From positions 62,001 through 126,000 of the forward strand of contig NZ_JAPFPW010000009.1 of assembly GCF_026155325.1 (NCBI RefSeq): a DNA stretch of 64,000 nucleotides, written 5' to 3'. Source of the DNA: Desulfobotulus pelophilus. Lineage in GTDB: Bacteria > Desulfobacterota > Desulfobacteria > Desulfobacterales > ASO4-4. Of this stretch, positions 1 to 64,000 are shown in pieces (position 1 is the stretch's first letter; every line of letters begins with the position of its first letter). Both the position numbers and the translations under genes were made by a program. The notes below the pieces were generated by a model. It saw nothing but the letters and a program-made list of their open reading frames with translations, ran no database searches and was not told the origin of the DNA.

Positions 1-2
1 GG

Positions 3-434
3 ACTCTGGCCCTCGCAGAAAGCTGCACAGGCGGCCTCATGGCCAGCCTGTTTACCTCCTATCCGGGAAGTTCTGATTTTTTCAAGCTTTCGGCGGTAAC
101 CTACGCCAATGATGCCAAGCAAAGGATACTGGGCGTACGTTCCGAAACGCTTGTCCGGGAAGGCGCTGTCAGTGAGGCCGTAGCCGCAGAAATGGCAGCA
201 GGAGCCCGTGGAGCAGGTGTGGCGGATTTGGGTCTCGCCACAACGGGTATTGCCGGTCCGGGAGGGGGAAGCAGCGAAAAACCAGTGGGTATGGTCTGTA
301 TTGGACTTGCCGATCACAACAGAACGCTTTCCTGGACATTCGTGCGAAATGAAGGAGAGCGGAGATCCAATCAGCGTGTTTTTGCCGCTTTGGCATTGAA
401 ACAGCTGTATCATTATCTCCTGGAGGAAAACTGA
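3..434 (+). CDS. cinA: CinA C-terminal (nicotinamide-nucleotide amidase) domain, 5' truncated
   Basis: The reading frame is open from the left edge and holds the family motif AESCTGG at 15-35, so the gene begins outside the window and the ATG at 39 is internal. This domain (PncC type) deamidates nicotinamide mononucleotide in pyridine-nucleotide salvage. Other family features seen are the GxxGPGGGS-like stretch TTGIAGPGGGS and the segment KPVGMVCIGLA. Whether an N-terminal MoCF-like domain is present cannot be seen. The stop overlaps the start of the ABC ATPase gene (TGATG). Confidence 0.9.
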   Translation, partial: TLALAESCTGGLMASLFTSYPGSSDFFKLSAVTYANDAKQRILGVRSETLVREGAVSEAVAAEMAAGARGAGVADLGLATTGIAGPGGGSSEKPVGMVCIGLADHNRTLSWTFVRNEGERRSNQRVFAALALKQLYHYLLEEN

Positions 435-1324
435 TGGATACTCCGGTTCTTGAGATCCGGGATCTTGTAAAGAATTTTGGTAAGGTGGAAGCGGTAAGGG
501 GCATCAGTTTTGCCATTCGTCCTGGCATCTGTTTCGGTCTTCTGGGGCCCAATGGTGCCGGTAAAACGACTACCATTGAAGTAATAGAAGGGATTCTTTC
601 CCCCACATCCGGCGAAATTCTGTACAAGGGAAAACCCAGGGGCAGGGCATTCCGGGAAGAGGTGGGCATACAGCTGCAGAGCACCGAGCTGCTGCTTCTC
701 CAGACGGTTCGTGAAACCCTTGAGGTTTTTCGCAGACTGTACCGCCGGAGGGCCCCGCTGGAAGAACTGATTCAGACCTGTCAGCTGCAGGATATTCTGG
801 ATAAGGACAATGCCCGCATATCCGGAGGACAGAAACAGCGCCTTCTGCTGGCCATGGCCCTTGCCAATGATCCGGATCTGATTTTTCTGGATGAGCCCAC
901 CACAGGGCTGGATCCCCAGGCGAGGCGTCATCTCTGGGATATTGTAGGACGAATCAAGAGATCGGGTAAAACCCTGGTACTGACCACCCATTATATGGAT
1001 GAGGCAGAAATTCTCTGCGATGAAATTGCCATCGTGGATGCCGGCCGCATCATCGCCATGGGCAGGCCCGCTGATATGCTGGCTGCCCATGGCGATGGAA
1101 CGGTGATGACCCTTGGCCCCGGAGCCCTTGACGGTTGCTTGCCGGATCATTTCCCGTGGACACTGCGTCAGGGTGAGGGCGGAGTCGCTATCCATACCCG
1201 TGAACCGGGAGAAACGCTGAAAACTCTGGTATCTCTCGGTGCGGATCTCAACCGGCTTTCTGTCCGGGCTTTTAACCTTGAGGATCTTTTTATAGAGCTG
1301 ACCGGCCGGGAACTGAGGCCCTGA
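434..1324 (+). CDS. ABC-2 type exporter ATP-binding protein
   Basis: This is a 296-residue ABC ATPase of the DrrA/CcmA-like group that powers export through the permease encoded just downstream. Visible motifs are Walker A GPNGAGKTT near residue 37, signature SGGQKQR near residue 133, and Walker B LIFLDEPTTGLDP followed by the H-loop TTHYMDEAE. The C-terminal 80 residues form the extension usual in this group. The ATG overlaps the cinA stop, suggesting translational coupling. The substrate cannot be told from sequence; drugs, lipids or polysaccharides are all exported by this group. Confidence 0.9.
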   Translation: MDTPVLEIRDLVKNFGKVEAVRGISFAIRPGICFGLLGPNGAGKTTTIEVIEGILSPTSGEILYKGKPRGRAFREEVGIQLQSTELLLLQTVRETLEVFRRLYRRRAPLEELIQTCQLQDILDKDNARISGGQKQRLLLAMALANDPDLIFLDEPTTGLDPQARRHLWDIVGRIKRSGKTLVLTTHYMDEAEILCDEIAIVDAGRIIAMGRPADMLAAHGDGTVMTLGPGALDGCLPDHFPWTLRQGEGGVAIHTREPGETLKTLVSLGADLNRLSVRAFNLEDLFIELTGRELRP

Positions 1325-1365
1325 CCCATTCAGTCTTTTTTTGTCGCGTTCTCACAGGAAATCAT

Positions 1366-2397
1366 ATGATTCGACGGATTTTTATTATTGCAAGAGCCCG
1401 TATTCGAGAATTCTACAGGGATAAAACCAGCCTTGGATGGAATTTTCTTTTTCCTCTGCTGATTATTGCCTCTTTCAGCGTGTTTTTTTCGGCGGATACC
1501 CGGAATTTTGCCAGGGTTGGGATTGTGGATCTGCCTGCTGACTCCGCCATTGAAGAGAGCCTTGAACGCTTTCAGAAAAGTCGGCATCTGCATCTTCTTG
1601 TTTTTGACAGTCTGGAGAAGGGCAGGCATGCCCTGGAAAGACAGCGTGTTGATTTTTTGCTGAATCCGGCGGATGGCCGGTATTGGGTGGCGGAGGGGGC
1701 ACCCGGAGGATATGTGGCGGAGCGTTTTCTTATGGCTGCGGAACACCCGGATCCGATATATTTTTTACGGACTCCCGTAGCCGGCGGAAGCCTACCCTAT
1801 GTAGAATGGCTTTTTCCGGGCATCATCGGCATGAATATCATGTTCGGTTCCCTTTTCGGGGTGGGGTATGCTATTGTGCGGTATCGGAAAAACGGCGTAT
1901 TAAAACGTTTGAGTGTAACCCCGCTGCGTCCATGGGAGTTTCTGACAGGGCAGGTTGTTTCCAGAATTTTTCTGTTGCTGGTCAGTACCGGTATTGTTCT
2001 GGCGATTTGCAGTCTTCTCTTTGGATTTAGGGTAAAAGGGTCCATTTTTGCGCTTTTTATGATCTTTGCCATGGGTAGTTTTGCTCTGGTCAGTCTTTCG
2101 GTGATTATTGCATCCCGGACGGAAAGTGAGGAGTTTGCCGAAGGTGTTCTGAATCTCATGGCATGGCCCATGATGTTTTTTTCAGAGGTCTGGTTTTCTC
2201 TGGAAGGTGCGGATGAATGGGTGCGGCAGGTGGCATTTTTTCTGCCCCTTACTCATGTCATAACGGCGGCACGTCAGATTATGAACGAGGGGGCCGGTAT
2301 TCCGGATGTGTATCACCATATGCTGGCCCTTGCAGGGCTTTCCCTGATATTTATGGTTGTGGGAGCCGGTCTTTTCCGGTGGCATCGGGAAAAATAA
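1366..2397 (+). CDS. ABC-2 type transporter permease
   Basis: This 343-residue membrane protein is the probable partner of the ATPase encoded 41 bases upstream. It has one N-terminal transmembrane segment (about residues 25-42), a soluble loop of about 120 residues, and then five hydrophobic segments, the usual ABC2_membrane_3 layout. The motif RYRKNGVLKRLSVTPLRPWE between the second and third helices is typical of ABC-2 permeases. An AGGAA ribosome site lies before the ATG. The substrate is unknown. Confidence 0.88.
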   Translation: MIRRIFIIARARIREFYRDKTSLGWNFLFPLLIIASFSVFFSADTRNFARVGIVDLPADSAIEESLERFQKSRHLHLLVFDSLEKGRHALERQRVDFLLNPADGRYWVAEGAPGGYVAERFLMAAEHPDPIYFLRTPVAGGSLPYVEWLFPGIIGMNIMFGSLFGVGYAIVRYRKNGVLKRLSVTPLRPWEFLTGQVVSRIFLLLVSTGIVLAICSLLFGFRVKGSIFALFMIFAMGSFALVSLSVIIASRTESEEFAEGVLNLMAWPMMFFSEVWFSLEGADEWVRQVAFFLPLTHVITAARQIMNEGAGIPDVYHHMLALAGLSLIFMVVGAGLFRWHREK

Positions 2398-2459
2398 GAA
2401 AAACATCGGGTTTATGCCCGTTTTAGCTGCGGAAGATACTGCCGGAAAGGATAGTCTGA

Positions 2460-4565
2460 ATGAAGGGGAAGTCTTTGCAGGAAGATCCCTGCCTTTTTCA
2501 GCCGGAGTGTATGACCGGGGCCTCCGGAGAGGAAAGGGCGAAAGAACGTCTGCTGCCTCCATGGAAGGTTCTTGTGGCCGATGATGACCCGGAAGTGCAC
2601 CGGCTGACCCGTCTTGTTCTGGCTGATGTGATGTACGAGGGAAGAAGGCTGCAGCTTCTGGAGGCCTCTTCCGCACTCCAGACACTGGAACTTTTGGAGC
2701 TCCATAAAGATATGGCCGTATTGGTGCTGGATGTGGTGATGGAAAGTGACACCGCAGGCCTGGACATTGTTCCCATGATTCGGGAGAAAAAAAAGAATGC
2801 CTGCCTGCAGATTATTCTGCGGACAGGCCAGCCGGGCATGGCCCCTGAGTCTCTGGTGGTTTCCGACTACGGTATCAATGACTACCAGTGTAAAAGTGAA
2901 CTGACTTCCCAGCGTTTTGTGAGCTCAGTCATCATGGCTCTGCGGGCATACAGAGACTGTCATGCCCTCCATGATCTGAATACCAGACTGAAGTGCGCAC
3001 TTCAGGAGAATCTGCGTATCCGCCAGCAGCTTCAGTCTGCCAATGAGGGCCTTGAATGCAAGGTGGCGGAACGAACGGCCGATTTGGAAAAACTGAACCG
3101 GGATTTACAGGATGCCATGGAAGCTGCCCGGGAGCTGGCTTGTCGCGCGGAACAGGCCAGCCGGGCTAAAACCATTTTTCTGGCCAATATGAGTCATGAA
3201 ATCCGGACGCCCATGAATGGTATTCTGGGTATGGCAGATCTCTTGAGAGAAGGTGGGCTTGACCGGGAACAGAAAGAAATGCTGGATGTGATCCGTGGCA
3301 GTGGCAGTCATCTTCTCGGAATGATTGATGACCTTCTGGATTATACCACCCTTGAATCCGGAGACCTCCGGCTGGATGCACGTCCTTTTGATCCGGAACG
3401 ACTTATGGAGTCTGTGCTGGATCTGTTTGCGGAAGCTGCCACTGAAAAAAAAATACGTCTGAAATATATGCCCTGCCCAAAGCTTCCCGCACTCCTTGTG
3501 GGAGATGAGGATCGGGTCCGCCAGATGCTGATTCATATCATAGGCAATGGGGTGAAGTTTACGGACAAAGGAGACGTTGTGCTGACGGTGGGAGGCAGGC
3601 AGACTTCTGCGGATACCTTTGTTCTGGAACTCTGTATTGCCGATACGGGCAAGGGTATTGCAGAAGAAGATAAAGATCATATCTTTACTCCCTTTTTTCA
3701 GGCTGACAGCCGGACCGTAAGACGGCATGGCGGTACGGGCCTTGGCCTTGCCATCTGCAGAAAGCTTGTAACACGTATGAGGGGTGAGATATCTGTTGAA
3801 AACAGCCCGGATGGAGGAAGCCGGTTTTTCATAGAAATTCCCTTTGCCATTGCGGCACCTCCTCCGCCCTTTCCCGTGGAGCTCCGGGAAGTGTTTGCAG
3901 AAAAAAAACTGGGCATTTGTACAGAAGACAGAAAGGAAGGGCTTCTGCTTGCCAGGTGGATCCGGGATGGGGGTGGCATGCCGGTTTTCCCCGGAGAGAG
4001 GGCCATGCATCCTCTTTTGTGGATAATGGACAAGAATCTTGCTCCGCCCACAGGAGCACCGGTTGTGTGGCTTGGTGGCTCCGGTATTCAGGTGCCTTCC
4101 TTGCAGAGGCCTTTATTCCGTTCCCGCTTTTTTTCTTTTTTTAAGGAGTTGATGAATCCTGTTGCGGAGCAGAAAATGTCTGTGGAGAAGGCGATACGAC
4201 GGATTCTTGTGGTGGAAGATCAGGCTGTTAATCGCATGGTTGTGGCAAGAATCCTTGAGCACAAAGGCTTTTGTGTTGAGCTGGCGGAGGATGCTGAAGA
4301 GGCTCTCGCAAAGCTGACGCTCAGTCCCTATGATGCTGTTCTTATGGATATGAGAATGCCGGGAATGGATGGGCTGGAAGCAACCAGATCCATTCGTGGG
4401 GGGGCTGCCGGCGAGAGAAACCGGAGTGTACCCGTGATTGCCCTGACAGCCAATGCCGCTGTTGAGGACAGAAAGGATTGTCTGGCCGCTGGAATGAATG
4501 ATTATTTGGCAAAGCCTGTGAAACCCCATACTCTCCTCGGTACCTTGCGCCGCTGGCTTGGCTGA
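2460..4565 (+). CDS. Hybrid sensor histidine kinase with two receiver domains
   Basis: This is a cytoplasmic 701-residue signalling protein with no transmembrane segment. Domains in order are an N-terminal receiver (about 36-165; acidic triad DDD at 41-43, phospho-Asp 91, conserved Lys 145), a coiled coil (about 175-235), HisKA with phospho-His 246 in [11 protein letters not shown], a HATPase domain with DTGKGI and GGTGLGLAI boxes, a degenerate linker that may be a decayed receiver (about 470-575), and a C-terminal receiver with phospho-Asp 630 in [11 protein letters not shown]. The N-terminal receiver suggests control by an upstream kinase rather than by a bound ligand. No DNA-binding partner is adjacent, so the output is unknown. 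Confidence 0.92.
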
Positions 4566-4673
4566 TGCGGAACCGGTTCTGAGAAAAAAATTTAAAAAAA
4601 GATCGCTGTTTTTTAAAAAAACTGGAAAGAAAATATTCGTTCCTGTATATTGCATAAGTTTGGAGGCTTTGGG

Positions 4674-5087
4674 ATGGAAGAAAAAAATTTCTGGCAGTCA
4701 CATTCAGAGCATTATCTTGAAATGGCCTTTGATACCCAGAGGCAGGAGAGAATCAGCCATCCGGATGGATATGGCAAAAGGACAGGTGATTGCGGAGATA
4801 CCATTGAGTTCTTTCTGACCCTTGAAGAGGGGTGTCTTCGTTTTGTATCCTATCAGGTTGATGGCTGCATGAATACCAATGCCTGCGCAGCAACCATTTC
4901 CTGCATGGCAGAAGGCAAGGATCTGGATATGGCCTGGCAGATTCTTCCGGAAACGGTGATCCGTTATCTGGAAACCTTACCCGAACATGAGCTCCACTGC
5001 GCTGAGCTTGCGGCAGGTGCTTTTTATATGGCCCTTGCCGATGCAGAGAAGAAAGCAAAGGCCGGGAAAACAGCAAAAACGCCATGA
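4674..5087 (+). CDS. NifU/IscU N-terminal-type iron-sulfur scaffold protein
   Basis: The 137-residue product matches the NifU N-terminal/IscU fold, on which [2Fe-2S] clusters are built from cysteine-derived sulfur. It keeps the three ligand regions: Cys in YQVDGCMNT, Cys in NACAATISCMAEGK, and Cys in HELHCAELAAGAFYMAL. The ATG at 4674 is chosen because GGAGG lies 7 bases upstream; an earlier in-frame TTG at 4650 has no such site. No cysteine desulfurase is adjacent, so the partner must lie elsewhere. Its sequence is divergent from housekeeping IscU (no LPPVK motif), so it may serve a specialised role. Confidence 0.82.
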   Translation: MEEKNFWQSHSEHYLEMAFDTQRQERISHPDGYGKRTGDCGDTIEFFLTLEEGCLRFVSYQVDGCMNTNACAATISCMAEGKDLDMAWQILPETVIRYLETLPEHELHCAELAAGAFYMALADAEKKAKAGKTAKTP

Positions 5088-5406
5088 ACTGCCTTGCTTT
5101 AGGGAAAAGTGATGGTGATTTTTGGGATTCCGGAGTGGTCTGAAAAGACTGTTGATTTGTTTTTTGTGTCAGGTGTTATGGAATCCTCACTTTAGTTAAT
5201 TCCTGTGGGTAACTTTTTACCTCCCTGAAATGGGAACAACGAAACTGTTCCCGGTCTGCTCAGTTCAGTCTCTTATGGTTTCCAGTCCGACAGGCCTGAC
5301 AAGGCTCCGGGCTTACTTTTTCAGTTCAGTGCATCAGACATGCTGCTGTGATGGCGGCTCCTATGGTTGATCTGCAGGAATGCGGGTTATGAGGAGGTTA
5401 AAGGGA
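5088..5406. other. Intergenic region before the TetR gene
   Basis: These 319 bases hold no convincing gene. The one notable element is an inverted repeat at 5232-5252, GGGAACA-N7-TGTTCCC, listed separately. The sequence just before 5407 carries a strong ribosome site, GAGGAGG at 5391-5397. Confidence 0.6.
5232..5252. promoter_or_regulatory. Inverted repeat, candidate operator
   Basis: Two perfect 7-base arms (GGGAACA and TGTTCCC) are separated by 7 bases. The repeat lies about 155 bases before the TetR-family gene, where an autoregulatory operator could be placed. The spacing and symmetry fit a dimeric helix-turn-helix repressor, but no binding can be shown from sequence alone. Confidence 0.35.
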
Positions 5407-6060
5407 ATGTCGGATCGGTCCACATTCATGAAGTTAAGGGAAGACGAGCGTGAAGTTCGGAAAAGTCTGATTATAAATGCAGCCATGAAGCTTTTTGAGG
5501 AAAAATCTTTCCACGATATCGGTATGCGGGATATCGCATCGGAAGCAGGCGTTTCGGCAGCATCTATCTATCGTTATTTTCCAAGCAGAGATGATCTTTT
5601 TGTGGAAGCCCTGATTCAGGACATCAATTCCATAGAAGGACTTCTGGAGCAGCGCTTGTCCAATGGCGGTACCATTGAAGATCTGGCCGTTGCTGTTGTG
5701 GATTATCTCATTGATAATGAAGCAACGTTTCAGATGATGTGTCATTTTATGATCCGGGGTGAGGTGAATACACGGGCCTTGAAAAAATTCAATGCCGTGC
5801 AGCGTTACTTTTTGAAAATGTTTGATGAGATGGTAAAAAGGGCAGGAGGAGCAGAGAATATCCGTTTTTTCTCCCATGCATTTTTTGCCTCCCTTGCGGG
5901 GGTTGTCATGACTTTCCGGAATTATCCCGGCAGGAACCCGGATGAAAGACGCCGGTATATGCATAAGCTGGCTCTTCTCATCATGAGGGAAGGCAACAGC
6001 CTGGATGAAGATATTTTTGAAAAGGATCTTGCCGATATCCGTAAAGCCAGACAATCCTGA
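5407..6060 (+). CDS. TetR/AcrR family transcriptional regulator
   Basis: This 217-residue protein has the TetR helix-turn-helix at about residues 17-60 (IINAAMKLFEEKSFHDIGMR followed by DIASEAGVSAASIYRYF) and a ligand-binding alpha-helical C-terminal part without recognisable family. The ATG at 5407 is preferred because GAGGAGG sits 9 bases upstream; in-frame ATGs at 5380 and 5389 lie before or inside that site. A terminator follows. The neighbouring genes give no firm clue to its target; autoregulation through the repeat at 5232 is an inference. Confidence 0.88.
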   Translation: MSDRSTFMKLREDEREVRKSLIINAAMKLFEEKSFHDIGMRDIASEAGVSAASIYRYFPSRDDLFVEALIQDINSIEGLLEQRLSNGGTIEDLAVAVVDYLIDNEATFQMMCHFMIRGEVNTRALKKFNAVQRYFLKMFDEMVKRAGGAENIRFFSHAFFASLAGVVMTFRNYPGRNPDERRRYMHKLALLIMREGNSLDEDIFEKDLADIRKARQS

Positions 6061-6089
6061 CCGTTTTTTTGTTATCCATGGACAGGGAA

Positions 6090-6118
6090 AAAAGGGCACC
6101 TCTGGGTGTCCTTTTTTT
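6090..6118 (+). terminator. Rho-independent terminator after the TetR gene
   Basis: An 8-bp stem (AGGGCACC paired with GGTGTCCT, one G-T pair) with a 4-base loop is followed by seven T residues, 30 bases after the stop codon. It isolates the regulator gene from the B12 riboswitch transcript. Confidence 0.85.
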
Positions 6119-6159
6119 ATGCCTTGTGTTTTAAGGGCTTCCGTGTAAAAAAGCTTTTT

Positions 6160-6320
6160 ATTCAGGGTGTGCTTGGCACTTGATAGGGAATCCCGTGCAA
6201 ATCGGGAACGGGCCCACCGCTGTAACCGGGGATGTTGTTTCAACGATGCCACTGTCTGCAAAAGAGACGGGAAGGCTGGAACAGCAGATGATCCGGAAAG
6301 TCAGAAGACCTGCCCTGAAT
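6160..6320 (+). promoter_or_regulatory. Adenosylcobalamin riboswitch
   Basis: The stretch carries the core B12-box features in order: GGGAATCCCGTGCAAATCG, then GGGCCCACCGCTGTAA, GCCACTG, GGGAAGGC and finally GTCAGAAGACCTGCC. A P1 helix can be drawn between ATTCAGGG at 6160 and CCCTGAAT ending at 6320. It stands before btuF and very probably represses the downstream uptake operon when adenosylcobalamin is plentiful. The distance to the first gene (about 300 bases) leaves room for an expression platform, though a clear T-tract terminator was not found there. Confidence 0.93.
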
Positions 6321-6622
6321 GGTGTACCCCGGCCTCTTGCGGATCAGAGGGCGGAAAGAAAAAGGATGTTCTGCAAACAATGTACTCTGTGCCGGTACTG
6401 GCTGATCAGGCCTGTTCTCTGGGTCTCGAGGAGTCGTTGTGGCATGGCTGCTGTGGGGCGGTGGCCCCTGCTGTGCTATGCTTTCTCGTGCTCTGAAAAA
6501 GCTTTTGCAGAATCCCGTGGATTTTCCAATACCCCTTCTTTCCTCCCACCTCCGCAAGACCTGTGTATCCTTATTTTTAAAATTCTGAACGGTTGCTTTT
6601 TTCCGGTGTGAAAGCAGGATAT
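6321..6622. other. Long leader between riboswitch and btuF
   Basis: About 300 bases separate the aptamer from the btuF start. A GC hairpin (GGGGC-GGTG-GCCCC, 6455-6468) is visible. A short frame from 6366 with a GAAAGAAAAAGG sequence before it has no recognisable family and is not called as a gene. The region presumably contains the expression platform. Confidence 0.5.
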
Positions 6623-7477
6623 ATGAAAAAAATATGCATGGTTGCCGTGCTGGCTCTGATGGCTTTTGCCGAAATGGGTTCTGCCGGTAGTCAGAGAATT
6701 CTGCCCATGGCTCCCAGTCTTGTGGAAGCAGTGTTCGCTCTGGGTGCCGGAGAGCGTGTGGCAGGTATCCCTGAGTATACCTCATGGCCGCCTGAGGCAC
6801 TGGATCTGCCCTCTGTGGGAGGCTATTTCAATCCCAATCTGGAGCGCATTGCCGTATTGAAGCCGGATCTGGTGATTCTGCAGGGACAGCATGAAAAAGT
6901 GGACAGATACTGCCGCAGGCATGGCATTCCCCTGCTTCATGTGGCCATGGAAGACAGGACTTCTATCCGGGAGGGGCTTCATATTCTGGGGCATGCTCTG
7001 GGACAGGATGCGGAAGCCCGGATGCTGACCGATGCCATGGAGGCGGAACTGGAAAGGCTGGGCAGAAAATTTTACAGAAGTAAGCCCCCTGCCGTGCTTC
7101 TGGTCGTGGGCAGAACACCGGGAACCCTTTCCGGTATCATGACGGCGGGCAGGGATTCCTTTCTTACGGAGCTGACGGAGCTGGCTGGCGGAAGGAATAT
7201 ATTTGATGATCAGTCCCAGCGTTATCCCACCGTTTCCAAGGAAGCGATTCTTGTCCGCCAGCCGGATATTATTCTTGAGTTCATGCCGGGAGACAGGGAA
7301 CGGGAGGGAAACGGTCTGGTCCATGAGTGGCAGGCCATGGCATCCGTTCCTGCAGTACGTAAAGGCCGGATTCGGGTTCTTACGGATAACCGTCTTCTCA
7401 TGCCCGGTCCCCGTATTGCCGAGGCCGCTGCCATTCTGGGTGAGACCATCGCAGAGATGATGCCATGGGAGGACTGA
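6623..7477 (+). CDS. btuF: Periplasmic cobalamin-binding protein of the B12 ABC importer
   Basis: A 284-residue class III substrate-binding protein. The first 21 residues form a signal peptide (MKKICMVAVLALMAFAEMGS) without a lipobox cysteine, so the protein should be free in the periplasm. The mature part follows the BtuF/FepB plan: RILPMAPSLVEAVFALGAGE at the start, the LKPDLVIL segment, and a C-terminal half containing KEAILVRQPDIILEF. It would hand cobalamin from the outer-membrane receptor to the BtuCD pair. Position directly behind the riboswitch and in front of the ATPase and permease genes supports B12 rather than iron-siderophore as substrate. The ATG at 6623 begins the signal peptide. 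Confidence 0.87.
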   Translation: MKKICMVAVLALMAFAEMGSAGSQRILPMAPSLVEAVFALGAGERVAGIPEYTSWPPEALDLPSVGGYFNPNLERIAVLKPDLVILQGQHEKVDRYCRRHGIPLLHVAMEDRTSIREGLHILGHALGQDAEARMLTDAMEAELERLGRKFYRSKPPAVLLVVGRTPGTLSGIMTAGRDSFLTELTELAGGRNIFDDQSQRYPTVSKEAILVRQPDIILEFMPGDREREGNGLVHEWQAMASVPAVRKGRIRVLTDNRLLMPGPRIAEAAAILGETIAEMMPWED

Positions 7478-8253
7478 AGGCAACGGGACTCTTTTTTGAC
7501 CGTGGTGGTGATTTTTCTCTGGGACCCCTGGATATAACGGTCCCTCAGAGAGGGCTATGCTCCGTCATCGGGCCCAACGGCGGTGGGAAATCCACTCTGC
7601 TGAAACTGCTTGCCGGAGTGCTGCGTCCGGCAAGAGGTACGGTGCTGCTGGAAGGTCGTTTTCTAAGTGATCTGTCACGCAGGGATACGGCCGCCCGGAT
7701 CGGCTATCTGCCCCAGGAGGTGGGTGCCCTTTATGATTTCTCTGTGGAGGCGATGGTAGCCATGGGAATGTTTGCTCTGGATGGAGGACGCAGACACAGA
7801 CCCTCAGGGTGTGGGCCTGCTACCTGCGCCATGGAAAAAACCCGTGTCATCCATCTGAAAAACCGGTCTTTCTCCTCCCTATCCGGAGGAGAAAAGCAAC
7901 GGGTGCTGCTGGCTTCCGTATGGAGTCGTGATCCGGCGTATCTGCTTCTGGATGAGCCCACAAGCGGGCTCGATCCCCATCATGGTGTGACGGTTTTCCG
8001 GATGCTGCAAGAGGCAACACGTCATCATTGTGGAGCTCTGGTGGTCAGCCATGATATCAATCTTGCCGCCGCTTTTTCCGACTCCATGATTTTTATGGAT
8101 CAGGGCCGTATTCTGGCAGAGGGCCTGCCCGATGAAGTACTGGATTCCGAGGCAGTGAGAGAGGCCTATGGTGGATCCATGGGTGTCTGGCCCCATCCCG
8201 ATGGGAAAAAAGGTCGGGTGCTGCTGCCGGAGCGGGGGAGCCTGTCTGCATGA
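7465..8253 (+). CDS. btuD: B12 ABC importer ATP-binding protein
   Basis: A 262-residue FecE/BtuD-type ATPase that drives import through the next gene's permease. Walker A is GPNGGGKST near residue 37, the signature SLSGGEKQRVLLA near 142, Walker B LLLDEPTSGLDP near 165, and the switch His in VVSHDINLAA. It overlaps btuF by 13 bases and the permease start by ATGA, so the three genes are probably translated as a coupled unit. Between Walker A and the signature it has an unusual Gly/Cys/Arg-rich loop (about 108-128) that may be a family-specific insertion. Confidence 0.88.
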   Translation: MGGLKATGLFFDRGGDFSLGPLDITVPQRGLCSVIGPNGGGKSTLLKLLAGVLRPARGTVLLEGRFLSDLSRRDTAARIGYLPQEVGALYDFSVEAMVAMGMFALDGGRRHRPSGCGPATCAMEKTRVIHLKNRSFSSLSGGEKQRVLLASVWSRDPAYLLLDEPTSGLDPHHGVTVFRMLQEATRHHCGALVVSHDINLAAAFSDSMIFMDQGRILAEGLPDEVLDSEAVREAYGGSMGVWPHPDGKKGRVLLPERGSLSA

Positions 8254-9242
8254 AAGAGCCAAGCCGCTGGCATGCATGGGCCTACGGAGGTATGGCTCTG
8301 GTTGCCCTTTTGATCCTGCCCTTTTTCGGTGCGGAAAGTATTCCCCTTCATACCCTTGGAAGTGTTTTTTCTTCTGCAGAGGATATGCATGCGGAAATTC
8401 TTCTGCATCACCGTATGCCCCGGGTGCTGCTGGCCTTTATCTGCGGCATGGGCCTTGCCGCCTGCGGTGCGGCCCTGCAGGTCATGCTGGAAAACCCCCT
8501 GGCAGAGCCCTTTGTGCTGGGCATTGCCGGATGCGCTGCGGTGGGTGCCTCCATGGCCCTTTCCTTTCCCGCCTGGCTCATCTGGTGGGGCCCCTTTTCT
8601 TCGGTGCAGCTCCTGTCCTTTGCCGGCTCCATGGTTGCGGTGGGTTTTTCACTGAAAATGGCAGCCCGCTTCGGGCAGGCATCGGAAACGGTGATTCTTG
8701 CCGGTGTCACCATTAATATTCTCTGCGGTGCACTGATGCTTTTGATCCGCTATGCAGTGGATCCTTCCCGTCTGGTGGTCATGGATCGCTGGCTCATGGG
8801 AGGTCTTGATGTGGTAGGCTGGGAAAATATTCTTGCCCTGCTGCCCTTTTTTCTTGCGGGCTCCCTCCTTCTTTTTCCACTGGGTGCACCTCTGAATCTC
8901 ATGGCCGTGGATCCAGAGCTGGCCCGGGCCCATGGAGTGGCCGTGGGCAGGGTCCGTTTTTCCGTTTGTCTGGCAACGGGCCTTCTGGTGGGGGCGGCGG
9001 TGGCCGTTTCCGGCCCCATTGGTTTTGTGGGCCTGATTGTACCTCAGGCTGTGCGGAGTCTGTCCGGCCCGGACATGCGCAGGGGACTCTTTTTTTCTGC
9101 TTTGGCAGGAGGATCCTTTCTGGCCTTTTGTGACATGCTGGCAAGAACCCTTGTGGCACCTACGGAAATGCCCGTGGGAATCGTAACCGCTGTGATCGGT
9201 GGTCCTGTTTTTTTGCGGATGCTCTGGAAGCGTTCCCCCTGA
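8250..9242 (+). CDS. btuC: B12 ABC importer permease (FecCD family)
   Basis: A 330-residue inner-membrane permease with about nine to ten hydrophobic segments. Characteristic FecCD stretches are RMPRVLLAFICGMGLAACGA, NPLAEPFVLGIAG, the LMGGLD loop, LARAHGV and the coupling-helix region GPIGFVGLIVPQAVR. The start overlaps btuD (ATGA). The residues before FVGLIVPQ are those that normally touch the ATPase. Genetic position within the riboswitch operon supports cobalamin transport. Confidence 0.9.
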   Translation: MKEPSRWHAWAYGGMALVALLILPFFGAESIPLHTLGSVFSSAEDMHAEILLHHRMPRVLLAFICGMGLAACGAALQVMLENPLAEPFVLGIAGCAAVGASMALSFPAWLIWWGPFSSVQLLSFAGSMVAVGFSLKMAARFGQASETVILAGVTINILCGALMLLIRYAVDPSRLVVMDRWLMGGLDVVGWENILALLPFFLAGSLLLFPLGAPLNLMAVDPELARAHGVAVGRVRFSVCLATGLLVGAAVAVSGPIGFVGLIVPQAVRSLSGPDMRRGLFFSALAGGSFLAFCDMLARTLVAPTEMPVGIVTAVIGGPVFLRMLWKRSP

Positions 9243-9288
9243 GGGAACATGGGTAATGATAATAATGATGTCGGAAAGGAAACTGACA

Positions 9289-10068
9289 ATGGTACGAAGA
9301 CAATCCTGGATGAAGGCTGTGGTTCTGGCTTTTGTGGTGGTGTTCACTCCCCTTTACCTCTGGGCCCAGACCTTTGTTCCGGCCACTTTTGACGATGTGG
9401 ACCGGGCGAAATTTACGAATGGCTACTGGAACGGCAGTGATGGGAGTGGAGAAATCCGCTCCGGAACCATTCTGTTCAAGAATACCTACATTTCGGCCTG
9501 GGACTTTTGGAGTGGCTTTGCCCTTTCCACAAAAAAGGATACTCAGACAAGGGGGTGGCTCAACCAGTACAGTGCCATAACCGGAGAAGGCATTGATGGT
9601 TCCAGCACCTATGCTGTGGGGTATTATTCTTCTTTTGCCGGTGAAACGGAGCTGATTCTGGACTCACCCCAGCGTCTTTCCGGTCTGTATGTAACCAATA
9701 CCACCTATGCTTACTGGTCCATGAAAGAGGGGGATCAGTTTGCTAAAAAATTTGCGGAAGGAGACTGGTTTAAACTGACCATAACAGGCCGTAATGCCAA
9801 TGGAGATTCCACGGGTAAGAAAGATGTGTATCTGGCGGACTTTCGCAACGGTGCGGCCAGTCCCCCTATTCTTGATTCCTGGAAATGGGTGGATCTGTCT
9901 TCTCTGGGAGAAGTGAAGCGGCTGACCTTTTCCATGAAATCTAGTGATAATAGTGCTGATGGCATGAACACTCCCGCCTATTTTGCTCTGGATAATGTGG
10001 GCGGTCCCCGCATTATGGAAGCAGAAGATTCGGACAGCAGCTGTTTTATCCAGACTCTGGGCTGGTAA
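9289..10068 (+). CDS. DUF4465-family surface protein of the B12 locus
   Basis: The 259-residue product has a signal peptide ending around LYLWA-Q and a beta-rich body with the DUF4465 pattern: FDDV near the mature start, YWNGSDGSG, the segment SGFALSTKKDTQTRGW, TNTTYAYWSMKEGDQFAKKF and a late PAYFALDNV. It ends in SSCFIQTLGW, with the cysteine 8 residues from the C-terminus. The start ATG at 9289 has AAAGGA 8 bases upstream. DUF4465 proteins recur in cobalamin-riboswitch loci and B12-binding surface proteins are known in Bacteroides, so a B12-capture role is a reasonable inference but is unproven here. Confidence 0.78.
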   Translation: MVRRQSWMKAVVLAFVVVFTPLYLWAQTFVPATFDDVDRAKFTNGYWNGSDGSGEIRSGTILFKNTYISAWDFWSGFALSTKKDTQTRGWLNQYSAITGEGIDGSSTYAVGYYSSFAGETELILDSPQRLSGLYVTNTTYAYWSMKEGDQFAKKFAEGDWFKLTITGRNANGDSTGKKDVYLADFRNGAASPPILDSWKWVDLSSLGEVKRLTFSMKSSDNSADGMNTPAYFALDNVGGPRIMEAEDSDSSCFIQTLGW

Positions 10069-10069
10069 G

Positions 10070-12013
10070 ATGAAAGGATGTCTGCTTTTTGTTGTGTCCG
10101 CCGCTTTGATTTTTGCCTGCCCTGTTTTTGCAGAAGCCCCCGCAGCTTTGCAGCTGGAAACCCTTGTGGTGACGGCGGGACGGGAGGATAAGGATGCGGA
10201 AAAACTGGCCCGGCCCGTGCGGGTGCTGGAGAAAGAAGACTTCAATCGCATACCCGGAGCCGGGTTGGTGGAGGTACTGGCACGGGAGGCGGGTCTTGTT
10301 CCCAGAGAAGGCGTGGGGAAATCCGGAGGGCTGGACATCCGGGGCATGGGAGATACTTTTTCCAGTAATGTGCTGGTGCTGGTGGACGATGTCCCTATGA
10401 ATGCCAGGGATCTTTCCGGTGTGGATTTTTCTACCATAGCTCTGGAAGATGTGGAACGCATTGAAATAATCCGTGGCAGCGGTGCCGTACACTGGGGCAG
10501 CGGGGCCGTGGGGGGGGTAATCCGCATTATCACGAAAAAACCGTCGGAGCTTTCCGCCACCCTTTCCACGGAAACGGGCAGCTTCGGTCACAGAAAAAAT
10601 CGCATCCAGACCTCCGGCAGTAGCGGAAAGTCAGCCTTTCGTCTGTATGGCGGACACCGGGAAACGAACGGATACCGGGAAAACAGTGCTTTTGATGCAA
10701 AGGATGCGGGGCTGGATTTGCAGTATAATCAGAAAGGCCCTTTTTCCTTTGGTCTGTCCGGCCATGTGTACGCAGACAGCTATGGTCTTCCCGGACCGGT
10801 GACTCAGGGCAGGTCCCGCAAAAGCGCATCCACGCCCTATGACGGTGGAGAAACCTTTGAAAAACGATTTACGGCACGGGCGGAAGGAAACTTTGATGCC
10901 ATGGGAACCCTGAAGCTGCAGAGAAGCCTGCGCTACAGGGATCAAAAAATGGACATGACGGGCAGGCAGGTGGCAGACAGTGAAAGCGGCCCTCCGGTGG
11001 ATACGGGGGTTACGGAAAAAACGGCCCGCATGGATTATCACTTGCCCCTTGAGCGTAATGGCCTTCACCACAGCCTGCATTTCGGTCTGGATCATCTGGA
11101 AAGCCATTATGTGCGTACGGATCCCGATGCCAATCTGGCCCGACGCTACAATGGAAGAATTGTGGAGTATGGTGTGTTTTCGGCTGCCGATCTGGGTCTG
11201 ACGGAGTCTCTGCGTCTGTCTCTGGGAGGACGTCACCATGTTATGGATGCGGATTACCGTTATGACCGGATGAGTCCGGAAGGATGGCGGCAACACAGCT
11301 TGCGGAGTGAAACATGGGAAAAACAGGCCTGGGATGCGGGACTTGTCTATGAGATGAGGCCATGGTTGCATGTGTATACTTCTTTTGCCACCAGTTTCCG
11401 GGGGCCCAATGTGGATGAACTGGCTCAGGCTTCCGCGGACTTGAAACCTCAGGAAAGCCGTCACCTTGAGCTGGGTTTCCGTTCGTCTTTTCCGGGCTGG
11501 TATCGTCTGGAAGCGGGGCTGTTTTCCATGGAGGCTGATGATGAAATTTATTACGACAGTCTTCGGCAGGAAAACCGCAATTATGAAGAGAAAACCCGGA
11601 GGCGTGGTCTGGAAACGGCCCTGACGCTCTATCCGGCTCCTGCATGGAGCCTGCGGCTGGACATGACATGGATGCAGGCCCGTTTTGAAAAAAATGACAA
11701 GGTGATTCCCCTTGTGCCGGAGCGCCATGCAGGATGGCAGATTTCATGGGAACCCGTGGAAGTGGTGGGGCTCTATCTGGCTGGTCGCTGGTTTGACAGT
11801 CGCTATGACGGCAATGATTTTGCTAACCGGGAAAAGAAACTGGATGCCTTTCATGTGTGGGATATGCGGGCCCGTCTGCACAGCTCACCCCTGGATCTTT
11901 TTGTGGAAGTTCACAATATTTTCAATGAAGCCTATGCCATGGCAGCCTATTCCGGTGCGTCCTATCCCATGCCGGGAAGATACCTGAAAGCCGGGGTGAC
12001 CTTTTGTTTCTGA
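10070..12013 (+). CDS. btuB: TonB-dependent outer-membrane receptor, BtuB type
   Basis: A 647-residue TonB-dependent receptor starting one base after the stop of the previous gene. It has a signal peptide (cleavage likely VFA-EA near residue 22), a TonB box ETLVVTA near residue 30, a plug domain (GLDIRGMGD, VLVLVDDVPMN, VERIEIIRGSGAVHWGSGAVGGVI) and a C-terminal beta barrel ending in the aromatic KAGVTFCF. Its length fits BtuB and is shorter than most siderophore receptors. Because it is in the riboswitch operon with btuFDC the most likely ligand is cobalamin, with TonB-ExbBD supplied from elsewhere. Confidence 0.9.
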   Translation: MKGCLLFVVSAALIFACPVFAEAPAALQLETLVVTAGREDKDAEKLARPVRVLEKEDFNRIPGAGLVEVLAREAGLVPREGVGKSGGLDIRGMGDTFSSNVLVLVDDVPMNARDLSGVDFSTIALEDVERIEIIRGSGAVHWGSGAVGGVIRIITKKPSELSATLSTETGSFGHRKNRIQTSGSSGKSAFRLYGGHRETNGYRENSAFDAKDAGLDLQYNQKGPFSFGLSGHVYADSYGLPGPVTQGRSRKSASTPYDGGETFEKRFTARAEGNFDAMGTLKLQRSLRYRDQKMDMTGRQVADSESGPPVDTGVTEKTARMDYHLPLERNGLHHSLHFGLDHLESHYVRTDPDANLARRYNGRIVEYGVFSAADLGLTESLRLSLGGRHHVMDADYRYDRMSPEGWRQHSLRSETWEKQAWDAGLVYEMRPWLHVYTSFATSFRGPNVDELAQASADLKPQESRHLELGFRSSFPGWYRLEAGLFSMEADDEIYYDSLRQENRNYEEKTRRRGLETALTLYPAPAWSLRLDMTWMQARFEKNDKVIPLVPERHAGWQISWEPVEVVGLYLAGRWFDSRYDGNDFANREKKLDAFHVWDMRARLHSSPLDLFVEVHNIFNEAYAMAAYSGASYPMPGRYLKAGVTFCF

Positions 12014-12078
12014 CATGGAACGTATTGGCCAAAGGGGTCAGGCCCCTATGGGAAATATGCCAAAGGAGTCTGATTCCT

Positions 12079-12876
12079 TTGGGTGTTTTGGGTATTATTC
12101 TGCTTTTGCCCTTTGTATGTCTTGGGGGTGAAGGTCCCTATGCTCCGGAGGCGGGAAGGCCGGACTCTACAGCCATTCCCATGGACCATGAAAAAATTAC
12201 AGGCTGGGCTACGGGATGGAGTGAATATGTACCCGGTACGGGTGTGGAAGATCCATGGAGGAATCCGGAAAGAGCCCTTGGCAGGGCCAGCGGCATCACA
12301 ACGGATGTGGTTTCCCTTGGAATGGGTGGCAGCCTTACACTGACCTTTGATTTTCCTCTGGAGAACAGAGAAGGCTATGACTTTGCGGTGTTTGGCAACA
12401 GCTTCAGCGATACCTTTCTGGAGCTTGCCTTTGTGGAGGTTTCCACGGATGGGCATATCTTTGTACGTTTTCCCACCCATTCTCTGACCCAAAATAGGGT
12501 GCATGCCTTTGGGCATGTGAATCCCACCCAAATTGATGGTTTTGCGGGAAAGTACAGGGCTGGTTACGGAACGCCCTTTGATCTGGATCAGCTTGAAAAA
12601 GAAGATGCAGTGATACAAGGTCTGGTGGACCTCAGCCGTATTCTATATGTACGGCTTGAGGATGTGGTGGGGGACGGAAGCCGGACGGACAGCCATGGCA
12701 ACCCGGTGTATGCGCCCTATCCGACTCAGATTTCAGCAGGATTTGATCTGGATGGTGTGGCCGTACTGTCCGGTGTGATACTGGCGCCTTCCGGCCGGGA
12801 AGATGCCGCTCCTCTGGTGAACGCTGGCATAGGGGATGACAGCGGGTGCTTTATTGGGCAGGTGGCTGCTTTTTGA
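12079..12876 (+). CDS. Secreted surface protein with CFI C-terminal tail
   Basis: I recognise this as the cell-surface family often found beside DUF4465 proteins. Typical pieces are YDFAVFGNSF, FLELAFVEVSTDG, FAGKYRAGYGTPFDL and GFDLDGVAVL. It ends in GDDSGCFIGQVAAF with the cysteine 9 residues from the C-terminus, mirroring the other surface protein of the locus. No ATG is available; the TTG at 12079 has AAAGGAG 10 bases upstream and would start a signal peptide, while a TTG at 12004 would give a longer, more positively charged leader. The start is therefore uncertain. A role in B12 acquisition is inferred only from the operon. Confidence 0.75.
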   Translation: MGVLGIILLLPFVCLGGEGPYAPEAGRPDSTAIPMDHEKITGWATGWSEYVPGTGVEDPWRNPERALGRASGITTDVVSLGMGGSLTLTFDFPLENREGYDFAVFGNSFSDTFLELAFVEVSTDGHIFVRFPTHSLTQNRVHAFGHVNPTQIDGFAGKYRAGYGTPFDLDQLEKEDAVIQGLVDLSRILYVRLEDVVGDGSRTDSHGNPVYAPYPTQISAGFDLDGVAVLSGVILAPSGREDAAPLVNAGIGDDSGCFIGQVAAF

Positions 12877-13039
12877 CCATGGGTCGGTATCTCAAATGAT
12901 TCAGCGGAATCCTTGTATCCTTTGATCTCCGGCCAGTCATGGAGCAAAAAGGTGATAGATCTTTTTCCGGAAACAGACAGCTGATTCAAGAAAGCTGAAA
13001 AAACATGAAAAAAGGAGCTGCCTGTGCCGGAAAATGAGC

Positions 13040-13666
13040 CTAAGGCTGGGAGGCTGCCCGTAAAACCGCATGGAGGTCTGCCTGATCCCCTGCCATGCCG
13101 TTGACGTGTTCAAACAGAAGGCTGTTTCCGGGACCGATTACAAAAAGCCCCCCCTGCTGCCAGAGATCTCCGGCACTGCGGCCTTGCCGGAATCCTTCTT
13201 TCATGGCTTTCAACCCACGCATCAGGGGAGAAGGCCCCAGAGTCTTCCAGAAGCTGCGTTTCAGATCAAAGGACCGGTATGCCCCCAGTGCCGGATCCAG
13301 ATACATTTCCCCACGATATGAAAATGTTTCCATGAAGTGCCGGGCATCCTCCGGGGTTCCGCTGCCGATGCTGACCAGTGCCACTCCCGTGCTGTCCAGA
13401 TCCTCCTTGATTTCCATCAGGGCAGCCACCTGCTGCCGCGCAAAGAGTCAGCCATAGTGACGGAGGAATACCAGAACCACTTTCCTGTCCTGCCATAAAG
13501 AGTCCAGCGCTACAGCCTTCCCGTTGAGATCAAAGACAGAAATTGCTGAGACATCAGGAGATGGTTTTCTTTGCATGTTTTCCTCTTTCATACGATGATT
13601 GCGGTCTGTGCAGCCTGCCATTCCTATTATTCCAATGCACACAATCCATAGAACGTTATTTTTCAT
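13040..13666 (-). CDS. Selenocysteine-containing lipoprotein peroxiredoxin (SelU/PRX-like2 type)
   Basis: Two open stretches in one frame are separated only by a TGA at 13448-13450, and homology runs through it: the family pattern FLRHxG-C-xFxRxQ appears as FLRHYG-TGA-LFARQQ. Reading TGA as selenocysteine (residue 73) gives a 208-residue thioredoxin-fold protein. Later family features are VALVSIGSGTPEDARHF, the MYLDPALGAYRSF stretch and DLWQQGGLFVIGPG. A bacterial SECIS hairpin follows the TGA. The N-terminus is a lipoprotein signal peptide (MKNNVLWIVCIGIIGMAGC), so the protein is probably membrane-anchored in the periplasm. The start at 13666 has AAGGA upstream. The usual second cysteine is alanine here (U-x-x-A). 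A peroxide or thiol-redox role is inferred. Confidence 0.85.
13421..13437 (-). promoter_or_regulatory. Bacterial SECIS hairpin
   Basis: On the minus strand the TGA is followed by 10 bases, then a perfect 6-bp stem (GGCAGC with GCTGCC) closing the 5-base loop AGGUG. The loop GG falls at bases 18-19 and the U at base 20 after the TGA, matching the placement and G/U loop feature known for SelB-recognised bacterial SECIS elements such as that of E. coli fdhF. Confidence 0.8.
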
Positions 13667-13721
13667 AACAGCTTTCCTTTTCATGCCGGGATATTGCAAT
13701 GTTTTTTCTGCTTCCTCCTGT

Positions 13722-13793
13722 CTGATACCGCTGGAAAATCGATCTGTGACAAAAAAAAATTTTTGTCACAGATCAGCATTTTTTTTGTATCAG
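13722..13793. repeat. Long interrupted palindrome between divergent genes
   Basis: The core at 13741-13774 is a perfect 15-bp inverted repeat (GATCTGTGACAAAAA and its complement) around four A residues. A second pair of 7-bp arms, CTGATAC at 13722 and GTATCAG ending at 13793, shares exactly the same centre. It lies between the selenoprotein gene (minus) and the sigma factor gene (plus), and eight T residues follow the core on the plus side, so a hairpin or attenuator in the sigma-factor leader, or a shared operator, is possible. Confidence 0.75.
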
Positions 13794-13843
13794 CAATGAG
13801 GAGAACCTGTTGCGGGCAGACGAAAATAAAAGGAGTGCGAGCA

Positions 13844-14725
13844 GTGAAAAATCCATTTAAAGAGATCAGCAACAGCCCGGAGCCGGATCTGCTGCTGGTG
13901 CAGTCCTGTCTGCATGGGGATGGTAAAGCCCTTGAAAGACTCGTTTTACGCCATCAGGCATGGATTTATAATATTGCTTTTAAAATGGTGATGGACCATG
14001 AAGATGCAAAGGATATTACTCAAGAGATTCTCATCCGGATGGTGACCCACCTTGGCAGGTATGAACCGGCAAAGGCAGCTTTTCGTACCTGGCTTTATCG
14101 TGTGGCTGTAAACCACGTGCTGAACATGAAAAAAAAGAGATTTGAAGTGCGTATCCATGATTTTGATACCTATGTGGGGATCATTGAAGCAATACCCGAC
14201 GACAGGTCCCATTCCCATCCGGAAACAGCTCTGCTGGCAGAAGAACTGAAAACCGGATGCATGATGGGCATGATCCTCTGTCTGAAACGCCCGGAGAGGC
14301 TGGTTTTTCTCCTCGGTGGTGTATTTGGAGTACGGGACAGGCTGGGTGCAGAGCTGATGGAGATTTCCCCTGAAGCCTTTCGTAAAAAACTTTCCAGAGG
14401 AAGGCAGAAGGTGAGCCGCCATATGCAGGGTGTCTGCGGTCATGTGGACGCATCCAATCCATGCCGCTGCACGCACAAGGTGAAGCTTTTGTCTGATTTG
14501 GGAATGCTGGATCCGGAACATCTGCACTTCCACAGACCCGGGGGAGTACGGGTGAGGGATCTTATGGGAGAGCGTGTGCTGCGTTTTGAGAAGTCCTATT
14601 ATGATCCGTTTCTGGCCCGGTTTCGGGATCAGCCCTTTTATGATTCTCCTGATATGGCTTTTTGGTTGAACGATATTCTGCAAAAAGATGATTTTTTACA
14701 TCTGTTCCATCTGAAGGCCTGGTGA
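13844..14725 (+). CDS. ECF-like RNA polymerase sigma factor with C-terminal extension
   Basis: A 293-residue protein whose first 190 residues follow ECF sigma organisation: region 2 (ALERLVLRHQAWIYNIAFKM, DITQEILIRMVTHLGRY, FRTWLYRVAVNHVLN) and region 4 (SPEAFRKKLSRGRQKVSRHM). Beyond it lies a SNPCRCTHK cysteine pair and an extra 85 residues of unknown function. The GTG at 13844 is chosen because AGGAG lies 8 bases upstream; a longer frame to 13694 would run through the palindrome. No anti-sigma factor is adjacent. Promoter targets are unknown. It is divergent from the selenoprotein gene, which may be a target. Confidence 0.85.
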   Translation: MKNPFKEISNSPEPDLLLVQSCLHGDGKALERLVLRHQAWIYNIAFKMVMDHEDAKDITQEILIRMVTHLGRYEPAKAAFRTWLYRVAVNHVLNMKKKRFEVRIHDFDTYVGIIEAIPDDRSHSHPETALLAEELKTGCMMGMILCLKRPERLVFLLGGVFGVRDRLGAELMEISPEAFRKKLSRGRQKVSRHMQGVCGHVDASNPCRCTHKVKLLSDLGMLDPEHLHFHRPGGVRVRDLMGERVLRFEKSYYDPFLARFRDQPFYDSPDMAFWLNDILQKDDFLHLFHLKAW

Positions 14726-14823
14726 GAGAGATGGAATTGGGGCAGGCGTTGCTGAAACAGTCTTTTTACATGGCATACCTGAAGGAGTGACTTTCCGTGC
14801 GGCATTCTGCATTAATAGGTGAA

Positions 14824-14851
14824 CGGGGGAATCAGCGGACTTTTTCCCCCG
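14824..14851. terminator. Hairpin between convergent genes
   Basis: CGGGGGAA at 14824 pairs with TTCCCCCG ending at 14851. It lies between the convergent stops of the sigma factor and the chemoreceptor genes. Six T residues occur about 11 bases later on the plus strand, so it may end the sigma-factor transcript, but the T-tract is not adjacent. Confidence 0.4.
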
Positions 14852-14863
14852 TGGAATCATTTT

Positions 14864-16585
14864 TTAGAGTCGGAAACGTTTGACCAGTGTTTCCAGTGTT
14901 TCTGCCATCTCGGCCACTTCCTCCGCATGGGTGCTGACGGCATCGCCCGTTGCCGTGATATCGGCCGTTGCACTGCGAACGGAATCAATGTCACCGTATA
15001 TGTCTCCTACCAGCGCATGGAGGGAGGTCATGTTTTCATTGACTTCCTGAATGCCCTTGGAGGCCTGAAGCACGTTACCGGAAATTTCCCTTGTGGCAAC
15101 GGATTGTTCCTCAACGGCCGTAGCAATGGCGTTGACGATATCATCGATGGCAGAGATGTCTTCTGTCACATGCCCCACATCCTCTCCTACCTCCAGTGAA
15201 AGGGTCAGGGCATGATTGATGATGCTGCGGATATTTTCCGTAGCCTTGGCTGTCTGAGTGGCCAGGTCCTTGATTTCCGAGGCCACAACGGCAAAGCCCT
15301 TGCCCGCTTCTCCTGCCCTTGCCGCTTCTATGGTGGCGTTCAGGGCCAGCAGATTGGTCTGTGCAGAAATTTCAGAAATGGTTTCCGTTACCTGGCCTAC
15401 CTCCCGTGAAATATCTCCGAGTTCCTTTGCCTTACGGGACGTCTCCTGCACCCTTTGTACGGTATTTCCGGTGGTCTGACGGGCTTTTTCCGCATTTTTA
15501 GCAATTTCATCGATGGTGGCTGTCATTTCTTCCGTTGCCGCTGCAACCATGGATGTGTTGGTTGATGTTTGTTCCATGGCGGAGGCAATGCCTGCCATAT
15601 TGTTTTTCATGGTAGCGGCTGCATCCGTAAGGGCTTCCGTACCGGAGGCTGCGGTACGGACCCCGTCGGCAAGACTCAGGGATTCATGGTGCATGGAGCC
15701 GGAGGCATTGCGGAGGCGTTCCGCATTATCCCGGATACGGGATATGATCCCATGGATCTGTTCGATAAAACGGTTGATCCACCGGGCCATCTCACCGGTT
15801 TCATCCTTGCGTTCTTCAGGCATTCGTCGGGTGAGATCGCCTTCTCCGGATGCAAGGTCTTTAAGAAGTCCGGATGTCCGTTGCAGGGAAGAAACCACAT
15901 CCCTTGTTGTGAAGCCTGCAATGGCAAAGAAGACGAGAGCAAAAAGTCCTGCAATGCTGGCAACGGCAAAGAGATGGTTCCGGACCTGCTGGCCGATGCT
16001 CCCGCTGATCCTTGCCTGTTCCGCAGCAATGTTATCAATATAGACACCGGTGCCAATCCACATATTTGTGCCGGGAATGGGAGCGGAATAGGCTAATTTG
16101 GGTTGATTGCCAAAGCCGGGTTTGTCAAAAATATATTCTACAAAATCCCCACCCTTTGATGCGGCATCCCTCAGGGCTCTTACATAGTACACCCCATCCG
16201 CATCCTGAGCACCGCCCAGATCTTTTCCCACAAGATCGGGGCGGGTGGGCAGAGCCACATTGGTGGTCCCCTCATAAATAAAATAATAACCTGATTCATC
16301 TTCTTCAAAGCGGATATCCTGAATCATGGCTCGGAAAAGCCGGATGCGTTCTTCGGGGCTTTTTATTTCTCCGGCAACGGTTCCAAGGGACAGGGCCATG
16401 GAATGGGTGGCAACATAAATTTTGGCCTTCTGATCCCTGAACATGACCTGCCCGGTTTCAAGGATTCCCATATCCCTTGCCGTATAGGCCGTTTGAAAGG
16501 TTGCCCAGAACATGCCTGCCAGCATGCAGCTTGCAAGTATAAGAATGGTAGCCATGCGTTGGCGTATGGTAATCTTTTGCAGCAT
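14864..16585 (-). CDS. Methyl-accepting chemotaxis protein with single Cache (sCache_2) sensor
   Basis: A 573-residue chemoreceptor. One transmembrane helix at about 12-30 and another at about 205-225 bracket a periplasmic sCache_2 domain ([20 protein letters not shown] through [10 protein letters not shown]). A HAMP domain (about 230-280) and a signalling hairpin follow, with the conserved tip [24 protein letters not shown]. Small organic acids are typical ligands of this sensor class, but the actual ligand is unknown. It stands alone, away from the chemosensory operon at 25-31 kb, so it may feed any CheA in the cell. Confidence 0.93.
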
Positions 16586-16942
16586 AACGGATTTCCTTAT
16601 GAAAGGGGGGAGGAGTTTTCCCCGTGTCGGATAGAAAAACAGGCCATAGGTCTGGTTTGATGGAAAGGTCTGAAGACTTGTGGCAGCCTGTGTATGGGGG
16701 GTTATATAAAAAAGCTTCCCTATCGGCTGGGGATAAGGAAGGCCATTTGCTTTTTCAGAAAGTGGCTTCTGAAAATAAAATTTTTATATATTTTAGAGTA
16801 TTGAGGAGGATTTGTAAAGATGGAAGTCCTTTGCCTGCCGGATGGCATAGCATTCTTGGCCATAAAACACAGCCATTTCTCAGAACAGGTGAGAAAATCG
16901 TTTTGATGCATGAACCCCACAGGATCAATTGGATGGCTGGTC
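16586..16942. other. Intergenic region upstream of the chemoreceptor
   Basis: These 357 bases between the chemoreceptor start and the mlaA stop hold no convincing gene. A TTTCTCA-N7-TGAGAAA hairpin at about 16876-16896 could end the mla transcript, but lacks a T-tract. A GCCGATAG sequence on the minus strand near 16723 resembles a flagellar sigma-28 -10 box without a good -35 box at the right distance. The rest is AT-rich. Confidence 0.5.
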
Positions 16943-17695
16943 CTATTCGGAAACCGCCTTCATACGCATCTGGATATATCCGTTTTTTATGGCTGTATAG
17001 GGATCAAGGGAGGCATCTTTGATGGCTTCATAATCTCCTATGCGAAAGGAAGTGGCGTTGACTGCCTCCGTTGCCTTGATTCCAGCCCAGGCCCGTGCGT
17101 CACCACTGGTATAGGTGGTCGGCTGGAGAAAGAAATCACCCACGAGTCCCACACCATCCCTCGCGGTGGTGGGACCAAGAACAGGAAGCACCAGATAGAA
17201 TCCGTTGCCAATTCCCCAGTGTCCGAGGGTCTGCCCAAAATCCTCCGAAGGGACCTGAAGGGATGGCAGTTGCCGGGAAGCATCAATGAGACCGCCGATG
17301 CCCCATATGGTGTTGACAAAAAATTTACCCGTTTCTGCCGTTGCCGCTTTACCTTTCCCCTGAAGGAGCTGGTTCACCACCCGGACAGGTGCCGCCAGAT
17401 TACGGAAGGCATTCCGGATACCCGTCCGGACAGGGGAGGGTGTTACCTTCTGCCATCCTGTGGCGGTGGGTTTGAGTACCCAGAAGTAGAGTCGGTCATT
17501 AACAATGAATATTCCCCGGTTGAGTCTTTCCAGAGGATCGGCAATGTCAGCACCGGGTGCGGATGCATATTCTGCCTCTATTTCAGAAAAAAAGGCATCA
17601 TCATCTTCATCCCAGTAACTTTCCGCAGAAGCCGGAACCGCCAATGCAAAAAAAACGATAAAAAAAATGACAGGGTATGCACGAAAAAGACGCAT
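16943..17695 (-). CDS. mlaA: MlaA/VacJ outer-membrane lipid-transport protein
   Basis: This 250-residue protein belongs to the MlaA family, which removes phospholipids from the outer leaflet of the outer membrane. Family stretches are DPLERLNRGIFIVNDRLYFW, the FRNLAAPVRVVNQLLQGK region, GKFFVNTIWGIGGLIDAS and FGQTLGHWGIGNGFYLVLPV. A signal peptide (about 24 residues, ending PASAE) is present, but no lipobox cysteine, unlike E. coli MlaA. It is the last gene of the mlaE-F-D-C-A operon; in Enterobacteria mlaA is elsewhere. Confidence 0.92.
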   Translation of the reverse strand: MRLFRAYPVIFFIVFFALAVPASAESYWDEDDDAFFSEIEAEYASAPGADIADPLERLNRGIFIVNDRLYFWVLKPTATGWQKVTPSPVRTGIRNAFRNLAAPVRVVNQLLQGKGKAATAETGKFFVNTIWGIGGLIDASRQLPSLQVPSEDFGQTLGHWGIGNGFYLVLPVLGPTTARDGVGLVGDFFLQPTTYTSGDARAWAGIKATEAVNATSFRIGDYEAIKDASLDPYTAIKNGYIQMRMKAVSE

Positions 17696-17727
17696 GGATT
17701 TCCTTGTTCTGGAAGAGAAATAGCCGT

Positions 17728-18414
17728 TTATAAAAGTTTGAGCATATCTTCTTCGGCATCCGGATCCAGAGGCTTGCCTTCTTTACGTCTCTGTATGCGG
17801 TCTTTTTCCAGTTTCGTAATGCGTCCCTGCATCTGCTGGATGAGTTCTGCCGGTTCCCTGCGGAACAGATATTCCTCAAACTGACTGCGATAGTTCTGCA
17901 CAAGGCTGATTCCTTCTATCTGCACGTCATAAATCCGCCACTCATTCTGGATGTGGCGCAGCCGGTATATCACAGGAACTTCCGAGTTACTGAGCAGTAC
18001 CCTGGTGCGGACTTCCGAGCGGCCCTCACTGATAATGGACTCTTCATCATACACAACCTGCTCGTTGCGGAAATTTTCCTGCACTTTGCTGATATAGGTA
18101 TTGGCCAGAAGTTTTGCAAAAAGATCCGCAAATTCCTTTTGCTGCTCTGGTGTGAAACGCCGCCAGTTACGGCCTGTTGCCAGCATGGAGATAGTCCTGA
18201 AATCAAAGATATCCTGAACATGTTCAAATAGTTCCTGGTGCTGTTTTTCAGCAAGATCGGGGTCTGGATCTTTGTATCTGGGATCTTTTAAAAGAGAAAT
18301 GGCTGCGTCAATGCGGGTTTGTATGGTTTTCATGGGCCCCATTCCCGCAGAGGCTGCCATGGGCAGGAGGAACACAGCAAGCAGCCAAACAATAAGACAA
18401 CGATGGACTGACAT
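17728..18414 (-). CDS. mlaC: MlaC periplasmic phospholipid-binding protein
   Basis: A 228-residue MlaC/Ttg2D family protein with a signal peptide ending near AASA at residue 23. Family features include FDFRTISMLATGRNWRRFTP, EQQKEFADLFAKLLANTYI and the late NEWRIYDVQIEGISLVQNYR. MlaC shuttles phospholipid between MlaA in the outer membrane and the MlaFED complex. The C-terminal 45 residues (EPAELIQQMQGRITKLEKDR and on) form a charged coiled-coil tail that is longer than usual. Confidence 0.92.
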   Translation of the reverse strand: MSVHRCLIVWLLAVFLLPMAASAGMGPMKTIQTRIDAAISLLKDPRYKDPDPDLAEKQHQELFEHVQDIFDFRTISMLATGRNWRRFTPEQQKEFADLFAKLLANTYISKVQENFRNEQVVYDEESIISEGRSEVRTRVLLSNSEVPVIYRLRHIQNEWRIYDVQIEGISLVQNYRSQFEEYLFRREPAELIQQMQGRITKLEKDRIQRRKEGKPLDPDAEEDMLKLL

Positions 18415-18436
18415 GGCAGTCTCCTTTTATTGTAAA

Positions 18437-18883
18437 CTAAATTCCACCGAATACGTATTTTGCAATCATGTCTTCAATATCAAGGGGGGATTCGGTTTCA
18501 AAGAGGGTGTCGCCTTCGCTCAGGAGAATATCGGATCCGCCAGGAGACAGACGTATGTATTTGTCACCGATGAGGCCGGAGGTTTTTACGGATGCTATGG
18601 TGTCTTCTGAAACGGGGATGTTTTTTTGAATTTTCAGGTGCAGTACGGCCACGAGCCGGTCTGGATCCAGTAAAATCCGGCTGACGCTGCCAACCTGTAC
18701 ACCAGCGATCTCCACTCTGGCTCCGTTGGTCAGACCGGCAACGGAAGCAAAACGGGCTTCTATGGTGTAATAATTACTGCCGATCAGCTCCATTTTGCCT
18801 AGCCTGACGGTTAGGTAGGCTGTGCAGAGAATCCCTGCTATGACAAAAAGGCCGATGGTGGTTTCAATGGTGATTTTTTTCAT
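18437..18883 (-). CDS. mlaD: MlaD MCE-domain lipid-transport subunit
   Basis: A 148-residue protein with one N-terminal transmembrane helix (about residues 8-26) and a single MCE domain (YTIEARFASVAGLTNGARVE, IAGVQVGSV, SGLIGDKYIRLSPGG). It forms the periplasmic ring on the MlaFE transporter. The ATG at 18883 begins the typical MKKITIETTIGLF; the longer upstream reading overlaps the MlaF gene region without family similarity. Length matches short MlaD proteins. Confidence 0.92.
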   Translation of the reverse strand: MKKITIETTIGLFVIAGILCTAYLTVRLGKMELIGSNYYTIEARFASVAGLTNGARVEIAGVQVGSVSRILLDPDRLVAVLHLKIQKNIPVSEDTIASVKTSGLIGDKYIRLSPGGSDILLSEGDTLFETESPLDIEDMIAKYVFGGI

Positions 18884-18965
18884 AAAAGACTCCGTTGGGG
18901 TCCAGGGCATCAGGCTGATATCAGGTGGCAGCCTGACGGAAAACGTTGGCAGTCCTGAATTGATT

Positions 18966-19721
18966 TCAGTCGATAAAGGTTGAATGAACTTCGCCGCGGA
19001 TGAACTGGCTGACCACGGGGGTGGAGCAGGCTTCAATGGTTTGGGATGAACCGGAAAAAACCACCTTTCCTCCGTCAATCATTACAATCTCCTGTGCAAT
19101 GTGAAAAATATCGGGGATTTCATGGCTGACCACAAGAGCGGTGAATCCCAGCGTTTTCTGATAATGGGAAATCATGGCATGAACAGCATTTTTCCGGATA
19201 GGATCCAGCCCTGTGGTTGGTTCATCAAAAAGTACCAGTTCTGGATCGGTGACCAGTGCCCTGGCCATGGCCACCCGTTTCATCATTCCACCTGAAATCT
19301 GGGAGGGGTACAGTTTGCCGACATTTCCGAGATCAAGCTGCTCAAGGCGTGTATGAACTTTTTTAGAAATTGCCGCGGTAGAAAGACGGGTGCCTTCTTG
19401 CAGGGGAAGGGCGATGTTCTCAAAGACAGTCATGGAATCAAACAGTGCACAGCCCTGAAACATATAGCTCATACGGCTGCGGAAATCCCGCGTTTCCTTG
19501 CGGTTCATTTTCAGTATGGGCTGGCCCCGGTAAAGGATTTCTCCCCGGTCAGGTTCCAGCAGGCCGATAATGTGTTTGAGCAGAACGCTTTTACCTTCCC
19601 CGCTTTTACCGATGATGGCCGTGGTCCTGCCCTCTGTTATGGTAAGAGAAATACCGCAGAGAACTGGATTACGGCCGAAGTATTTATGGACATTATCAAG
19701 TTGGATCAGGGGCGTTTCCAT
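18966..19721 (-). CDS. mlaF: MlaF ATP-binding subunit
   Basis: A 251-residue ABC ATPase of the Mla system. Walker A is GKSGEGKSVLLKH near residue 38, the signature SGGMMKRVAMARAL near 142, and Walker B LVLFDEPTTGLDP near 162, with VVSHEIPD following. The SGGMMKR signature is characteristic of MlaF/Ttg2A. It lies 6 bases after the mlaE stop and is followed by mlaD. Confidence 0.93.
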   Translation of the reverse strand: METPLIQLDNVHKYFGRNPVLCGISLTITEGRTTAIIGKSGEGKSVLLKHIIGLLEPDRGEILYRGQPILKMNRKETRDFRSRMSYMFQGCALFDSMTVFENIALPLQEGTRLSTAAISKKVHTRLEQLDLGNVGKLYPSQISGGMMKRVAMARALVTDPELVLFDEPTTGLDPIRKNAVHAMISHYQKTLGFTALVVSHEIPDIFHIAQEIVMIDGGKVVFSGSSQTIEACSTPVVSQFIRGEVHSTFID

Positions 19722-19727
19722 AGTGTC

Positions 19728-20537
19728 TCACAAAAGAAAGGAGGTGAGGATGTAATCGGTAATAAGAATCAGCACCGAACTTTGGACAACGGCAGATGTG
19801 GTGGAAAGCCCAACGCTTTTCGATCCGAATGCGTTTTTACGGCGATGGGTAAAGTACCCCTGATAACAGCAGACCGTTGCCACCACTATGGCAAAAACAA
19901 TGGATTTTACAATGCCTCCAGTTACATCCTGAAGAAGAATGCTGGATTCCACACGGGCAAAGTAAATGCCGGGATTGATTCCCAGCAGCTTGGATCCTGT
20001 TAGATAGCCACCGATAATTCCCACCACATTGAAGATGGATGTCAGCAGGGGGATGCTGATGAGTGCTGCCGCAAGCCTGGGGCTGAATAAAAAACGTACA
20101 GGCTGAATATTCATGGTTTTTAAAGCATCAATCTGTTCCGAAATACGAAGGATGCCAATTTCTGCTGTCATGGCGGATCCGGCCCGGGCCGTTACCATGA
20201 TGGCGGTCAGAACAGGACCCAGTTCCCGTATGAGAGTGAGGGCGACAGCTGAACCCAGATACCCTTCGGAACCAAATTTAATGAGGGTGTAGTAACCCTG
20301 AAGTCCGAGAACCATGCCAGTGAACAAAGCTGTGAGAAAAATAACGAGAATGGATTTAACACCGATGAAGTAAACCTGCTGCAGAATTTTTTTTATCTGA
20401 ATGGGCCATGAAAAAATGTGGACGAACCCTGCACAAAAAAAGAGGGTAAAATGGCCTGCGAGCTGGATTCGTTCCAGCACAATGGCCCCGAAAGTATGCA
20501 GAATACCGGATGTCTCTGGTGTGATTTCCTGATTCAT
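19728..20537 (-). CDS. mlaE: MlaE permease subunit
   Basis: A 269-residue MlaE/YrbE permease, first gene of the operon. It has the amphipathic N-terminal helix and about five membrane segments, with family stretches VYFIGVKSILVIFLTALFTG, FGSEGYLGSAVALTLIRELG, PVLTAIMVTARAGSAMTAEI and EQIDALKTMNIQPVRFLFSP. With MlaF and MlaD it moves phospholipid across the inner membrane interface. Confidence 0.94.
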   Translation of the reverse strand: MNQEITPETSGILHTFGAIVLERIQLAGHFTLFFCAGFVHIFSWPIQIKKILQQVYFIGVKSILVIFLTALFTGMVLGLQGYYTLIKFGSEGYLGSAVALTLIRELGPVLTAIMVTARAGSAMTAEIGILRISEQIDALKTMNIQPVRFLFSPRLAAALISIPLLTSIFNVVGIIGGYLTGSKLLGINPGIYFARVESSILLQDVTGGIVKSIVFAIVVATVCCYQGYFTHRRKNAFGSKSVGLSTTSAVVQSSVLILITDYILTSFLL

Positions 20538-20929
20538 GGAATTTTGGATCCTTGGAAAATGTAAAGGAAGCTACACCCCTAAGTGTTGATGTATGGTATA
20601 GGGGAAAATCTGCCCGGGTGTCAAGAAAAGCCGCCTTTGCATTCTACTGGTATTTTTCATGAGATGCCAAGGCTGGAGGGTAAAACTGACACCCCGTGTC
20701 TGATGGGGGCAGGAGCGGCAGGCTGTCCATGGCTGTTTTTGAGGAAGGCCTGATGGCAGACTTTTTGTCCGGAAATGGCAGGCGGCGGCCTTCTGGCCGC
20801 CTATCAATTGTAGGCGGGATGGGTGGGTGGGATTCTGTTGGCAGGTAAGAAGAAAAATATCATATTGTAGTTTATATTGAAACATTTAGTTTTTATGACT
20901 CTGTCGTTTTCGTTCAGAAAGGAAATGGT
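20538..20929. other. Divergent intergenic region with a GC hairpin
   Basis: These 392 bases separate mlaE (minus) from the RNase H gene (plus). A perfect GGCGGCC-TTCT-GGCCGCC hairpin lies at 20784-20801; it is not followed by a T-tract on either strand. An AT-rich run from 20850 to 20900 could contain the RNase H promoter. I see no gene. Confidence 0.5.
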
Positions 20930-21649
20930 TTGGCTTCCAGAAAAAAATACTATGCGGTTTTACGGGGCAGAAAGCCCGGAGTGTATACGGAGTGGTCGGG
21001 TTCAGGCGGAGCCCAGGAGCAGGTGATGGGTTTTCCTGGAGCCCGCTACAAAGGTTTTGAAAGCATAGAGGATGCCAGGTTGTTTATGAATGGCAAGGCA
21101 GAACCCCTGAAGAAATCTTCCGCCTCAGGAAGTGTCCGTAATTTTCATGGAGGAGGGGACATGACGGTGGATTTCGATGCATGGCCTGTGCGTGTTTATA
21201 GCGATGGAGGTGCCATCGGTAACCCCGGACCCGGGGGGTATGGTACTGTTGTGATACGAAAGGATGGAAGCAGAGAGGAATACAGTCAGGGGTTTTTACT
21301 AACTACGAATAATCGTATGGAGCTTCTCGGGGCCATTGTGGGACTGGAGGCTGTACGGGATGAGGAAGTAGCCGTGCTGGTAACATCGGACTCGCGGTAT
21401 CTGGTCCATGGAATTGAAAAAGGCTGGGCAAAGGGCTGGCGTGCCAGAGGATGGAAGAAGTCTGATGGCAGCCCGGCCTTGAATCCGGATCTGTGGGCCA
21501 GGCTGCTTTCTTTGCTGGATGGCAGAAAGGTACAGTTTCAATGGGTGAAAGGCCATAGCGGTCATGAGGAAAATGAACGCTGTGATGCCCTTGCCCAGGC
21601 AGCCGCAAGGGGGGATGCCCATATTCCAGACCAGGGCTACAAAGGCTGA
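20930..21649 (+). CDS. rnhA: Ribonuclease HI with N-terminal viroplasmin domain
   Basis: A 239-residue protein with an N-terminal Cauli_VI/viroplasmin domain (KKYYAVLRGRKPGVYTEW and MGFPGARYKGFESIEDARLF) that binds RNA-DNA hybrids, a linker, and a C-terminal RNase HI domain. Catalytic acidic residues are visible in VYSDGGAIGNPGPGGYG, TNNRMELLGAI and VTSDSRYLVHGI, with GHSGHEENERCDALA closing the site. It removes RNA from hybrids at R-loops and primers. The start is a TTG at 20930 with AAAGGA upstream; family members begin at the same KKYYAV position. Confidence 0.93.
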   Translation: MASRKKYYAVLRGRKPGVYTEWSGSGGAQEQVMGFPGARYKGFESIEDARLFMNGKAEPLKKSSASGSVRNFHGGGDMTVDFDAWPVRVYSDGGAIGNPGPGGYGTVVIRKDGSREEYSQGFLLTTNNRMELLGAIVGLEAVRDEEVAVLVTSDSRYLVHGIEKGWAKGWRARGWKKSDGSPALNPDLWARLLSLLDGRKVQFQWVKGHSGHEENERCDALAQAAARGDAHIPDQGYKG

Positions 21650-21670
21650 AACCATGGGCTGTTAACAGAA

Positions 21671-21703
21671 AAAGCCCGCTCTCCCAGGGAGGTAGCAGGC
21701 TTT
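21671..21703. terminator. Bidirectional terminator
   Basis: AAAGCCCGCTCTCCC pairs with GGGAGGTAGCAGGCTTT (single mismatches) between the convergent stops of the RNase H gene and the AAA+ ATPase gene. The A and T ends of the stem fit a two-way terminator. Confidence 0.65.
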
Positions 21704-21722
21704 CAGGGTATGCGGTGTATTT

Positions 21723-22976
21723 TCAGGCAGCGGTTTTTTTCACAAAGCCCATAACTGGTCTGGCTGGTTTTCCAGGCCGGTTTTCCAGGGATTGACCTAT
21801 GTCATCCATGATGGTCTGCAGGGTGATTTGTTTTTTTACGCTGTCAAGGCTGACAAAGTGGCCGGCCGCAAGGGAGTCAAGAAGAGAACCCGTTTCAGCC
21901 CGGGCCGTTTCCATGGCAAGTTTTTTTCTGGCAAGGTAATCTTTGCAGAAACGGCTGATGAATGCCCCTTTTTCCATGGGAATGCGATCGGCAAGCTGAA
22001 GGGCATTTTCCATGGAAATGTCATCAAGGATGTTGTATTTTTTGATAAAAAACTGCCACATGCCCGCTTTTTCATGGCGCCCCGGAACCGGTATACGAAC
22101 CGGAGCCAGCCTGCCGTCCCGAATGAGGGTGTCATCAAAGGTTTCGGGATCCGCATTGGTGGTAATGCTGAAAACAAGATCCGGATAGTTGGCGATATAT
22201 TTTTTCAGTACATCCACAGCTTCCTGATAGTAGTCCGCTCCGGAGCTGTTGTGACTGGCCGTATTCATGACGAGTGATGTCGCCTCGTCCAGAAAAACAA
22301 AAGCAGGTTTACCATCTTTGCTACTGGTTTCTACAATGGCGGCAATGGCGGCATCCAGGTTGTGCGCAAGGGAACCTATGTACTTTTCGCTCAAGGCAGC
22401 CACATTGAGTTCCGCTGAGTGGGCACCGGCCTTCTGGTAAACATCCGCAATGGCTTTCTGCAGGGCGGTTTTGCCTGTTCCGCCTTCCCCGTAAAGAATG
22501 ACACCGCTGCTCAGCGGGGGTTCGTTGCGGAGGACCTCGGGTATGCTGGTGCGTATGAGAACTTCGTTGAGTATGGTCGGTTCCATGAAAATTTCAAAAA
22601 GAGGTGCAAGAATGTCTCCATATGGGACCGGGTTCCTGCTGACAGTGTGGGTGGCATAACTTGTACTGGTTTTTTTCTGAACAAAGAGTTCTTCATCCAG
22701 GCAGATAAAATCAGAATGCCGTTCCAGGTTATGGGATCTGGCTGCAAAGGGTGTGAAGATATCGCTTGTATCCACGTCATAGGCGGTGGGGTGATCTCCC
22801 GTTTTCCGGATAAGGGGCGTAAGGTTTCCTGCGTATCGTTTGGAAATCTTGCCATTCAGGTGCAGCCAGATACGGTCCTGTTCATCCCTGAAAATAGCGC
22901 CTGCCTGTCCGTATCCTTCTTCTCCTATGGTCATGTGGCGTATGGTTTTGTGTTGTTTGAAGGCTTCCAGCATCAT
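21723..22976 (-). CDS. AAA+ ATPase of unclear function
   Basis: The protein is about 417 residues. Its N-terminal 130 residues match no family I know. The C-terminal part is a classic AAA module: Walker A YGEGGTGKTAL, Walker B FVFLDEATS, sensor 1 in FSITTNADPETFDDTLIRDG with a likely arginine finger in RDGR, and a helical lid. It resembles classic AAA unfoldases or remodellers more than DNA-binding or replication AAA+ proteins. Starts at 22976 and 22973 (adjacent ATGs) both have the GGGGG ribosome site close by. Flanking genes (RNase H, NamZ-like) give no clue to its client. Confidence 0.75.
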   Translation of the reverse strand: MMLEAFKQHKTIRHMTIGEEGYGQAGAIFRDEQDRIWLHLNGKISKRYAGNLTPLIRKTGDHPTAYDVDTSDIFTPFAARSHNLERHSDFICLDEELFVQKKTSTSYATHTVSRNPVPYGDILAPLFEIFMEPTILNEVLIRTSIPEVLRNEPPLSSGVILYGEGGTGKTALQKAIADVYQKAGAHSAELNVAALSEKYIGSLAHNLDAAIAAIVETSSKDGKPAFVFLDEATSLVMNTASHNSSGADYYQEAVDVLKKYIANYPDLVFSITTNADPETFDDTLIRDGRLAPVRIPVPGRHEKAGMWQFFIKKYNILDDISMENALQLADRIPMEKGAFISRFCKDYLARKKLAMETARAETGSLLDSLAAGHFVSLDSVKKQITLQTIMDDIGQSLENRPGKPARPVMGFVKKTAA

Positions 22977-23220
22977 AGTACCCCCTTTCATAAACGCCGC
23001 TGGGGATCTTCCCCGTCTGTCTTTTCGGGCGTCTGATGCTATCATCGGCAGAAAGGAAGCACGGGTTTAAAAAAAATGTAATGATCTGGAAAAGATCATG
23101 GGTATTGATCCGCAGGAAAAAATACGGGCGGCAGGTAGCCTGGGTGGGGCAAAAAGCAGGGCTGGGTCCTTCGGAACCTTCCCATGGCTAAAGCCAGGGG
23201 CCTTACGGCGACAGTCGGTA

Positions 23221-23251
23221 AAAAAAAGGCAGGCTGTACGGCAGCCTGCCT
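23221..23251 (-). terminator. Terminator after the DUF1343 gene
   Basis: On the minus strand GGCAGGCTG pairs with CAGCCTGCC around a 5-base loop, followed by seven T residues, just beyond the stop of the DUF1343 gene. Confidence 0.85.
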
Positions 23252-23259
23252 CAGGATGA

Positions 23260-24450
23260 TCAGGCCGACCAGGTATCTTTGGGACCATAAAGGAGAAAGT
23301 CCTTTGTCCGGCTGCGATAATCTGCAAGATCTTTTTGCCATGTCTGCCGGAGTTCGTTCGCACTGACACCGTTTTGAAGAGACTCCCGTATCTTGCTGCT
23401 GCCAAGGATCATGTCCATTGGAAGTTTTTCATATTCGTATTCATAGGGAGGCTCTTTCAAGGCAAAGGATGATGGGTGCTGTTCCATCACCGCCTGCAGC
23501 AGACAGAGGCTCTGGTAACAGGGGGAATAGCTTGCGGGTTCGTTGATATGAATCTGAAACCCGTGGCAGGGTTCGCCTGCATATTTTCCTGAAGTTGGCT
23601 CAAAGACAAGGGGGCGCAGTATGGATCCGGCAAGTGCGTCCTCGGGAAGCCTGCGGAGGATGGCATGGGTATTCAGCCATGGAGCGCCAAAGAATTCAAA
23701 GGGTTTGGTTGTACCGCGCCCTTCCGAGAGATTGGTCCCTTCCCAGAGGACCTGTCCGGGGTAAACAAGGGCGGTCTCCGGAGAAGGCATATTGGGGGAG
23801 GGTAGTATCCAGGGGAGTCCCGTTTCCCTGAAACCCATGTCCCGCCGCCATCCTGTCATGGGAATCACGGCAAGATCGGCATGAATCTGATGGACCGTAT
23901 TGATCATGAGGGCGTATTCACCGATGGTGAGGCCATGGCGCATGGGTATGGGATAGAGTCCCACGAAGGAAGCCTGTTCCGGTTCCAGCAGGGGCCCCTC
24001 TGCCTTTATGCCGCCGATGGGGTTGGGCCTGTCCAGCACCACGATGGGAATGCCCGCTTTCCGGGTAGCTTCCATGCACAGGGCAAGGGTATGGATAAAG
24101 GTGTATACCCGTGTTCCCACGTCCTGAATATCCACAAGCAATATGTCGATATGGCCGAGCATTTCGGGTGTGGGGATTCGGGTCTCTCCGTAAAGACTGA
24201 AAACGGGTATGCCCAGAATGGGATCTTCCATGTGGGCCGACTCAATCATGTTATCCTGCTTTTCCGCAAAAAAACCGTGCTGAGGAGAAAAAAGGGCTGT
24301 TAGCTGCCCGGGAAATCGTTTTTGGATATGGTCTCTTGTGTGGATGCAGTCCGGCCCCGTGGATGCAGGATTGGCCAGAAGCCCCAGCTTCCTGCCCGAT
24401 AAAAAAGCAGGAGGATTTTTCAGAATATTATCAAGTCCCGTGCCTGTCAT
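23260..24450 (-). CDS. DUF1343 / NamZ-type exo-beta-N-acetylmuramidase
   Basis: A 396-residue member of DUF1343, for which Bacillus NamZ has been shown to release N-acetylmuramic acid from peptidoglycan fragments. Family stretches are GRKLGLLANPAS, LFSPQHGFFAEKQDNM, IDILLVDIQDVGTRVYTFIH, VLDRPNPIGG, PIPMRHGLTIGEYA and LSEGRGTTKPFEFFGAPWL. It lacks an obvious signal peptide, so it may act in the cytoplasm on imported muropeptides or be exported by another route. It could take part in peptidoglycan recycling. A terminator follows it. Confidence 0.88.
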   Translation of the reverse strand: MTGTGLDNILKNPPAFLSGRKLGLLANPASTGPDCIHTRDHIQKRFPGQLTALFSPQHGFFAEKQDNMIESAHMEDPILGIPVFSLYGETRIPTPEMLGHIDILLVDIQDVGTRVYTFIHTLALCMEATRKAGIPIVVLDRPNPIGGIKAEGPLLEPEQASFVGLYPIPMRHGLTIGEYALMINTVHQIHADLAVIPMTGWRRDMGFRETGLPWILPSPNMPSPETALVYPGQVLWEGTNLSEGRGTTKPFEFFGAPWLNTHAILRRLPEDALAGSILRPLVFEPTSGKYAGEPCHGFQIHINEPASYSPCYQSLCLLQAVMEQHPSSFALKEPPYEYEYEKLPMDMILGSSKIRESLQNGVSANELRQTWQKDLADYRSRTKDFLLYGPKDTWSA

Positions 24451-24594
24451 GTGCTCTCCGGATCGAAAGGGGTGGATAAGGATTATGTCTTTGCCTTGCT
24501 AGCTGATTGTGCTACAAAACAGGGTAACTTGCAAACCCAGCCCGGACGAGCCGGGAACTACCCTTCCTCATTATGATGCTGTCAGGTGCCCCCC

Positions 24595-25005
24595 ATGACT
24601 CCTTGTGTGTTTTTTGTGGATGATGAGCCCCGTATTCTCCAGAGTCTTCGCAGGCTTTTCCGTAACGAGGGCTATACCCTTCATACGTTTGACAGCCCCC
24701 TTGAAGCCCTTGAGCTTGTACCTGATCTGCGTCCTGCCGTTGTGGTGGTGGATCAGCGCATGCCCCGGATGACCGGGCTGGAATTGCTTGAGGAAATAAG
24801 AAAAATCTCACCGGCAACCGTTCGTATCATGCTGACAGCCTACTCGGATGTGGACGTGGTGGTGGGGGGATTGAATTCCTGGACGGTGAACGTTTTTTTG
24901 AAAAAGCCCTGGGATGATGAAGAGCTGCGTACGGAAGTGCGCAATGCCATCCGTTATCACTGTCATCTCACCGAAGGGGGCAGCGAAGCCTGTCGAGGTG
25001 TGTAG
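24595..25005 (+). CDS. Response regulator receiver protein (first gene of the chemosensory cluster)
   Basis: A 136-residue single receiver domain: acidic pair in FFVDDEPRIL, phospho-Asp in VVVDQRMPRMTG, Thr in IMLTAYSD and Lys in VFLKKPWDDEEL. DQRMPxMTG and the AYSD/LKKPWD pattern are typical of receivers in HD-GYP and GGDEF response regulators, but here no output domain follows. The ATG at 24595 is used; GTG at 24586 is an alternative. It starts a run of tightly spaced genes ending at 31322. Confidence 0.85.
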   Translation: MTPCVFFVDDEPRILQSLRRLFRNEGYTLHTFDSPLEALELVPDLRPAVVVVDQRMPRMTGLELLEEIRKISPATVRIMLTAYSDVDVVVGGLNSWTVNVFLKKPWDDEELRTEVRNAIRYHCHLTEGGSEACRGV

Positions 25006-25013
25006 GAGAAGCC

Positions 25014-25292
25014 ATGAATCCATCCGTGGTTCATCAACTGACCGGTCATGCAACAATCTATGATGTAAAGAGGCTGCGGTCCGAGATGATTGATCTCATG
25101 GATAAAAAGACGGGGATTACACTGGATTGCAGTGAAATAGTCCGATGCGATACGGCCTTTTTGCAACTGGTCCTTTCCCTTGCGCAGGCCTGCAAAAAAC
25201 AGAATATATTTTTTTCGATCATTCCAGGGGCTGCGGTGACGGAGGCAGGACGCAGGGCTGGCATGGATTTTTCCGATATCCTACAGATCTGA
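25014..25292 (+). CDS. STAS-domain protein (anti-anti-sigma-like)
   Basis: A 92-residue STAS protein with a GGAG ribosome site. Family features are ATIYDVKRLRSEMIDLMDKK, GITLDCSEIVRCDTAFLQLV, and AVTEAGRRAGM. The usual phospho-Ser position after D-S is occupied by DTAF here, so it may have a Thr or no phospho site. STAS proteins are seen in other chemosensory clusters (for example near CheW-type systems controlling non-motility outputs), so it may link this pathway to a partner-switch. Confidence 0.75.
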   Translation: MNPSVVHQLTGHATIYDVKRLRSEMIDLMDKKTGITLDCSEIVRCDTAFLQLVLSLAQACKKQNIFFSIIPGAAVTEAGRRAGMDFSDILQI

Positions 25293-25307
25293 CGGGATTC
25301 TACTGGA

Positions 25308-25688
25308 ATGGATAAAAGGGTTCTTGTGGTCGATGACGCTCCCAGCATTCGGATGCTGGTGCGTTTTTCCCTTACAAAGGCCGGTTATCTTGTGGATGAA
25401 GCCTGCGATGGTAAAGAAGCCCTTGAAAAGCTGGTGTCGGGTCTCCATCCTGATTTGGTACTTACGGATTTTCATATGCCCCGCATGGATGGTCTGGAGC
25501 TGATTCGGGAAATTCGTGCACAGGGAAACAGCCGTTTTGTTCCTGTTGTCCTTTTTACCAGCCCTCAGGAACCTGAAAAAAGACGGGAAGCCCGTGAGGC
25601 TGGTGCTTCCGCCTGGATAGAAAAGCCCTTCAAACCCGATGCCCTTCAGCGTCTGATCCGCCGATTCATCGGCTCTCCCGGAGTCTGA
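25308..25688 (+). CDS. CheY-like response regulator
   Basis: A 126-residue receiver with VVDDAPSIRMLVRFSLTKAG, phospho-Asp in LVLTDFHMPRMDG, Thr/Ser in VLFTSPQE and Lys in AWIEKPFKPDAL. Ends two bases before the cheA start. It is the likely phospho-acceptor of the adjacent CheA. Confidence 0.9.
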   Translation: MDKRVLVVDDAPSIRMLVRFSLTKAGYLVDEACDGKEALEKLVSGLHPDLVLTDFHMPRMDGLELIREIRAQGNSRFVPVVLFTSPQEPEKRREAREAGASAWIEKPFKPDALQRLIRRFIGSPGV

Positions 25689-25689
25689 T

Positions 25690-27660
25690 ATGAACGATAA
25701 GGATGGATCTCTGGAACAGGAACTTGCCGAAGTCTTTCAAGGTGAAGCGGCAGATCTGTTCCGTGAGATAGAATCCGCGGTTCTGGATCTGGAGTCCGGA
25801 TCCGCCGACTCAGATGGTATCCACCGCCTTTTCAGGGCGGTGCATACCCTGAAGGGTTCGGGAGCCATGTTTGGGCTTACCCGCCTTGCCAGCCTTGCCC
25901 ATGAGCTGGAAAGTCTGATCGAGAAAGTCCGGGAACTGGATAGTCCCCCCGATCGTACCCTGATTTCACTGGTATTAGAGGTGGCAGATCGTTTACGTCT
26001 TCTTGCAGAATCAACAGAGATTACGGAAGAGGATGACGGGGATCTGCTGGCCAAAATGACCGCAGCTGTTGTGGCTTTGGAAGATAAAGAGGAGGAAAAG
26101 CTCCCTTGTGAGACGAGGCTGATTTCCATACGATTTAAACCCTTTTCCAAAATTTTTCTTTCTGGAATGGATCCAGCCATGGTTCTGGATGAATTGCGGG
26201 CAATGGGTGATCTTACGGTGAGCATTGACCGGAAAGAGCTCCCTGATTTCTGGGATTTTGATCCGGAACAGTCTTATATTGCTTTCAATATGACGCTAAA
26301 AACAGCGGTTTCCGATGCGGATATCGAAGATGTGTTTTTATTTGTTGCTGAAGACAGTGAGCTTGTAATTCAGAATCTTTCGGAGGCAGAGCCGAAGGAA
26401 AAAGACATTCCTGTGCCTGCGGTGGCCAGAGCCGCATCCTCTGCAAGGCCGGGTGATGCACCCCATGGAGAGAGCGAAGATATACGCATTGCCGCTCCAC
26501 GCCTGGACAGTCTGATGAATCTTGTCGGTGAGCTGGTCATGCAACAGGCCCGGCTGAATGAGCTGGGTAAGGTGCTGAAGGTGCCGGTTCTGGATGAGTG
26601 TCTGGAGGGCCTGGACCGTATTTCCCTGAGCCTCAAGGACTGTGTTCTTAACCTGAGAATGACTCCCATTGCGGGTATTTTTTCCCGTTTTCGCAGGCTT
26701 GTACGGGATCTTTGCGCAGAATTGGAAAAGGAAGTGATTTTTGAGGTAGAGGGTGGAGAAACGGAGCTGGATAAAGCATTGATTGATGGTCTTGGGGAGC
26801 CTCTCGTGCATCTGGTGCGAAATTCCCTTGACCATGGTATTGAGCATCCCGGAGAAAGGCTGAAACAGGGAAAGTCTGCGGCAGGGTTATTACGGCTCTC
26901 TGCGGCTGCTCTGGAAGGTCGGGTGGAAATATGCATAGCCGATGATGGCAGGGGAATTGACAGGGAAGCCGTACTGGCCCGTGCAAGGGAGAGGGGGCTT
27001 GTGGATGCGGGGGCTGAACTGGGACCGGCGGAAATTGATTCCCTGATTTTTCATCCGGGCCTGTCCACCTCTGGTGTTGTGGGTAAGGTGTCCGGCCGGG
27101 GTGTGGGAATGGATGTGGTGCGGCGTCAGATAGAGTCCCTTGCCGGGCGCATCACTCTTGAGAGCCGGGCGGGTCAGGGTACGCGAATTCGGATGTCCCT
27201 CCCTCTCACCCTTGCCATTGTCGAATGTCTGATGGTGCGTGTGGGGCAGGGGCTTTTCGCCCTTCCTATTACACAGGTGGAAACCTGTATGGATTTTTTT
27301 CATGAAGAAGATAGCCGTAGACCGGAGCACCTGATTCGATTTCGGGGTAAGGCTTTGTCCTATGTGGTTCTGAGATCTTTTTTCCGAATGCATACAATGG
27401 AAAACCTGCAGCAGCAGGTGGTGGTTGTCCGTTCGGAGACGGGATTTTTCGGGCTTGTTGTGGACAGCCTGGCCGGTACCCAGCAGGTAGTCATAAAGTC
27501 CATGGGAGCCTGGTATGACAGGCAGGATGGCATTGGTGGTGCAACGGTGATGGGAGACGGAGAAATCGCCTTTATTCTGGATGTGCAGGGACTGTGGCGC
27601 TGTGCCTGTACGGATCTGGTTCAAGAAAGAGACAGAGCTTACCGGAAAAACAGGAATTAG
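25690..27660 (+). CDS. cheA: Chemotaxis histidine kinase CheA
   Basis: A 656-residue CheA. The Hpt domain (1-115) carries phospho-His 52 in VHTLKGSGAM. A middle domain (about 135-235, ISIRFKPFSKIFLSGMDPAM) occupies the P2 place. The P3 dimer helices begin at APRLDSLMNLVGELVMQQARL, the ATP domain contains HLVRNSLDHGIEHP, DDGRGI and GRGVGMDVV, and a CheW-like P5 domain ends the protein. It autophosphorylates and passes phosphate to the receiver proteins of the operon. Receptor coupling would occur through CheW and the chemoreceptor encoded next. Confidence 0.95.
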   Translation: MNDKDGSLEQELAEVFQGEAADLFREIESAVLDLESGSADSDGIHRLFRAVHTLKGSGAMFGLTRLASLAHELESLIEKVRELDSPPDRTLISLVLEVADRLRLLAESTEITEEDDGDLLAKMTAAVVALEDKEEEKLPCETRLISIRFKPFSKIFLSGMDPAMVLDELRAMGDLTVSIDRKELPDFWDFDPEQSYIAFNMTLKTAVSDADIEDVFLFVAEDSELVIQNLSEAEPKEKDIPVPAVARAASSARPGDAPHGESEDIRIAAPRLDSLMNLVGELVMQQARLNELGKVLKVPVLDECLEGLDRISLSLKDCVLNLRMTPIAGIFSRFRRLVRDLCAELEKEVIFEVEGGETELDKALIDGLGEPLVHLVRNSLDHGIEHPGERLKQGKSAAGLLRLSAAALEGRVEICIADDGRGIDREAVLARARERGLVDAGAELGPAEIDSLIFHPGLSTSGVVGKVSGRGVGMDVVRRQIESLAGRITLESRAGQGTRIRMSLPLTLAIVECLMVRVGQGLFALPITQVETCMDFFHEEDSRRPEHLIRFRGKALSYVVLRSFFRMHTMENLQQQVVVVRSETGFFGLVVDSLAGTQQVVIKSMGAWYDRQDGIGGATVMGDGEIAFILDVQGLWRCACTDLVQERDRAYRKNRN

Positions 27661-27687
27661 CCGGGAACGGGGCAGAAGGGAAAGGGA

Positions 27688-30363
27688 ATGGCCATGCACT
27701 GGAAAGATTTCGGTATTGCAACCAAGCTCGGGCTGGCCTTCGGGCTTGTTCTGACGTTTCTTGCGGCGGTAATTCTTGTGGGGTTTCTGGGGGTGGACCG
27801 CATGGTGCACCGGGGCAATATGCTGATAGACGGCAGCCGTATGGACAGCATTCTTGCCATTAAGGAAGTGGAACTTCTTCAGGCTGCGAGGAAGGTGGGA
27901 GCCCATCTTCTGGGCGGGGAACGTGTACGGGTTTCTGCTGAACGGAACCAGACCCCCTTCGGCGTGTGGCTGGCAGGTGAAGAAAGACGGTGGATGGAAA
28001 CCCATGTTCCGGATTTGGCATCTCTTTTTTCGAGGCTGGACAGGCAGTATGATGAACTTCATGGTGAGCTGGTTGATGTTTTGCAGAGTTACCAGACAGA
28101 TCATGCCGATTTTCTGCAGGAGCTACAGTCTTTTAAGCAGCAGAATCAGGTGTGGGGCCAGCAGGTGGCCGAACAGCTTGCTCTGGGCGTTGGATCCTTG
28201 TTCCGTTATCAGGATATGCTCCGTAATGTCGGCCTGCAGGCAGAATCCGTTGTGAAGGCCTGCTATGAAGAGCCCGGGCTCAGTGATGAAGCCCGCAGGG
28301 AAAAGGCCCTGAAACTTTTGATGTCCATGCGTTATGGGGAAGAAGGTAAAGATTACCTCTGGATTCATGATGCCCGGCCGCGGATGGTGGCCCATCCTTA
28401 CTTCCCCGAACTGGTGGATTTAGAATTGGGGGAGGAGCACAGGTACCTGCGAAGTCTTTTCGGCCTTATCAACAGCCGGGTCGGAAACCGGGAGGAAGCC
28501 TATCTGCTCTATGACTGGCCCCACTATGACAGGGATGTTTACCTGCCTAAGCTTGGATATATACGGTATTTTGAACCATGGGGATGGTACATAGGGACAG
28601 GGGTGTATCTTTTTGAGGAAAACTCTGCTCTTTTGCAGAGGGCCAGGGAGTTTTCCGATGGCGTGCCTTTTGTTTTCAGAATTTCAAGGGATATCCGCAT
28701 GTCAGCTTTTGGCCGCTTTCTTACGGAAGAGGATTTGTGGCCAAAAGGGCTGGGTATTGAGGGACCATTGCGGGCATGTCGGGGTCCTTTGAAAAAGCTG
28801 TATGCATCGGCAGGGCATATCGAAAATGCCATTAACGAAGGGCGTGTGGAAACGGCCATGGGGATTTATGAAATTGAAACCATGGGGGCTTTATCGGAAC
28901 TGGATTTTCATATGAACGAAGTAATCCAGAAGGTAACCAGAAGAAATCGTTCCGCTGCAGAAGCCCGGACTCGTTTTGATACCGCTGTTATGCCAGTATT
29001 CGAAGAAATTCTTGCTACCCTTCATGAGCTGAGAATTGTATCCAGATCCCGTATGGAAGGAGTGGAAGCCCTGGCCGAATCGGCGAAGGAAACACGCTGG
29101 CTTTTTGGCCTTCTGGGTCTTGTCGCTCTTAGCGCGGGAGTGGGCATGGCTGTTCTCATGATCCGGGTGATCCGGAAGCCCCTTGTCTATCTGGCAAGAG
29201 CTGCCCGGAAAATTGAAGCAGGAGACTATACTCTGGCTGTGGCCTTACAGCAGAAAGATGAGCTGGGCCGTCTTTCCATAGCCATGGATCAGATGCTTGC
29301 AGGGTTGAGGCGCACAGCTTCTCTGGCCAGTTGTGTTTCAAAAGGAGACCTGAGGCCTTCCTTTGACGGCATGGCTCAGGGAGATGTGATTGGTGCTGCA
29401 TTACGGGAGATGGTTGAAAATCTGCGGACCGTTGTGGATAAAGTGCACCATACTGCAGATCAGGTGGGGACGGCCAGCAGGGAGTTGAAAGAAACGGCCA
29501 TGCTGGTTGCTCAGGGTGCTTCCGAGCAGGCCGCCTCAGCGGAACAGAGTTCCGCGTCCATGGAAGAAATGAGTTCCATTATCCGCCAGAATGCAGAAAA
29601 TGCCCGAGAAACCCGCGCCATAGCCGATAGTGCTGCTCAGGAAGCCCGGAAAACAGGTGGATCCGTTGGTAAAACCGTTATGGATATGCGTGAAATTGCC
29701 AGCAGGGTTGGCGTGATTGAGGAAATAGCCCGGCAGACAAATCTTCTTGCACTGAACGCTGCCATAGAGGCAGCAAGGGCCGGGGAACACGGTCGTGGGT
29801 TTGCCGTAGTTGCGGCGGAGGTACGCAAGCTGGCGGAACGCAGTCAGAAGGCCGCCGGTGAAATTGGGAGCCTGGCGGCAGCCAGCGTTGTGCAGGCCGA
29901 TGAGGCGGGTGTGATGCTGGAGCGTCTTGTTCCCAGTATAGAGCGCACGGCTTCTCTGGTGCAGGCCATCGCTGTTGCCAGCCAGGAGCAGAGCGAAGGC
30001 GTCAGTCAGGTGAATCAGGCTATTCTTCAGTTGGATGAAATTATTCAGCAGAATGCCCATGTTGCCGAAGAGATGGCCGCATCGGCAGGGCAGATGGAAG
30101 CACAATCACTTTATCTGCAAAAGGCCATGGCTTTTTTCAGGGGGAGCGAATTGTCTGTGGAGCCAAGATCCATTGCTCGGGAAATGGAGATATCCTCAGG
30201 AGAAAACCAGCAGAAACCGAAGGGATCTTTGAAGAAAAAAGGGAGAGAAATGGGAGGCTCTTCATTTTCCGATTCGTCGAACCGCGTGGTGGATCTGGAT
30301 GAGGATTGGGGGATGGATGAATATGAGATATCTTCTGTTCCGAAAGGATCCCGTCATGAATGA
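27688..30363 (+). CDS. Large methyl-accepting chemotaxis protein
   Basis: An 891-residue receptor, much longer than usual. A transmembrane helix at about 17-37 leads into a helical region, then a Cache-like domain ([41 protein letters not shown]), another helical segment, a second transmembrane helix near 472-495, a HAMP domain, and a signalling hairpin with the conserved tip [20 protein letters not shown]. The C-terminal tail (about 815-891) is long and charged, ending [12 protein letters not shown] plus 14 residues, and lacks an NWETF-type CheR docking pentapeptide. Encoded between cheA and cheW, it is the dedicated input of this pathway. Confidence 0.93.
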
Positions 30364-30865
30364 GGGGCAGAGACAGTGTCTGACTTTTCATCTGAAAAAA
30401 ACTCTTTTTGCCCTGCCTGTTGAGGTGGTGCAGGAAGTTCTGCAGGATATTCGGGTGACTCCCATCCCAAGAACCCCGAATTTTCTGGAGGGAGTAATGA
30501 ATCTCAGGGGAAAAATTGTTCCCGTGGTTGATCTGAATGTGAAATTTTCCCTTGGACCCACTCCGGTCACACCGGATACGGCTGTCATTGTGGTGGCTAT
30601 TCCTTTTGAGGGCAGGGAGCTGTTTGCGGGAGTGCGTGTGGATGGGGTGGACAGTGTGATGGCCTTTGATGAGGCATCCCTGAGCCCCCCGCCGGAAATT
30701 GGCACCTGTGTCCCTTTGCAATTTATTGAAGCGATGACAGTGGTAGAGGACAATGTTCTTTTGTTTCTGGATATTGCCAGGGTGTTCACCCGTTCGGAGC
30801 TGGGTGCTGTTCACCGTGTCCGCCAGGAGGGTGAAGTCGGTACAATGGGGGTAGATGATGAGTGA
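30356..30865 (+). CDS. cheW: CheW adaptor protein
   Basis: A 169-residue CheW-domain protein: [20 protein letters not shown], the [21 protein letters not shown] core and VDGVDSVM. It couples CheA to the chemoreceptor. The ATG at 30356 overlaps the end of the receptor gene by 8 bases and is preceded by AAAGGA. An earlier in-frame ATG at 30299 is not needed for the domain. Confidence 0.93.
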
Positions 30866-31322
30866 GCGAAGCGGAAAGGGACTTCGTGTGCTGGTGGTGG
30901 ACGATTCAGCCCTTTCCCGGAAGATGTTTTGCACTATTCTTGAAAGTGATCCGGGGATTCTTCATGTGGAGACCGCAGCGGATCCCTATGGGGCCGTAGA
31001 GAAAATCCGGAGAGAAGTCCCGGATGTTATTCTGCTGGATGTGGAGATGCCCCGCATGGACGGGCTGAAATTTTTGAAAAGGATTATGGCTCAGCACCCT
31101 CTTCCTGTGGTTGTGTGTTCCGCCCTGACCCGGGGTAAAGGAGATGCCATAGCTAAAGAAGCTATGGCTCTCGGAGCTGTAGATATTATTGCCAAACCCA
31201 CAATAGAAGACCGGGCGGCCATGGATGAGGCATCCAGAAAAATTCTGGATGCCATCTATGCTGCCGCCGGAGTACGGAGGGATCCCATGGCATACATTGA
31301 CAAAAAGGAAACTTCCTTTTAA
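30855..31322 (+). CDS. CheB-like receiver domain lacking the methylesterase
   Basis: A 155-residue protein that matches the receiver half of CheB: VLVVDDSALSRKMFCTILES, phospho-Asp in VILLDVEMPRMDGLKFLKRI, VVVCSALTRGKGD and the LGAVDIIAKPT signature typical of CheB. Translation stops where CheB would continue into its methylesterase domain, and no esterase coding sequence follows. No cheR is present in the operon either. It may act as a phosphate sink or a diffusible output receiver. Confidence 0.88.
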   Translation: MMSERSGKGLRVLVVDDSALSRKMFCTILESDPGILHVETAADPYGAVEKIRREVPDVILLDVEMPRMDGLKFLKRIMAQHPLPVVVCSALTRGKGDAIAKEAMALGAVDIIAKPTIEDRAAMDEASRKILDAIYAAAGVRRDPMAYIDKKETSF

Positions 31323-31346
31323 GGACTGTTGCAGTTTTTCCGGGTC

Positions 31347-31383
31347 GTCGCCCTCTTCTCAGGATAGGGGCGGCTGTTTTTTT
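31347..31383 (+). terminator. Terminator of the chemosensory operon
   Basis: GTCGCCC pairs with GGGCGGC (one G-T pair) around a 14-base loop, followed by a TG and then eight T residues. Confidence 0.75.
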
Positions 31384-31418
31384 GATTCCGCTGCAATTGG
31401 AGAGTAAAGGATGCTGCC

Positions 31419-32522
31419 ATGGAAATAGCTGTACCGGATTTTATCCGCGCCATTGCCCCCTATGTTCCGGGTAAACCCATTGAGGAACTGGAGCGCGAGC
31501 TTGGGCTTTCCAGGGTTGTGAAGCTGGCTTCCAATGAAAATCCTCTGGGGCCGTCACCCATGGCAGTACAGGCCATGCAGAAAGCCATGGTAAAACTGCA
31601 CCGCTATCCTGACGGTTCGGCTTATTATCTGACGGAAGCCCTGGCAACCCATATGCAGGTTGCTCCGGAGTGCCTTGTGCTGGGGAATGGTTCCGATGAC
31701 GTGATTGCCATGGCCGTACGGGCCTTTATGCGGACCGGGGAAAAGGCTGTCATGCCCCATCCCGCTTTTCTTATGTACGATATTCTGGTGAAGACCGTAG
31801 GAGGTATTTCCGTTCCCGTTCCCCTTCAGGGGATGGATCTCGATCTGGATGGCATGGTCGCTGCCGTGGAAGATGAGACCCGTATGGTTTTTGTCACCAA
31901 TCCCAATAATCCCACGGGCCGTTTTATCCCCCTTGATCGGATGGTGGCCTTTCTGGATGCCATTCCTTCATCGGTTCTTGTGCTTCTGGATGAAGCCTAT
32001 ATTGAGTTTGTGAATGACGGTGACCGGTATTCCGGTGTTTCCCTGCTGACGACCTATCCCAACCTTGTTGTCCTGAGAACTTTTTCCAAGGCTTATGGCC
32101 TTGCGGGTATCCGGGTTGGATACGGAGTGATGGCCAAAGAGGTGGCACTGTGGCTGCACAGGGTTCGTCAACCATTTAATGTTAATCTGCTGGCACAGGC
32201 CGGGGCCCTTGCCGCTCTTGAAGATGACGGGTTTTTGCAGGAAACCCGAAAGCTTGTGTCCGATGGAATAAGGTGGCTTTCAGAACAATTGGAAGCCATG
32301 GGGCTGATTACCCACCCGAGTGAGGCGAACTTTTTTCTGGTAGATGTAAAAAGAGAAGGGAAAAAGGTGTTTGAAGCCATGCTGGCAAAGGGGATTATTG
32401 TGCGGTCCATGCATGGCTATGGGTTTCCACGCTGTATCCGGATTACGGCAGGTCTGCCGGAAGAGAATCGTATGCTGATGGATGCCCTCAGGGAAGTCCT
32501 TTGTGAGATTCCAGAAGACTGA
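31419..32522 (+). CDS. hisC: Histidinol-phosphate aminotransferase
   Basis: A 367-residue class II-like PLP aminotransferase of HisC type, converting imidazole-acetol phosphate to histidinol phosphate in histidine biosynthesis. Visible features are KLASNENPLGPS, VLGNGSDDVI, FVTNPNNPTG, LLDEAYIEF, the PLP lysine in RTFSKAYGLAGIRVGYG and RITAGLPEENRML at the end. It stands ahead of cmk and rpsA, an order common in Desulfobacterota; the family also includes enzymes acting on phenylpyruvate or tyrosine precursors, which cannot be excluded. Confidence 0.93.
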   Translation: MEIAVPDFIRAIAPYVPGKPIEELERELGLSRVVKLASNENPLGPSPMAVQAMQKAMVKLHRYPDGSAYYLTEALATHMQVAPECLVLGNGSDDVIAMAVRAFMRTGEKAVMPHPAFLMYDILVKTVGGISVPVPLQGMDLDLDGMVAAVEDETRMVFVTNPNNPTGRFIPLDRMVAFLDAIPSSVLVLLDEAYIEFVNDGDRYSGVSLLTTYPNLVVLRTFSKAYGLAGIRVGYGVMAKEVALWLHRVRQPFNVNLLAQAGALAALEDDGFLQETRKLVSDGIRWLSEQLEAMGLITHPSEANFFLVDVKREGKKVFEAMLAKGIIVRSMHGYGFPRCIRITAGLPEENRMLMDALREVLCEIPED

Positions 32523-32580
32523 ATCTCTTGTCAGCAGTCATTACGGCCATTTTATTACCTTATGGAAGTCTGTTTTGTAT

Positions 32581-33264
32581 ATGAAATCTCTGGTGATTAC
32601 CATCGATGGACCTGCGGGTGCAGGGAAAACTACCATTAGTCGCCAATTGGCGGACCGTATGGGATACCGCTATGTGGACACGGGAGCCCTGTACAGGGGA
32701 GTGGCACTTTGTGCTTCTCGGGCAGGGGTGGACAGAGGCAATGAGCAGGAGCTGAACACGTTTCTGGAAGGCCTGAATCTTTCCCTGGTTCGGGGTGGAG
32801 ACGGCTGCCTCAGGCTTTATGCCGGTGAACAGGATATCACGGCAGAAATCAGAACGCCTGCCATATCCATGGCTGCATCCGCTGTTGCTGCATTGCCTGC
32901 GGTGAGAAGTTGGCTGTTGGGTGTGCAAAGGAGGCTTGGGGCAGAGAAGGGCGTGGTTTTTGAGGGAAGGGACATGGGATCTGTCGTTTTTCCCGAAGCG
33001 GATGTGAAATTTTTTCTTACCGCTGATCTCCGGGTGAGAGCAGAGAGACGCTACGAAGAGCTTCCTCCCGATTCATCCCAAAAACTGGAGGATGTTTTGA
33101 TGGACATGCAGAGGCGGGATGCCCAGGATTCCGGGCGGGATCTTGCTCCTTTGGTGGCATCCAAGGATGCCACCATTATTGATGCCTCTGCCCTTACCAT
33201 AGACGAGGTGCTTGTCCAGATGATGGACTGCATACGGGAGAAAAGCGGGCAGGAGCGGAAGTAG
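32581..33264 (+). CDS. cmk: Cytidylate kinase
   Basis: A 227-residue CMP/dCMP kinase with P-loop IDGPAGAGKTTISRQLA, then GYRYVDTGALYRGVAL, the FEGRDMGSVVFPEADVKFFL stretch and the lid arginines in RRYEEL. The ATG at 32581 gives the family N-terminus. Upstream gene hisC and downstream rpsA form the familiar cmk-rpsA arrangement. Confidence 0.95.
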   Translation: MKSLVITIDGPAGAGKTTISRQLADRMGYRYVDTGALYRGVALCASRAGVDRGNEQELNTFLEGLNLSLVRGGDGCLRLYAGEQDITAEIRTPAISMAASAVAALPAVRSWLLGVQRRLGAEKGVVFEGRDMGSVVFPEADVKFFLTADLRVRAERRYEELPPDSSQKLEDVLMDMQRRDAQDSGRDLAPLVASKDATIIDASALTIDEVLVQMMDCIREKSGQERK

Positions 33265-33369
33265 ATATTTTGTCTTGTATCCATTTTTTGTTTCTGATAA
33301 AAAAGAAAGGATATGCCATCTCTGAAAAACAGGGAAGTGCATGAATAACGCTTAGGGGGATAACTTTTA

Positions 33370-35130
33370 ATGGGAAACCGTAACAACATGGACGCTTTCG
33401 AAGACAACGAAGAAATGGACGACCTCGGATTTGATGGAGAAGATCTTCCCAGTATGGAAGAGCTTTTGAACGAGTACGAGGAAAGTTTCGGCAAGTTCGC
33501 CGAAGGCGAGGTGGTGAAAGGCAAAATCATCTCCGTAGACCGCGAGTACGTTCTGGTGGATGTGGGATATAAATCCGAAGGGATGATTCCTGCCCACGAA
33601 TTTAAGAACGATGCGGGAGAGGTAGAAGCTGCCGTAGGCGATGAAGTGGAAGTCATGATTGAGCTCTGGGATGAAGAAGAAGAGCGCGTTGTGCTTTCCA
33701 AGGAAAAAGCCGAAAAAATCAAGGTTTGGGAAGAAATCAAGAAGATTTACGACGAAGATGGCGTGGTGGAGGGCATTATCACCAACCGCGTGAAAGGTGG
33801 TTTCTCCGTCGACATTGGTCTTCAGGCCTTCCTGCCGGGCTCTCAGGCGGACCTCCGTCCTGTGCGCAACCTTGATGAGCTTGTGGGTAAATCCTTCGAG
33901 TTCAAGGTGCTTAAGTTCAACAGAAAACGGAGCAATATCGTCCTTTCCCGTCGGGTTATTCTGGAAAATGCCCGGGAAAAGGCCCGTTCCAAAACCCTTT
34001 CCGCTCTGGAAGAAGGCAAGGTTATGGACGGTGTGGTCAAAAACATTACCGAGTACGGTGTGTTTGTCGACCTGGGCGGTGTGGATGGACTTCTCCACAT
34101 CACCGATATTTCCTGGGGACGTGTCAAGCATCCCTCTGAGTTGTTTTCCGTAGGTGATCAGATCAAGGTCAAGGTACTTTCCTTCGACCTGGAGCGTGAG
34201 CGTGTGTCGTTGGGCATGAAGCAGCTTACGCCGGATCCCTGGACCATTGCTTCTGAAAAATATCCTGTGAGTACACGGGTGCAGGGCAAGGTTGTTAGCC
34301 TTACGGATTATGGCGCTTTTGTGGAACTGGAAGAAGGCATTGAGGGCCTGATTCATGTTTCTGAAATGTCCTGGACTCGTAAAATCCGCCATCCTTCCAA
34401 GGTTCTTTCCGTGGGAGAGGTTGTGGATGCCATGGTTCTTGACATCAAGCCCGAAAGCCGTCGTATCTCTCTGGGTATGAAGCAGGTGATGACCAACCCA
34501 TGGGAAGTAATCAGTGAAAAGTACCCCGTGGGTACCATTATTGAAGGTAAAATTAAGAATATTACGGATTTCGGTCTTTTCATCGGTATTGATGATGACA
34601 TCGATGGTCTTGTGCATATTTCTGATATTTCCTGGACCAAACGCATCAAACATCCTTCTGAAGTATACAAGAAGGGGGATACGGTTCAGGCCGTGGTTCT
34701 GGATATTGATAAAGAAAACGAGCGTTTCTCCCTTGGGATCAAACAGACCCATGACGATCCATGGAAAAGCGTGGAGGAACGTTACGCTGTAGGAACGGAA
34801 ATACAGGGGTCCATTACCAATATAACGGACTTTGGTATTTTCGTGGAGCTTGAGGAAGGAATAGAAGGTCTTGTTCATATTTCCGAAATCAGCACGGAAA
34901 AAGTGAAAACCCCTTCAGAGGCCTTTAAGGTTGCTGAGTCTATCACTGCTAAAGTGATGAACATCAATTCCGAAGAACGCCGTATTGGTCTTTCCATTAA
35001 GCGCCTTGATATGGATGATGATGAAGCCATCATGAGCGACTATCTCAAGAATATGGAAGACGCCAAGCCGACCTCGTCCCTTGGTGAAAGCCTCAAAGAA
35101 AGTCTTGAGGCAAAGTACAAGGACCAGTAA
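33370..35130 (+). CDS. rpsA: 30S ribosomal protein S1
   Basis: A 586-residue S1 with an acidic N-terminal extension (about 35 residues, rich in Asp and Glu) and six S1 OB-fold repeats; the repeats beginning GVVKNITEYGVFVDLGGVDG, GKVVSLTDYGAFVELEEGIE, GKIKNITDFGLFIGIDDDID and GSITNITDFGIFVELEEGIE are easily seen. It binds mRNA on the 30S subunit and helps initiation. Length is slightly above the E. coli protein (557), mostly through the N-terminal part. GC and codon use are those of a highly expressed gene. Confidence 0.97.
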   Translation: MGNRNNMDAFEDNEEMDDLGFDGEDLPSMEELLNEYEESFGKFAEGEVVKGKIISVDREYVLVDVGYKSEGMIPAHEFKNDAGEVEAAVGDEVEVMIELWDEEEERVVLSKEKAEKIKVWEEIKKIYDEDGVVEGIITNRVKGGFSVDIGLQAFLPGSQADLRPVRNLDELVGKSFEFKVLKFNRKRSNIVLSRRVILENAREKARSKTLSALEEGKVMDGVVKNITEYGVFVDLGGVDGLLHITDISWGRVKHPSELFSVGDQIKVKVLSFDLERERVSLGMKQLTPDPWTIASEKYPVSTRVQGKVVSLTDYGAFVELEEGIEGLIHVSEMSWTRKIRHPSKVLSVGEVVDAMVLDIKPESRRISLGMKQVMTNPWEVISEKYPVGTIIEGKIKNITDFGLFIGIDDDIDGLVHISDISWTKRIKHPSEVYKKGDTVQAVVLDIDKENERFSLGIKQTHDDPWKSVEERYAVGTEIQGSITNITDFGIFVELEEGIEGLVHISEISTEKVKTPSEAFKVAESITAKVMNINSEERRIGLSIKRLDMDDDEAIMSDYLKNMEDAKPTSSLGESLKESLEAKYKDQ

Positions 35131-35140
35131 AACAGATGGA

Positions 35141-35180
35141 AGCCCGGAATCATCAGAAAGTGATGGTTCCGGGTTTTTTT
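35141..35180 (+). terminator. rpsA terminator
   Basis: CCCGGAATCATCA pairs with TGATGGTTCCGGG (one mismatch) around GAAAG and is followed by seven T residues. Confidence 0.92.
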
Positions 35181-35280
35181 ACAGTTTTGCTAAAAGAGCG
35201 TAGGAACGATTGGGGTTTCCCCGGATCGATGACAACGCTCTTTTTTTATCCTGTTTCTGACATACGGAGGAAAGAGCATT

Positions 35281-36168
35281 ATGTTCTCCCGCAGGCATCC
35301 CTACCTTTTTTTTATTCTGATCATGACTGCTATGATTACGGGCAGCAGCATGCTGATACGTCTGGGTAGCGTAGTAACAAAATCCGAAGCCAAAGGGGAG
35401 AAGATTGGAGTTGTGGAGCTGGTTGGCCCCATCATGGAAAGTTCTCAGGTCCTTGAAGATCTAAGAACTTTTCGGGAGGATCCGAGTATTCGGGCCATTG
35501 TTATCAGAGTGGATTCTCCAGGAGGAGGTGTGGGGCCATCACAGGAAATTTTCAGGGCTCTCCAGCGTGCCCGTGAGGATAAAATTGTGATCGCTAGTCT
35601 GGGCAGTGTCGCTGCCTCCGGTGGCTACTATGCCGCTGCTGCTACGGATGGTATTATGGCCAATGCCGGGACCGTAACGGGTAGCATCGGTGTTATTCTG
35701 GGCTATACCAATTTTCGGCACCTGGTGGAAAGGATTGGTCTTGAACCCGTTGTTATCAAAAGTGGGGATAATAAAGATATGGCCTCGCCCGTAAGGGATC
35801 TGACACCGGAACAGCGGGAGATCCTGCAGGCTTTTGTGGATCGCCTGCATGGTCAGTTTGTCAGGGATGTGGCTGAAGGCAGAAGCATGGAAGAAGAGGT
35901 TGTTGCCCGGCTTGCCGATGGAAGAATTTATGCCGGTGATGAGGCTATGGGCCTGGGACTGGTGGACCGTATAGGAAACTTTGAAGATGCCCTCTCCTGG
36001 GCTGCAGAAAGGGCTGGCATTCCCGCAGGTGCCTGGGTTGCTGTTTATCCGGAGAGGGAAACTTCATGGCTCTGGAATCTTGTGGATGGTGGCGCCCGGT
36101 CCCTGGTTGGAGCGATGGAGCGCAGGGCAGGATTGCAAGGTGGTTTCCTGTGGACGCCGGGTATGTAG
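35281..36168 (+). CDS. sppA: Signal peptide peptidase SppA, short form
   Basis: A 295-residue SppA of the short, 36K type. An N-terminal membrane anchor (about 9-27) is followed by the peptidase S49 domain: IVIRVDSPGGGVGPSQEI, the nucleophile Ser in SVAASGGYYAAAATD, GTVTGSIGVI, and the general-base Lys in IKSGDNKDMASP. It degrades cleaved signal peptides in the membrane. GGAGGA precedes the ATG. Confidence 0.93.
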   Translation: MFSRRHPYLFFILIMTAMITGSSMLIRLGSVVTKSEAKGEKIGVVELVGPIMESSQVLEDLRTFREDPSIRAIVIRVDSPGGGVGPSQEIFRALQRAREDKIVIASLGSVAASGGYYAAAATDGIMANAGTVTGSIGVILGYTNFRHLVERIGLEPVVIKSGDNKDMASPVRDLTPEQREILQAFVDRLHGQFVRDVAEGRSMEEEVVARLADGRIYAGDEAMGLGLVDRIGNFEDALSWAAERAGIPAGAWVAVYPERETSWLWNLVDGGARSLVGAMERRAGLQGGFLWTPGM

Positions 36169-36209
36169 ACGGTGCCGTGTTGAGGATATAAATTCAGCCG
36201 TTGGCTTGT

Positions 36210-36818
36210 TCAGAGAAATTCACTGACATCGCCCAGGCCTTCCCGGAGCACTTCCGGTATCTCGCCCGAAAGGTCAATCACGCTGGAAGGGATACCGGGT
36301 ACACTGCCACCTCCGATTACCATGTCGACCTGTCCCCCGAAAAGTTCATGGAGGAGGCTGGCATCCGTTTCCAGTTCTTCTCCGGCCCTGGCTGCCGTTG
36401 TTGATATGACCGGATTTCCCAGTTCCCGGACAATAGCCAGAGCAATGGCGCAGTCGGGTACACGTATTCCAGCGGTTTTTCGTTTTGTCAGCATCATTTT
36501 GGGTACTTCGCGGGTACCTTCCAGAATGAAGGTATAGGGGCCAGGCAGAAATCGTTTCAGGACGCGGTATGCTGCATTGTGTACTTTTGCATAGCGGCTG
36601 ATATCCGTCAAATCCGGGCAGATAAAACTGAAGGGCTGCTTTTTGTCTTTCTGCCGGATCTGGTAAATACGCTCAATGGCTTTTTTGTTCTGAATATCAC
36701 AACCCATGCCGTAATGGGTGTCTGTGGGATAAATGATTACCCCGCCGTCTTTCAGACACTCCACAACCTGACGTATCTGCCGTGCATGGGGTGTTTCAGG
36801 GTGAATGGTCATGAACAT
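36210..36818 (-). CDS. YciO-type Sua5/TsaC family protein
   Basis: A 202-residue member of the Sua5/YciO/YrdC family. The N-terminus (IHPETPHARQIRQVVECLKD), GGVIIYPTDTHYGMGCDI and TFILEGTREVPKMMLTKRKT follow YciO more closely than TsaC. TsaC makes threonylcarbamoyl-AMP for the t6A modification of tRNA; YciO homologues keep the fold but may have a different or weaker activity. It is divergent from the guaB leader. Confidence 0.88.
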   Translation of the reverse strand: MFMTIHPETPHARQIRQVVECLKDGGVIIYPTDTHYGMGCDIQNKKAIERIYQIRQKDKKQPFSFICPDLTDISRYAKVHNAAYRVLKRFLPGPYTFILEGTREVPKMMLTKRKTAGIRVPDCAIALAIVRELGNPVISTTAARAGEELETDASLLHELFGGQVDMVIGGGSVPGIPSSVIDLSGEIPEVLREGLGDVSEFL

Positions 36819-37060
36819 GGTATGCGGTCTCCTGATTACAGAAAAGGGGCAGTTATGGATCTTTTGTCAGCCAACAGATTGATAATGGAATAGCATACGT
36901 TTTTTACTTTTGCAGGCACGTTTTTTTCTATATCATAGATTCTGGCTTTCTGGTAATGCGGGCAGTCAAAAGGAAAGGCTGATGATATTTTTTTACAGTG
37001 CGCCCTGTTCCGTAGCAGAGAGTTTTTTTACATCTTGCACAAGCCTTCGTTGTTTGTTAG
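36819..37060. other. Intergenic region upstream of the guaB leader
   Basis: These bases separate the YciO-type gene (minus) from the structured leader. They are AT-rich with several T runs (36897-36935, 36987-36995, 37022-37030) and presumably hold the promoters for both genes. No gene is seen. Confidence 0.5.
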
Positions 37061-37162
37061 GTATACGCCCACTTTCGGACCGACCTTCTGTATCTGGGTC
37101 GGTTTCCCTGTCTTGACGGCCGGTTGGGAGTTAGCCCACCGGCCGCCCCTGTATCCGTATAC
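37061..37162 (+). ncRNA. Candidate structured leader RNA of guaB
   Basis: A multibranch fold can be drawn. GTATACG (37061-37067) pairs with CGTATAC (37156-37162) to close it. Inside are a hairpin GGACCGACC / GGTCGGTTTCC (37077-37110, 2-base bulge) and a hairpin CGGCCGGTTGGG / CCCACCGGCCG (37117-37144, one bulge, loop AGTTAG). About 75 bases remain before the guaB start. The three-stem outline is like a riboswitch junction, but the conserved purine-riboswitch sequences are absent and I cannot assign a known class. Confidence 0.5.
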
Positions 37163-37212
37163 GTTCGTCATTACCCGTGCCCAGACGTGTTCCTGCGCCA
37201 CAAACGTTTTGA

Positions 37213-38700
<1,488 letters not shown>

Positions 38701-38739
38701 TAAGTGATCGTTTTTTTTAAAAAAAAAGCGATAAAGATG

Positions 38740-38784
38740 CCCGCCGATGTGCCTTTCAAAGGTACGCGGCGGGTTCTTTTTTCA
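38740..38784 (+). terminator. guaB terminator
   Basis: CCCGCCG pairs with CGGCGGG, with an inner GTGCCTTT/AAAGGTAC stem, followed by TTCTTTTTT. Confidence 0.88.
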
Positions 38785-39172
38785 GAGCGTCAGAGGTCAG
38801 TGACAGCGGGTACTCGCTGTGCTATGAAGGGCAGGCAGGTATCTTGTGTACCGATGAGACTTAGCCTGCAATAATGGCACGGAAGTTATTTTGTCCTTAT
38901 TCAGCCATCTCATTACCACGACTTTGAGTCCTGTGAGCCCTAGGGCATGGGAACTTGCATGGTCAGATCGTTTGCCAGCAGGCATCTGTAAAGGGAGCCT
39001 CGGCAAAACAGGGCCGTAAAACCCTTTGCAAGAGCAGCCCCTGCGCCTGCCCGTATCAAAATATCCGCTTGCATTATGGTCTGACAGCAACCTGTGGCTG
39101 AGTCAGGATAGCAATCAGATTTCATAATGCCTGTTTGTTTTTTATATGCTTGAAAGAAGAAAGGTTTTTTTC
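38785..39172. other. Non-coding stretch between guaB and dnaE
   Basis: About 390 bases without a recognisable gene or known RNA. Short frames on the minus strand (38797-39090 and 38940-39125) have no family features. The base composition is ordinary. A dnaE promoter is presumably within it. It might hold remnants of an older element, but nothing can be identified. Confidence 0.4.
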
Positions 39173-42100
39173 ATGGAAACCCCGGTTCCGGATTTTGTCC
39201 ATCTTCACCTTCATACCCAGTACAGTCTTCTGGATGGGGCCATTCGCCTCGACCCTCTCTTTGCCAGAGCAAAAGAATACGGTATGCATTCCGTTGCCAT
39301 TACGGACCACGGCACCATGTTCGGGGTAATGGAATTCTATGAAAAAGCGGTGAAAGCCGGAATTAAACCCATCATTGGCTGTGAGTGCTATGTGGCGCCG
39401 AGATCCCTGTCGGATAAAAGTACGGAAGATGCCAAAGGGCTTTCCCATCTGGTATTGCTGGCCCGGAACAATGAGGGGTATAAAAATCTCTGCAAGCTTG
39501 CCACCATAGCCCAGATGAAGGGGTTTTATTATAAACCCAGAGTGGATGATGAGGTGCTGGCGGCCCACAGCGAAGGCATTATTGCCCTTTCCGCCTGTCT
39601 TCAGGGGTCTATCCCCAAGCTTCTGCTCAGAGGGCAGACAGCAGCGGCGGAAGAAAAAGCCCGCTACTATGAAAAAATATTTGGAGAGGGTAATTTTTTC
39701 CTGGAAATTCAGGAAAATGGACTCAGACCCCAGAGGGAGGCCAATACTCTGCTTGTGGATATGGCGGAGCGCCTTTCCCTGCCCCTTGTGGCCACCAACG
39801 ACTGCCACTATCTGGATGCGGAAGATACGAGGGCCCATGAGCTGCTTCTGTGCATACAGACGGGAAAGACCATCCACGATCCCAACCGGTTCCAGTTTGG
39901 CACCGATGCCTTGTATTTTAAAAGCCGGGAGATCATGGCCCGTGAGCTGGGTCACTTCAAGGGTGCCCTTGCCAATTCTGTGGATATAGCCAGTCGCTGT
40001 GATGTGAGCTTTGATTTCAATACCTATCATTTCCCGAATTTTCCCACAGAAGAAACGGGAACGGCGGATGAACTTTTTGATGCTACGGCCCGCAGGGGTT
40101 TTGAAAAGCGTATGGTTTTGATCCGCAAAAATAATCCGGATGTGGATGAAAAACTGTATCTTGATCGTCTCAATTACGAGATAGAGACCATCAATAGCAT
40201 GGGCTTCCCCGGCTATTTTCTCATCGTGGCAGATTTTATCCGCTATTCCAAGGAAAACGGCATTCCTGTTGGTCCCGGGAGGGGGTCTGCCGCAGGATCC
40301 ATGGTGGCCTATGCCATGGGGATTACAGACCTCGATCCCATTGAGCATGGCCTGATTTTTGAGCGGTTTCTCAATCCCAGCCGTATTTCCATGCCAGATA
40401 TAGATGTGGATTTTTGCATTAACGGCAGGGAAAAAGTATACGATTATGTCGTAAGAAAATACGGAGGTGGGGACTATGTGGCCCAGATCATCACCTACGG
40501 GAAAATGAAAACCCGCGCTGTGATCCGGGATGTGGGCCGTGCCCTTGGCATTCCCCTGAAGGATGTGGATGAAATAGCCAAGCTTGTTCCGGAAGTCCTG
40601 AATATCAGCCTTGAGAAGGCCCTGGAACAGGAACCGGAAATTCTGAAAAGGGCTGCGGAACGATCCGACATCAAGGAATTGCTGGATATTGCCAGAAAGC
40701 TTGAAGGTTTGCCTCGTCATGCATCCACCCATGCGGCGGGTGTGGTTATCGGGGATCGCAGGCTGGATGATTATCTGCCACTGTACTGTGGTAAAAAGGG
40801 TGAGGTTGTCACCCAGTTTGACATGCATTATGTGGAAAAAATTGGATTGGTGAAGTTTGACTTTCTGGGGCTTCGTAACCTAACGGTCATCAAAGAAGCC
40901 CTCGATCTCATTGCCCTTCAGGGACTTGAGGTGCCGGATCTCGACACCATTCCCCTCGATGACCAGCCAAGCTACGATCTTCTTTCCAGAGGAGACACCA
41001 CAGGTGTTTTTCAGCTGGAAAGTTCCGGTATGAAAGACCTTCTGGTACGCCTCAGGCCTTCCACCTTCGGCGACATTACCGCCCTTGTGGCCCTCTATCG
41101 CCCCGGCCCTCTGGAAAGTGGTATGGTGGATGATTTTGTGGAGAGAAAGCATGGCAGGGCCGAAGTTTCCTATGCGCTTCCCCAGCTGGAACCTATCCTG
41201 AAGGATACCTATGGCGTAATTCTTTATCAGGAACAGGTCATGAAAATTGCCGGGGTGCTGGCCAGATACACCATGGCCGAAGCCGATGGTCTGCGTAAGG
41301 CCATGGGGAAAAAGATAGCTGAAATGATGGTGGCCCAGCGGGAGCGTTTTATGAAGGGGGCCGCTGAAAGTGATGTCGAGCTTGAAAAAGCCGGGCATAT
41401 TTTCGATCTCATGGAAAAATTCGGCGGTTATGGTTTTAACAAGTCCCATTCCGCAGCTTATGCCCTGATTGCTTATCAGACGGCCTATCTGAAGGCCCAT
41501 TATCCTTTGGCCTTTATGGCCGCTCTTCTGACCTCAGAAATGAATTCCCTGGATGGTGTGGTAAAGTTTATTGAAGAATGCCGCAGTCATAACATTGAGG
41601 TACTCCCTCCGGATGTCAATGCATCGGGTCTTGCTTTCACTGTGGTGGATGACGCCATCCGCTTTGGCCTTGTGGCTGTTAAAAATGTTGGTGAAGGACC
41701 TGTTGCCGCCATTCTTGCGGAAAGAGAAGCCAACGGACCCTTTGAAGATCTCTTTGATTTCTGTGAACGCATTGATCTGAGAAAGGTGAATAAACGGGTG
41801 CTGGAGGCATTGATCAAGTGCGGCGGCTTCGATAGTACGGGTGTGGAGCGTAGCCGCATGATGGCGGTGCTGGATGAGGCCGTGGATCATGGAGTACGGG
41901 CACAGAAGGAAAAAAACGATCCACAGATGGGCCTTTTTGATATGGTGGAAGATCCCGTTGCCGAAGGTCTTAGGCCTGTATTCCCGGACATTCCGGAGTG
42001 GGAGGACAGGGACTTGCTGTTTTTGGAAAAGGAGCTTCTGGGGCTGTATCTTTCCGGACATCCCTTACAAAAATACAAAGAGGCCATTGCCCGCTATGCC

Positions 42101-42727
42101 ACAACGGATGCGGAAGGATTGAAGACAGTAGCCAATGGGTCCGCCGTGCGTCTTGGTGGCAGTATCCATGATGTGAAGGTTATTATTACCAAAAAAGGTG
42201 ATAAAATGGCCTTCATGAACCTGGAGGACATGACCGGAGCATTGGTGGAGGCGGTTATTTTCCCATCCCTTTTTTCTTTGATTACGGATCTTCTGGAAAC
42301 GGATACGCCCGTTATTGTGGAGGGAGAGGCTCAGGTGGAAGGGTCTTCTGCCAAAATTAAGGCGGAAAAGCTTGTCCATCTGGACAGGGCCGGAGAGGTA
42401 TGGACCGGTATGCTGCATCTTAATGTGAGTACGGATATCCATAAGAGAGAAGATCTTGTGAAGGTGCAGGAATCCCTGCGCCGTTATCCGGGGAATTGTG
42501 CTGTGCAGCTCCATGTACGAATTCCTGAAAAAACGGAAACCCACATTGAATTTCCGGATCTTCTCAAGGTCAGTCCCGGAGCGGAACTCATGGCAGAGCT
42601 GCAGGATATTCTCGGGCCGGGGGGTGTTGTCACCTCCTGCACCCCTGCAAAGCTGGAGGACAGGGGAAAGAATGGCAAAAACGGGTATAGAAAAAGGGGA
42701 AGCAATGGAAATGCCGCCTCTGCCTGA
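39173..42727 (+). CDS. dnaE: DNA polymerase III subunit alpha
   Basis: A 1184-residue replicative polymerase. The PHP domain opens with FVHLHLHTQYSLLDG; the polymerase domain contains GPGRGSAAGSMVAYAMGITD and the catalytic PDIDVDFC; YQEQVMKIAGVLARYTMAEA and FNKSHSAAYALIAYQTAYLK are the fingers; an OB-fold (SAVRLGGSIHDVKVIITKKG) and a C-terminal tau-binding region follow. The ATG at 39173 is preferred over 39146 because AAAGG precedes it and the PHP motif then starts near the N-terminus. Confidence 0.97.
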   Translation: METPVPDFVHLHLHTQYSLLDGAIRLDPLFARAKEYGMHSVAITDHGTMFGVMEFYEKAVKAGIKPIIGCECYVAPRSLSDKSTEDAKGLSHLVLLARNNEGYKNLCKLATIAQMKGFYYKPRVDDEVLAAHSEGIIALSACLQGSIPKLLLRGQTAAAEEKARYYEKIFGEGNFFLEIQENGLRPQREANTLLVDMAERLSLPLVATNDCHYLDAEDTRAHELLLCIQTGKTIHDPNRFQFGTDALYFKSREIMARELGHFKGALANSVDIASRCDVSFDFNTYHFPNFPTEETGTADELFDATARRGFEKRMVLIRKNNPDVDEKLYLDRLNYEIETINSMGFPGYFLIVADFIRYSKENGIPVGPGRGSAAGSMVAYAMGITDLDPIEHGLIFERFLNPSRISMPDIDVDFCINGREKVYDYVVRKYGGGDYVAQIITYGKMKTRAVIRDVGRALGIPLKDVDEIAKLVPEVLNISLEKALEQEPEILKRAAERSDIKELLDIARKLEGLPRHASTHAAGVVIGDRRLDDYLPLYCGKKGEVVTQFDMHYVEKIGLVKFDFLGLRNLTVIKEALDLIALQGLEVPDLDTIPLDDQPSYDLLSRGDTTGVFQLESSGMKDLLVRLRPSTFGDITALVALYRPGPLESGMVDDFVERKHGRAEVSYALPQLEPILKDTYGVILYQEQVMKIAGVLARYTMAEADGLRKAMGKKIAEMMVAQRERFMKGAAESDVELEKAGHIFDLMEKFGGYGFNKSHSAAYALIAYQTAYLKAHYPLAFMAALLTSEMNSLDGVVKFIEECRSHNIEVLPPDVNASGLAFTVVDDAIRFGLVAVKNVGEGPVAAILAEREANGPFEDLFDFCERIDLRKVNKRVLEALIKCGGFDSTGVERSRMMAVLDEAVDHGVRAQKEKNDPQMGLFDMVEDPVAEGLRPVFPDIPEWEDRDLLFLEKELLGLYLSGHPLQKYKEAIARYATTDAEGLKTVANGSAVRLGGSIHDVKVIITKKGDKMAFMNLEDMTGALVEAVIFPSLFSLITDLLETDTPVIVEGEAQVEGSSAKIKAEKLVHLDRAGEVWTGMLHLNVSTDIHKREDLVKVQESLRRYPGNCAVQLHVRIPEKTETHIEFPDLLKVSPGAELMAELQDILGPGGVVTSCTPAKLEDRGKNGKNGYRKRGSNGNAASA

Positions 42728-43877
42728 AGTTTTTTTTCCCATGGAAAAGGCCCTTGAAAAAAGAAGGGAGGCCGGAACTCTGCGCAACCTTCGGTCCATG
42801 GAGCCCATGGACGGGGGCAGGGTGCGTGTGGGGGATCGGATTCTGGTAAATTTTTCCGGTAACGATTATCTGGGGCTTTCCAGAGATCCCCTTCTTTTGC
42901 AACGGGGAGAAGAGTTTGCAAGGTATTTTGGAGCCGGTGCCACGGCATCCCGCCTGATCTGCGGAAATTTTTCCTGTATGGAGGCAGTGGAAAAAAAAAT
43001 AGCAAGGATGAAGGGCTTTGAATCGGTACTCATGCTGGCATCGGGTTATCAGGCCAACCTTAGCCTGCTGGCAGCCCTATGTGACAGAAAAACCCTTATT
43101 TTTTCCGATCGTCTCAATCATAACAGCCTGATACAGGGAGCAAGACTTTCCGGCGGTAAGATTATCCGTTTTCGGCACAATGACCTCAGTCACCTTGAAA
43201 AACTCCTTTGCAATGCGCCAGAAGAAACAAGAAAGTGCATTGTCACGGAATCGGTTTTTTCCATGGACGGTGATGTGCCGGATCTGGAGGGGCTGAGTCG
43301 GCTTGCAGCAATCCATCAAGCCCTTCTGCTGGTGGATGAGGCCCATGCCACAGGGGTTTTGGGGGATCAGGGCATGGGGCTGGTGAAGCCCGGTATGGCC
43401 CATGCCGTGGTGGGAACCTTTGGCAAGGGGGCAGGGGTGTTCGGAGCCTATGTGGCAGGCCCGGCCCTTCTTAAAGAGTATCTTGTCAATGAGATGGGTG
43501 GTTTTGTCTTTTCTACGGCCCTTCCTCCTTCGGTGATAGGCATGGTGGATGCCAGTCTGGACCGCATGGCGGAGATGGATGCGGAAAGGGTGCACCTTAC
43601 AGCCCTTGGGAATCGGCTTCGTCTGGGATTGCAGAAGCTTGGTTTTGATACCGGAGCTTCATCCACCCAGATTGTGCCTGTCATGATGGGAGATGCAAAA
43701 ACAGCTCTGGCCCTTTCGGCCCATCTGGAAAAGGAGGGTTTTTTAGGCGTTGCCATCCGTCCGCCCACGGTGCCGGAAGGGGAAAGCCGTATTCGTCTTT
43801 CCCTCTGCGCTCTGCACAGTAAAAAAGATGTGGAAGGGCTGATCAGGGCTTTTTCTACTTTTACTGTAATTGCTTAG
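42705..43877 (+). CDS. bioF: 8-amino-7-oxononanoate synthase
   Basis: A 390-residue PLP-dependent alpha-oxoamine synthase that joins pimeloyl-ACP/CoA and alanine in biotin synthesis. Seen are FSGNDYLGLSRDP, GAGATASRLICGN, LMLASGYQANLSLLAAL, SVFSMDGDVPDL, LLVDEAHATGVLGDQG and the PLP lysine in VGTFGKGAGVFGAY. The ATG at 42705 lies inside the dnaE 3' end (23-base overlap) behind AAAAGGGGA. It opens the biotin gene run. Confidence 0.93.
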   Translation: MEMPPLPEVFFPMEKALEKRREAGTLRNLRSMEPMDGGRVRVGDRILVNFSGNDYLGLSRDPLLLQRGEEFARYFGAGATASRLICGNFSCMEAVEKKIARMKGFESVLMLASGYQANLSLLAALCDRKTLIFSDRLNHNSLIQGARLSGGKIIRFRHNDLSHLEKLLCNAPEETRKCIVTESVFSMDGDVPDLEGLSRLAAIHQALLLVDEAHATGVLGDQGMGLVKPGMAHAVVGTFGKGAGVFGAYVAGPALLKEYLVNEMGGFVFSTALPPSVIGMVDASLDRMAEMDAERVHLTALGNRLRLGLQKLGFDTGASSTQIVPVMMGDAKTALALSAHLEKEGFLGVAIRPPTVPEGESRIRLSLCALHSKKDVEGLIRAFSTFTVIA

Positions 43878-44166
43878 CATAATTTTTCAGGTACCATACC
43901 TGCCAGATGGATGCACAGGCACCCAGGCTATTTGCCCGTGGCGCACTCCGTCACTCAAGCCATAGAACCAAAGCCTGTGATGAAAATAATGGGCTTTTGC
44001 AAGCTTGAGTCCCGAAATCTGAAACGATTGCAACGTCACTTGCAAATAAGCCAGTGTGCCTTGCAATAGTATGATACTGCTGCAATTACAGTGTTGGAGT
44101 TTTGGAATAAATTGTGCTGAACAGTTACCTTTTGTACATTATCTAGACATAAAATGACGGATATTT
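43878..44166. other. Gap between bioF and the BioH-like gene
   Basis: 289 bases without a gene. The AT-rich end (44080-44160) could hold a promoter for the downstream biotin genes (TTGTGC near 44112, with TACATTAT further on). No convincing BirA operator was recognised. Confidence 0.4.
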
Positions 44167-44844
44167 ATGATGTCTTTTTTCCCCCATTCCATCCTCTGCG
44201 TACACGGCTGGGCCCAAAGTCCTGATTTCTGGGCTCCCCTTGGGGTTGTATTGGAAAAACCGGAAGCCCTCTGTCTGCTGGATCGGGGGTATTTTGGCAG
44301 TCCGTGCTTGCCTTCTTTGCCCCGGGATGCCGGTATCAAGGGCATTGTCACCCATTCTTTTGGCCTTCACCTTATCCCTGATGTATGGCTAAAGCAGGCA
44401 GATTTTATTGTTATTGTAGCCGGTTTTAACAGCTTTCTGCCCGCAGACCGCAGCAGACGGCGCAGATCGGAACGGATTCTTTATCTGATGCAGAAAAAAC
44501 TTAAAGAAAATCCCGAAGCCCTTGTGGCTCTTTTCCGCCGTCTCTGCGGGCAGAAGGAAAATCTTCGTTCTGGGTTTGTTAATACCGCCCTTATGGCTGA
44601 AGACCTGCAAAATCTGGCGCATTCCCGTCTGGATCTGGATCTTTTCCTGAAAATCCCTGTGATTCATATTATCCATGGCAGACAGGATAAGGTGGTGGAT
44701 GCCAGCAGGGCAGAGGAGCTACAGGCAGCACTTCCCCATGCCCGCCTTCATATGGTGGAGGACGGGGATCATGGTATTCCCCTGACCCATGCTGAAATGC
44801 TGGGGGAGCTGGCAGCTTGTGCCATCGGGGAGTGTCGGTCATGA
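44167..44844 (+). CDS. BioH-like alpha/beta hydrolase, probable pimeloyl-ACP methyl ester esterase
   Basis: A 225-residue alpha/beta hydrolase in the place where bioH or an analogue is expected. It opens with ILCVHGWAQSPDFW (oxyanion region), has the nucleophile elbow THSFG (Thr in place of the first Gly), Asp in HGRQDKVV and His in EDGDHGIPLTH. By position directly before bioC it probably removes the methyl ester from pimeloyl-ACP. Sequence is divergent from E. coli BioH, so a different gatekeeper class is possible. Confidence 0.75.
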   Translation: MMSFFPHSILCVHGWAQSPDFWAPLGVVLEKPEALCLLDRGYFGSPCLPSLPRDAGIKGIVTHSFGLHLIPDVWLKQADFIVIVAGFNSFLPADRSRRRRSERILYLMQKKLKENPEALVALFRRLCGQKENLRSGFVNTALMAEDLQNLAHSRLDLDLFLKIPVIHIIHGRQDKVVDASRAEELQAALPHARLHMVEDGDHGIPLTHAEMLGELAACAIGECRS

Positions 44845-45803
44845 AGGAAAAAGTAGCTGCTGCCTTTTCTGCCAAAGCTCATACCTACAATGAACATGCA
44901 AGGGTGCAGCGCAGGGCATCGGAGATTTTTCTGGATTATCTTAAAGATTTTTCAGGCAATCTGCCCGAGGCTCCTGTCCTTGAAATCGGCTGTGGAACAG
45001 GTTTTGTTACAAAGGGCCTGATAACGCTTTCAGGGGGCAGACATCATGTGATAACGGATCTTGCTCCTGCCATGGTAGAGCTTTGTGAGGCGAATCTCAG
45101 AAGGGATTTTCCTGCGGCATCCATGGATTTTTTGGTGATGGATGGAGAGGTTTTGCGGGAAAACTCCTCTTTTGGACTTGTGGTTTCAGGTTTTACCATA
45201 CAGTGGTTTACAAACCTTGCACAAAGTCTTGCAAGTCTTGTGGACTCCCTTGTGCCCGGTGGTCTTCTGGCCCTTTCCTTTCAGGGGGAAGGCTCCTTTA
45301 CGGAGTGGAAAAAAATCTGTGAAAAAGAAAATCTGCCCTTTTCCGCCAATCCTCTGCCGGAGGGGCAAGTGGTGGCGCAGATCCTTCAGAAGACCGGATG
45401 CCGTGTAACAATATATAGTGGCCGTATGGTGGAATCCTATCCCTCTCCGAAATATTTTTTCCGCTCTCTGGGGGCCATTGGTGCCGGGACACCCCTTTCG
45501 GAAGAAAAAACAGATCCGAGACTCCTTGCCCGCATCATGAAAGCCTGGTCGAGAGAGTGTGAAGGCAGGCCTGCGGAAGTCAGCTACAGGGTGTATTTCG
45601 TTTTTGCACAGAAACCTGAAGATGCGGCAGCTACCAGAACGAAGACCATCCTTTATACCCCTCTCCCTCTGGTGGTGGCGGAGACTCTCGAAGCCAGGGG
45701 CTGGGGTGAGGGTGCTTTTTTGGGGAATACTCAATCCGTAAAACGGACGGAAGAAAAAAAAGGATGTGTGGAATGGCAGACCTTCCCCGACGTTTTTTTA
45801 TAA
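44841..45803 (+). CDS. bioC: Malonyl-ACP O-methyltransferase BioC, with odd C-terminal tail
   Basis: A 320-residue class I SAM methyltransferase: VAAAFSAKAHTYNEHARVQR at the start, SAM motif VLEIGCGTGFVTKGL, VVSGFTIQWF and PGGLLALSFQGEGSF. It starts biotin's pimelate branch by methylating malonyl-ACP. ATGA overlap with the upstream gene. Usual BioC proteins end about 50 residues earlier; the last stretch (from ILYTPLPLVVAETLEARGWG) corresponds to a common genomic repeat of CCCTCTCCC/GGGGTGAGGG type, and overlaps bioD by 31 bases. Confidence 0.9.
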   Translation: MKEKVAAAFSAKAHTYNEHARVQRRASEIFLDYLKDFSGNLPEAPVLEIGCGTGFVTKGLITLSGGRHHVITDLAPAMVELCEANLRRDFPAASMDFLVMDGEVLRENSSFGLVVSGFTIQWFTNLAQSLASLVDSLVPGGLLALSFQGEGSFTEWKKICEKENLPFSANPLPEGQVVAQILQKTGCRVTIYSGRMVESYPSPKYFFRSLGAIGAGTPLSEEKTDPRLLARIMKAWSRECEGRPAEVSYRVYFVFAQKPEDAAATRTKTILYTPLPLVVAETLEARGWGEGAFLGNTQSVKRTEEKKGCVEWQTFPDVFL

Positions 45804-46408
45804 GCGGTACGGACACGGATATCGGCAAAACCTTTGTTTCCGCCCTCTGTGTGGCAGGGCTTTCTGCCATGTACTGGAAACCTGTGCAGACGGGATTCCC
45901 GCCCGATCGGGACAGGGATACGGTACAGCGCCTTACGGGTCTGGGTGACGGGCATTTTTTCCCGGAGCGTTTTTGTTTTACGGAGCCCCTCTCTCCCCAC
46001 AGGGCGGCGGAGAAAGAAGGCCGTTTTATCCGGCTTTCAGATTTTGTATTGCCGGATTCGGGTAGCCGTCATCTGGTGGTGGAGGGGGCAGGGGGGGTGC
46101 TGGTTCCCCTGGCAGATGATCTATATATGACGGATCTGATACGGCATCTGGATCTTCCCGTTCTCCTTGTATGCCGCACGGGTCTTGGCACTTTGAACCA
46201 TACTTTTTTATCCGTGGAAGCCCTGAAAAATCGTGGTATCCCCATTGCAGGAATTGTGGCCAATGGCCCTTTCCACCGGGATAATCTGGAAGATCTCACC
46301 CTCATGACGGGTGTTCCCCTGCTTGTCCATGTGCCTTTTGTGGCAAATTTATCGGAAGTGGACATGGCGGTACTGTTTCGGACCTGTTTTTATTCAAGGC
46401 AAGTGTGA
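45773..46408 (+). CDS. bioD: Dethiobiotin synthetase
   Basis: A 211-residue BioD that closes the ureido ring from diaminopelargonate, CO2 and ATP. The P-loop is ISGTDTDIGKTFVSALC, followed by YWKPVQTG, VVEGAGGVLVPL and the LVCRTGLGTLNHTFLSVEAL stretch. The ATG at 45773 is chosen because AAGGA sits 9 bases upstream; a nearer ATG at 45764 is too close to it. bioA should follow but is separated by decayed genes. Confidence 0.92.
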   Translation: MADLPRRFFISGTDTDIGKTFVSALCVAGLSAMYWKPVQTGFPPDRDRDTVQRLTGLGDGHFFPERFCFTEPLSPHRAAEKEGRFIRLSDFVLPDSGSRHLVVEGAGGVLVPLADDLYMTDLIRHLDLPVLLVCRTGLGTLNHTFLSVEALKNRGIPIAGIVANGPFHRDNLEDLTLMTGVPLLVHVPFVANLSEVDMAVLFRTCFYSRQV

Positions 46409-46879
46409 AACCAGCCTCCGGGAAGCAGGAAATCAGCGCCAAAGCTACCTATGGGGTAATTGTTCAGCACAATGTTTCTTCGTTAAATCGAATGCCTTTA
46501 ATCAGGTGCATAGATAATCGGACCATTTGTTCGGGACGCAATTTTATTCTTAGAGCTTCTTGCCCTGTGCGGAAGCGGCAAAAACTCCCCGCCACAGGCT
46601 TTTTTCTATGACCCCGGTCCTTCATCCCTTGGGGTGCTTTTGAAAAAGACCTTTCCGGAGATCCGGGCTTTGAAAAAAGATTTTCGCACGGCATTCCTTT
46701 TTCTGCCCACCCTGAAGGGTTGTCCTTTGCCTTCAAGTCCTCTCATTGGCCAGTCTCCGGAGGGGAGGGGAGGCCCTCAGCCTTCATCCCTGGCTGACAT
46801 CACCCCTTGCCCTGGATTGGCAGGGATGCCGGGCGCTTTTGGGCTGCTGCATGGGAGGTCCCCTTCTGGAAAAGGGGCT
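46409..46879. other. Decayed DNA between bioD and the SNF2 relic
   Basis: No intact gene. Frames are broken by stops and resemble nothing clearly. The stretch probably contains the lost 5' part of the helicase relic and the original bioD-bioA spacer. Confidence 0.45.
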
Positions 46880-47967
46880 TTTTGCGGGATCGGATCTTCT
46901 GTGGTGGGGCCAGAGGCTGCGCTTTGCGGGTTCCCTTGCCGTAAAGGGAGTCTATCTGCCTGCTGTGCAGCGGGGGGAAGGTAAGGATTTTTTATGCCCG
47001 GTGGCAGCCCCTGCCCCATGGGGAGGGTTAGGATACCCTGGCCCGTCTTGAAGCAGCCATGCCCGAATCCTGCCGCTGCCTTGCATCGGAGAAGAGTCTT
47101 GAAGCGCCTGCCATCCACCCCAGAGAGATCTTCTACGCCTTCACAGCCTTTGCCCTGGATGCTCTGGTGCGGGAAAGCAGTGGTCCCTTTGTGCTTCGCA
47201 GGGTCAAAACGGATAGGGAGGTCATCACGGATCTGCCGGATAAACAGGAAATGAAGGTGCTCTGTACCCTCACAAAGGAACAGGCCAGCGATATGTAGGC
47301 CGCTTTGGAATCCAGCGATGGAATCCAGCGTAAGGGCATGGTGCTGGCGGCCCTTTCTAAACGGAAGCAGATATGCAACCATCCGGCCCATTTTTTGAGG
47401 GATGGCTCTGCGGTGGAAGGCCGTTCGGGCAAGCTGGAACGGTTGACGGAAATGATGGAAGAGGTGCTGGTGGCCGGGGAAAAGGCCCACATTTCTTCCC
47501 AGTTCAAAGAGATGGGCGATATCTTGAACACCCACCTGCCGCAGAGTTTCGGTCAGGAGGTGCTTTTTCTCCATGGGGAGACAGTGGTGAAGGACAGGGA
47601 TACCATGGTAAGCCGCTTTCAGGCAGGAAAATCCGGGCCGAAGATTTTTGTCCTCTCCCCCAAGGCCGGAGGAACGGGCTTAAACCTCACCGAGGCCAGC
47701 CATGTGTTTCACTCTGATCGCTGGTGGAACCCGGCCGTGGAAAATCAGGCCACGGACAGGGCCTTTCGCATCGGTCAGAAAATGAATGTGCAGGTGCATA
47801 AATTTCTTTGCGCCGGAACCATGGAAGAGCGCATTGACGCCATGCTTGAAAAGAAAAGCGCCCTTTCGGAAAGTATTGTGGGCAGTGGCGAGGGCTGGGT
47901 TACGGAACTGTCCACCAGTGCCCTGAAGAAGGTACTGGCCCTTTCTAAAGAGGCCGTGGGAGAGTGA
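46880..47967 (+). pseudogene. Decayed SNF2-family helicase
   Basis: Fragments in shifting frames. A first piece (WGQRLRFAGSLAVKGVYLP, about 46893-46960) and a second in another frame (from LARLEAAMPESCRCL, 47038 on) correspond to the helicase-associated N-terminal region. This runs straight into GPFVLRRVKTDREVITDLPD, so the whole Walker A/DExH ATPase part is deleted. A TAG at 47296-47298 then interrupts the frame. The last part (47299-47967) still shows helicase motifs [29 protein letters not shown] and [12 protein letters not shown]. The gene cannot make a working remodeller. Confidence 0.85.
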
Positions 47968-47968
47968 A

Positions 47969-48157
47969 ATGAACAGGTGCTGGAATTCTGGTTTTCCGAC
48001 CACAAGGCCAAAGGAAGTGAAAGACGCTATCCGTGCAGGCTCCCGAAAAGGGACCATGGCATCGAAATGGTGGGGAAAACGCTGGATTGCTGTGTTGGAA
48101 AATATTGGCGGCAGCACCCGCATGGCAAGGGCACCGTGCATGGAGCCTGCAGCTTAG
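47969..48157 (+). pseudogene. Fragment of a SWIM zinc-finger partner protein
   Basis: The piece FPTTRPKEVKDAIRAGSRKG followed by TMASKWWGKRWIAVLE matches the N-terminus of SWIM-domain proteins usually encoded next to SNF2 helicases of this type. No SWIM cysteine motif or remaining body is present, so this is a relic of the same two-gene unit. Confidence 0.7.
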
Positions 48158-48289
48158 AACAGATTCAATGCGCCGCCTGTGTGCCGGACAGGCAACCCCC
48201 TGGCTTCGAGAACCTCAGCTTATGTGGGCCATATCGGGCACCATCAGAAACCTTGATAAGCCATGGACTCTAAAAGGAGTACGGAAAAT

Positions 48290-49588
48290 ATGAAAACGGA
48301 TCAAAAAGACAGGGCTTCTGCCTTCTGGATGCCCTTTACCCCCATTGAAGCAGCAGCCAATCCTTTGCGCGTGGCCTCCGGTCAGGGAAGCTGGCTTGTT
48401 CTGGAAGACGGCAGCAGGCTTCTTGACGGTATTTCCAGCTGGTGGGTGAACCTGCACGGCCATGGAAGAAGAGAAATTGCTGAAGCCATTTATCATCAGG
48501 CTTTAACCCTTGAGCAGGTGATCCCTGCCGGACTCACCCATGGGCCTGCCGAAGCCCTGGCCGAAGGGGTATTGTCCCACCTGCCCGAAGCCCTCTGCCG
48601 GATGTTTTACTCCGATGATGGCTCCACCGCCGTGGAGGTGGCTTTGAAAATGGCGGTGCAGTACTGGTGGAATCAGGGAGAAACCCGGCGCACCCGTTTT
48701 CTTGCCTTTGAAGGGGCTTATCATGGCGATACCCTCGGTGCCATGAGTGTGGGAGACAGATCCAGCGGATTTTCCGATCCCTTCAGGCCCCTGATGTTTG
48801 ATGTCACCTATCTTCCCTGGCCTTCAACCTGGGATGATGATGAGGATGTGGAATTGAAAGAAGCAGCAGCTCTGAAGACACTGGATGAGGCCTTGGAAAA
48901 CCATGGGGATACCTTTGCAGGGCTTATTATGGAACCTTTGATTCAGGGCGCAGGGGGTATGCGGTTCTGCAGGCCGGAATTTCTTCTGGGTGTTCAGGCC
49001 CGCATGAAGGCTGCCGGGCTTCTTATCATCTATGATGAGGTCATGACGGGTTTTGGCCGGACGGGTGAATGGTTTTCCTGTGTGAAAGCAAAAACGTCTC
49101 CGGATATTGTCTGCCTTTCCAAGGGAATTACGGGAGGCTTTCTGCCTCTGGGGGCTACGGTGACGACAAAAAAGGTGCAGGATGCTTTTCTGGGAGACGA
49201 TCCTTCCCGGACCTTCTGGCATGGACATTCCTATACGGCCAATCCCCTGGCATGTGCAGCCGGTCTTGCTTCCCTGGAGCTAATGGAGGAGGAACCCTTC
49301 CGGAAATTTGAAAACTGGCACCGGGAGTTGGGAGAAGCCTTGAAAAATCATCCCCGTATCCGTCGGTTCCGGGCCATGGGTACCATTGCGGCCATGGAGC
49401 TTTTATCCGATGGCAGCGGCGGATATTTTGATGTTTCGGGACCTTTGCTGCGCAAAGCTTTTCTGGATGCGGGGGTATTGCTCAGGCCCCTTGGTAATGT
49501 GATCTATATTCTGCCACCCTATTGTACGACAAGGGAAGAACTTACCCTGATTTATGAAAGCATTCTTCGTGTTCTTTCCACTTTCTGA
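48290..49588 (+). CDS. bioA: Adenosylmethionine-8-amino-7-oxononanoate aminotransferase
   Basis: A 432-residue class III PLP aminotransferase making 7,8-diaminopelargonate. BioA features: FWMPFTPIEAAANPLRVASG, the substrate-binding GISSWWVNLHGHGR, FYSDDGSTAVEVALKMAVQY, FEGAYHGDTLGAMSVG, LIIYDEVMTGFGRTG and PLP lysine in CLSKGITGGFLPLGAT. The ATG at 48290 has AAAGGAG 10 bases upstream. It belongs with bioF, bioC and bioD on the same strand, separated from them by pseudogenes. Confidence 0.95.
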   Translation: MKTDQKDRASAFWMPFTPIEAAANPLRVASGQGSWLVLEDGSRLLDGISSWWVNLHGHGRREIAEAIYHQALTLEQVIPAGLTHGPAEALAEGVLSHLPEALCRMFYSDDGSTAVEVALKMAVQYWWNQGETRRTRFLAFEGAYHGDTLGAMSVGDRSSGFSDPFRPLMFDVTYLPWPSTWDDDEDVELKEAAALKTLDEALENHGDTFAGLIMEPLIQGAGGMRFCRPEFLLGVQARMKAAGLLIIYDEVMTGFGRTGEWFSCVKAKTSPDIVCLSKGITGGFLPLGATVTTKKVQDAFLGDDPSRTFWHGHSYTANPLACAAGLASLELMEEEPFRKFENWHRELGEALKNHPRIRRFRAMGTIAAMELLSDGSGGYFDVSGPLLRKAFLDAGVLLRPLGNVIYILPPYCTTREELTLIYESILRVLSTF

Positions 49589-49669
49589 AGAAGGAAAAGA
49601 AGTGAGAACCTTGCAGGTTTCAGGTCTTTGGGGTAAAAAAGCCCTTTAATGGTAATAAGGAGGTTTTGG

Positions 49670-50401
49670 ATGGAAAAGGATGCAGCAGTTGCTTTGGTTA
49701 CGGGTGCCGGAAAGGGTATAGGGCGCGCCATTGCCCAGATGCTCGGAGAAAAGGGATTTTATGTCTGCCTTGCCTTCCGATCCAGCCGTTCCGGAGCAGA
49801 GGAGGCCCTTGAAACCATATGCAGTCTGGGTGGAAGAGGTGAGCTTGTGCAGCTGGATGTAACCGATGCCGCTGCCTGTGAGAGTAACCTTGATGCACTG
49901 ATTAAGCAGACGGGACGTCTGGATGTACTGGTGAATAATGCGGGTATGCGCAAAGATGGTCTGATGGTATGTATGAAAAACGATGCCTGGGAAGAGGTGA
50001 TGCGTACCAATCTGGATAGTTTTTTTTATCTTACAAGACCTGTTGCCCGTCAGATGCTGCGCCAACGCTATGGCCGTATCATTTCTATCGGATCTGCGTC
50101 CGGTCAGGCCGGTGTGGCCGGTCAGGTGAATTATTCGGCCTCTAAGGCCGGTCTGATGGGAGCCAGCAAAGCGTTGGCCCGCGAGCTGGCCAGCCGGAAC
50201 ATTACGGTGAATGTGGTAGCGCCCGGTTTCATTTCAACGGACATGACAGAAGACTTGAATATGGAAGTTCTGATAAAGGAGATTCCGGCTGGAAGACCGG
50301 GCAGGGCAGAGGAAGTGGCTTCGCTGGTAGCCTTTCTTGCTTCTCCGGAAGCCTCCTATGTGACAGGGCAGGTGATTGGTGTGAATGGTGGGTTGTATTA
50401 A
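49670..50401 (+). CDS. SDR-family reductase, FabG-like
   Basis: A 243-residue short-chain dehydrogenase. NADPH site TGAGKGIGRAIAQML, NNAG motif in VLVNNAGMRKDG, catalytic Ser in IISIGSASGQAG and Tyr-Lys in YSASKAGLMG, with the C-terminal VAFLASPEASYVTGQVIGVN. AAGGAGG precedes the ATG at 49670. It follows bioA and may supply the 3-oxoacyl-ACP reduction used to elongate the pimeloyl chain, though a general fatty-acid role is equally possible. Confidence 0.88.
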   Translation: MEKDAAVALVTGAGKGIGRAIAQMLGEKGFYVCLAFRSSRSGAEEALETICSLGGRGELVQLDVTDAAACESNLDALIKQTGRLDVLVNNAGMRKDGLMVCMKNDAWEEVMRTNLDSFFYLTRPVARQMLRQRYGRIISIGSASGQAGVAGQVNYSASKAGLMGASKALARELASRNITVNVVAPGFISTDMTEDLNMEVLIKEIPAGRPGRAEEVASLVAFLASPEASYVTGQVIGVNGGLY

Positions 50402-50731
50402 AATCAAGATGATATTTTGTTGCCAGCTTTATTCGGCCATGGATACTGTCTGAGTTGGGAAAAGACTGTATCGGCATTGTACCTGTCTGACAGATTAAGG
50501 GGGCAGAGGTTGGTTTCGTCGGCAGAGCTTGGTCCGGATCATGGGTCCTTATACGGCCGCTAACTTGCAATGCCCTATCGTAGAAAGAACTACGGATATA
50601 GACGGATCGTCGGATTTGTTGATATGGAAAAAGAATATGACCTGCCTGTGCACCTTCCGCGTTAAGTGTACAGGCCTTCTGTGGGTCTTTTGGGTTATGC
50701 ACAGGATTGATTGACTTGAAAGGTAGAAAAA
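50402..50731. other. Intergenic region with no identifiable feature
   Basis: 330 bases without a gene, tRNA or clear terminator. A short frame at 50529-50714 has no family features. The end near 50715 has GAAAGG before the next gene. Confidence 0.5.
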
Positions 50732-50917
50732 ATGGGATTGAACCCTGAATTACTGGAAGTACTGGCCTGTCCCCGTTGCCGGGGCAAGGTGCTGGAGAAT
50801 GAACAGGCTCAGGAGCTCGTGTGTGAGCCTTGTGCCGTAGCCTATGAAATTCGTGACGGCATTCCCGTGATGCTGCCCGAAGCTGCCCGCACCCTTGGTT
50901 CTGAAAGAGGGGCCTGA
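50732..50917 (+). CDS. Trm112-family small zinc-type protein
   Basis: A 61-residue protein of the Trm112/YcaR family: LLEVLACPRCRGKVL, CEPCAVAYEIRDGIPVMLPE. Two CxxC pairs would bind zinc. Bacterial members are small and of uncertain role, sometimes near lipid A or tRNA/rRNA methylation genes. The next gene starts directly after its stop. Confidence 0.88.
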   Translation: MGLNPELLEVLACPRCRGKVLENEQAQELVCEPCAVAYEIRDGIPVMLPEAARTLGSERGA

Positions 50918-51805
50918 ATGATGAAAAGCATGACAGCCTATGCCAGAGCTTCCCGCACGGAAGGGGAGCTGACGGCAGATGTGGAAATCCGCACTTACAA
51001 CAGTCGGCACCTCGATCCTATGATTCGGGTACCATCGGGCATGAACGGGCTGGAAGAGCGTATCAAAGCCATGCTGGCGTCCCGGTTGGCACGAGGAAGG
51101 GTTGAGGTTCGTCTTCAGATCAGTGATATGCAGCAGGCCATGGATGCTTTTGAAGTGGATATGGCAAGGGCCGCCTCATGTAAATCCGCATTGGAATGCC
51201 TTGCCAGAACCCTTGATATCCCAGGCGAGGTAAGTCTTGGAATGATTCTTGACGCGGGTACCGGTATTCTGCGAACGGCTGAAAAAACAGTGGATCCTGA
51301 ACGTCTGCTCCCGGTGGTGGAAACGGTCATGGGGGAAGCGCTGGATTCCATTGATGCCATGCGCTGTACGGAAGGCCGGTATCTTGCCGATGATTTCAGG
51401 CGCAGGCTGGACTGGATTGAAGAGCAGGTCAATGCCATAGAAACGGCGTCCGAGGACCTTGTCACTCTGTATCGGAACCGTCTTATGGAAAGGGTCAGTC
51501 TCCTGCTGCAGGATGCGGGGCTTGAGGCAGATCCGGGAAGGCTTTTGCAGGAAGCGGCTATTCTTGCAGACCGCAGTGATATTTCAGAAGAAGTTGTTCG
51601 TGCCAGAAGCCATATCCTTCATTTCCGAGATATTATGGATGGTTCGGAGCCCGGTGGGCGGAAGCTGAATTTTCTGCTTCAGGAATTCAACAGGGAGTTT
51701 AATACCATGGGTTCGAAAGCCGGAGACAGCAGTGTGGCTCATCGTGTTGTGGCTGTAAAGGCGGAACTGGAAAAGCTTCGTGAGCAGGTTCAGAACATTG
51801 AGTAG
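50918..51805 (+). CDS. yicC: YicC-family endoribonuclease
   Basis: A 295-residue YicC protein; E. coli YicC is an endoribonuclease. MKSMTAYARA at the start, IRTYNSRHLDPMIRVPSGM, and the C-terminal DUF1732-like end EEVVRARSHILHFRDIM, GRKLNFLLQEFNREFNTMGS-K. ATGATG start directly follows the Trm112-like stop. It precedes remA-like and gmk, the usual order in many Firmicutes and Desulfobacterota. Confidence 0.93.
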   Translation: MMKSMTAYARASRTEGELTADVEIRTYNSRHLDPMIRVPSGMNGLEERIKAMLASRLARGRVEVRLQISDMQQAMDAFEVDMARAASCKSALECLARTLDIPGEVSLGMILDAGTGILRTAEKTVDPERLLPVVETVMGEALDSIDAMRCTEGRYLADDFRRRLDWIEEQVNAIETASEDLVTLYRNRLMERVSLLLQDAGLEADPGRLLQEAAILADRSDISEEVVRARSHILHFRDIMDGSEPGGRKLNFLLQEFNREFNTMGSKAGDSSVAHRVVAVKAELEKLREQVQNIE

Positions 51806-51896
51806 CGGTACGAGAAAAGAGGCAAAGGGCCTTACAACCAAAAAAGGGCTGGAACCGATCATCTGTATCCGATGACATCCCCGAGAAAGGCTTCCC

Positions 51897-52196
51897 ATGG
51901 CAAATTCATTGAAGAGCGGTAAAGGCAGATCGGATCAGAATCTCTTAAGTATTGGTTTCGGCAGCAGTGTGGTCGCGGATCGGGTTGTGGCTATTGTTTC
52001 CCCCAATTCGGCCCCCATGAAACGTCTGAAGGATGAAGCGAAAGAAGATAAAAGGCTGGTGGATGCTACCCATGGCAGAAGAACCCGGTCCATTATTGTG
52101 CTGGATTCGAATCATGTGGTGCTTTCTGCCATTCAATCAGAAACCATATCCCAGCGTTACGGGGCGCTGAAAGATCATGAGGATGATGCAAGCTAA
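51897..52196 (+). CDS. RemA/DUF370-family DNA-binding regulator
   Basis: A 99-residue DUF370 protein: [56 protein letters not shown] and a [11 protein letters not shown] tail. Bacillus RemA activates matrix genes and forms DNA-wrapping rings; the role in Desulfobacterota is not established. It overlaps gmk by 20 bases. Confidence 0.9.
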
Positions 52197-52812
52197 CGAA
52201 CGTATACAATCAGAAAATGGCGGAAAAAGGGGACGGCTTTTTGTGGTATCTGCCCCTTCGGGAACAGGAAAAACAACGCTGTGCACGGCTTTACGGGAGC
52301 GTTTTCCTGATCTCTCCTATTCCATATCCTATACCACCCGTTCTCCCCGCAAAGGAGAGAAAGACGGTAGAGATTATTTTTTTATTTCTCTGGAGGAATT
52401 CAGGGCAGGTATAGATCAGGGCCGGTGGGTGGAATGGGCGGAAGTGCATGGAAATTATTATGGCACTTCCGCCTTTGCTTTGGAAAAGACCCTGTCTTCC
52501 GGCGGTGATCTTCTGCTGGAAATAGACGTTCAGGGTATGCGCCAGATTCTGGAGCGCTTTCCCGAGGCGGTCACCATTTTTATTCTGCCTCCCTCTGTGG
52601 CCAGTCTTCGGGAACGTCTGTTCAAACGAGGAACGGATGCTTCTGAGGTGATTGAACGTCGCATAGCCGATGCCATTCTGGAGATAGCCCGTAAGGATGC
52701 CTATCGTTACCGCATTGTGAATGACGATTTTGAGAGGGCCAGAGATGCCCTGCTCTTTCTTATTGATGCCTGCAGGAAATATGAAGATCCGGATACAACG
52801 GATTTTCTGTAG
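52177..52812 (+). CDS. gmk: Guanylate kinase
   Basis: A 211-residue GMP kinase with P-loop [15 protein letters not shown], the GMP-binding [20 protein letters not shown] stretch, and [11 protein letters not shown]. The start is one of ATG codons at 52177, 52183 or 52186, all inside the 3' end of the remA-like gene. Converts GMP to GDP, downstream of guaB in the same pathway. Confidence 0.95.
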
Positions 52813-52824
52813 AAACGGAATGCA

Positions 52825-53592
52825 ATGAAAAAAAACAAGCCCTCACGGGCTATTTCAGCCAAAGTGAGCTCTGAGGATCTTTATGGTATCCATCCTGTCA
52901 CCGAAGCCCTGAGGGCAGGTCTGCGTTCCTGCAAGGCACTGTTTCTTTCAGACACGGAAAACCCGCGGTTTTCAGAATTGGTCCGGTTGGCCATGGAAAA
53001 GGGGATTGTTCCTCAGGCCTGCAGCATGGAACAGCTGACTTCCATGGTGTCTGGCGCGGTACATCAGGGCGTTGTGCTGAGGGTTTCTCCCTTCAGGTTC
53101 CGTGATCCCGATGTCCTGATACGTGGAGATTCTCCACTGGTGATTGTGGCCGATGGTATGGAGGATCCCCGTAACCTGGGTGCCATTGCCCGCACAGCCC
53201 TCTGTCTGGGGGCAACGGGAATTGTCATTCCAAAGGATCGTGCCGCTGGCCCTACACCTGCGGCAGTGAAGGCTTCAGCAGGTGCTCTGGAGCACCTGCC
53301 TCTGTGTCAGGTGGTGAATATCACACGGTTTCTTGAAGAAGGTAAAAAAAAGGGCTTCTGGGTGGCGGGTCTGGACGGCAAGGGGCAGCCCCTGCCGTCT
53401 GCCGGACTGAATGGTCCCCTCATCCTTGTGGTGGGTGGAGAGGATCGTGGGGTTCGCCCTCTGGTCCAGAAACACTGTGATGTTATGGTGTCCATTCCGC
53501 AGACAGGACCAGTCGGTTCCCTCAATGCATCGGTGGCGGCGGCTCTGGCTATCTATGAAATTAGGCGCAGTAGTCTGGTGGGTTTCAGATAG
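52825..53592 (+). CDS. rlmB: 23S rRNA 2'-O-ribose methyltransferase, RlmB type
   Basis: A 255-residue SPOUT methyltransferase: N-terminal substrate domain LYGIHPVTEALRAGLRSCKA, then DGMEDPRNLGAIARTALCLG, GIVIPKDRAAGPTPAAVKAS, AGALEHLPLCQVVNI, and the knot motifs VVGGEDRGVRPLV and VSIPQTGPVGSLNASVAAAL. It methylates G2251-type ribose in 23S rRNA. The last intact gene before the IS relics. Confidence 0.94.
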   Translation: MKKNKPSRAISAKVSSEDLYGIHPVTEALRAGLRSCKALFLSDTENPRFSELVRLAMEKGIVPQACSMEQLTSMVSGAVHQGVVLRVSPFRFRDPDVLIRGDSPLVIVADGMEDPRNLGAIARTALCLGATGIVIPKDRAAGPTPAAVKASAGALEHLPLCQVVNITRFLEEGKKKGFWVAGLDGKGQPLPSAGLNGPLILVVGGEDRGVRPLVQKHCDVMVSIPQTGPVGSLNASVAAALAIYEIRRSSLVGFR

Positions 53593-53597
53593 TGTCG

Positions 53598-54045
53598 TTA
53601 GATTGTGTAGTTATGAGATTATAGCCCAAAGATAAATGCACTGGATGTGAATAGCCGCAAGGAACGAGGCTGTATTCTTCGTATACCGAGTTGCTATGCC
53701 GCGCCAACGCTTCAAGTGGAGAAAAGCATTTTCTATCAAGAGGCTAATTCTGTATAGGTATTTGTCGTAACCACAAAGCTCCTTCCGATTCTTCCTTGGT
53801 GGAAAGACAGGCTCCATTCCTTGCTTTTCTGTCATCTCCTCGGTCAGCGATAAGACACTGTGTGGCAAATCCTTCGATCAAGGCAGCGGCCTACTTGCAA
53901 TCTGCTGTTGTACTTTTTGAAATAATAGCTCAGACCGGCACGTCATGCACATCCACGGTCAGATGCAATTTTATATTAGGCGCCCTTTTGTGCGAGTCAT
54001 GTTTTGATTCCAGCCTAGGTAGAAGCAAGATAGATGCCACCTAAA
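53598..54045 (-). pseudogene. IS5-type transposase remnant
   Basis: The C-terminal part is readable on the minus strand (53611-53830: PVFPPRKNRKE, then LIENAFLHLKRWRGIATRYT, KNTASFLAA), as in IS5/IS427-type DDE transposases. Upstream, pieces such as RTKGRLI and ATQCLIADRG lie in other frames with stops. No terminal repeats were found. Inactive. Confidence 0.8.
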
Positions 54046-54094
54046 GTATGATTTTTTTAAGCTGCCTCCAGGTAAGATTTTTTCATGATATGGC

Positions 54095-54440
54095 CTTGCT
54101 TTTTATCAGGATTAAGTATCACCGTAAGCTCCGGCTGGGTATGATTCATCATTCCGACCGCGGCAGCCAGTATTGTTCCGCGGATTACCGCAAACTTCCT
54201 GGCCAGTTCAAAATGCCTGCATCAATGAGCCTTCCGGGGAAACTGTTATGATAACGCACCTATTGAGAGGTTTTGGGGGGTACTGAAAAACGAGCTCATT
54301 CATCATCAGCGTTACGAAACCTGGCAGGAAGCCATACGCCAGATACAACCTACATAGAAATTTTCTACAATCGGCAACGACGGCAGAAGAGGCTTGGTTA
54401 TCTCTGCTCCCGCAGCCATGAGAAACATTTTTCAAAGAGC
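54095..54440 (+). pseudogene. IS3-type OrfB transposase remnant
   Basis: Pieces of the integrase core appear in three frames: GMIHHSDRGSQYCSADYRKL, then NAPIERFWGVLKNELIHHQR (with YETWQEAIRQ), then YIEIFYNRQRRQKRLGYL. Frameshifts near 54240 and 54345 and loss of the N-terminal half make it inactive. Confidence 0.82.
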
Positions 54441-54526
54441 TCCAGGTGGCTTACATGCATTTGGTGTCCGCTATTGACGACCGACCCTATATGGAACCGC
54501 TCAAAGCTGTTAAAAGACTGGAATCA

Positions 54527-54967
54527 CTACCCAAATAAGTTCAGCTGATCCAGACGTTTGTCTTCGCGTTTCTGATTCCGGGTATATTCACGGACTATAT
54601 TCTCATCCTTACTAAGTGTGGATACATAGTAGTCTCTTGCCCAAAAGTACTTTCCTATAAAATTTTGCTTTCGACCCTGAAAATTTTGCGCCATCTGAAT
54701 CGCACTTTTGCTTTTCAAAAAACCTAGTACTTGTGAAACTGGATACTGTGGCGGTATCGACAAAAGCATATGCACATGATCTGAATGCAGATGCTCTTCC
54801 AAAACCCGACACTGCTTTTGGCCTGCAAGATCATGTAAAATTTTCCTGAGGTAATGCCAAATTGATCCATAAATTTTCTGCTTACGGTATTGGGTCTCTA
54901 GGCACGTGCAATCCCAGCGGGTGTGGCTTAAGCTTTGATCGTCATACATAGGCAGTCGCCACTTCAT
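54527..54967 (-). mobile_element. tnpA: IS200/IS605-family transposase TnpA
   Basis: A 146-residue single-strand transposase of the Y1 HUH type. The HUH pair lies in HLHSDHVHMLLSIPPQY and the catalytic Tyr in FWARDYYVSTLSKDE; the end DKRLDQLNLFG is typical. The start ATG at 54967 gives the familiar MKWRLPMYDDQSLSHTRWDC. Compared with relatives, the first strand after WDC is shortened and altered (TCLETQYRK instead of a longer YHVVFxPKYRK), so the protein may be inactive. Element ends were not defined. Confidence 0.85.
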
Positions 54968-55063
54968 GAACTTTGAGCGGTTTTGGGTGGAAGACTTCCT
55001 TTCTATTCCTGGAAATGTCAAGCTCTGGGAGTCCCCCGGCAGAGCCGGTAATTTACCCTTTTT

Positions 55064-57067
55064 TTATGGTGTGAGTATATTCGGGCGTTTTTTCCCTACC
55101 TCATGGAGCATGATTATGGCCTCATGGGGCAATGTTGCAAAAGATTCATGGATTTCAAATTCTGCATTACCTTTTTGCCTGTAAAACCAATTTCTTGAGC
55201 CTTGTTGATCTGGAGAAAGCAGTGCCAAAAAATGACCATTTTGTATCATCCCATACTCTTTATATTTTTTTTCCCGCTCAATAACGTTGGATTTAAGCAG
55301 TAAGCGCCCATTTTGACTGTTGATGGTGTAAAGGGACATGCCCGCATAGATTTCTGCTTTCTCGATCTTACCACCATTAAAGTGGATATCTTTAGGATTC
55401 AGGCCCGTTTCAAAAAAAAGAATGCGGTCTTTTACGATGTGATGGCTTTTTAGGGCAGGAAGCAGAGAGATCCCATCCAAATTTACCCCTTTCGGGTCAA
55501 TTTTGAGATCTTCCATAAGCGTGGGCAGTATATCAGCAAGCATGGCTTGCTGTCTGCGGCTTCCTGTTTCATAAGAGTTTTGACCATACCTCCGGAAAGC
55601 CAGCATGACACGGTACTGTCTTGGAGAAAGAACAGAAGTACCATGTCCCCAATCAATATCACCTTGCCTTAGGGGGGCATTGATGGATTTTCCATAAGGC
55701 TGATGGAGTGGTTCTCCAAGCCCTTCTCCATGATCGGAAAGGAGAATAACCCATGCATTTTCAAGTAGATTTTTACGTTCCAACATTTCTATGATGCTAC
55801 CGAACTGTTGATCTGCAGCCTGTAGGGAAAGGGTGTACTCCTTTACTCTTTTGTCTGCAGTATCGGTTATCAGAGGAGCATTTTTCCATATAAACGGGTA
55901 ATGGGGCAGGCAAAGATGGATTGCAATAAAGGCTGGAGATCTGGGATTATTGGGTAATTTTGCATTCAGATGCCGGACAAAGGTTGCCGGATCATAGGTT
56001 ATATGTGCAGGGCGGTTTGTGTGGGAGAAAGGGAAGAAGATACGACCGAAAAGGCCGTTGATAAAGAGGTTGGAGAGGGCAGTGTCATTGAAAGTCGCCA
56101 GTAGAAAATCTGCAGCTCCCATAACTGGCCCTGCAACGGCATCAAACCCAAAAGATTCATCAATATTGCTGAATCTTTTCTCATCCGTTGCAAAAAAAGT
56201 GAAGTAGCCTGCCTTTTTGAAATCATGTGGCAGGGCCTTGGCAAGAGCTTCCGGGTCCGGAACCGTCAGATTGAAATCAACCCCGGCATCCCATGGATAC
56301 TTTCCAGTGAGGATACTGACCCACGCGGGAAAGGTGCGGGCGATGGGCGTGTACGTTTCTGGAAAAGCAATAGCATTATTGAGAAAGGCATTTACATGGG
56401 GTGTTATTTCTGTGTTGTGTAAAAGAGTGGTAAAATCTGGCCTGAGAGAATCGATACCGATGAGAATGATATGGGGTGGTTTTTCATTATCTAGAGTTCT
56501 GTTGCCAGTTTCTGAGGGAATGAAAAAGAAAGATGGCATATAAGCAAACTGGGGGAGGCTGAGGGCCGCAAAAAAAATTCCGTATAGCAGCAGAGCAGGA
56601 AGAGTCCTGTATTTTTTTGTCTGAATGTCATGCCGGATTTTGAAAATCGTAAGGATTGTCAGGATTCCTCCACTGAGTAAAAGAAAAAGCCAAGCTGTTG
56701 GTTTGGAAACTGTAACTTGTGAATGGGGGAAAAGAATCGTATTGATTCCCATCAGAAGAGAAAAAAGTAAGAAAAAAGAACCTGCTAAGGCCAGTATAGG
56801 ACGGACAGCGCAATGAAAATGTAAAATAGTACTGCTCATCCAGTAGGTTGCAAGGGATCCCCAACAAATAATGATCAGATGGCCTGTGAAGAAAAGGATA
56901 AGATACTTTTGCAAATGCTGGGTTTTAAAAGCATCCTGGATCAGGCTGGGTATGACTTTTTCTGGAAGAATAAGAGCGATGGACGGTTGAAAAATAAACA
57001 TACTTAAAATATGAAAAACTGTAAAAATCAAGAATATAAATAGAAATGTTTTTTTGAACGTTACCAC
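55064..57067 (-). CDS. Membrane-anchored alkaline-phosphatase/sulfatase-superfamily enzyme
   Basis: A 667-residue protein with about five transmembrane helices in the first 180 residues and a periplasmic sulfatase-fold domain: metal-binding Asp in ILIGIDSLRPDF, nucleophile region TPIARTFPAWVSILTGKYP, and LLSDHGEGLGE plus DWGHGTSV. There is no Cys/Ser-x-Pro-x-Arg formylglycine motif, so a Thr is the likely nucleophile, as in phosphoethanolamine or phosphoglycerol transferases. It overlaps the ligase-type gene by 7 bases. Possible roles are modification of a glycan, lipid or pilin; the substrate is unknown. Confidence 0.8.
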   Translation of the reverse strand: MVTFKKTFLFIFLIFTVFHILSMFIFQPSIALILPEKVIPSLIQDAFKTQHLQKYLILFFTGHLIIICWGSLATYWMSSTILHFHCAVRPILALAGSFFLLFSLLMGINTILFPHSQVTVSKPTAWLFLLLSGGILTILTIFKIRHDIQTKKYRTLPALLLYGIFFAALSLPQFAYMPSFFFIPSETGNRTLDNEKPPHIILIGIDSLRPDFTTLLHNTEITPHVNAFLNNAIAFPETYTPIARTFPAWVSILTGKYPWDAGVDFNLTVPDPEALAKALPHDFKKAGYFTFFATDEKRFSNIDESFGFDAVAGPVMGAADFLLATFNDTALSNLFINGLFGRIFFPFSHTNRPAHITYDPATFVRHLNAKLPNNPRSPAFIAIHLCLPHYPFIWKNAPLITDTADKRVKEYTLSLQAADQQFGSIIEMLERKNLLENAWVILLSDHGEGLGEPLHQPYGKSINAPLRQGDIDWGHGTSVLSPRQYRVMLAFRRYGQNSYETGSRRQQAMLADILPTLMEDLKIDPKGVNLDGISLLPALKSHHIVKDRILFFETGLNPKDIHFNGGKIEKAEIYAGMSLYTINSQNGRLLLKSNVIEREKKYKEYGMIQNGHFLALLSPDQQGSRNWFYRQKGNAEFEIHESFATLPHEAIIMLHEVGKKRPNILTP

Positions 57068-58422
57068 GCATACTCCTGTGATGATTCGTTTCCCTGTTTA
57101 TCATATGCATAAATAACAGCGGCGGACATAGCAAGTAGAGTTAAGGGAAGGGCATGATAAAATACACCATCAATGAGTCCCAGAAAAAAATAAGCAACCC
57201 ACAGTGCCTGACACGGGAGAAGGTACAGGTTGTATTGATTAAAAGAAGAAATTTTTTTGCCTTGTTTCCAGCAGACTGTGTAGAGCCAAGCGAGGATAGA
57301 GCAAAAGAAGATTGCTCCGGGAATACCCCACTCAGAGAGGGCCTGAAAAAAAAAGTTGTGAGGCTGTACAACATGCTGAACATCGGGGTGCATACGGAAT
57401 GCATCCGGTCCATAGCCGAAGGAAAGGCTGCCATAGGGATATGCGGTACTTTCCATTGCAATTTTCCAGAGATAGGTTCTTCCGGAGAGCAGATGTTCAA
57501 GAGAAGATGCTGTCCCAGTGCGTTCAAAAGCACTCATAATTCCTAATGAAGTATTCGTGACAGCAAAAAATGATGAAAAAAGAAGACCAAGGGACATAAA
57601 AAAAAGAGTCCAAAGGAAAAATCGCCATTTGTGAATTTTTCCTTGTACAAACATAATGATCCAAAAAAGACCTGCAGTCGCTGCAAGAATTCCTCCTCTG
57701 CTCCCACTCCAGAAAAGAAACGAAAAACCAAGGATTTGAACCAAAGAGAAGGAAATACGTATGGGAAGGTAACTCTTTTCACCCCATGCAATATGCAGCG
57801 CCCCAACGGAAGACAGTAAAACAATGGCAGTGACAAAATATCCAAAATGCCTAATATTGGTGAAATGAGGCATCATTAAAACCCAGTCGTAGTTTCTGGG
57901 ATCTGGAATGATATTCCAATATATGATGATACCGCAGGCAAGCAGCACAAAACCTGCACTAACAATCATAAAACTCCATGGGATCATTCTAGGTTGTCTG
58001 TGAAACACCATAGAGAGGATTGCCGTAAACAAAAGAAGAATGGTCCATTCTGTCTGTCGTATAAGAGAAATAGTGTAAAAGGAAGAGTTGAAAGCACAAA
58101 CCCATCCCCATGCAAGCCAGGACACGATGAGTAGTTTTAGTTCATCAGAAATCTTCCATTGGAGTGGTTGGAAAAAATATATTCCGATACTGATGATGAT
58201 GAGCTGTAGGGACAGTACAGTGATACGGTAGTCGGCTGTGTTCCCCGTGTGGAAAAAAAACTGAAGGCCCAAGGGTAGAGTGAGGAGTCCGAGGAAGACA
58301 GGTATTGCTATTTTTTTTTGAGTCATTTCAGAAGCAAGATCGGAACAGTATGAAGTGAGATTCGATAATATAGCAAAGCCTTGCATAAATAGTCTTTTAT
58401 TTTTTTTACAAGGTTTACTCAT
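57061..58422 (-). CDS. O-antigen ligase / Wzy_C family membrane protein
   Basis: A 453-residue protein with 10-12 transmembrane helices. The central FLFWSGSRGGILAATAGLFW and the large periplasmic loop before QPHNFFFQALSEWGIPGAIF are Wzy_C landmarks shared by O-antigen ligases (WaaL) and pilin O-oligosaccharyltransferases (TfpO/PilO, PglL). The gene overlaps both neighbours and is AT-rich. Because pilA is four genes upstream on the same strand, pilin glycosylation is an inviting inference but not demonstrable here. Confidence 0.82.
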   Translation of the reverse strand: MSKPCKKNKRLFMQGFAILSNLTSYCSDLASEMTQKKIAIPVFLGLLTLPLGLQFFFHTGNTADYRITVLSLQLIIISIGIYFFQPLQWKISDELKLLIVSWLAWGWVCAFNSSFYTISLIRQTEWTILLLFTAILSMVFHRQPRMIPWSFMIVSAGFVLLACGIIIYWNIIPDPRNYDWVLMMPHFTNIRHFGYFVTAIVLLSSVGALHIAWGEKSYLPIRISFSLVQILGFSFLFWSGSRGGILAATAGLFWIIMFVQGKIHKWRFFLWTLFFMSLGLLFSSFFAVTNTSLGIMSAFERTGTASSLEHLLSGRTYLWKIAMESTAYPYGSLSFGYGPDAFRMHPDVQHVVQPHNFFFQALSEWGIPGAIFFCSILAWLYTVCWKQGKKISSFNQYNLYLLPCQALWVAYFFLGLIDGVFYHALPLTLLAMSAAVIYAYDKQGNESSQEYAW

Positions 58423-59263
58423 CTAATAACCCGCTAGTGGTATATACTCGCCCCCCCCGCATGATCAGCTTGCCGCCATAGGGGTCTTCGGGCAGGCCTT
58501 TAAGCAGGCCTTCTGTGATCATATCTTCCCATGTTTCCGGATAGCTTTCGTTTTTTTCATGAAAGATACGAATACGTTCTTCGAGAAAATCCATGAGTTC
58601 AAAAGTTTGAAGTCGTCTTTGCATGTGCTGCAGAAAATGGGGATTTTGTGTTTCCTCAATGGATTGACGTAGAAGAAAGATAGCGGGCTTATAGCTCTCA
58701 TCACCCTCGGCGAGTTTTATGGCCATCATGGGCAGATAAGAAGGGGCATTTTTTTTGTCGGAGGCAATTCCCATATAATGGGCTCCGCATGTGGCATCTC
58801 CTTGAAAATAAAGGCAGTTGAACCCTATGTAATAGGGAGGACGCCAGTCTTCGGCCCTGTGTTTCATGGCTTTTTCCAGAAGAATCCTAGCGGTTTTAAA
58901 ATCTTTTAAATCCCATGATAGTATCATTACGGCAAATTGGTAAGGTTCCCAAAATCTGGGATCAAGATCGGTGATCCCTTCCACTGCGGATACGACGTAG
59001 TCTTGATGTCTTTTATCAATAATAACCCCGTGGCTGATTTCTTCTCCTAGGGTTGTGATGGTTTTCAGAAATATAAAGTTAGAAATAAGACCCTTGAACC
59101 GAAGACTCAGAGGCAGAAGAACTCCGGACGGGAGGGTATAGCCCACGGGACTGCCCTGAAACATATGAAGACGTTGGGTGTGGCTCCATTGCCAAGCCAT
59201 GGAAAATCCTAAAATAAGGCAGCAGAAAAAAAAAACTTGTATAAGAACAGCCTTGATGTTCAT
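58415..59263 (-). CDS. Membrane-anchored TPR-like protein of the pilin cluster
   Basis: A 282-residue protein with an N-terminal membrane anchor (about 7-24) and a helical body with weak TPR-like repeats (LDPRFWEPYQFAVMILSWDL, AEDWRPPYYIGFNCLYFQGD). A short beta-rich end, LPEDPYGGKLIMRGGRVY, resembles the C-terminal piece of pilin- or secretin-associated proteins. It overlaps the permease gene start (4 bases) and the ligase-type gene. Similar proteins occur beside ABC transporters near pilA in other Desulfobacterota; function unknown. Confidence 0.65.
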   Translation of the reverse strand: MNIKAVLIQVFFFCCLILGFSMAWQWSHTQRLHMFQGSPVGYTLPSGVLLPLSLRFKGLISNFIFLKTITTLGEEISHGVIIDKRHQDYVVSAVEGITDLDPRFWEPYQFAVMILSWDLKDFKTARILLEKAMKHRAEDWRPPYYIGFNCLYFQGDATCGAHYMGIASDKKNAPSYLPMMAIKLAEGDESYKPAIFLLRQSIEETQNPHFLQHMQRRLQTFELMDFLEERIRIFHEKNESYPETWEDMITEGLLKGLPEDPYGGKLIMRGGRVYTTSGLLDE

Positions 59264-60084
59264 GCAAGCTCCCTTCTTTTGAAGAAAAAGGAGGCCATGA
59301 ATAGCAGGATGGCGATGTAGCTCGCCGCATAGGCACTGATGGAAACCACGTAGGAAAAGGGCACAAGAATACCGTGAGCAGCTTGAGCCTTAAGATCAAA
59401 TAGAGCCATGTTGGGAAAGACGTAACGTGAAATTTCTATGATAAGGAGGACAGGGCTGGACAGAGGGACGGCTTCTGTCGCAGTTTGCAGATAGCGGTAC
59501 ACTGTTTCAATATTTTCGCCCACAATATAGATTGATACACTGAAAAGAAGAGTCAGAAAGCCCGAGGAGCTGAAGGAAGCAAAAAAGATCACAATGGCGT
59601 TGATGAGGGCAAAGACCAGCCATTCACCAAGAATGGCCAGCAGAAAGGCGTCCACCCGGAAGTTTTGAAAAAAGCTGGAATAGAAAAAGTTAGCCAAAAA
59701 CATCCCGACCATCGCAAAAAATGCCAGAATGACGGTGGCAACCGTGATGAGCAACAGGATACCTGCGTATTTCCCAAGGATATAATCGAAACGGCTTATG
59801 GGCTTGGCTAGAAGTACATAAATGGTTTTCCGTTCGAGATCTTTTGCCACAAGCTGGGGGCTTATGAAAAAAGAAATGAGAAGGCCTGCAAAGGTAAGGG
59901 CTGAAAGCATGAAGTCGCTGGCTACTTTATCCATATTTTGCCCGAAAAAACTAAGTACAGCCAGTCCGAGAATCATGACAGAAAAGGAAAAGATAAAAAT
60001 GCCATAAAGGGCGCGATCCCGTACACCTTCCTTGAATGTAATGCCTGCCAGGGCTTTCATTGAACTCCATGTTTCTTTTCTCAT
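59260..60084 (-). CDS. ABC-2 type transporter permease of the pilin cluster
   Basis: A 274-residue permease with about six transmembrane segments: GVRDRALYGIFIFSFSVMIL, then SPQLVAKDLERKTIYVLLAK-PISR, which is typical of ABC-2 subfamily permeases (NosY-like). Overlaps the ATPase gene by ATGA and the TPR-like gene by 4 bases. Substrate unknown. Confidence 0.87.
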   Translation of the reverse strand: MRKETWSSMKALAGITFKEGVRDRALYGIFIFSFSVMILGLAVLSFFGQNMDKVASDFMLSALTFAGLLISFFISPQLVAKDLERKTIYVLLAKPISRFDYILGKYAGILLLITVATVILAFFAMVGMFLANFFYSSFFQNFRVDAFLLAILGEWLVFALINAIVIFFASFSSSGFLTLLFSVSIYIVGENIETVYRYLQTATEAVPLSSPVLLIIEISRYVFPNMALFDLKAQAAHGILVPFSYVVSISAYAASYIAILLFMASFFFKRRELA

Positions 60085-61031
60085 ATTCTCATCCCTGATG
60101 CTGGGTTTGCGGATGTTCCGGAAATGGTATCGGAGAAGAGTTGCTCGAGGGAGGATGCGGGCTTTTCCAACCCCAGCACAGAGATGGCTTCTTGCTCGCA
60201 GATACGCATGATTTCCATGAGATTTTCGGGTTGGCAGTGTATTCGGTAAAGTCCATTTTCTGTAGCTTCAACCTCAAAAGATCCGGATGTGGTCGGCTGG
60301 CGGCTGATCACTACATGCAAGAGGGAAGAAGACCCGAGTACTTCCGATCTACTGACGGTTTTCCGGATACATCCCTCATGCAGGATGATGATACGGTCTG
60401 CCATGCGTTCCACATCATTGAGAATGTGGGAGCAAAAAAGGATAGTTTTTCCTTTTTTTTTGAGATCCAGCATGAGATCCAGCACCATTTTTCTACCTAG
60501 GGGATCGAGGCCGGACATGGGCTCGTCAAGGATGAGCAGGTCCGGGTCAGTCACCATGGCAAGGGCAAGGCCCGTGCGCTGTACCATGCCTTTTGAAAAA
60601 GTCCGCAGGCGTTTGTGGGCCATATGAGCTATGCCTGTGCTTTCAAGACAGGCCATGATACGTTCTTTCTGGATTCTTCTGGAAAAGTTCTGGTGAGAGA
60701 GACCAAAGGAGAGCAGTTCATCAGGCGTAAGGTGCTCGCTGTAGTAGGCGTTTTCAGGAAGGTAGCCGAGGTTGCGCCGGGATTCAGGCTGATCCGTAGA
60801 AAACCCTGCAATGGTGACGTTTCCGCTGCTTGGGCGGGTGAGCCCAAGGATGTGCTTCACTAGGGTAGTTTTGCCAGCGCCGTTGAGTCCGATGATGCCT
60901 AGGACCTCACCTCTGGCAATGGAAAGATGGATGTCCCTGAGTACAGGTGTTTTTTTTCGGATCAGGTTTTTTCCCTGAATGTGCAGGTCCTTGCAGAGGG
61001 CGGTAATCCGGATGAGGTCGGTGTTGGCCAT
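60081..61031 (-). CDS. ABC transporter ATP-binding protein of the pilin cluster
   Basis: A 316-residue ATPase: Walker A GLNGAGKTTLVKHIL, signature RTFSKGMVQRTGLALAMV, Walker B LLILDEPMSGLDPLGRKMV and CSHILNDVERMADR. The FSKGMxQR signature and C-terminal extension suit an ABC-2 exporter. The ATG at 61031 has GGAG upstream; an earlier in-frame ATG at 61100 would overlap the pilin terminator. Pairs with the permease directly downstream. Confidence 0.9.
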   Translation of the reverse strand: MANTDLIRITALCKDLHIQGKNLIRKKTPVLRDIHLSIARGEVLGIIGLNGAGKTTLVKHILGLTRPSSGNVTIAGFSTDQPESRRNLGYLPENAYYSEHLTPDELLSFGLSHQNFSRRIQKERIMACLESTGIAHMAHKRLRTFSKGMVQRTGLALAMVTDPDLLILDEPMSGLDPLGRKMVLDLMLDLKKKGKTILFCSHILNDVERMADRIIILHEGCIRKTVSRSEVLGSSSLLHVVISRQPTTSGSFEVEATENGLYRIHCQPENLMEIMRICEQEAISVLGLEKPASSLEQLFSDTISGTSANPASGMRI

Positions 61032-61050
61032 AAAATCTCCGAAGGGGAAA

Positions 61051-61091
61051 AAGACAGGGAATGTTTCCGTATCTGGAAGCATTCCCTGTTT
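61051..61091 (-). terminator. pilA terminator
   Basis: ACAGGGAATG pairs with CATTCCCTGT, with an inner GCTTCC/GGAAAC stem, followed by CTTTTTC on the minus strand. It may be leaky, letting some transcription continue into the ABC transporter genes. Confidence 0.8.
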
Positions 61092-61110
61092 GTGTATCAA
61101 GATTTAGTTA

Positions 61111-61683
61111 TTAGGAGCCAGCACCCATGTATTCATATGCAGGAGCGGTGCAGTTTGCAACAGCAGTAGAAATAGCTGATGCTGGTTTTATAATTTGATA
61201 GTATCCTGAATTTCTTGAATCTATACAAAATTCAAGTCCTTCGCTGGTATTAGCCTTGGTAGATGTGCTTCTTAACCAGTAGAGAGCAGGGGTGCTGCCA
61301 GCAGCTGGTGTAAAAAAAGCGTTGATGGCTACGTTTTTGGAGGGTTCATATACGATATTGCCTGTTGCAGGAACAGCGCCAATCGTAATGCTTCTGCCGG
61401 TACCTGTGTCAAGGCCTGTGGCTGGAGTCACACCAGTCGTACCTGTAAGCTGAGTTGTGCCTCCACTATAAGGCAGCCTGTTCCATGTGGAAATGAAGGA
61501 TTCAACTTCGGTCCGGACGCTGCGGATATCGCTGAGTGCCTGAGCGTTCATGCCGCGGGTGCGGTAAGCACTGAACTGGGGAATGGCGATTGCCGCCAAA
61601 ATACCGATGATAGCGACAACAATCATCAGCTCTATCAGAGTAAAACCTTTCTGATTTTTCATTGCGTGAACACGACTTAACAT
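61111..61683 (-). CDS. pilA: Type IV pilin
   Basis: A 190-residue type IVa pilin. The prepilin leader [13 protein letters not shown] is cut before [20 protein letters not shown], with the conserved Glu5. The globular head contains a Cys pair (EFCIDSRN and ANCTAPA) that would form the D-region disulfide, and the chain ends in YEYMGAGS, a C-terminal serine. AAAGGAG sits 6 bases before the ATG at 61683. A sigma-54 promoter lies upstream. Longer than the truncated PilA-N of Geobacter. Confidence 0.95.
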
Positions 61684-61985
61684 AAATTACTCCTTTCATG
61701 GAACCAGTTAATGGCTGTTTGCAGCCTTAAAAACCCTCGTGGGTTGTTTGCTTCCTTGATAGAATGCACTGTCCATGCCAAGCCTGAATTTATTTCATTG
61801 TCTTTTGATTTTTCATGGGTTTTGATTGGGATTGAAGGCTGTTTGGAAAACGGCACAGCCGGAATAACAGCAGGGCTATTTCTCTGTTACTCATTTTTGA
61901 CAAAAAAAGTCACTTTTGCCCCATCGTGCTTGACAAAAAATGGCAAGGTGCCAGTGCCTGTGACCATGCTGGACGCTGCAGGGTA
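61684..61985. other. pilA upstream region
   Basis: 302 bases between the PilZ gene stop and pilA. It contains the sigma-54 promoter and, further up, a TGACAAAAAAAGTCA inverted repeat (61899-61913). Upstream activator sites for a PilR-like protein would be expected here but cannot be identified by eye. Confidence 0.6.
61764..61781 (-). promoter_or_regulatory. Sigma-54 promoter of pilA
   Basis: On the minus strand TTGGCATGGACAGTGCAT has GG and GC separated by exactly 10 bases and fits TGGCAC-N5-TTGCA at most positions. It is about 80 bases before the pilA ATG. PilR-type activators control pilA through sigma-54 in related bacteria. Confidence 0.75.
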
Positions 61986-62741
61986 TCAGTAGCGGTTCAG
62001 CTGCCGGATTTCCTCCAGCTGGGCTTCGTGGATGAAACGACTTAAGGCTTCCTCTCCTTCTGGCTTCATTTTGATGAAGTGCAGGCCGATAAGACCGGCT
62101 TTTTCGTTGAAAAGGGGGTTGATTCTGGCTATTTTAGCGGCGCAGGCCACTTTATCCATGGCAAGCCTGTCTCCTTCGGGGTAGCGTAGGGCCATGCCAA
62201 GGGTTACCTGCGTGCCAATTTCAAGGTTGAACAGGGGGTTGGTCCGGTTTTCAATTTTTTTGGGAACCACAAGGCCCATTCCGCTGATGGAGAGGTCTAG
62301 AACAGAAAAATCTTTTCCGAATACGTACTCTTTTTCCTGCAGCAGCATTTTGGCAAAGAGTGAGAATTTTTTACCCGGAGACATGCGGAAAGCAGACCGG
62401 ATGTTCACTTCGCACAGTCGTTTTTCATACTGGATGAATACCGCTTCTTCCGTAATCTGGGATGAAAGGGGGTAGTCCCTGCGGAACCCGGATACGGAAC
62501 ATTTCACTCCGTAACGTTTTTTTTGTTTTTTTTCATCGTATTTGAGGGTTGTTATGTGCATTTCCTCAAAGGAGGTGTTGGGAAGTATTTTGGGAGATGT
62601 CTGGGCTATGATCAGCACCCTTGCTGCCGTGTTCGTATCATAGATCATGGATGAACGTACTATGGGGGAAAGGGAGTTGAGGTTGAAAACCACATCTATT
62701 CCTGTTCCGGGTGTAAAAAAATTTTCCGGAGTATCCGTCAT
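61986..62741 (-). CDS. PilZ-domain (YcgR-like) cyclic-di-GMP binding protein
   Basis: A 251-residue protein with a YcgR-like N-terminal beta domain and a C-terminal PilZ domain. The c-di-GMP binding motifs are RSAFR (RxxxR) near residue 113 and DLSISGMG (DxSxxG) near 145, so binding is likely. It sits 300 bases upstream of pilA on the same strand and could tune pilus or flagellar function. Confidence 0.85.
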   Translation of the reverse strand: MTDTPENFFTPGTGIDVVFNLNSLSPIVRSSMIYDTNTAARVLIIAQTSPKILPNTSFEEMHITTLKYDEKKQKKRYGVKCSVSGFRRDYPLSSQITEEAVFIQYEKRLCEVNIRSAFRMSPGKKFSLFAKMLLQEKEYVFGKDFSVLDLSISGMGLVVPKKIENRTNPLFNLEIGTQVTLGMALRYPEGDRLAMDKVACAAKIARINPLFNEKAGLIGLHFIKMKPEGEEALSRFIHEAQLEEIRQLNRY

Positions 62742-62869
62742 GGGAAATCCTGATATGGGCTTTTATGGGTCGAATGGGCGAGCCGTACAGAAGGGCATTT
62801 GTTTTTATGGATGCCCAGTTTACAATGCTGTTACCGGAGACGTTTATTAATGTAGCACATAGTTTTCTT

Positions 62870-62893
62870 CCGGGTAAAGATATCTTTACCCGG
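62870..62893. repeat. 24-bp perfect palindrome
   Basis: CCGGGTAAAGAT followed directly by its complement ATCTTTACCCGG. It lies between the srkA stop and the PilZ gene start, both on the minus strand, with no T-tract on either side. Confidence 0.8.
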
Positions 62894-62942
62894 TCTGGAT
62901 GAAAAACATCAGGAGAAGTTATTTCGTTTTTTTGCGCTGTTG

Positions 62943-62974
62943 CCGGGAAAAGGACAGTGCATCCCTTTTCCCGG
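62943..62974. terminator. Hairpin after srkA
   Basis: CCGGGAAAAGG at 62943 pairs perfectly with CCTTTTCCCGG ending at 62974 (10-base loop), 32 bases after the srkA stop on the minus strand. It lacks a following T-tract, so its terminator role is uncertain. Confidence 0.5.
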
Positions 62975-63005
62975 TAGCGGTTCGTTCAGTGCGTGGACAG
63001 GTTTG

Positions 63006-64000
63006 TCATAGATCGGCAATAAAGTGAAAGGAAGGTCGTGTGGTCTCTGCTGACACGGTTCGATGCAGCTGTTGTTCCAGGTCTCTCAGTTCCTGACGCC
63101 AGAAAGCCCCTGTGCCCCATTCCGGAAAGGTTGCCGCAAAACGGGCATCTTTTTGCTGCCGCTGACACCAGGCAAGAAAATAGATCTGCCGCATGGCGCG
63201 CAGGCCCTCCACAAGGGCCATGCTGCCTGTCGGAAGCTTTCGGAAGCTCTGGTAACCTTCCATCAGCAGATTGATTTCCCTTGGGCACTGAGTTGGTCGA
63301 TCCGGGAGGAGAAGCCATAGGTCCTGTATGGCAGGACCGGTCATCATGTCGTCGAAATCAATCAGCAGCAGGCCTTCTCCGGGACGATGGAGTATGTTTT
63401 TACGGTGCAGGTCACCGTGCAGTCGTATGGAGGGCTGCCCTGTAAAAAGCTCCCGGATATTTTGCTGCAGGCGGGAGACAAGAGTACGGAAGGAGTTCTG
63501 CATTTCCGCAGGCATTCCGCCGGATAGAAGGGTTCTGGCATCCCTGTCAAGGCTTCTGTCCGGGTGCAGACAAATACGATGTTCCGCCCTGCCTGCAGCG
63601 GCCACATTGTGCAGGCGTCCGATGAGGCGGCCCAGTTGTTCCCAGTCCCGGTCTTCGCTGATATCCAGCTCCCGACCGGCCCGTTTGGGAAAAAGGGCGA
63701 AAAAAATGCCTCCCGTTTCCCCAAGGGTCTCTCCTGTGTGCAGGTACTGTGGAGCTACCACAGGGAGTTCGGCCCCATGGCAGTCCACAAGGAAACGATG
63801 CTCATCCTCAAGGGCGGGTCTTGTCCATCTCCCGGGGCGGTAAAATTTTACAATATGCCGTTTCCCTTCCATATCCTGCAGTTCATAGACCCGATTGATG
63901 TAACTGGGAAGGGGTGCCACAAGACCTGTGAAGCGAAGGTTGGTGGCCTTTTCCACGGCATGGAGAATGGGCTCGGGAGTCAGGTCACTGAAGGTCCATG
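63006..64000 (-). CDS. srkA: SrkA/YihE-type stress-response protein kinase, 5' end beyond window
   Basis: The frame is open to the right edge and already matches the family there (FSDLTPEPILHAVEKATNL), so only about 6-10 N-terminal residues are missing and the GTG at 63956 is internal. APH-fold kinase features: VYELQDMEGKRHIVKFYRPG, RWTRPALEDEHRF, catalytic HGDLHRKNIL, metal DFDD and GPAIQDLWLLL. E. coli SrkA is a Ser/Thr kinase that protects against stress-induced death. Confidence 0.93.
   Translation of the reverse strand, partial: WTFSDLTPEPILHAVEKATNLRFTGLVAPLPSYINRVYELQDMEGKRHIVKFYRPGRWTRPALEDEHRFLVDCHGAELPVVAPQYLHTGETLGETGGIFFALFPKRAGRELDISEDRDWEQLGRLIGRLHNVAAAGRAEHRICLHPDRSLDRDARTLLSGGMPAEMQNSFRTLVSRLQQNIRELFTGQPSIRLHGDLHRKNILHRPGEGLLLIDFDDMMTGPAIQDLWLLLPDRPTQCPREINLLMEGYQSFRKLPTGSMALVEGLRAMRQIYFLAWCQRQQKDARFAATFPEWGTGAFWRQELRDLEQQLHRTVSAETTRPSFHFIADL

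Follow-up and report, generated by a model that had tools for sequence, protein, structure and literature searches.

A TGA-interrupted gene of Desulfobotulus pelophilus very probably encodes a PRX-like2 selenoprotein with a UxxA motif and a predicted lipoprotein signal

The window analyzed here is a stretch of 64,000 nucleotides from Desulfobotulus pelophilus (contig NZ_JAPFPW010000009.1), and all coordinates refer to it. The gene of interest lies on the minus strand (13040..13666), starts with ATG (13666-13664), ends with TAG (13042-13040) and, with one TGA read through, is predicted to encode a selenoprotein lipoprotein precursor of 208 residues; translation could alternatively begin at an in-frame ATG at 13684. 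Its only internal stop is the TGA at 13450-13448, in the context FLRHYG-U-LFARQQ, which represents residue 73 and the first position of a U-x-x-A active-site motif. The original prediction, made from the sequence of the window, had described a single in-frame TGA in an otherwise continuous protein and had expected annotation to yield two broken genes. Both statements held, with the minus strand now added: under the standard code, the region is split into two ORFs of 83 and 129 aa. Residue 76 is alanine (U-L-F-A), confirming the replacement of the second active-site cysteine, and cysteine is absent from the rest of the protein past U73. The N-terminus forms a predicted lipoprotein signal peptide, MKNNVLWIVCIGIIGMAG|C (13610..13666, minus strand), with residue 19 (codon 13612-13610) as the predicted lipidated cysteine. 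A divergent promoter region (13667..13843) separates the gene from that of an ECF-type sigma-70 factor on the plus strand (13844..14725; 293 aa, with a GTG start as drawn), a putative regulator. Elsewhere in the window, a cobalamin riboswitch (6148-6331, 116.4 bits) is located upstream of genes for an ABC transporter and a TonB receptor, an arrangement resembling an operon for cobalamin uptake. The organism possesses dsrA (611 bits), consistent with a sulfate reducer.

By its profile matches, the protein is a selenoprotein of the PRX-like2/AhpC-TSA_2 superfamily and falls under the NCBIfam name 'SelL-related redox protein'. With cysteine written for selenocysteine (Sec), it scored 126.2 bits against NF040769 (cut-off 120), and all 19 of the 19 aligned homologs matched this family too. 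Scored directly on the genomic sequence, TGA included, the value was 117.9, just below the cut-off, because the stop is not scored as cysteine. Compared by profile score rather than by seed motifs, the gene differs from NF040769 in its UxxA motif and lipoprotein signal. The Pfam family PF13911 (AhpC-TSA_2) matched with 72.9 bits (cut-off 27). The AlphaFold model had a mean pLDDT of 74.7, with values near 90 for most of the core 41-130; in this model, the Sec residue follows strand 63-67 and immediately precedes helix 74-92. A Foldseek search placed human PGFS at the top (1.1e-11), ahead of Bcp and ResA types. Prostamide/PGF synthase (PDB 9us9, 9usa; SelU3 lineage) is the nearest solved relative in sequence and fold. 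The cysteine of GLRRFGC in the human enzyme aligns with Sec73, but that enzyme is a Cys protein with a C44/C47 pair, lacks such a signal peptide and shares about 24-29% identity. The canonical peroxiredoxin motif PxxxT/SxxC(U) is absent from the sequence V-F-L-R-H-Y-G-U, which has V at -7 and H at -3. The profile matches support membership in the PRX-like2 superfamily, but the earlier designation as a peroxiredoxin is an inference only and peroxidase activity is uncertain, as the PxxxTxxC motif is missing and the closest solved relative is prostamide/PGF synthase. Selenoprotein L (SelL), which is related by superfamily and family name, has two Sec residues in a UxxU motif that form a diselenide; the protein described here has a single Sec, and U-L-F-A in place of UxxU. 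A peroxiredoxin-like family protein (cd02970/PF13911) with the motif UxxS has been catalogued as a selenoprotein (PMC13188914, PMC9312934), and the 2026 catalogue lists cd02970 with UxxS only (PMC13188914). Our protein resembles that family, with cd02970 compared via PF13911, in its above-cut-off PF13911 score and in a single Sec within a U-x-x-small-residue motif, but has UxxA instead of UxxS and is a predicted lipoprotein.

Genes for selA (620.6 bits), selB (379.3 bits), selD (375.6 bits) and tRNA-Sec (75.4 bits) were all found in this genome above the curated cut-offs. The selD gene (L050:1501-2418) itself encodes a selenoprotein with an in-frame TGA in GUAAK. Since the Sec machinery genes are complete and selD carries an in-frame TGA, Sec is in use by the organism. 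tRNA-Sec was detected in 123 of the 146 related genomes and is common to most of the order, so that its co-occurrence with the gene is no sharp test. Homologs were present in 40 of these 146 genomes, and 42 of 45 matches contained the in-frame TGA. The homologs run on past this codon, and its recurrence in many genomes excludes a base-calling error. We translated 34 sequences, namely this gene, 29 homologs from relatives (L019-L047) and four from a survey of the phylum (L057-L060): all 34, and hence 33 of 33 homologs, have U at the residue corresponding to 73. The three remote matches without TGA have cysteine at this position (GCPLC, GCPLC, ACPLC), as does human PGFS, in agreement with the earlier assignment of the TGA to the catalytic cysteine. 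Judged by dN/dS values 3′ of the TGA of about 0.12 (L018/L019), 0.26 (L018/L020) and 0.08 (L019/L020), the downstream sequence is under purifying selection among the congeners.

The putative bacterial SECIS element (13421..13437, minus strand) is a hairpin with a 6-bp stem (GGCAGC/GCUGCC) that begins 10 nt past the TGA; its apical loop AGGUG (13427-13431) stands 16 nt past the TGA. It conforms to the SECIS rules of PMC13188914, in which 16 nt is the lower limit of the distance. A 41-nt stretch including the hairpin folds at -12.4 kcal/mol, which is ordinary in comparison to shuffled sequences (z -0.33); support for the hairpin is therefore comparative and not thermodynamic. In 27 distinct homologs, a count from which the UPFC-type homologs were left out because their hairpin is apparently placed differently and which thus does not extend over the whole family, 94.4% of the pairs were kept compared to 85.6% in shuffles, and covariation was 0.304 compared to 0.185 ± 0.022, a value reached in 0 of 500 shuffles, with the reservation that the homologs are related and covariation counts overstate independent events. 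All slid versions of the hairpin scored lower than the actual placement. One pair, between position 3 of an Arg/Lys codon and position 2 of an Ala/Asp/Glu codon, was G-C in 14 cases and U-A in 12, with two mismatches. Where the partner codon encodes Asp or Glu, the Arg codon ends in T in 12 of 14 homologs; where it encodes Ala, 14 of 14 Arg/Lys codons end in G. In homolog L022 from the UxxA clade, Ala is changed to Asp and the Arg codon to CGT together. A second covarying pair connects Gln CAG with Ala GCT, and the four GCC cases all face CGG. The paired Ala codon was GCT in 21 of 26 sequences vs. 53 of 394 Ala codons elsewhere in the same genes. Since these sites are mostly synonymous, selection at the protein level does not explain the covariation. 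The SECIS-type hairpin with an AGGUG loop 10 bases past the TGA was thus borne out by the published rules and by covariation. The UPFC-type homologs L037, L040, L042 and L044-L046 apparently possess another hairpin with the loop AGUU about 25 nt past the TGA, and seem to represent a second SECIS design within the same family.

The conserved TGA, the Sec genes and the covarying hairpin make us highly confident that UGA codon 73 would be decoded as Sec via SelB and the downstream hairpin, and that the two apparent ORFs form one protein of 208 residues, in line with the hidden selenoprotein of the original prediction. That a true stop cuts short a former Cys gene, either as a pseudogene or by sequencing error, would fit the split reading frame and the ordinary hairpin energy, but is scarcely credible with the TGA shared by dozens of genomes, low dN/dS values 3′ of it, a covarying hairpin and complete Sec machinery. 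Two separate genes, the second being the 129-aa ORF from the GTG at 13429, are extremely improbable, as an Ala codon (GCT, GCG) replaces this GTG in many homologs, so that the start is not conserved, and as the break would fall within the thioredoxin fold, at helix 1. All these readings were dropped.

In a tree of the 34 sequences, the 15 with UxFA or UMFS grouped together (support 92/95). UxxA also appeared at a second place in the tree (UPIA/UPVA), and UxxA, UxxC and UxxS all occur among the homologs of one family. The PS51257-style lipobox was matched in this protein and its 7 closest homologs, which supports the lipoprotein as a prediction; in the tree set, lipobox signals were present in 8 of 15 clade members vs. 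0 of 19 others. By eye, L058 apparently has an ordinary signal peptide. The combination of alanine at the second site with a lipoprotein signal had been regarded as unusual; UxxA, however, is typical of the clade and not peculiar to this gene. The mature protein is probably a membrane-anchored lipoprotein facing the periplasm. Of its earlier description as membrane-anchored, periplasmic and Sec-only, the last part agrees with the absence of further cysteines, whereas location and anchor are predictions from the signal sequence. We know of no experiment on any member of the UxxA clade. Export of a selenoprotein, formerly seen as a puzzle, is not a real one, because selenoproteins annotated as TonB receptor, outer-membrane barrel, multiheme cytochromes and ABC substrate-binding proteins have been catalogued (PMC13188914). 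A literature search on selenocysteine lipoproteins retrieved nothing relevant. The UxxA clade with its predicted export adds a new form to a superfamily from which selenoproteins were already known. When the clade profile was run against 395 genomes of the phylum, no Cys form was detected at E ≤ 1e-15. Genome G083 contains a second copy, the close paralog L068, with UMFC instead of UMFA and without an evident lipobox near the start; this genome thus has both a lipoprotein UxxA form and a UxxC form that is probably cytosolic. The second motif position is labile, as the UMFC of this paralog illustrates.

The divergent gene product matched Pfam Sigma70_r2 (61.8 bits) and TIGR02937 (64.0 bits, cut-off 42.9) and has a long C-terminal extension containing cysteine. 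The divergent arrangement of the two genes was found here and in both congeners (L019, L020). In congener G002, the sigma-factor match is divided into two parts that lie on separate contigs (L075, L082). The shared intergenic region contains two facing promoter-like sites of the form TGTCACA-N16-GTATCA, one directed towards the selenoprotein gene (13723-13751, minus strand) and one towards the sigma factor gene (13764-13792, plus strand), and together they form a perfect 15-bp inverted repeat (arms 13741-13755 and 13760-13774). The same pattern is present in L019 (two sites) and L020 (one exact site). With a spacing of 15-17, the exact pattern occurs twice in the 3.66-Mb genome, both times in this gap, compared to no occurrence of the backwards control pattern; having been drawn from these very sites, the pattern demonstrates rarity and not function. 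The paired sites suggest that the sigma factor probably drives expression of the selenoprotein gene. Outside the genus, the 1.5-kb flanks of the remaining homologs showed no such pairing, and in most genomes with a homolog of the sigma factor no member of this selenoprotein family adjoins it.

As to function, the following sequence of events would be consistent with the data and is, as a whole, likely. Guided by the hairpin 10 nt 3′ of UGA codon 73, SelB would deliver Sec-tRNA to this codon, and the precursor, with its lipobox-containing signal peptide, would mature to a lipoprotein on the periplasmic side, its production driven by the ECF sigma factor. The Sec residue, in the place of the nucleophilic cysteine before the first helix of the thioredoxin fold, would be the sole redox-active residue of a one-Sec reductase, whose selenolate may attack an oxidised small molecule such as a hydroperoxide. 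The oxidised Sec would be recycled by an external thiol, because the residue able to form an internal bond is alanine. Judged by the fold, peroxides would be the likeliest substrate class, with roughly even chances; endoperoxide, quinone, disulfide or metal roles may also come into question. An action on protein thiols or disulfides in the manner of ResA/TlpA, or a role of the selenolate as periplasmic ligand of a metal or metalloid, is favored by the ResA/TlpA folds among the structural matches, the absent peroxiredoxin motif and the metal-ligand roles suggested for several Sec proteins (PMC13188914). We nevertheless consider it unlikely, since disulfide reductases of this fold have CxxC or UxxC, compared to alanine and no cysteine past U73 here, and by eye no metal-resistance genes were recognised among the neighbouring ORFs.

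An apparently broken gene thereby becomes a real protein. It represents a branch of the PRX-like2 family that has Sec only and is probably exported, and in which the role of Sec without a partner cysteine can be tested in a natural setting. Synonymous sites that covary across many genera back its SECIS element, and the ECF link provides a handle on the timing of the protein's production. That exported one-Sec UxxA lipoprotein reductases stand, in this genus, under their own dedicated ECF sigma factor, whose recognisable sites in the genome drive nothing but the sigma factor itself and the selenoprotein, is a tentative proposal with somewhat less than even prospects. If true, this dedicated ECF regulon would be a self-contained, selenium-based cell-envelope response in a sulfate reducer.
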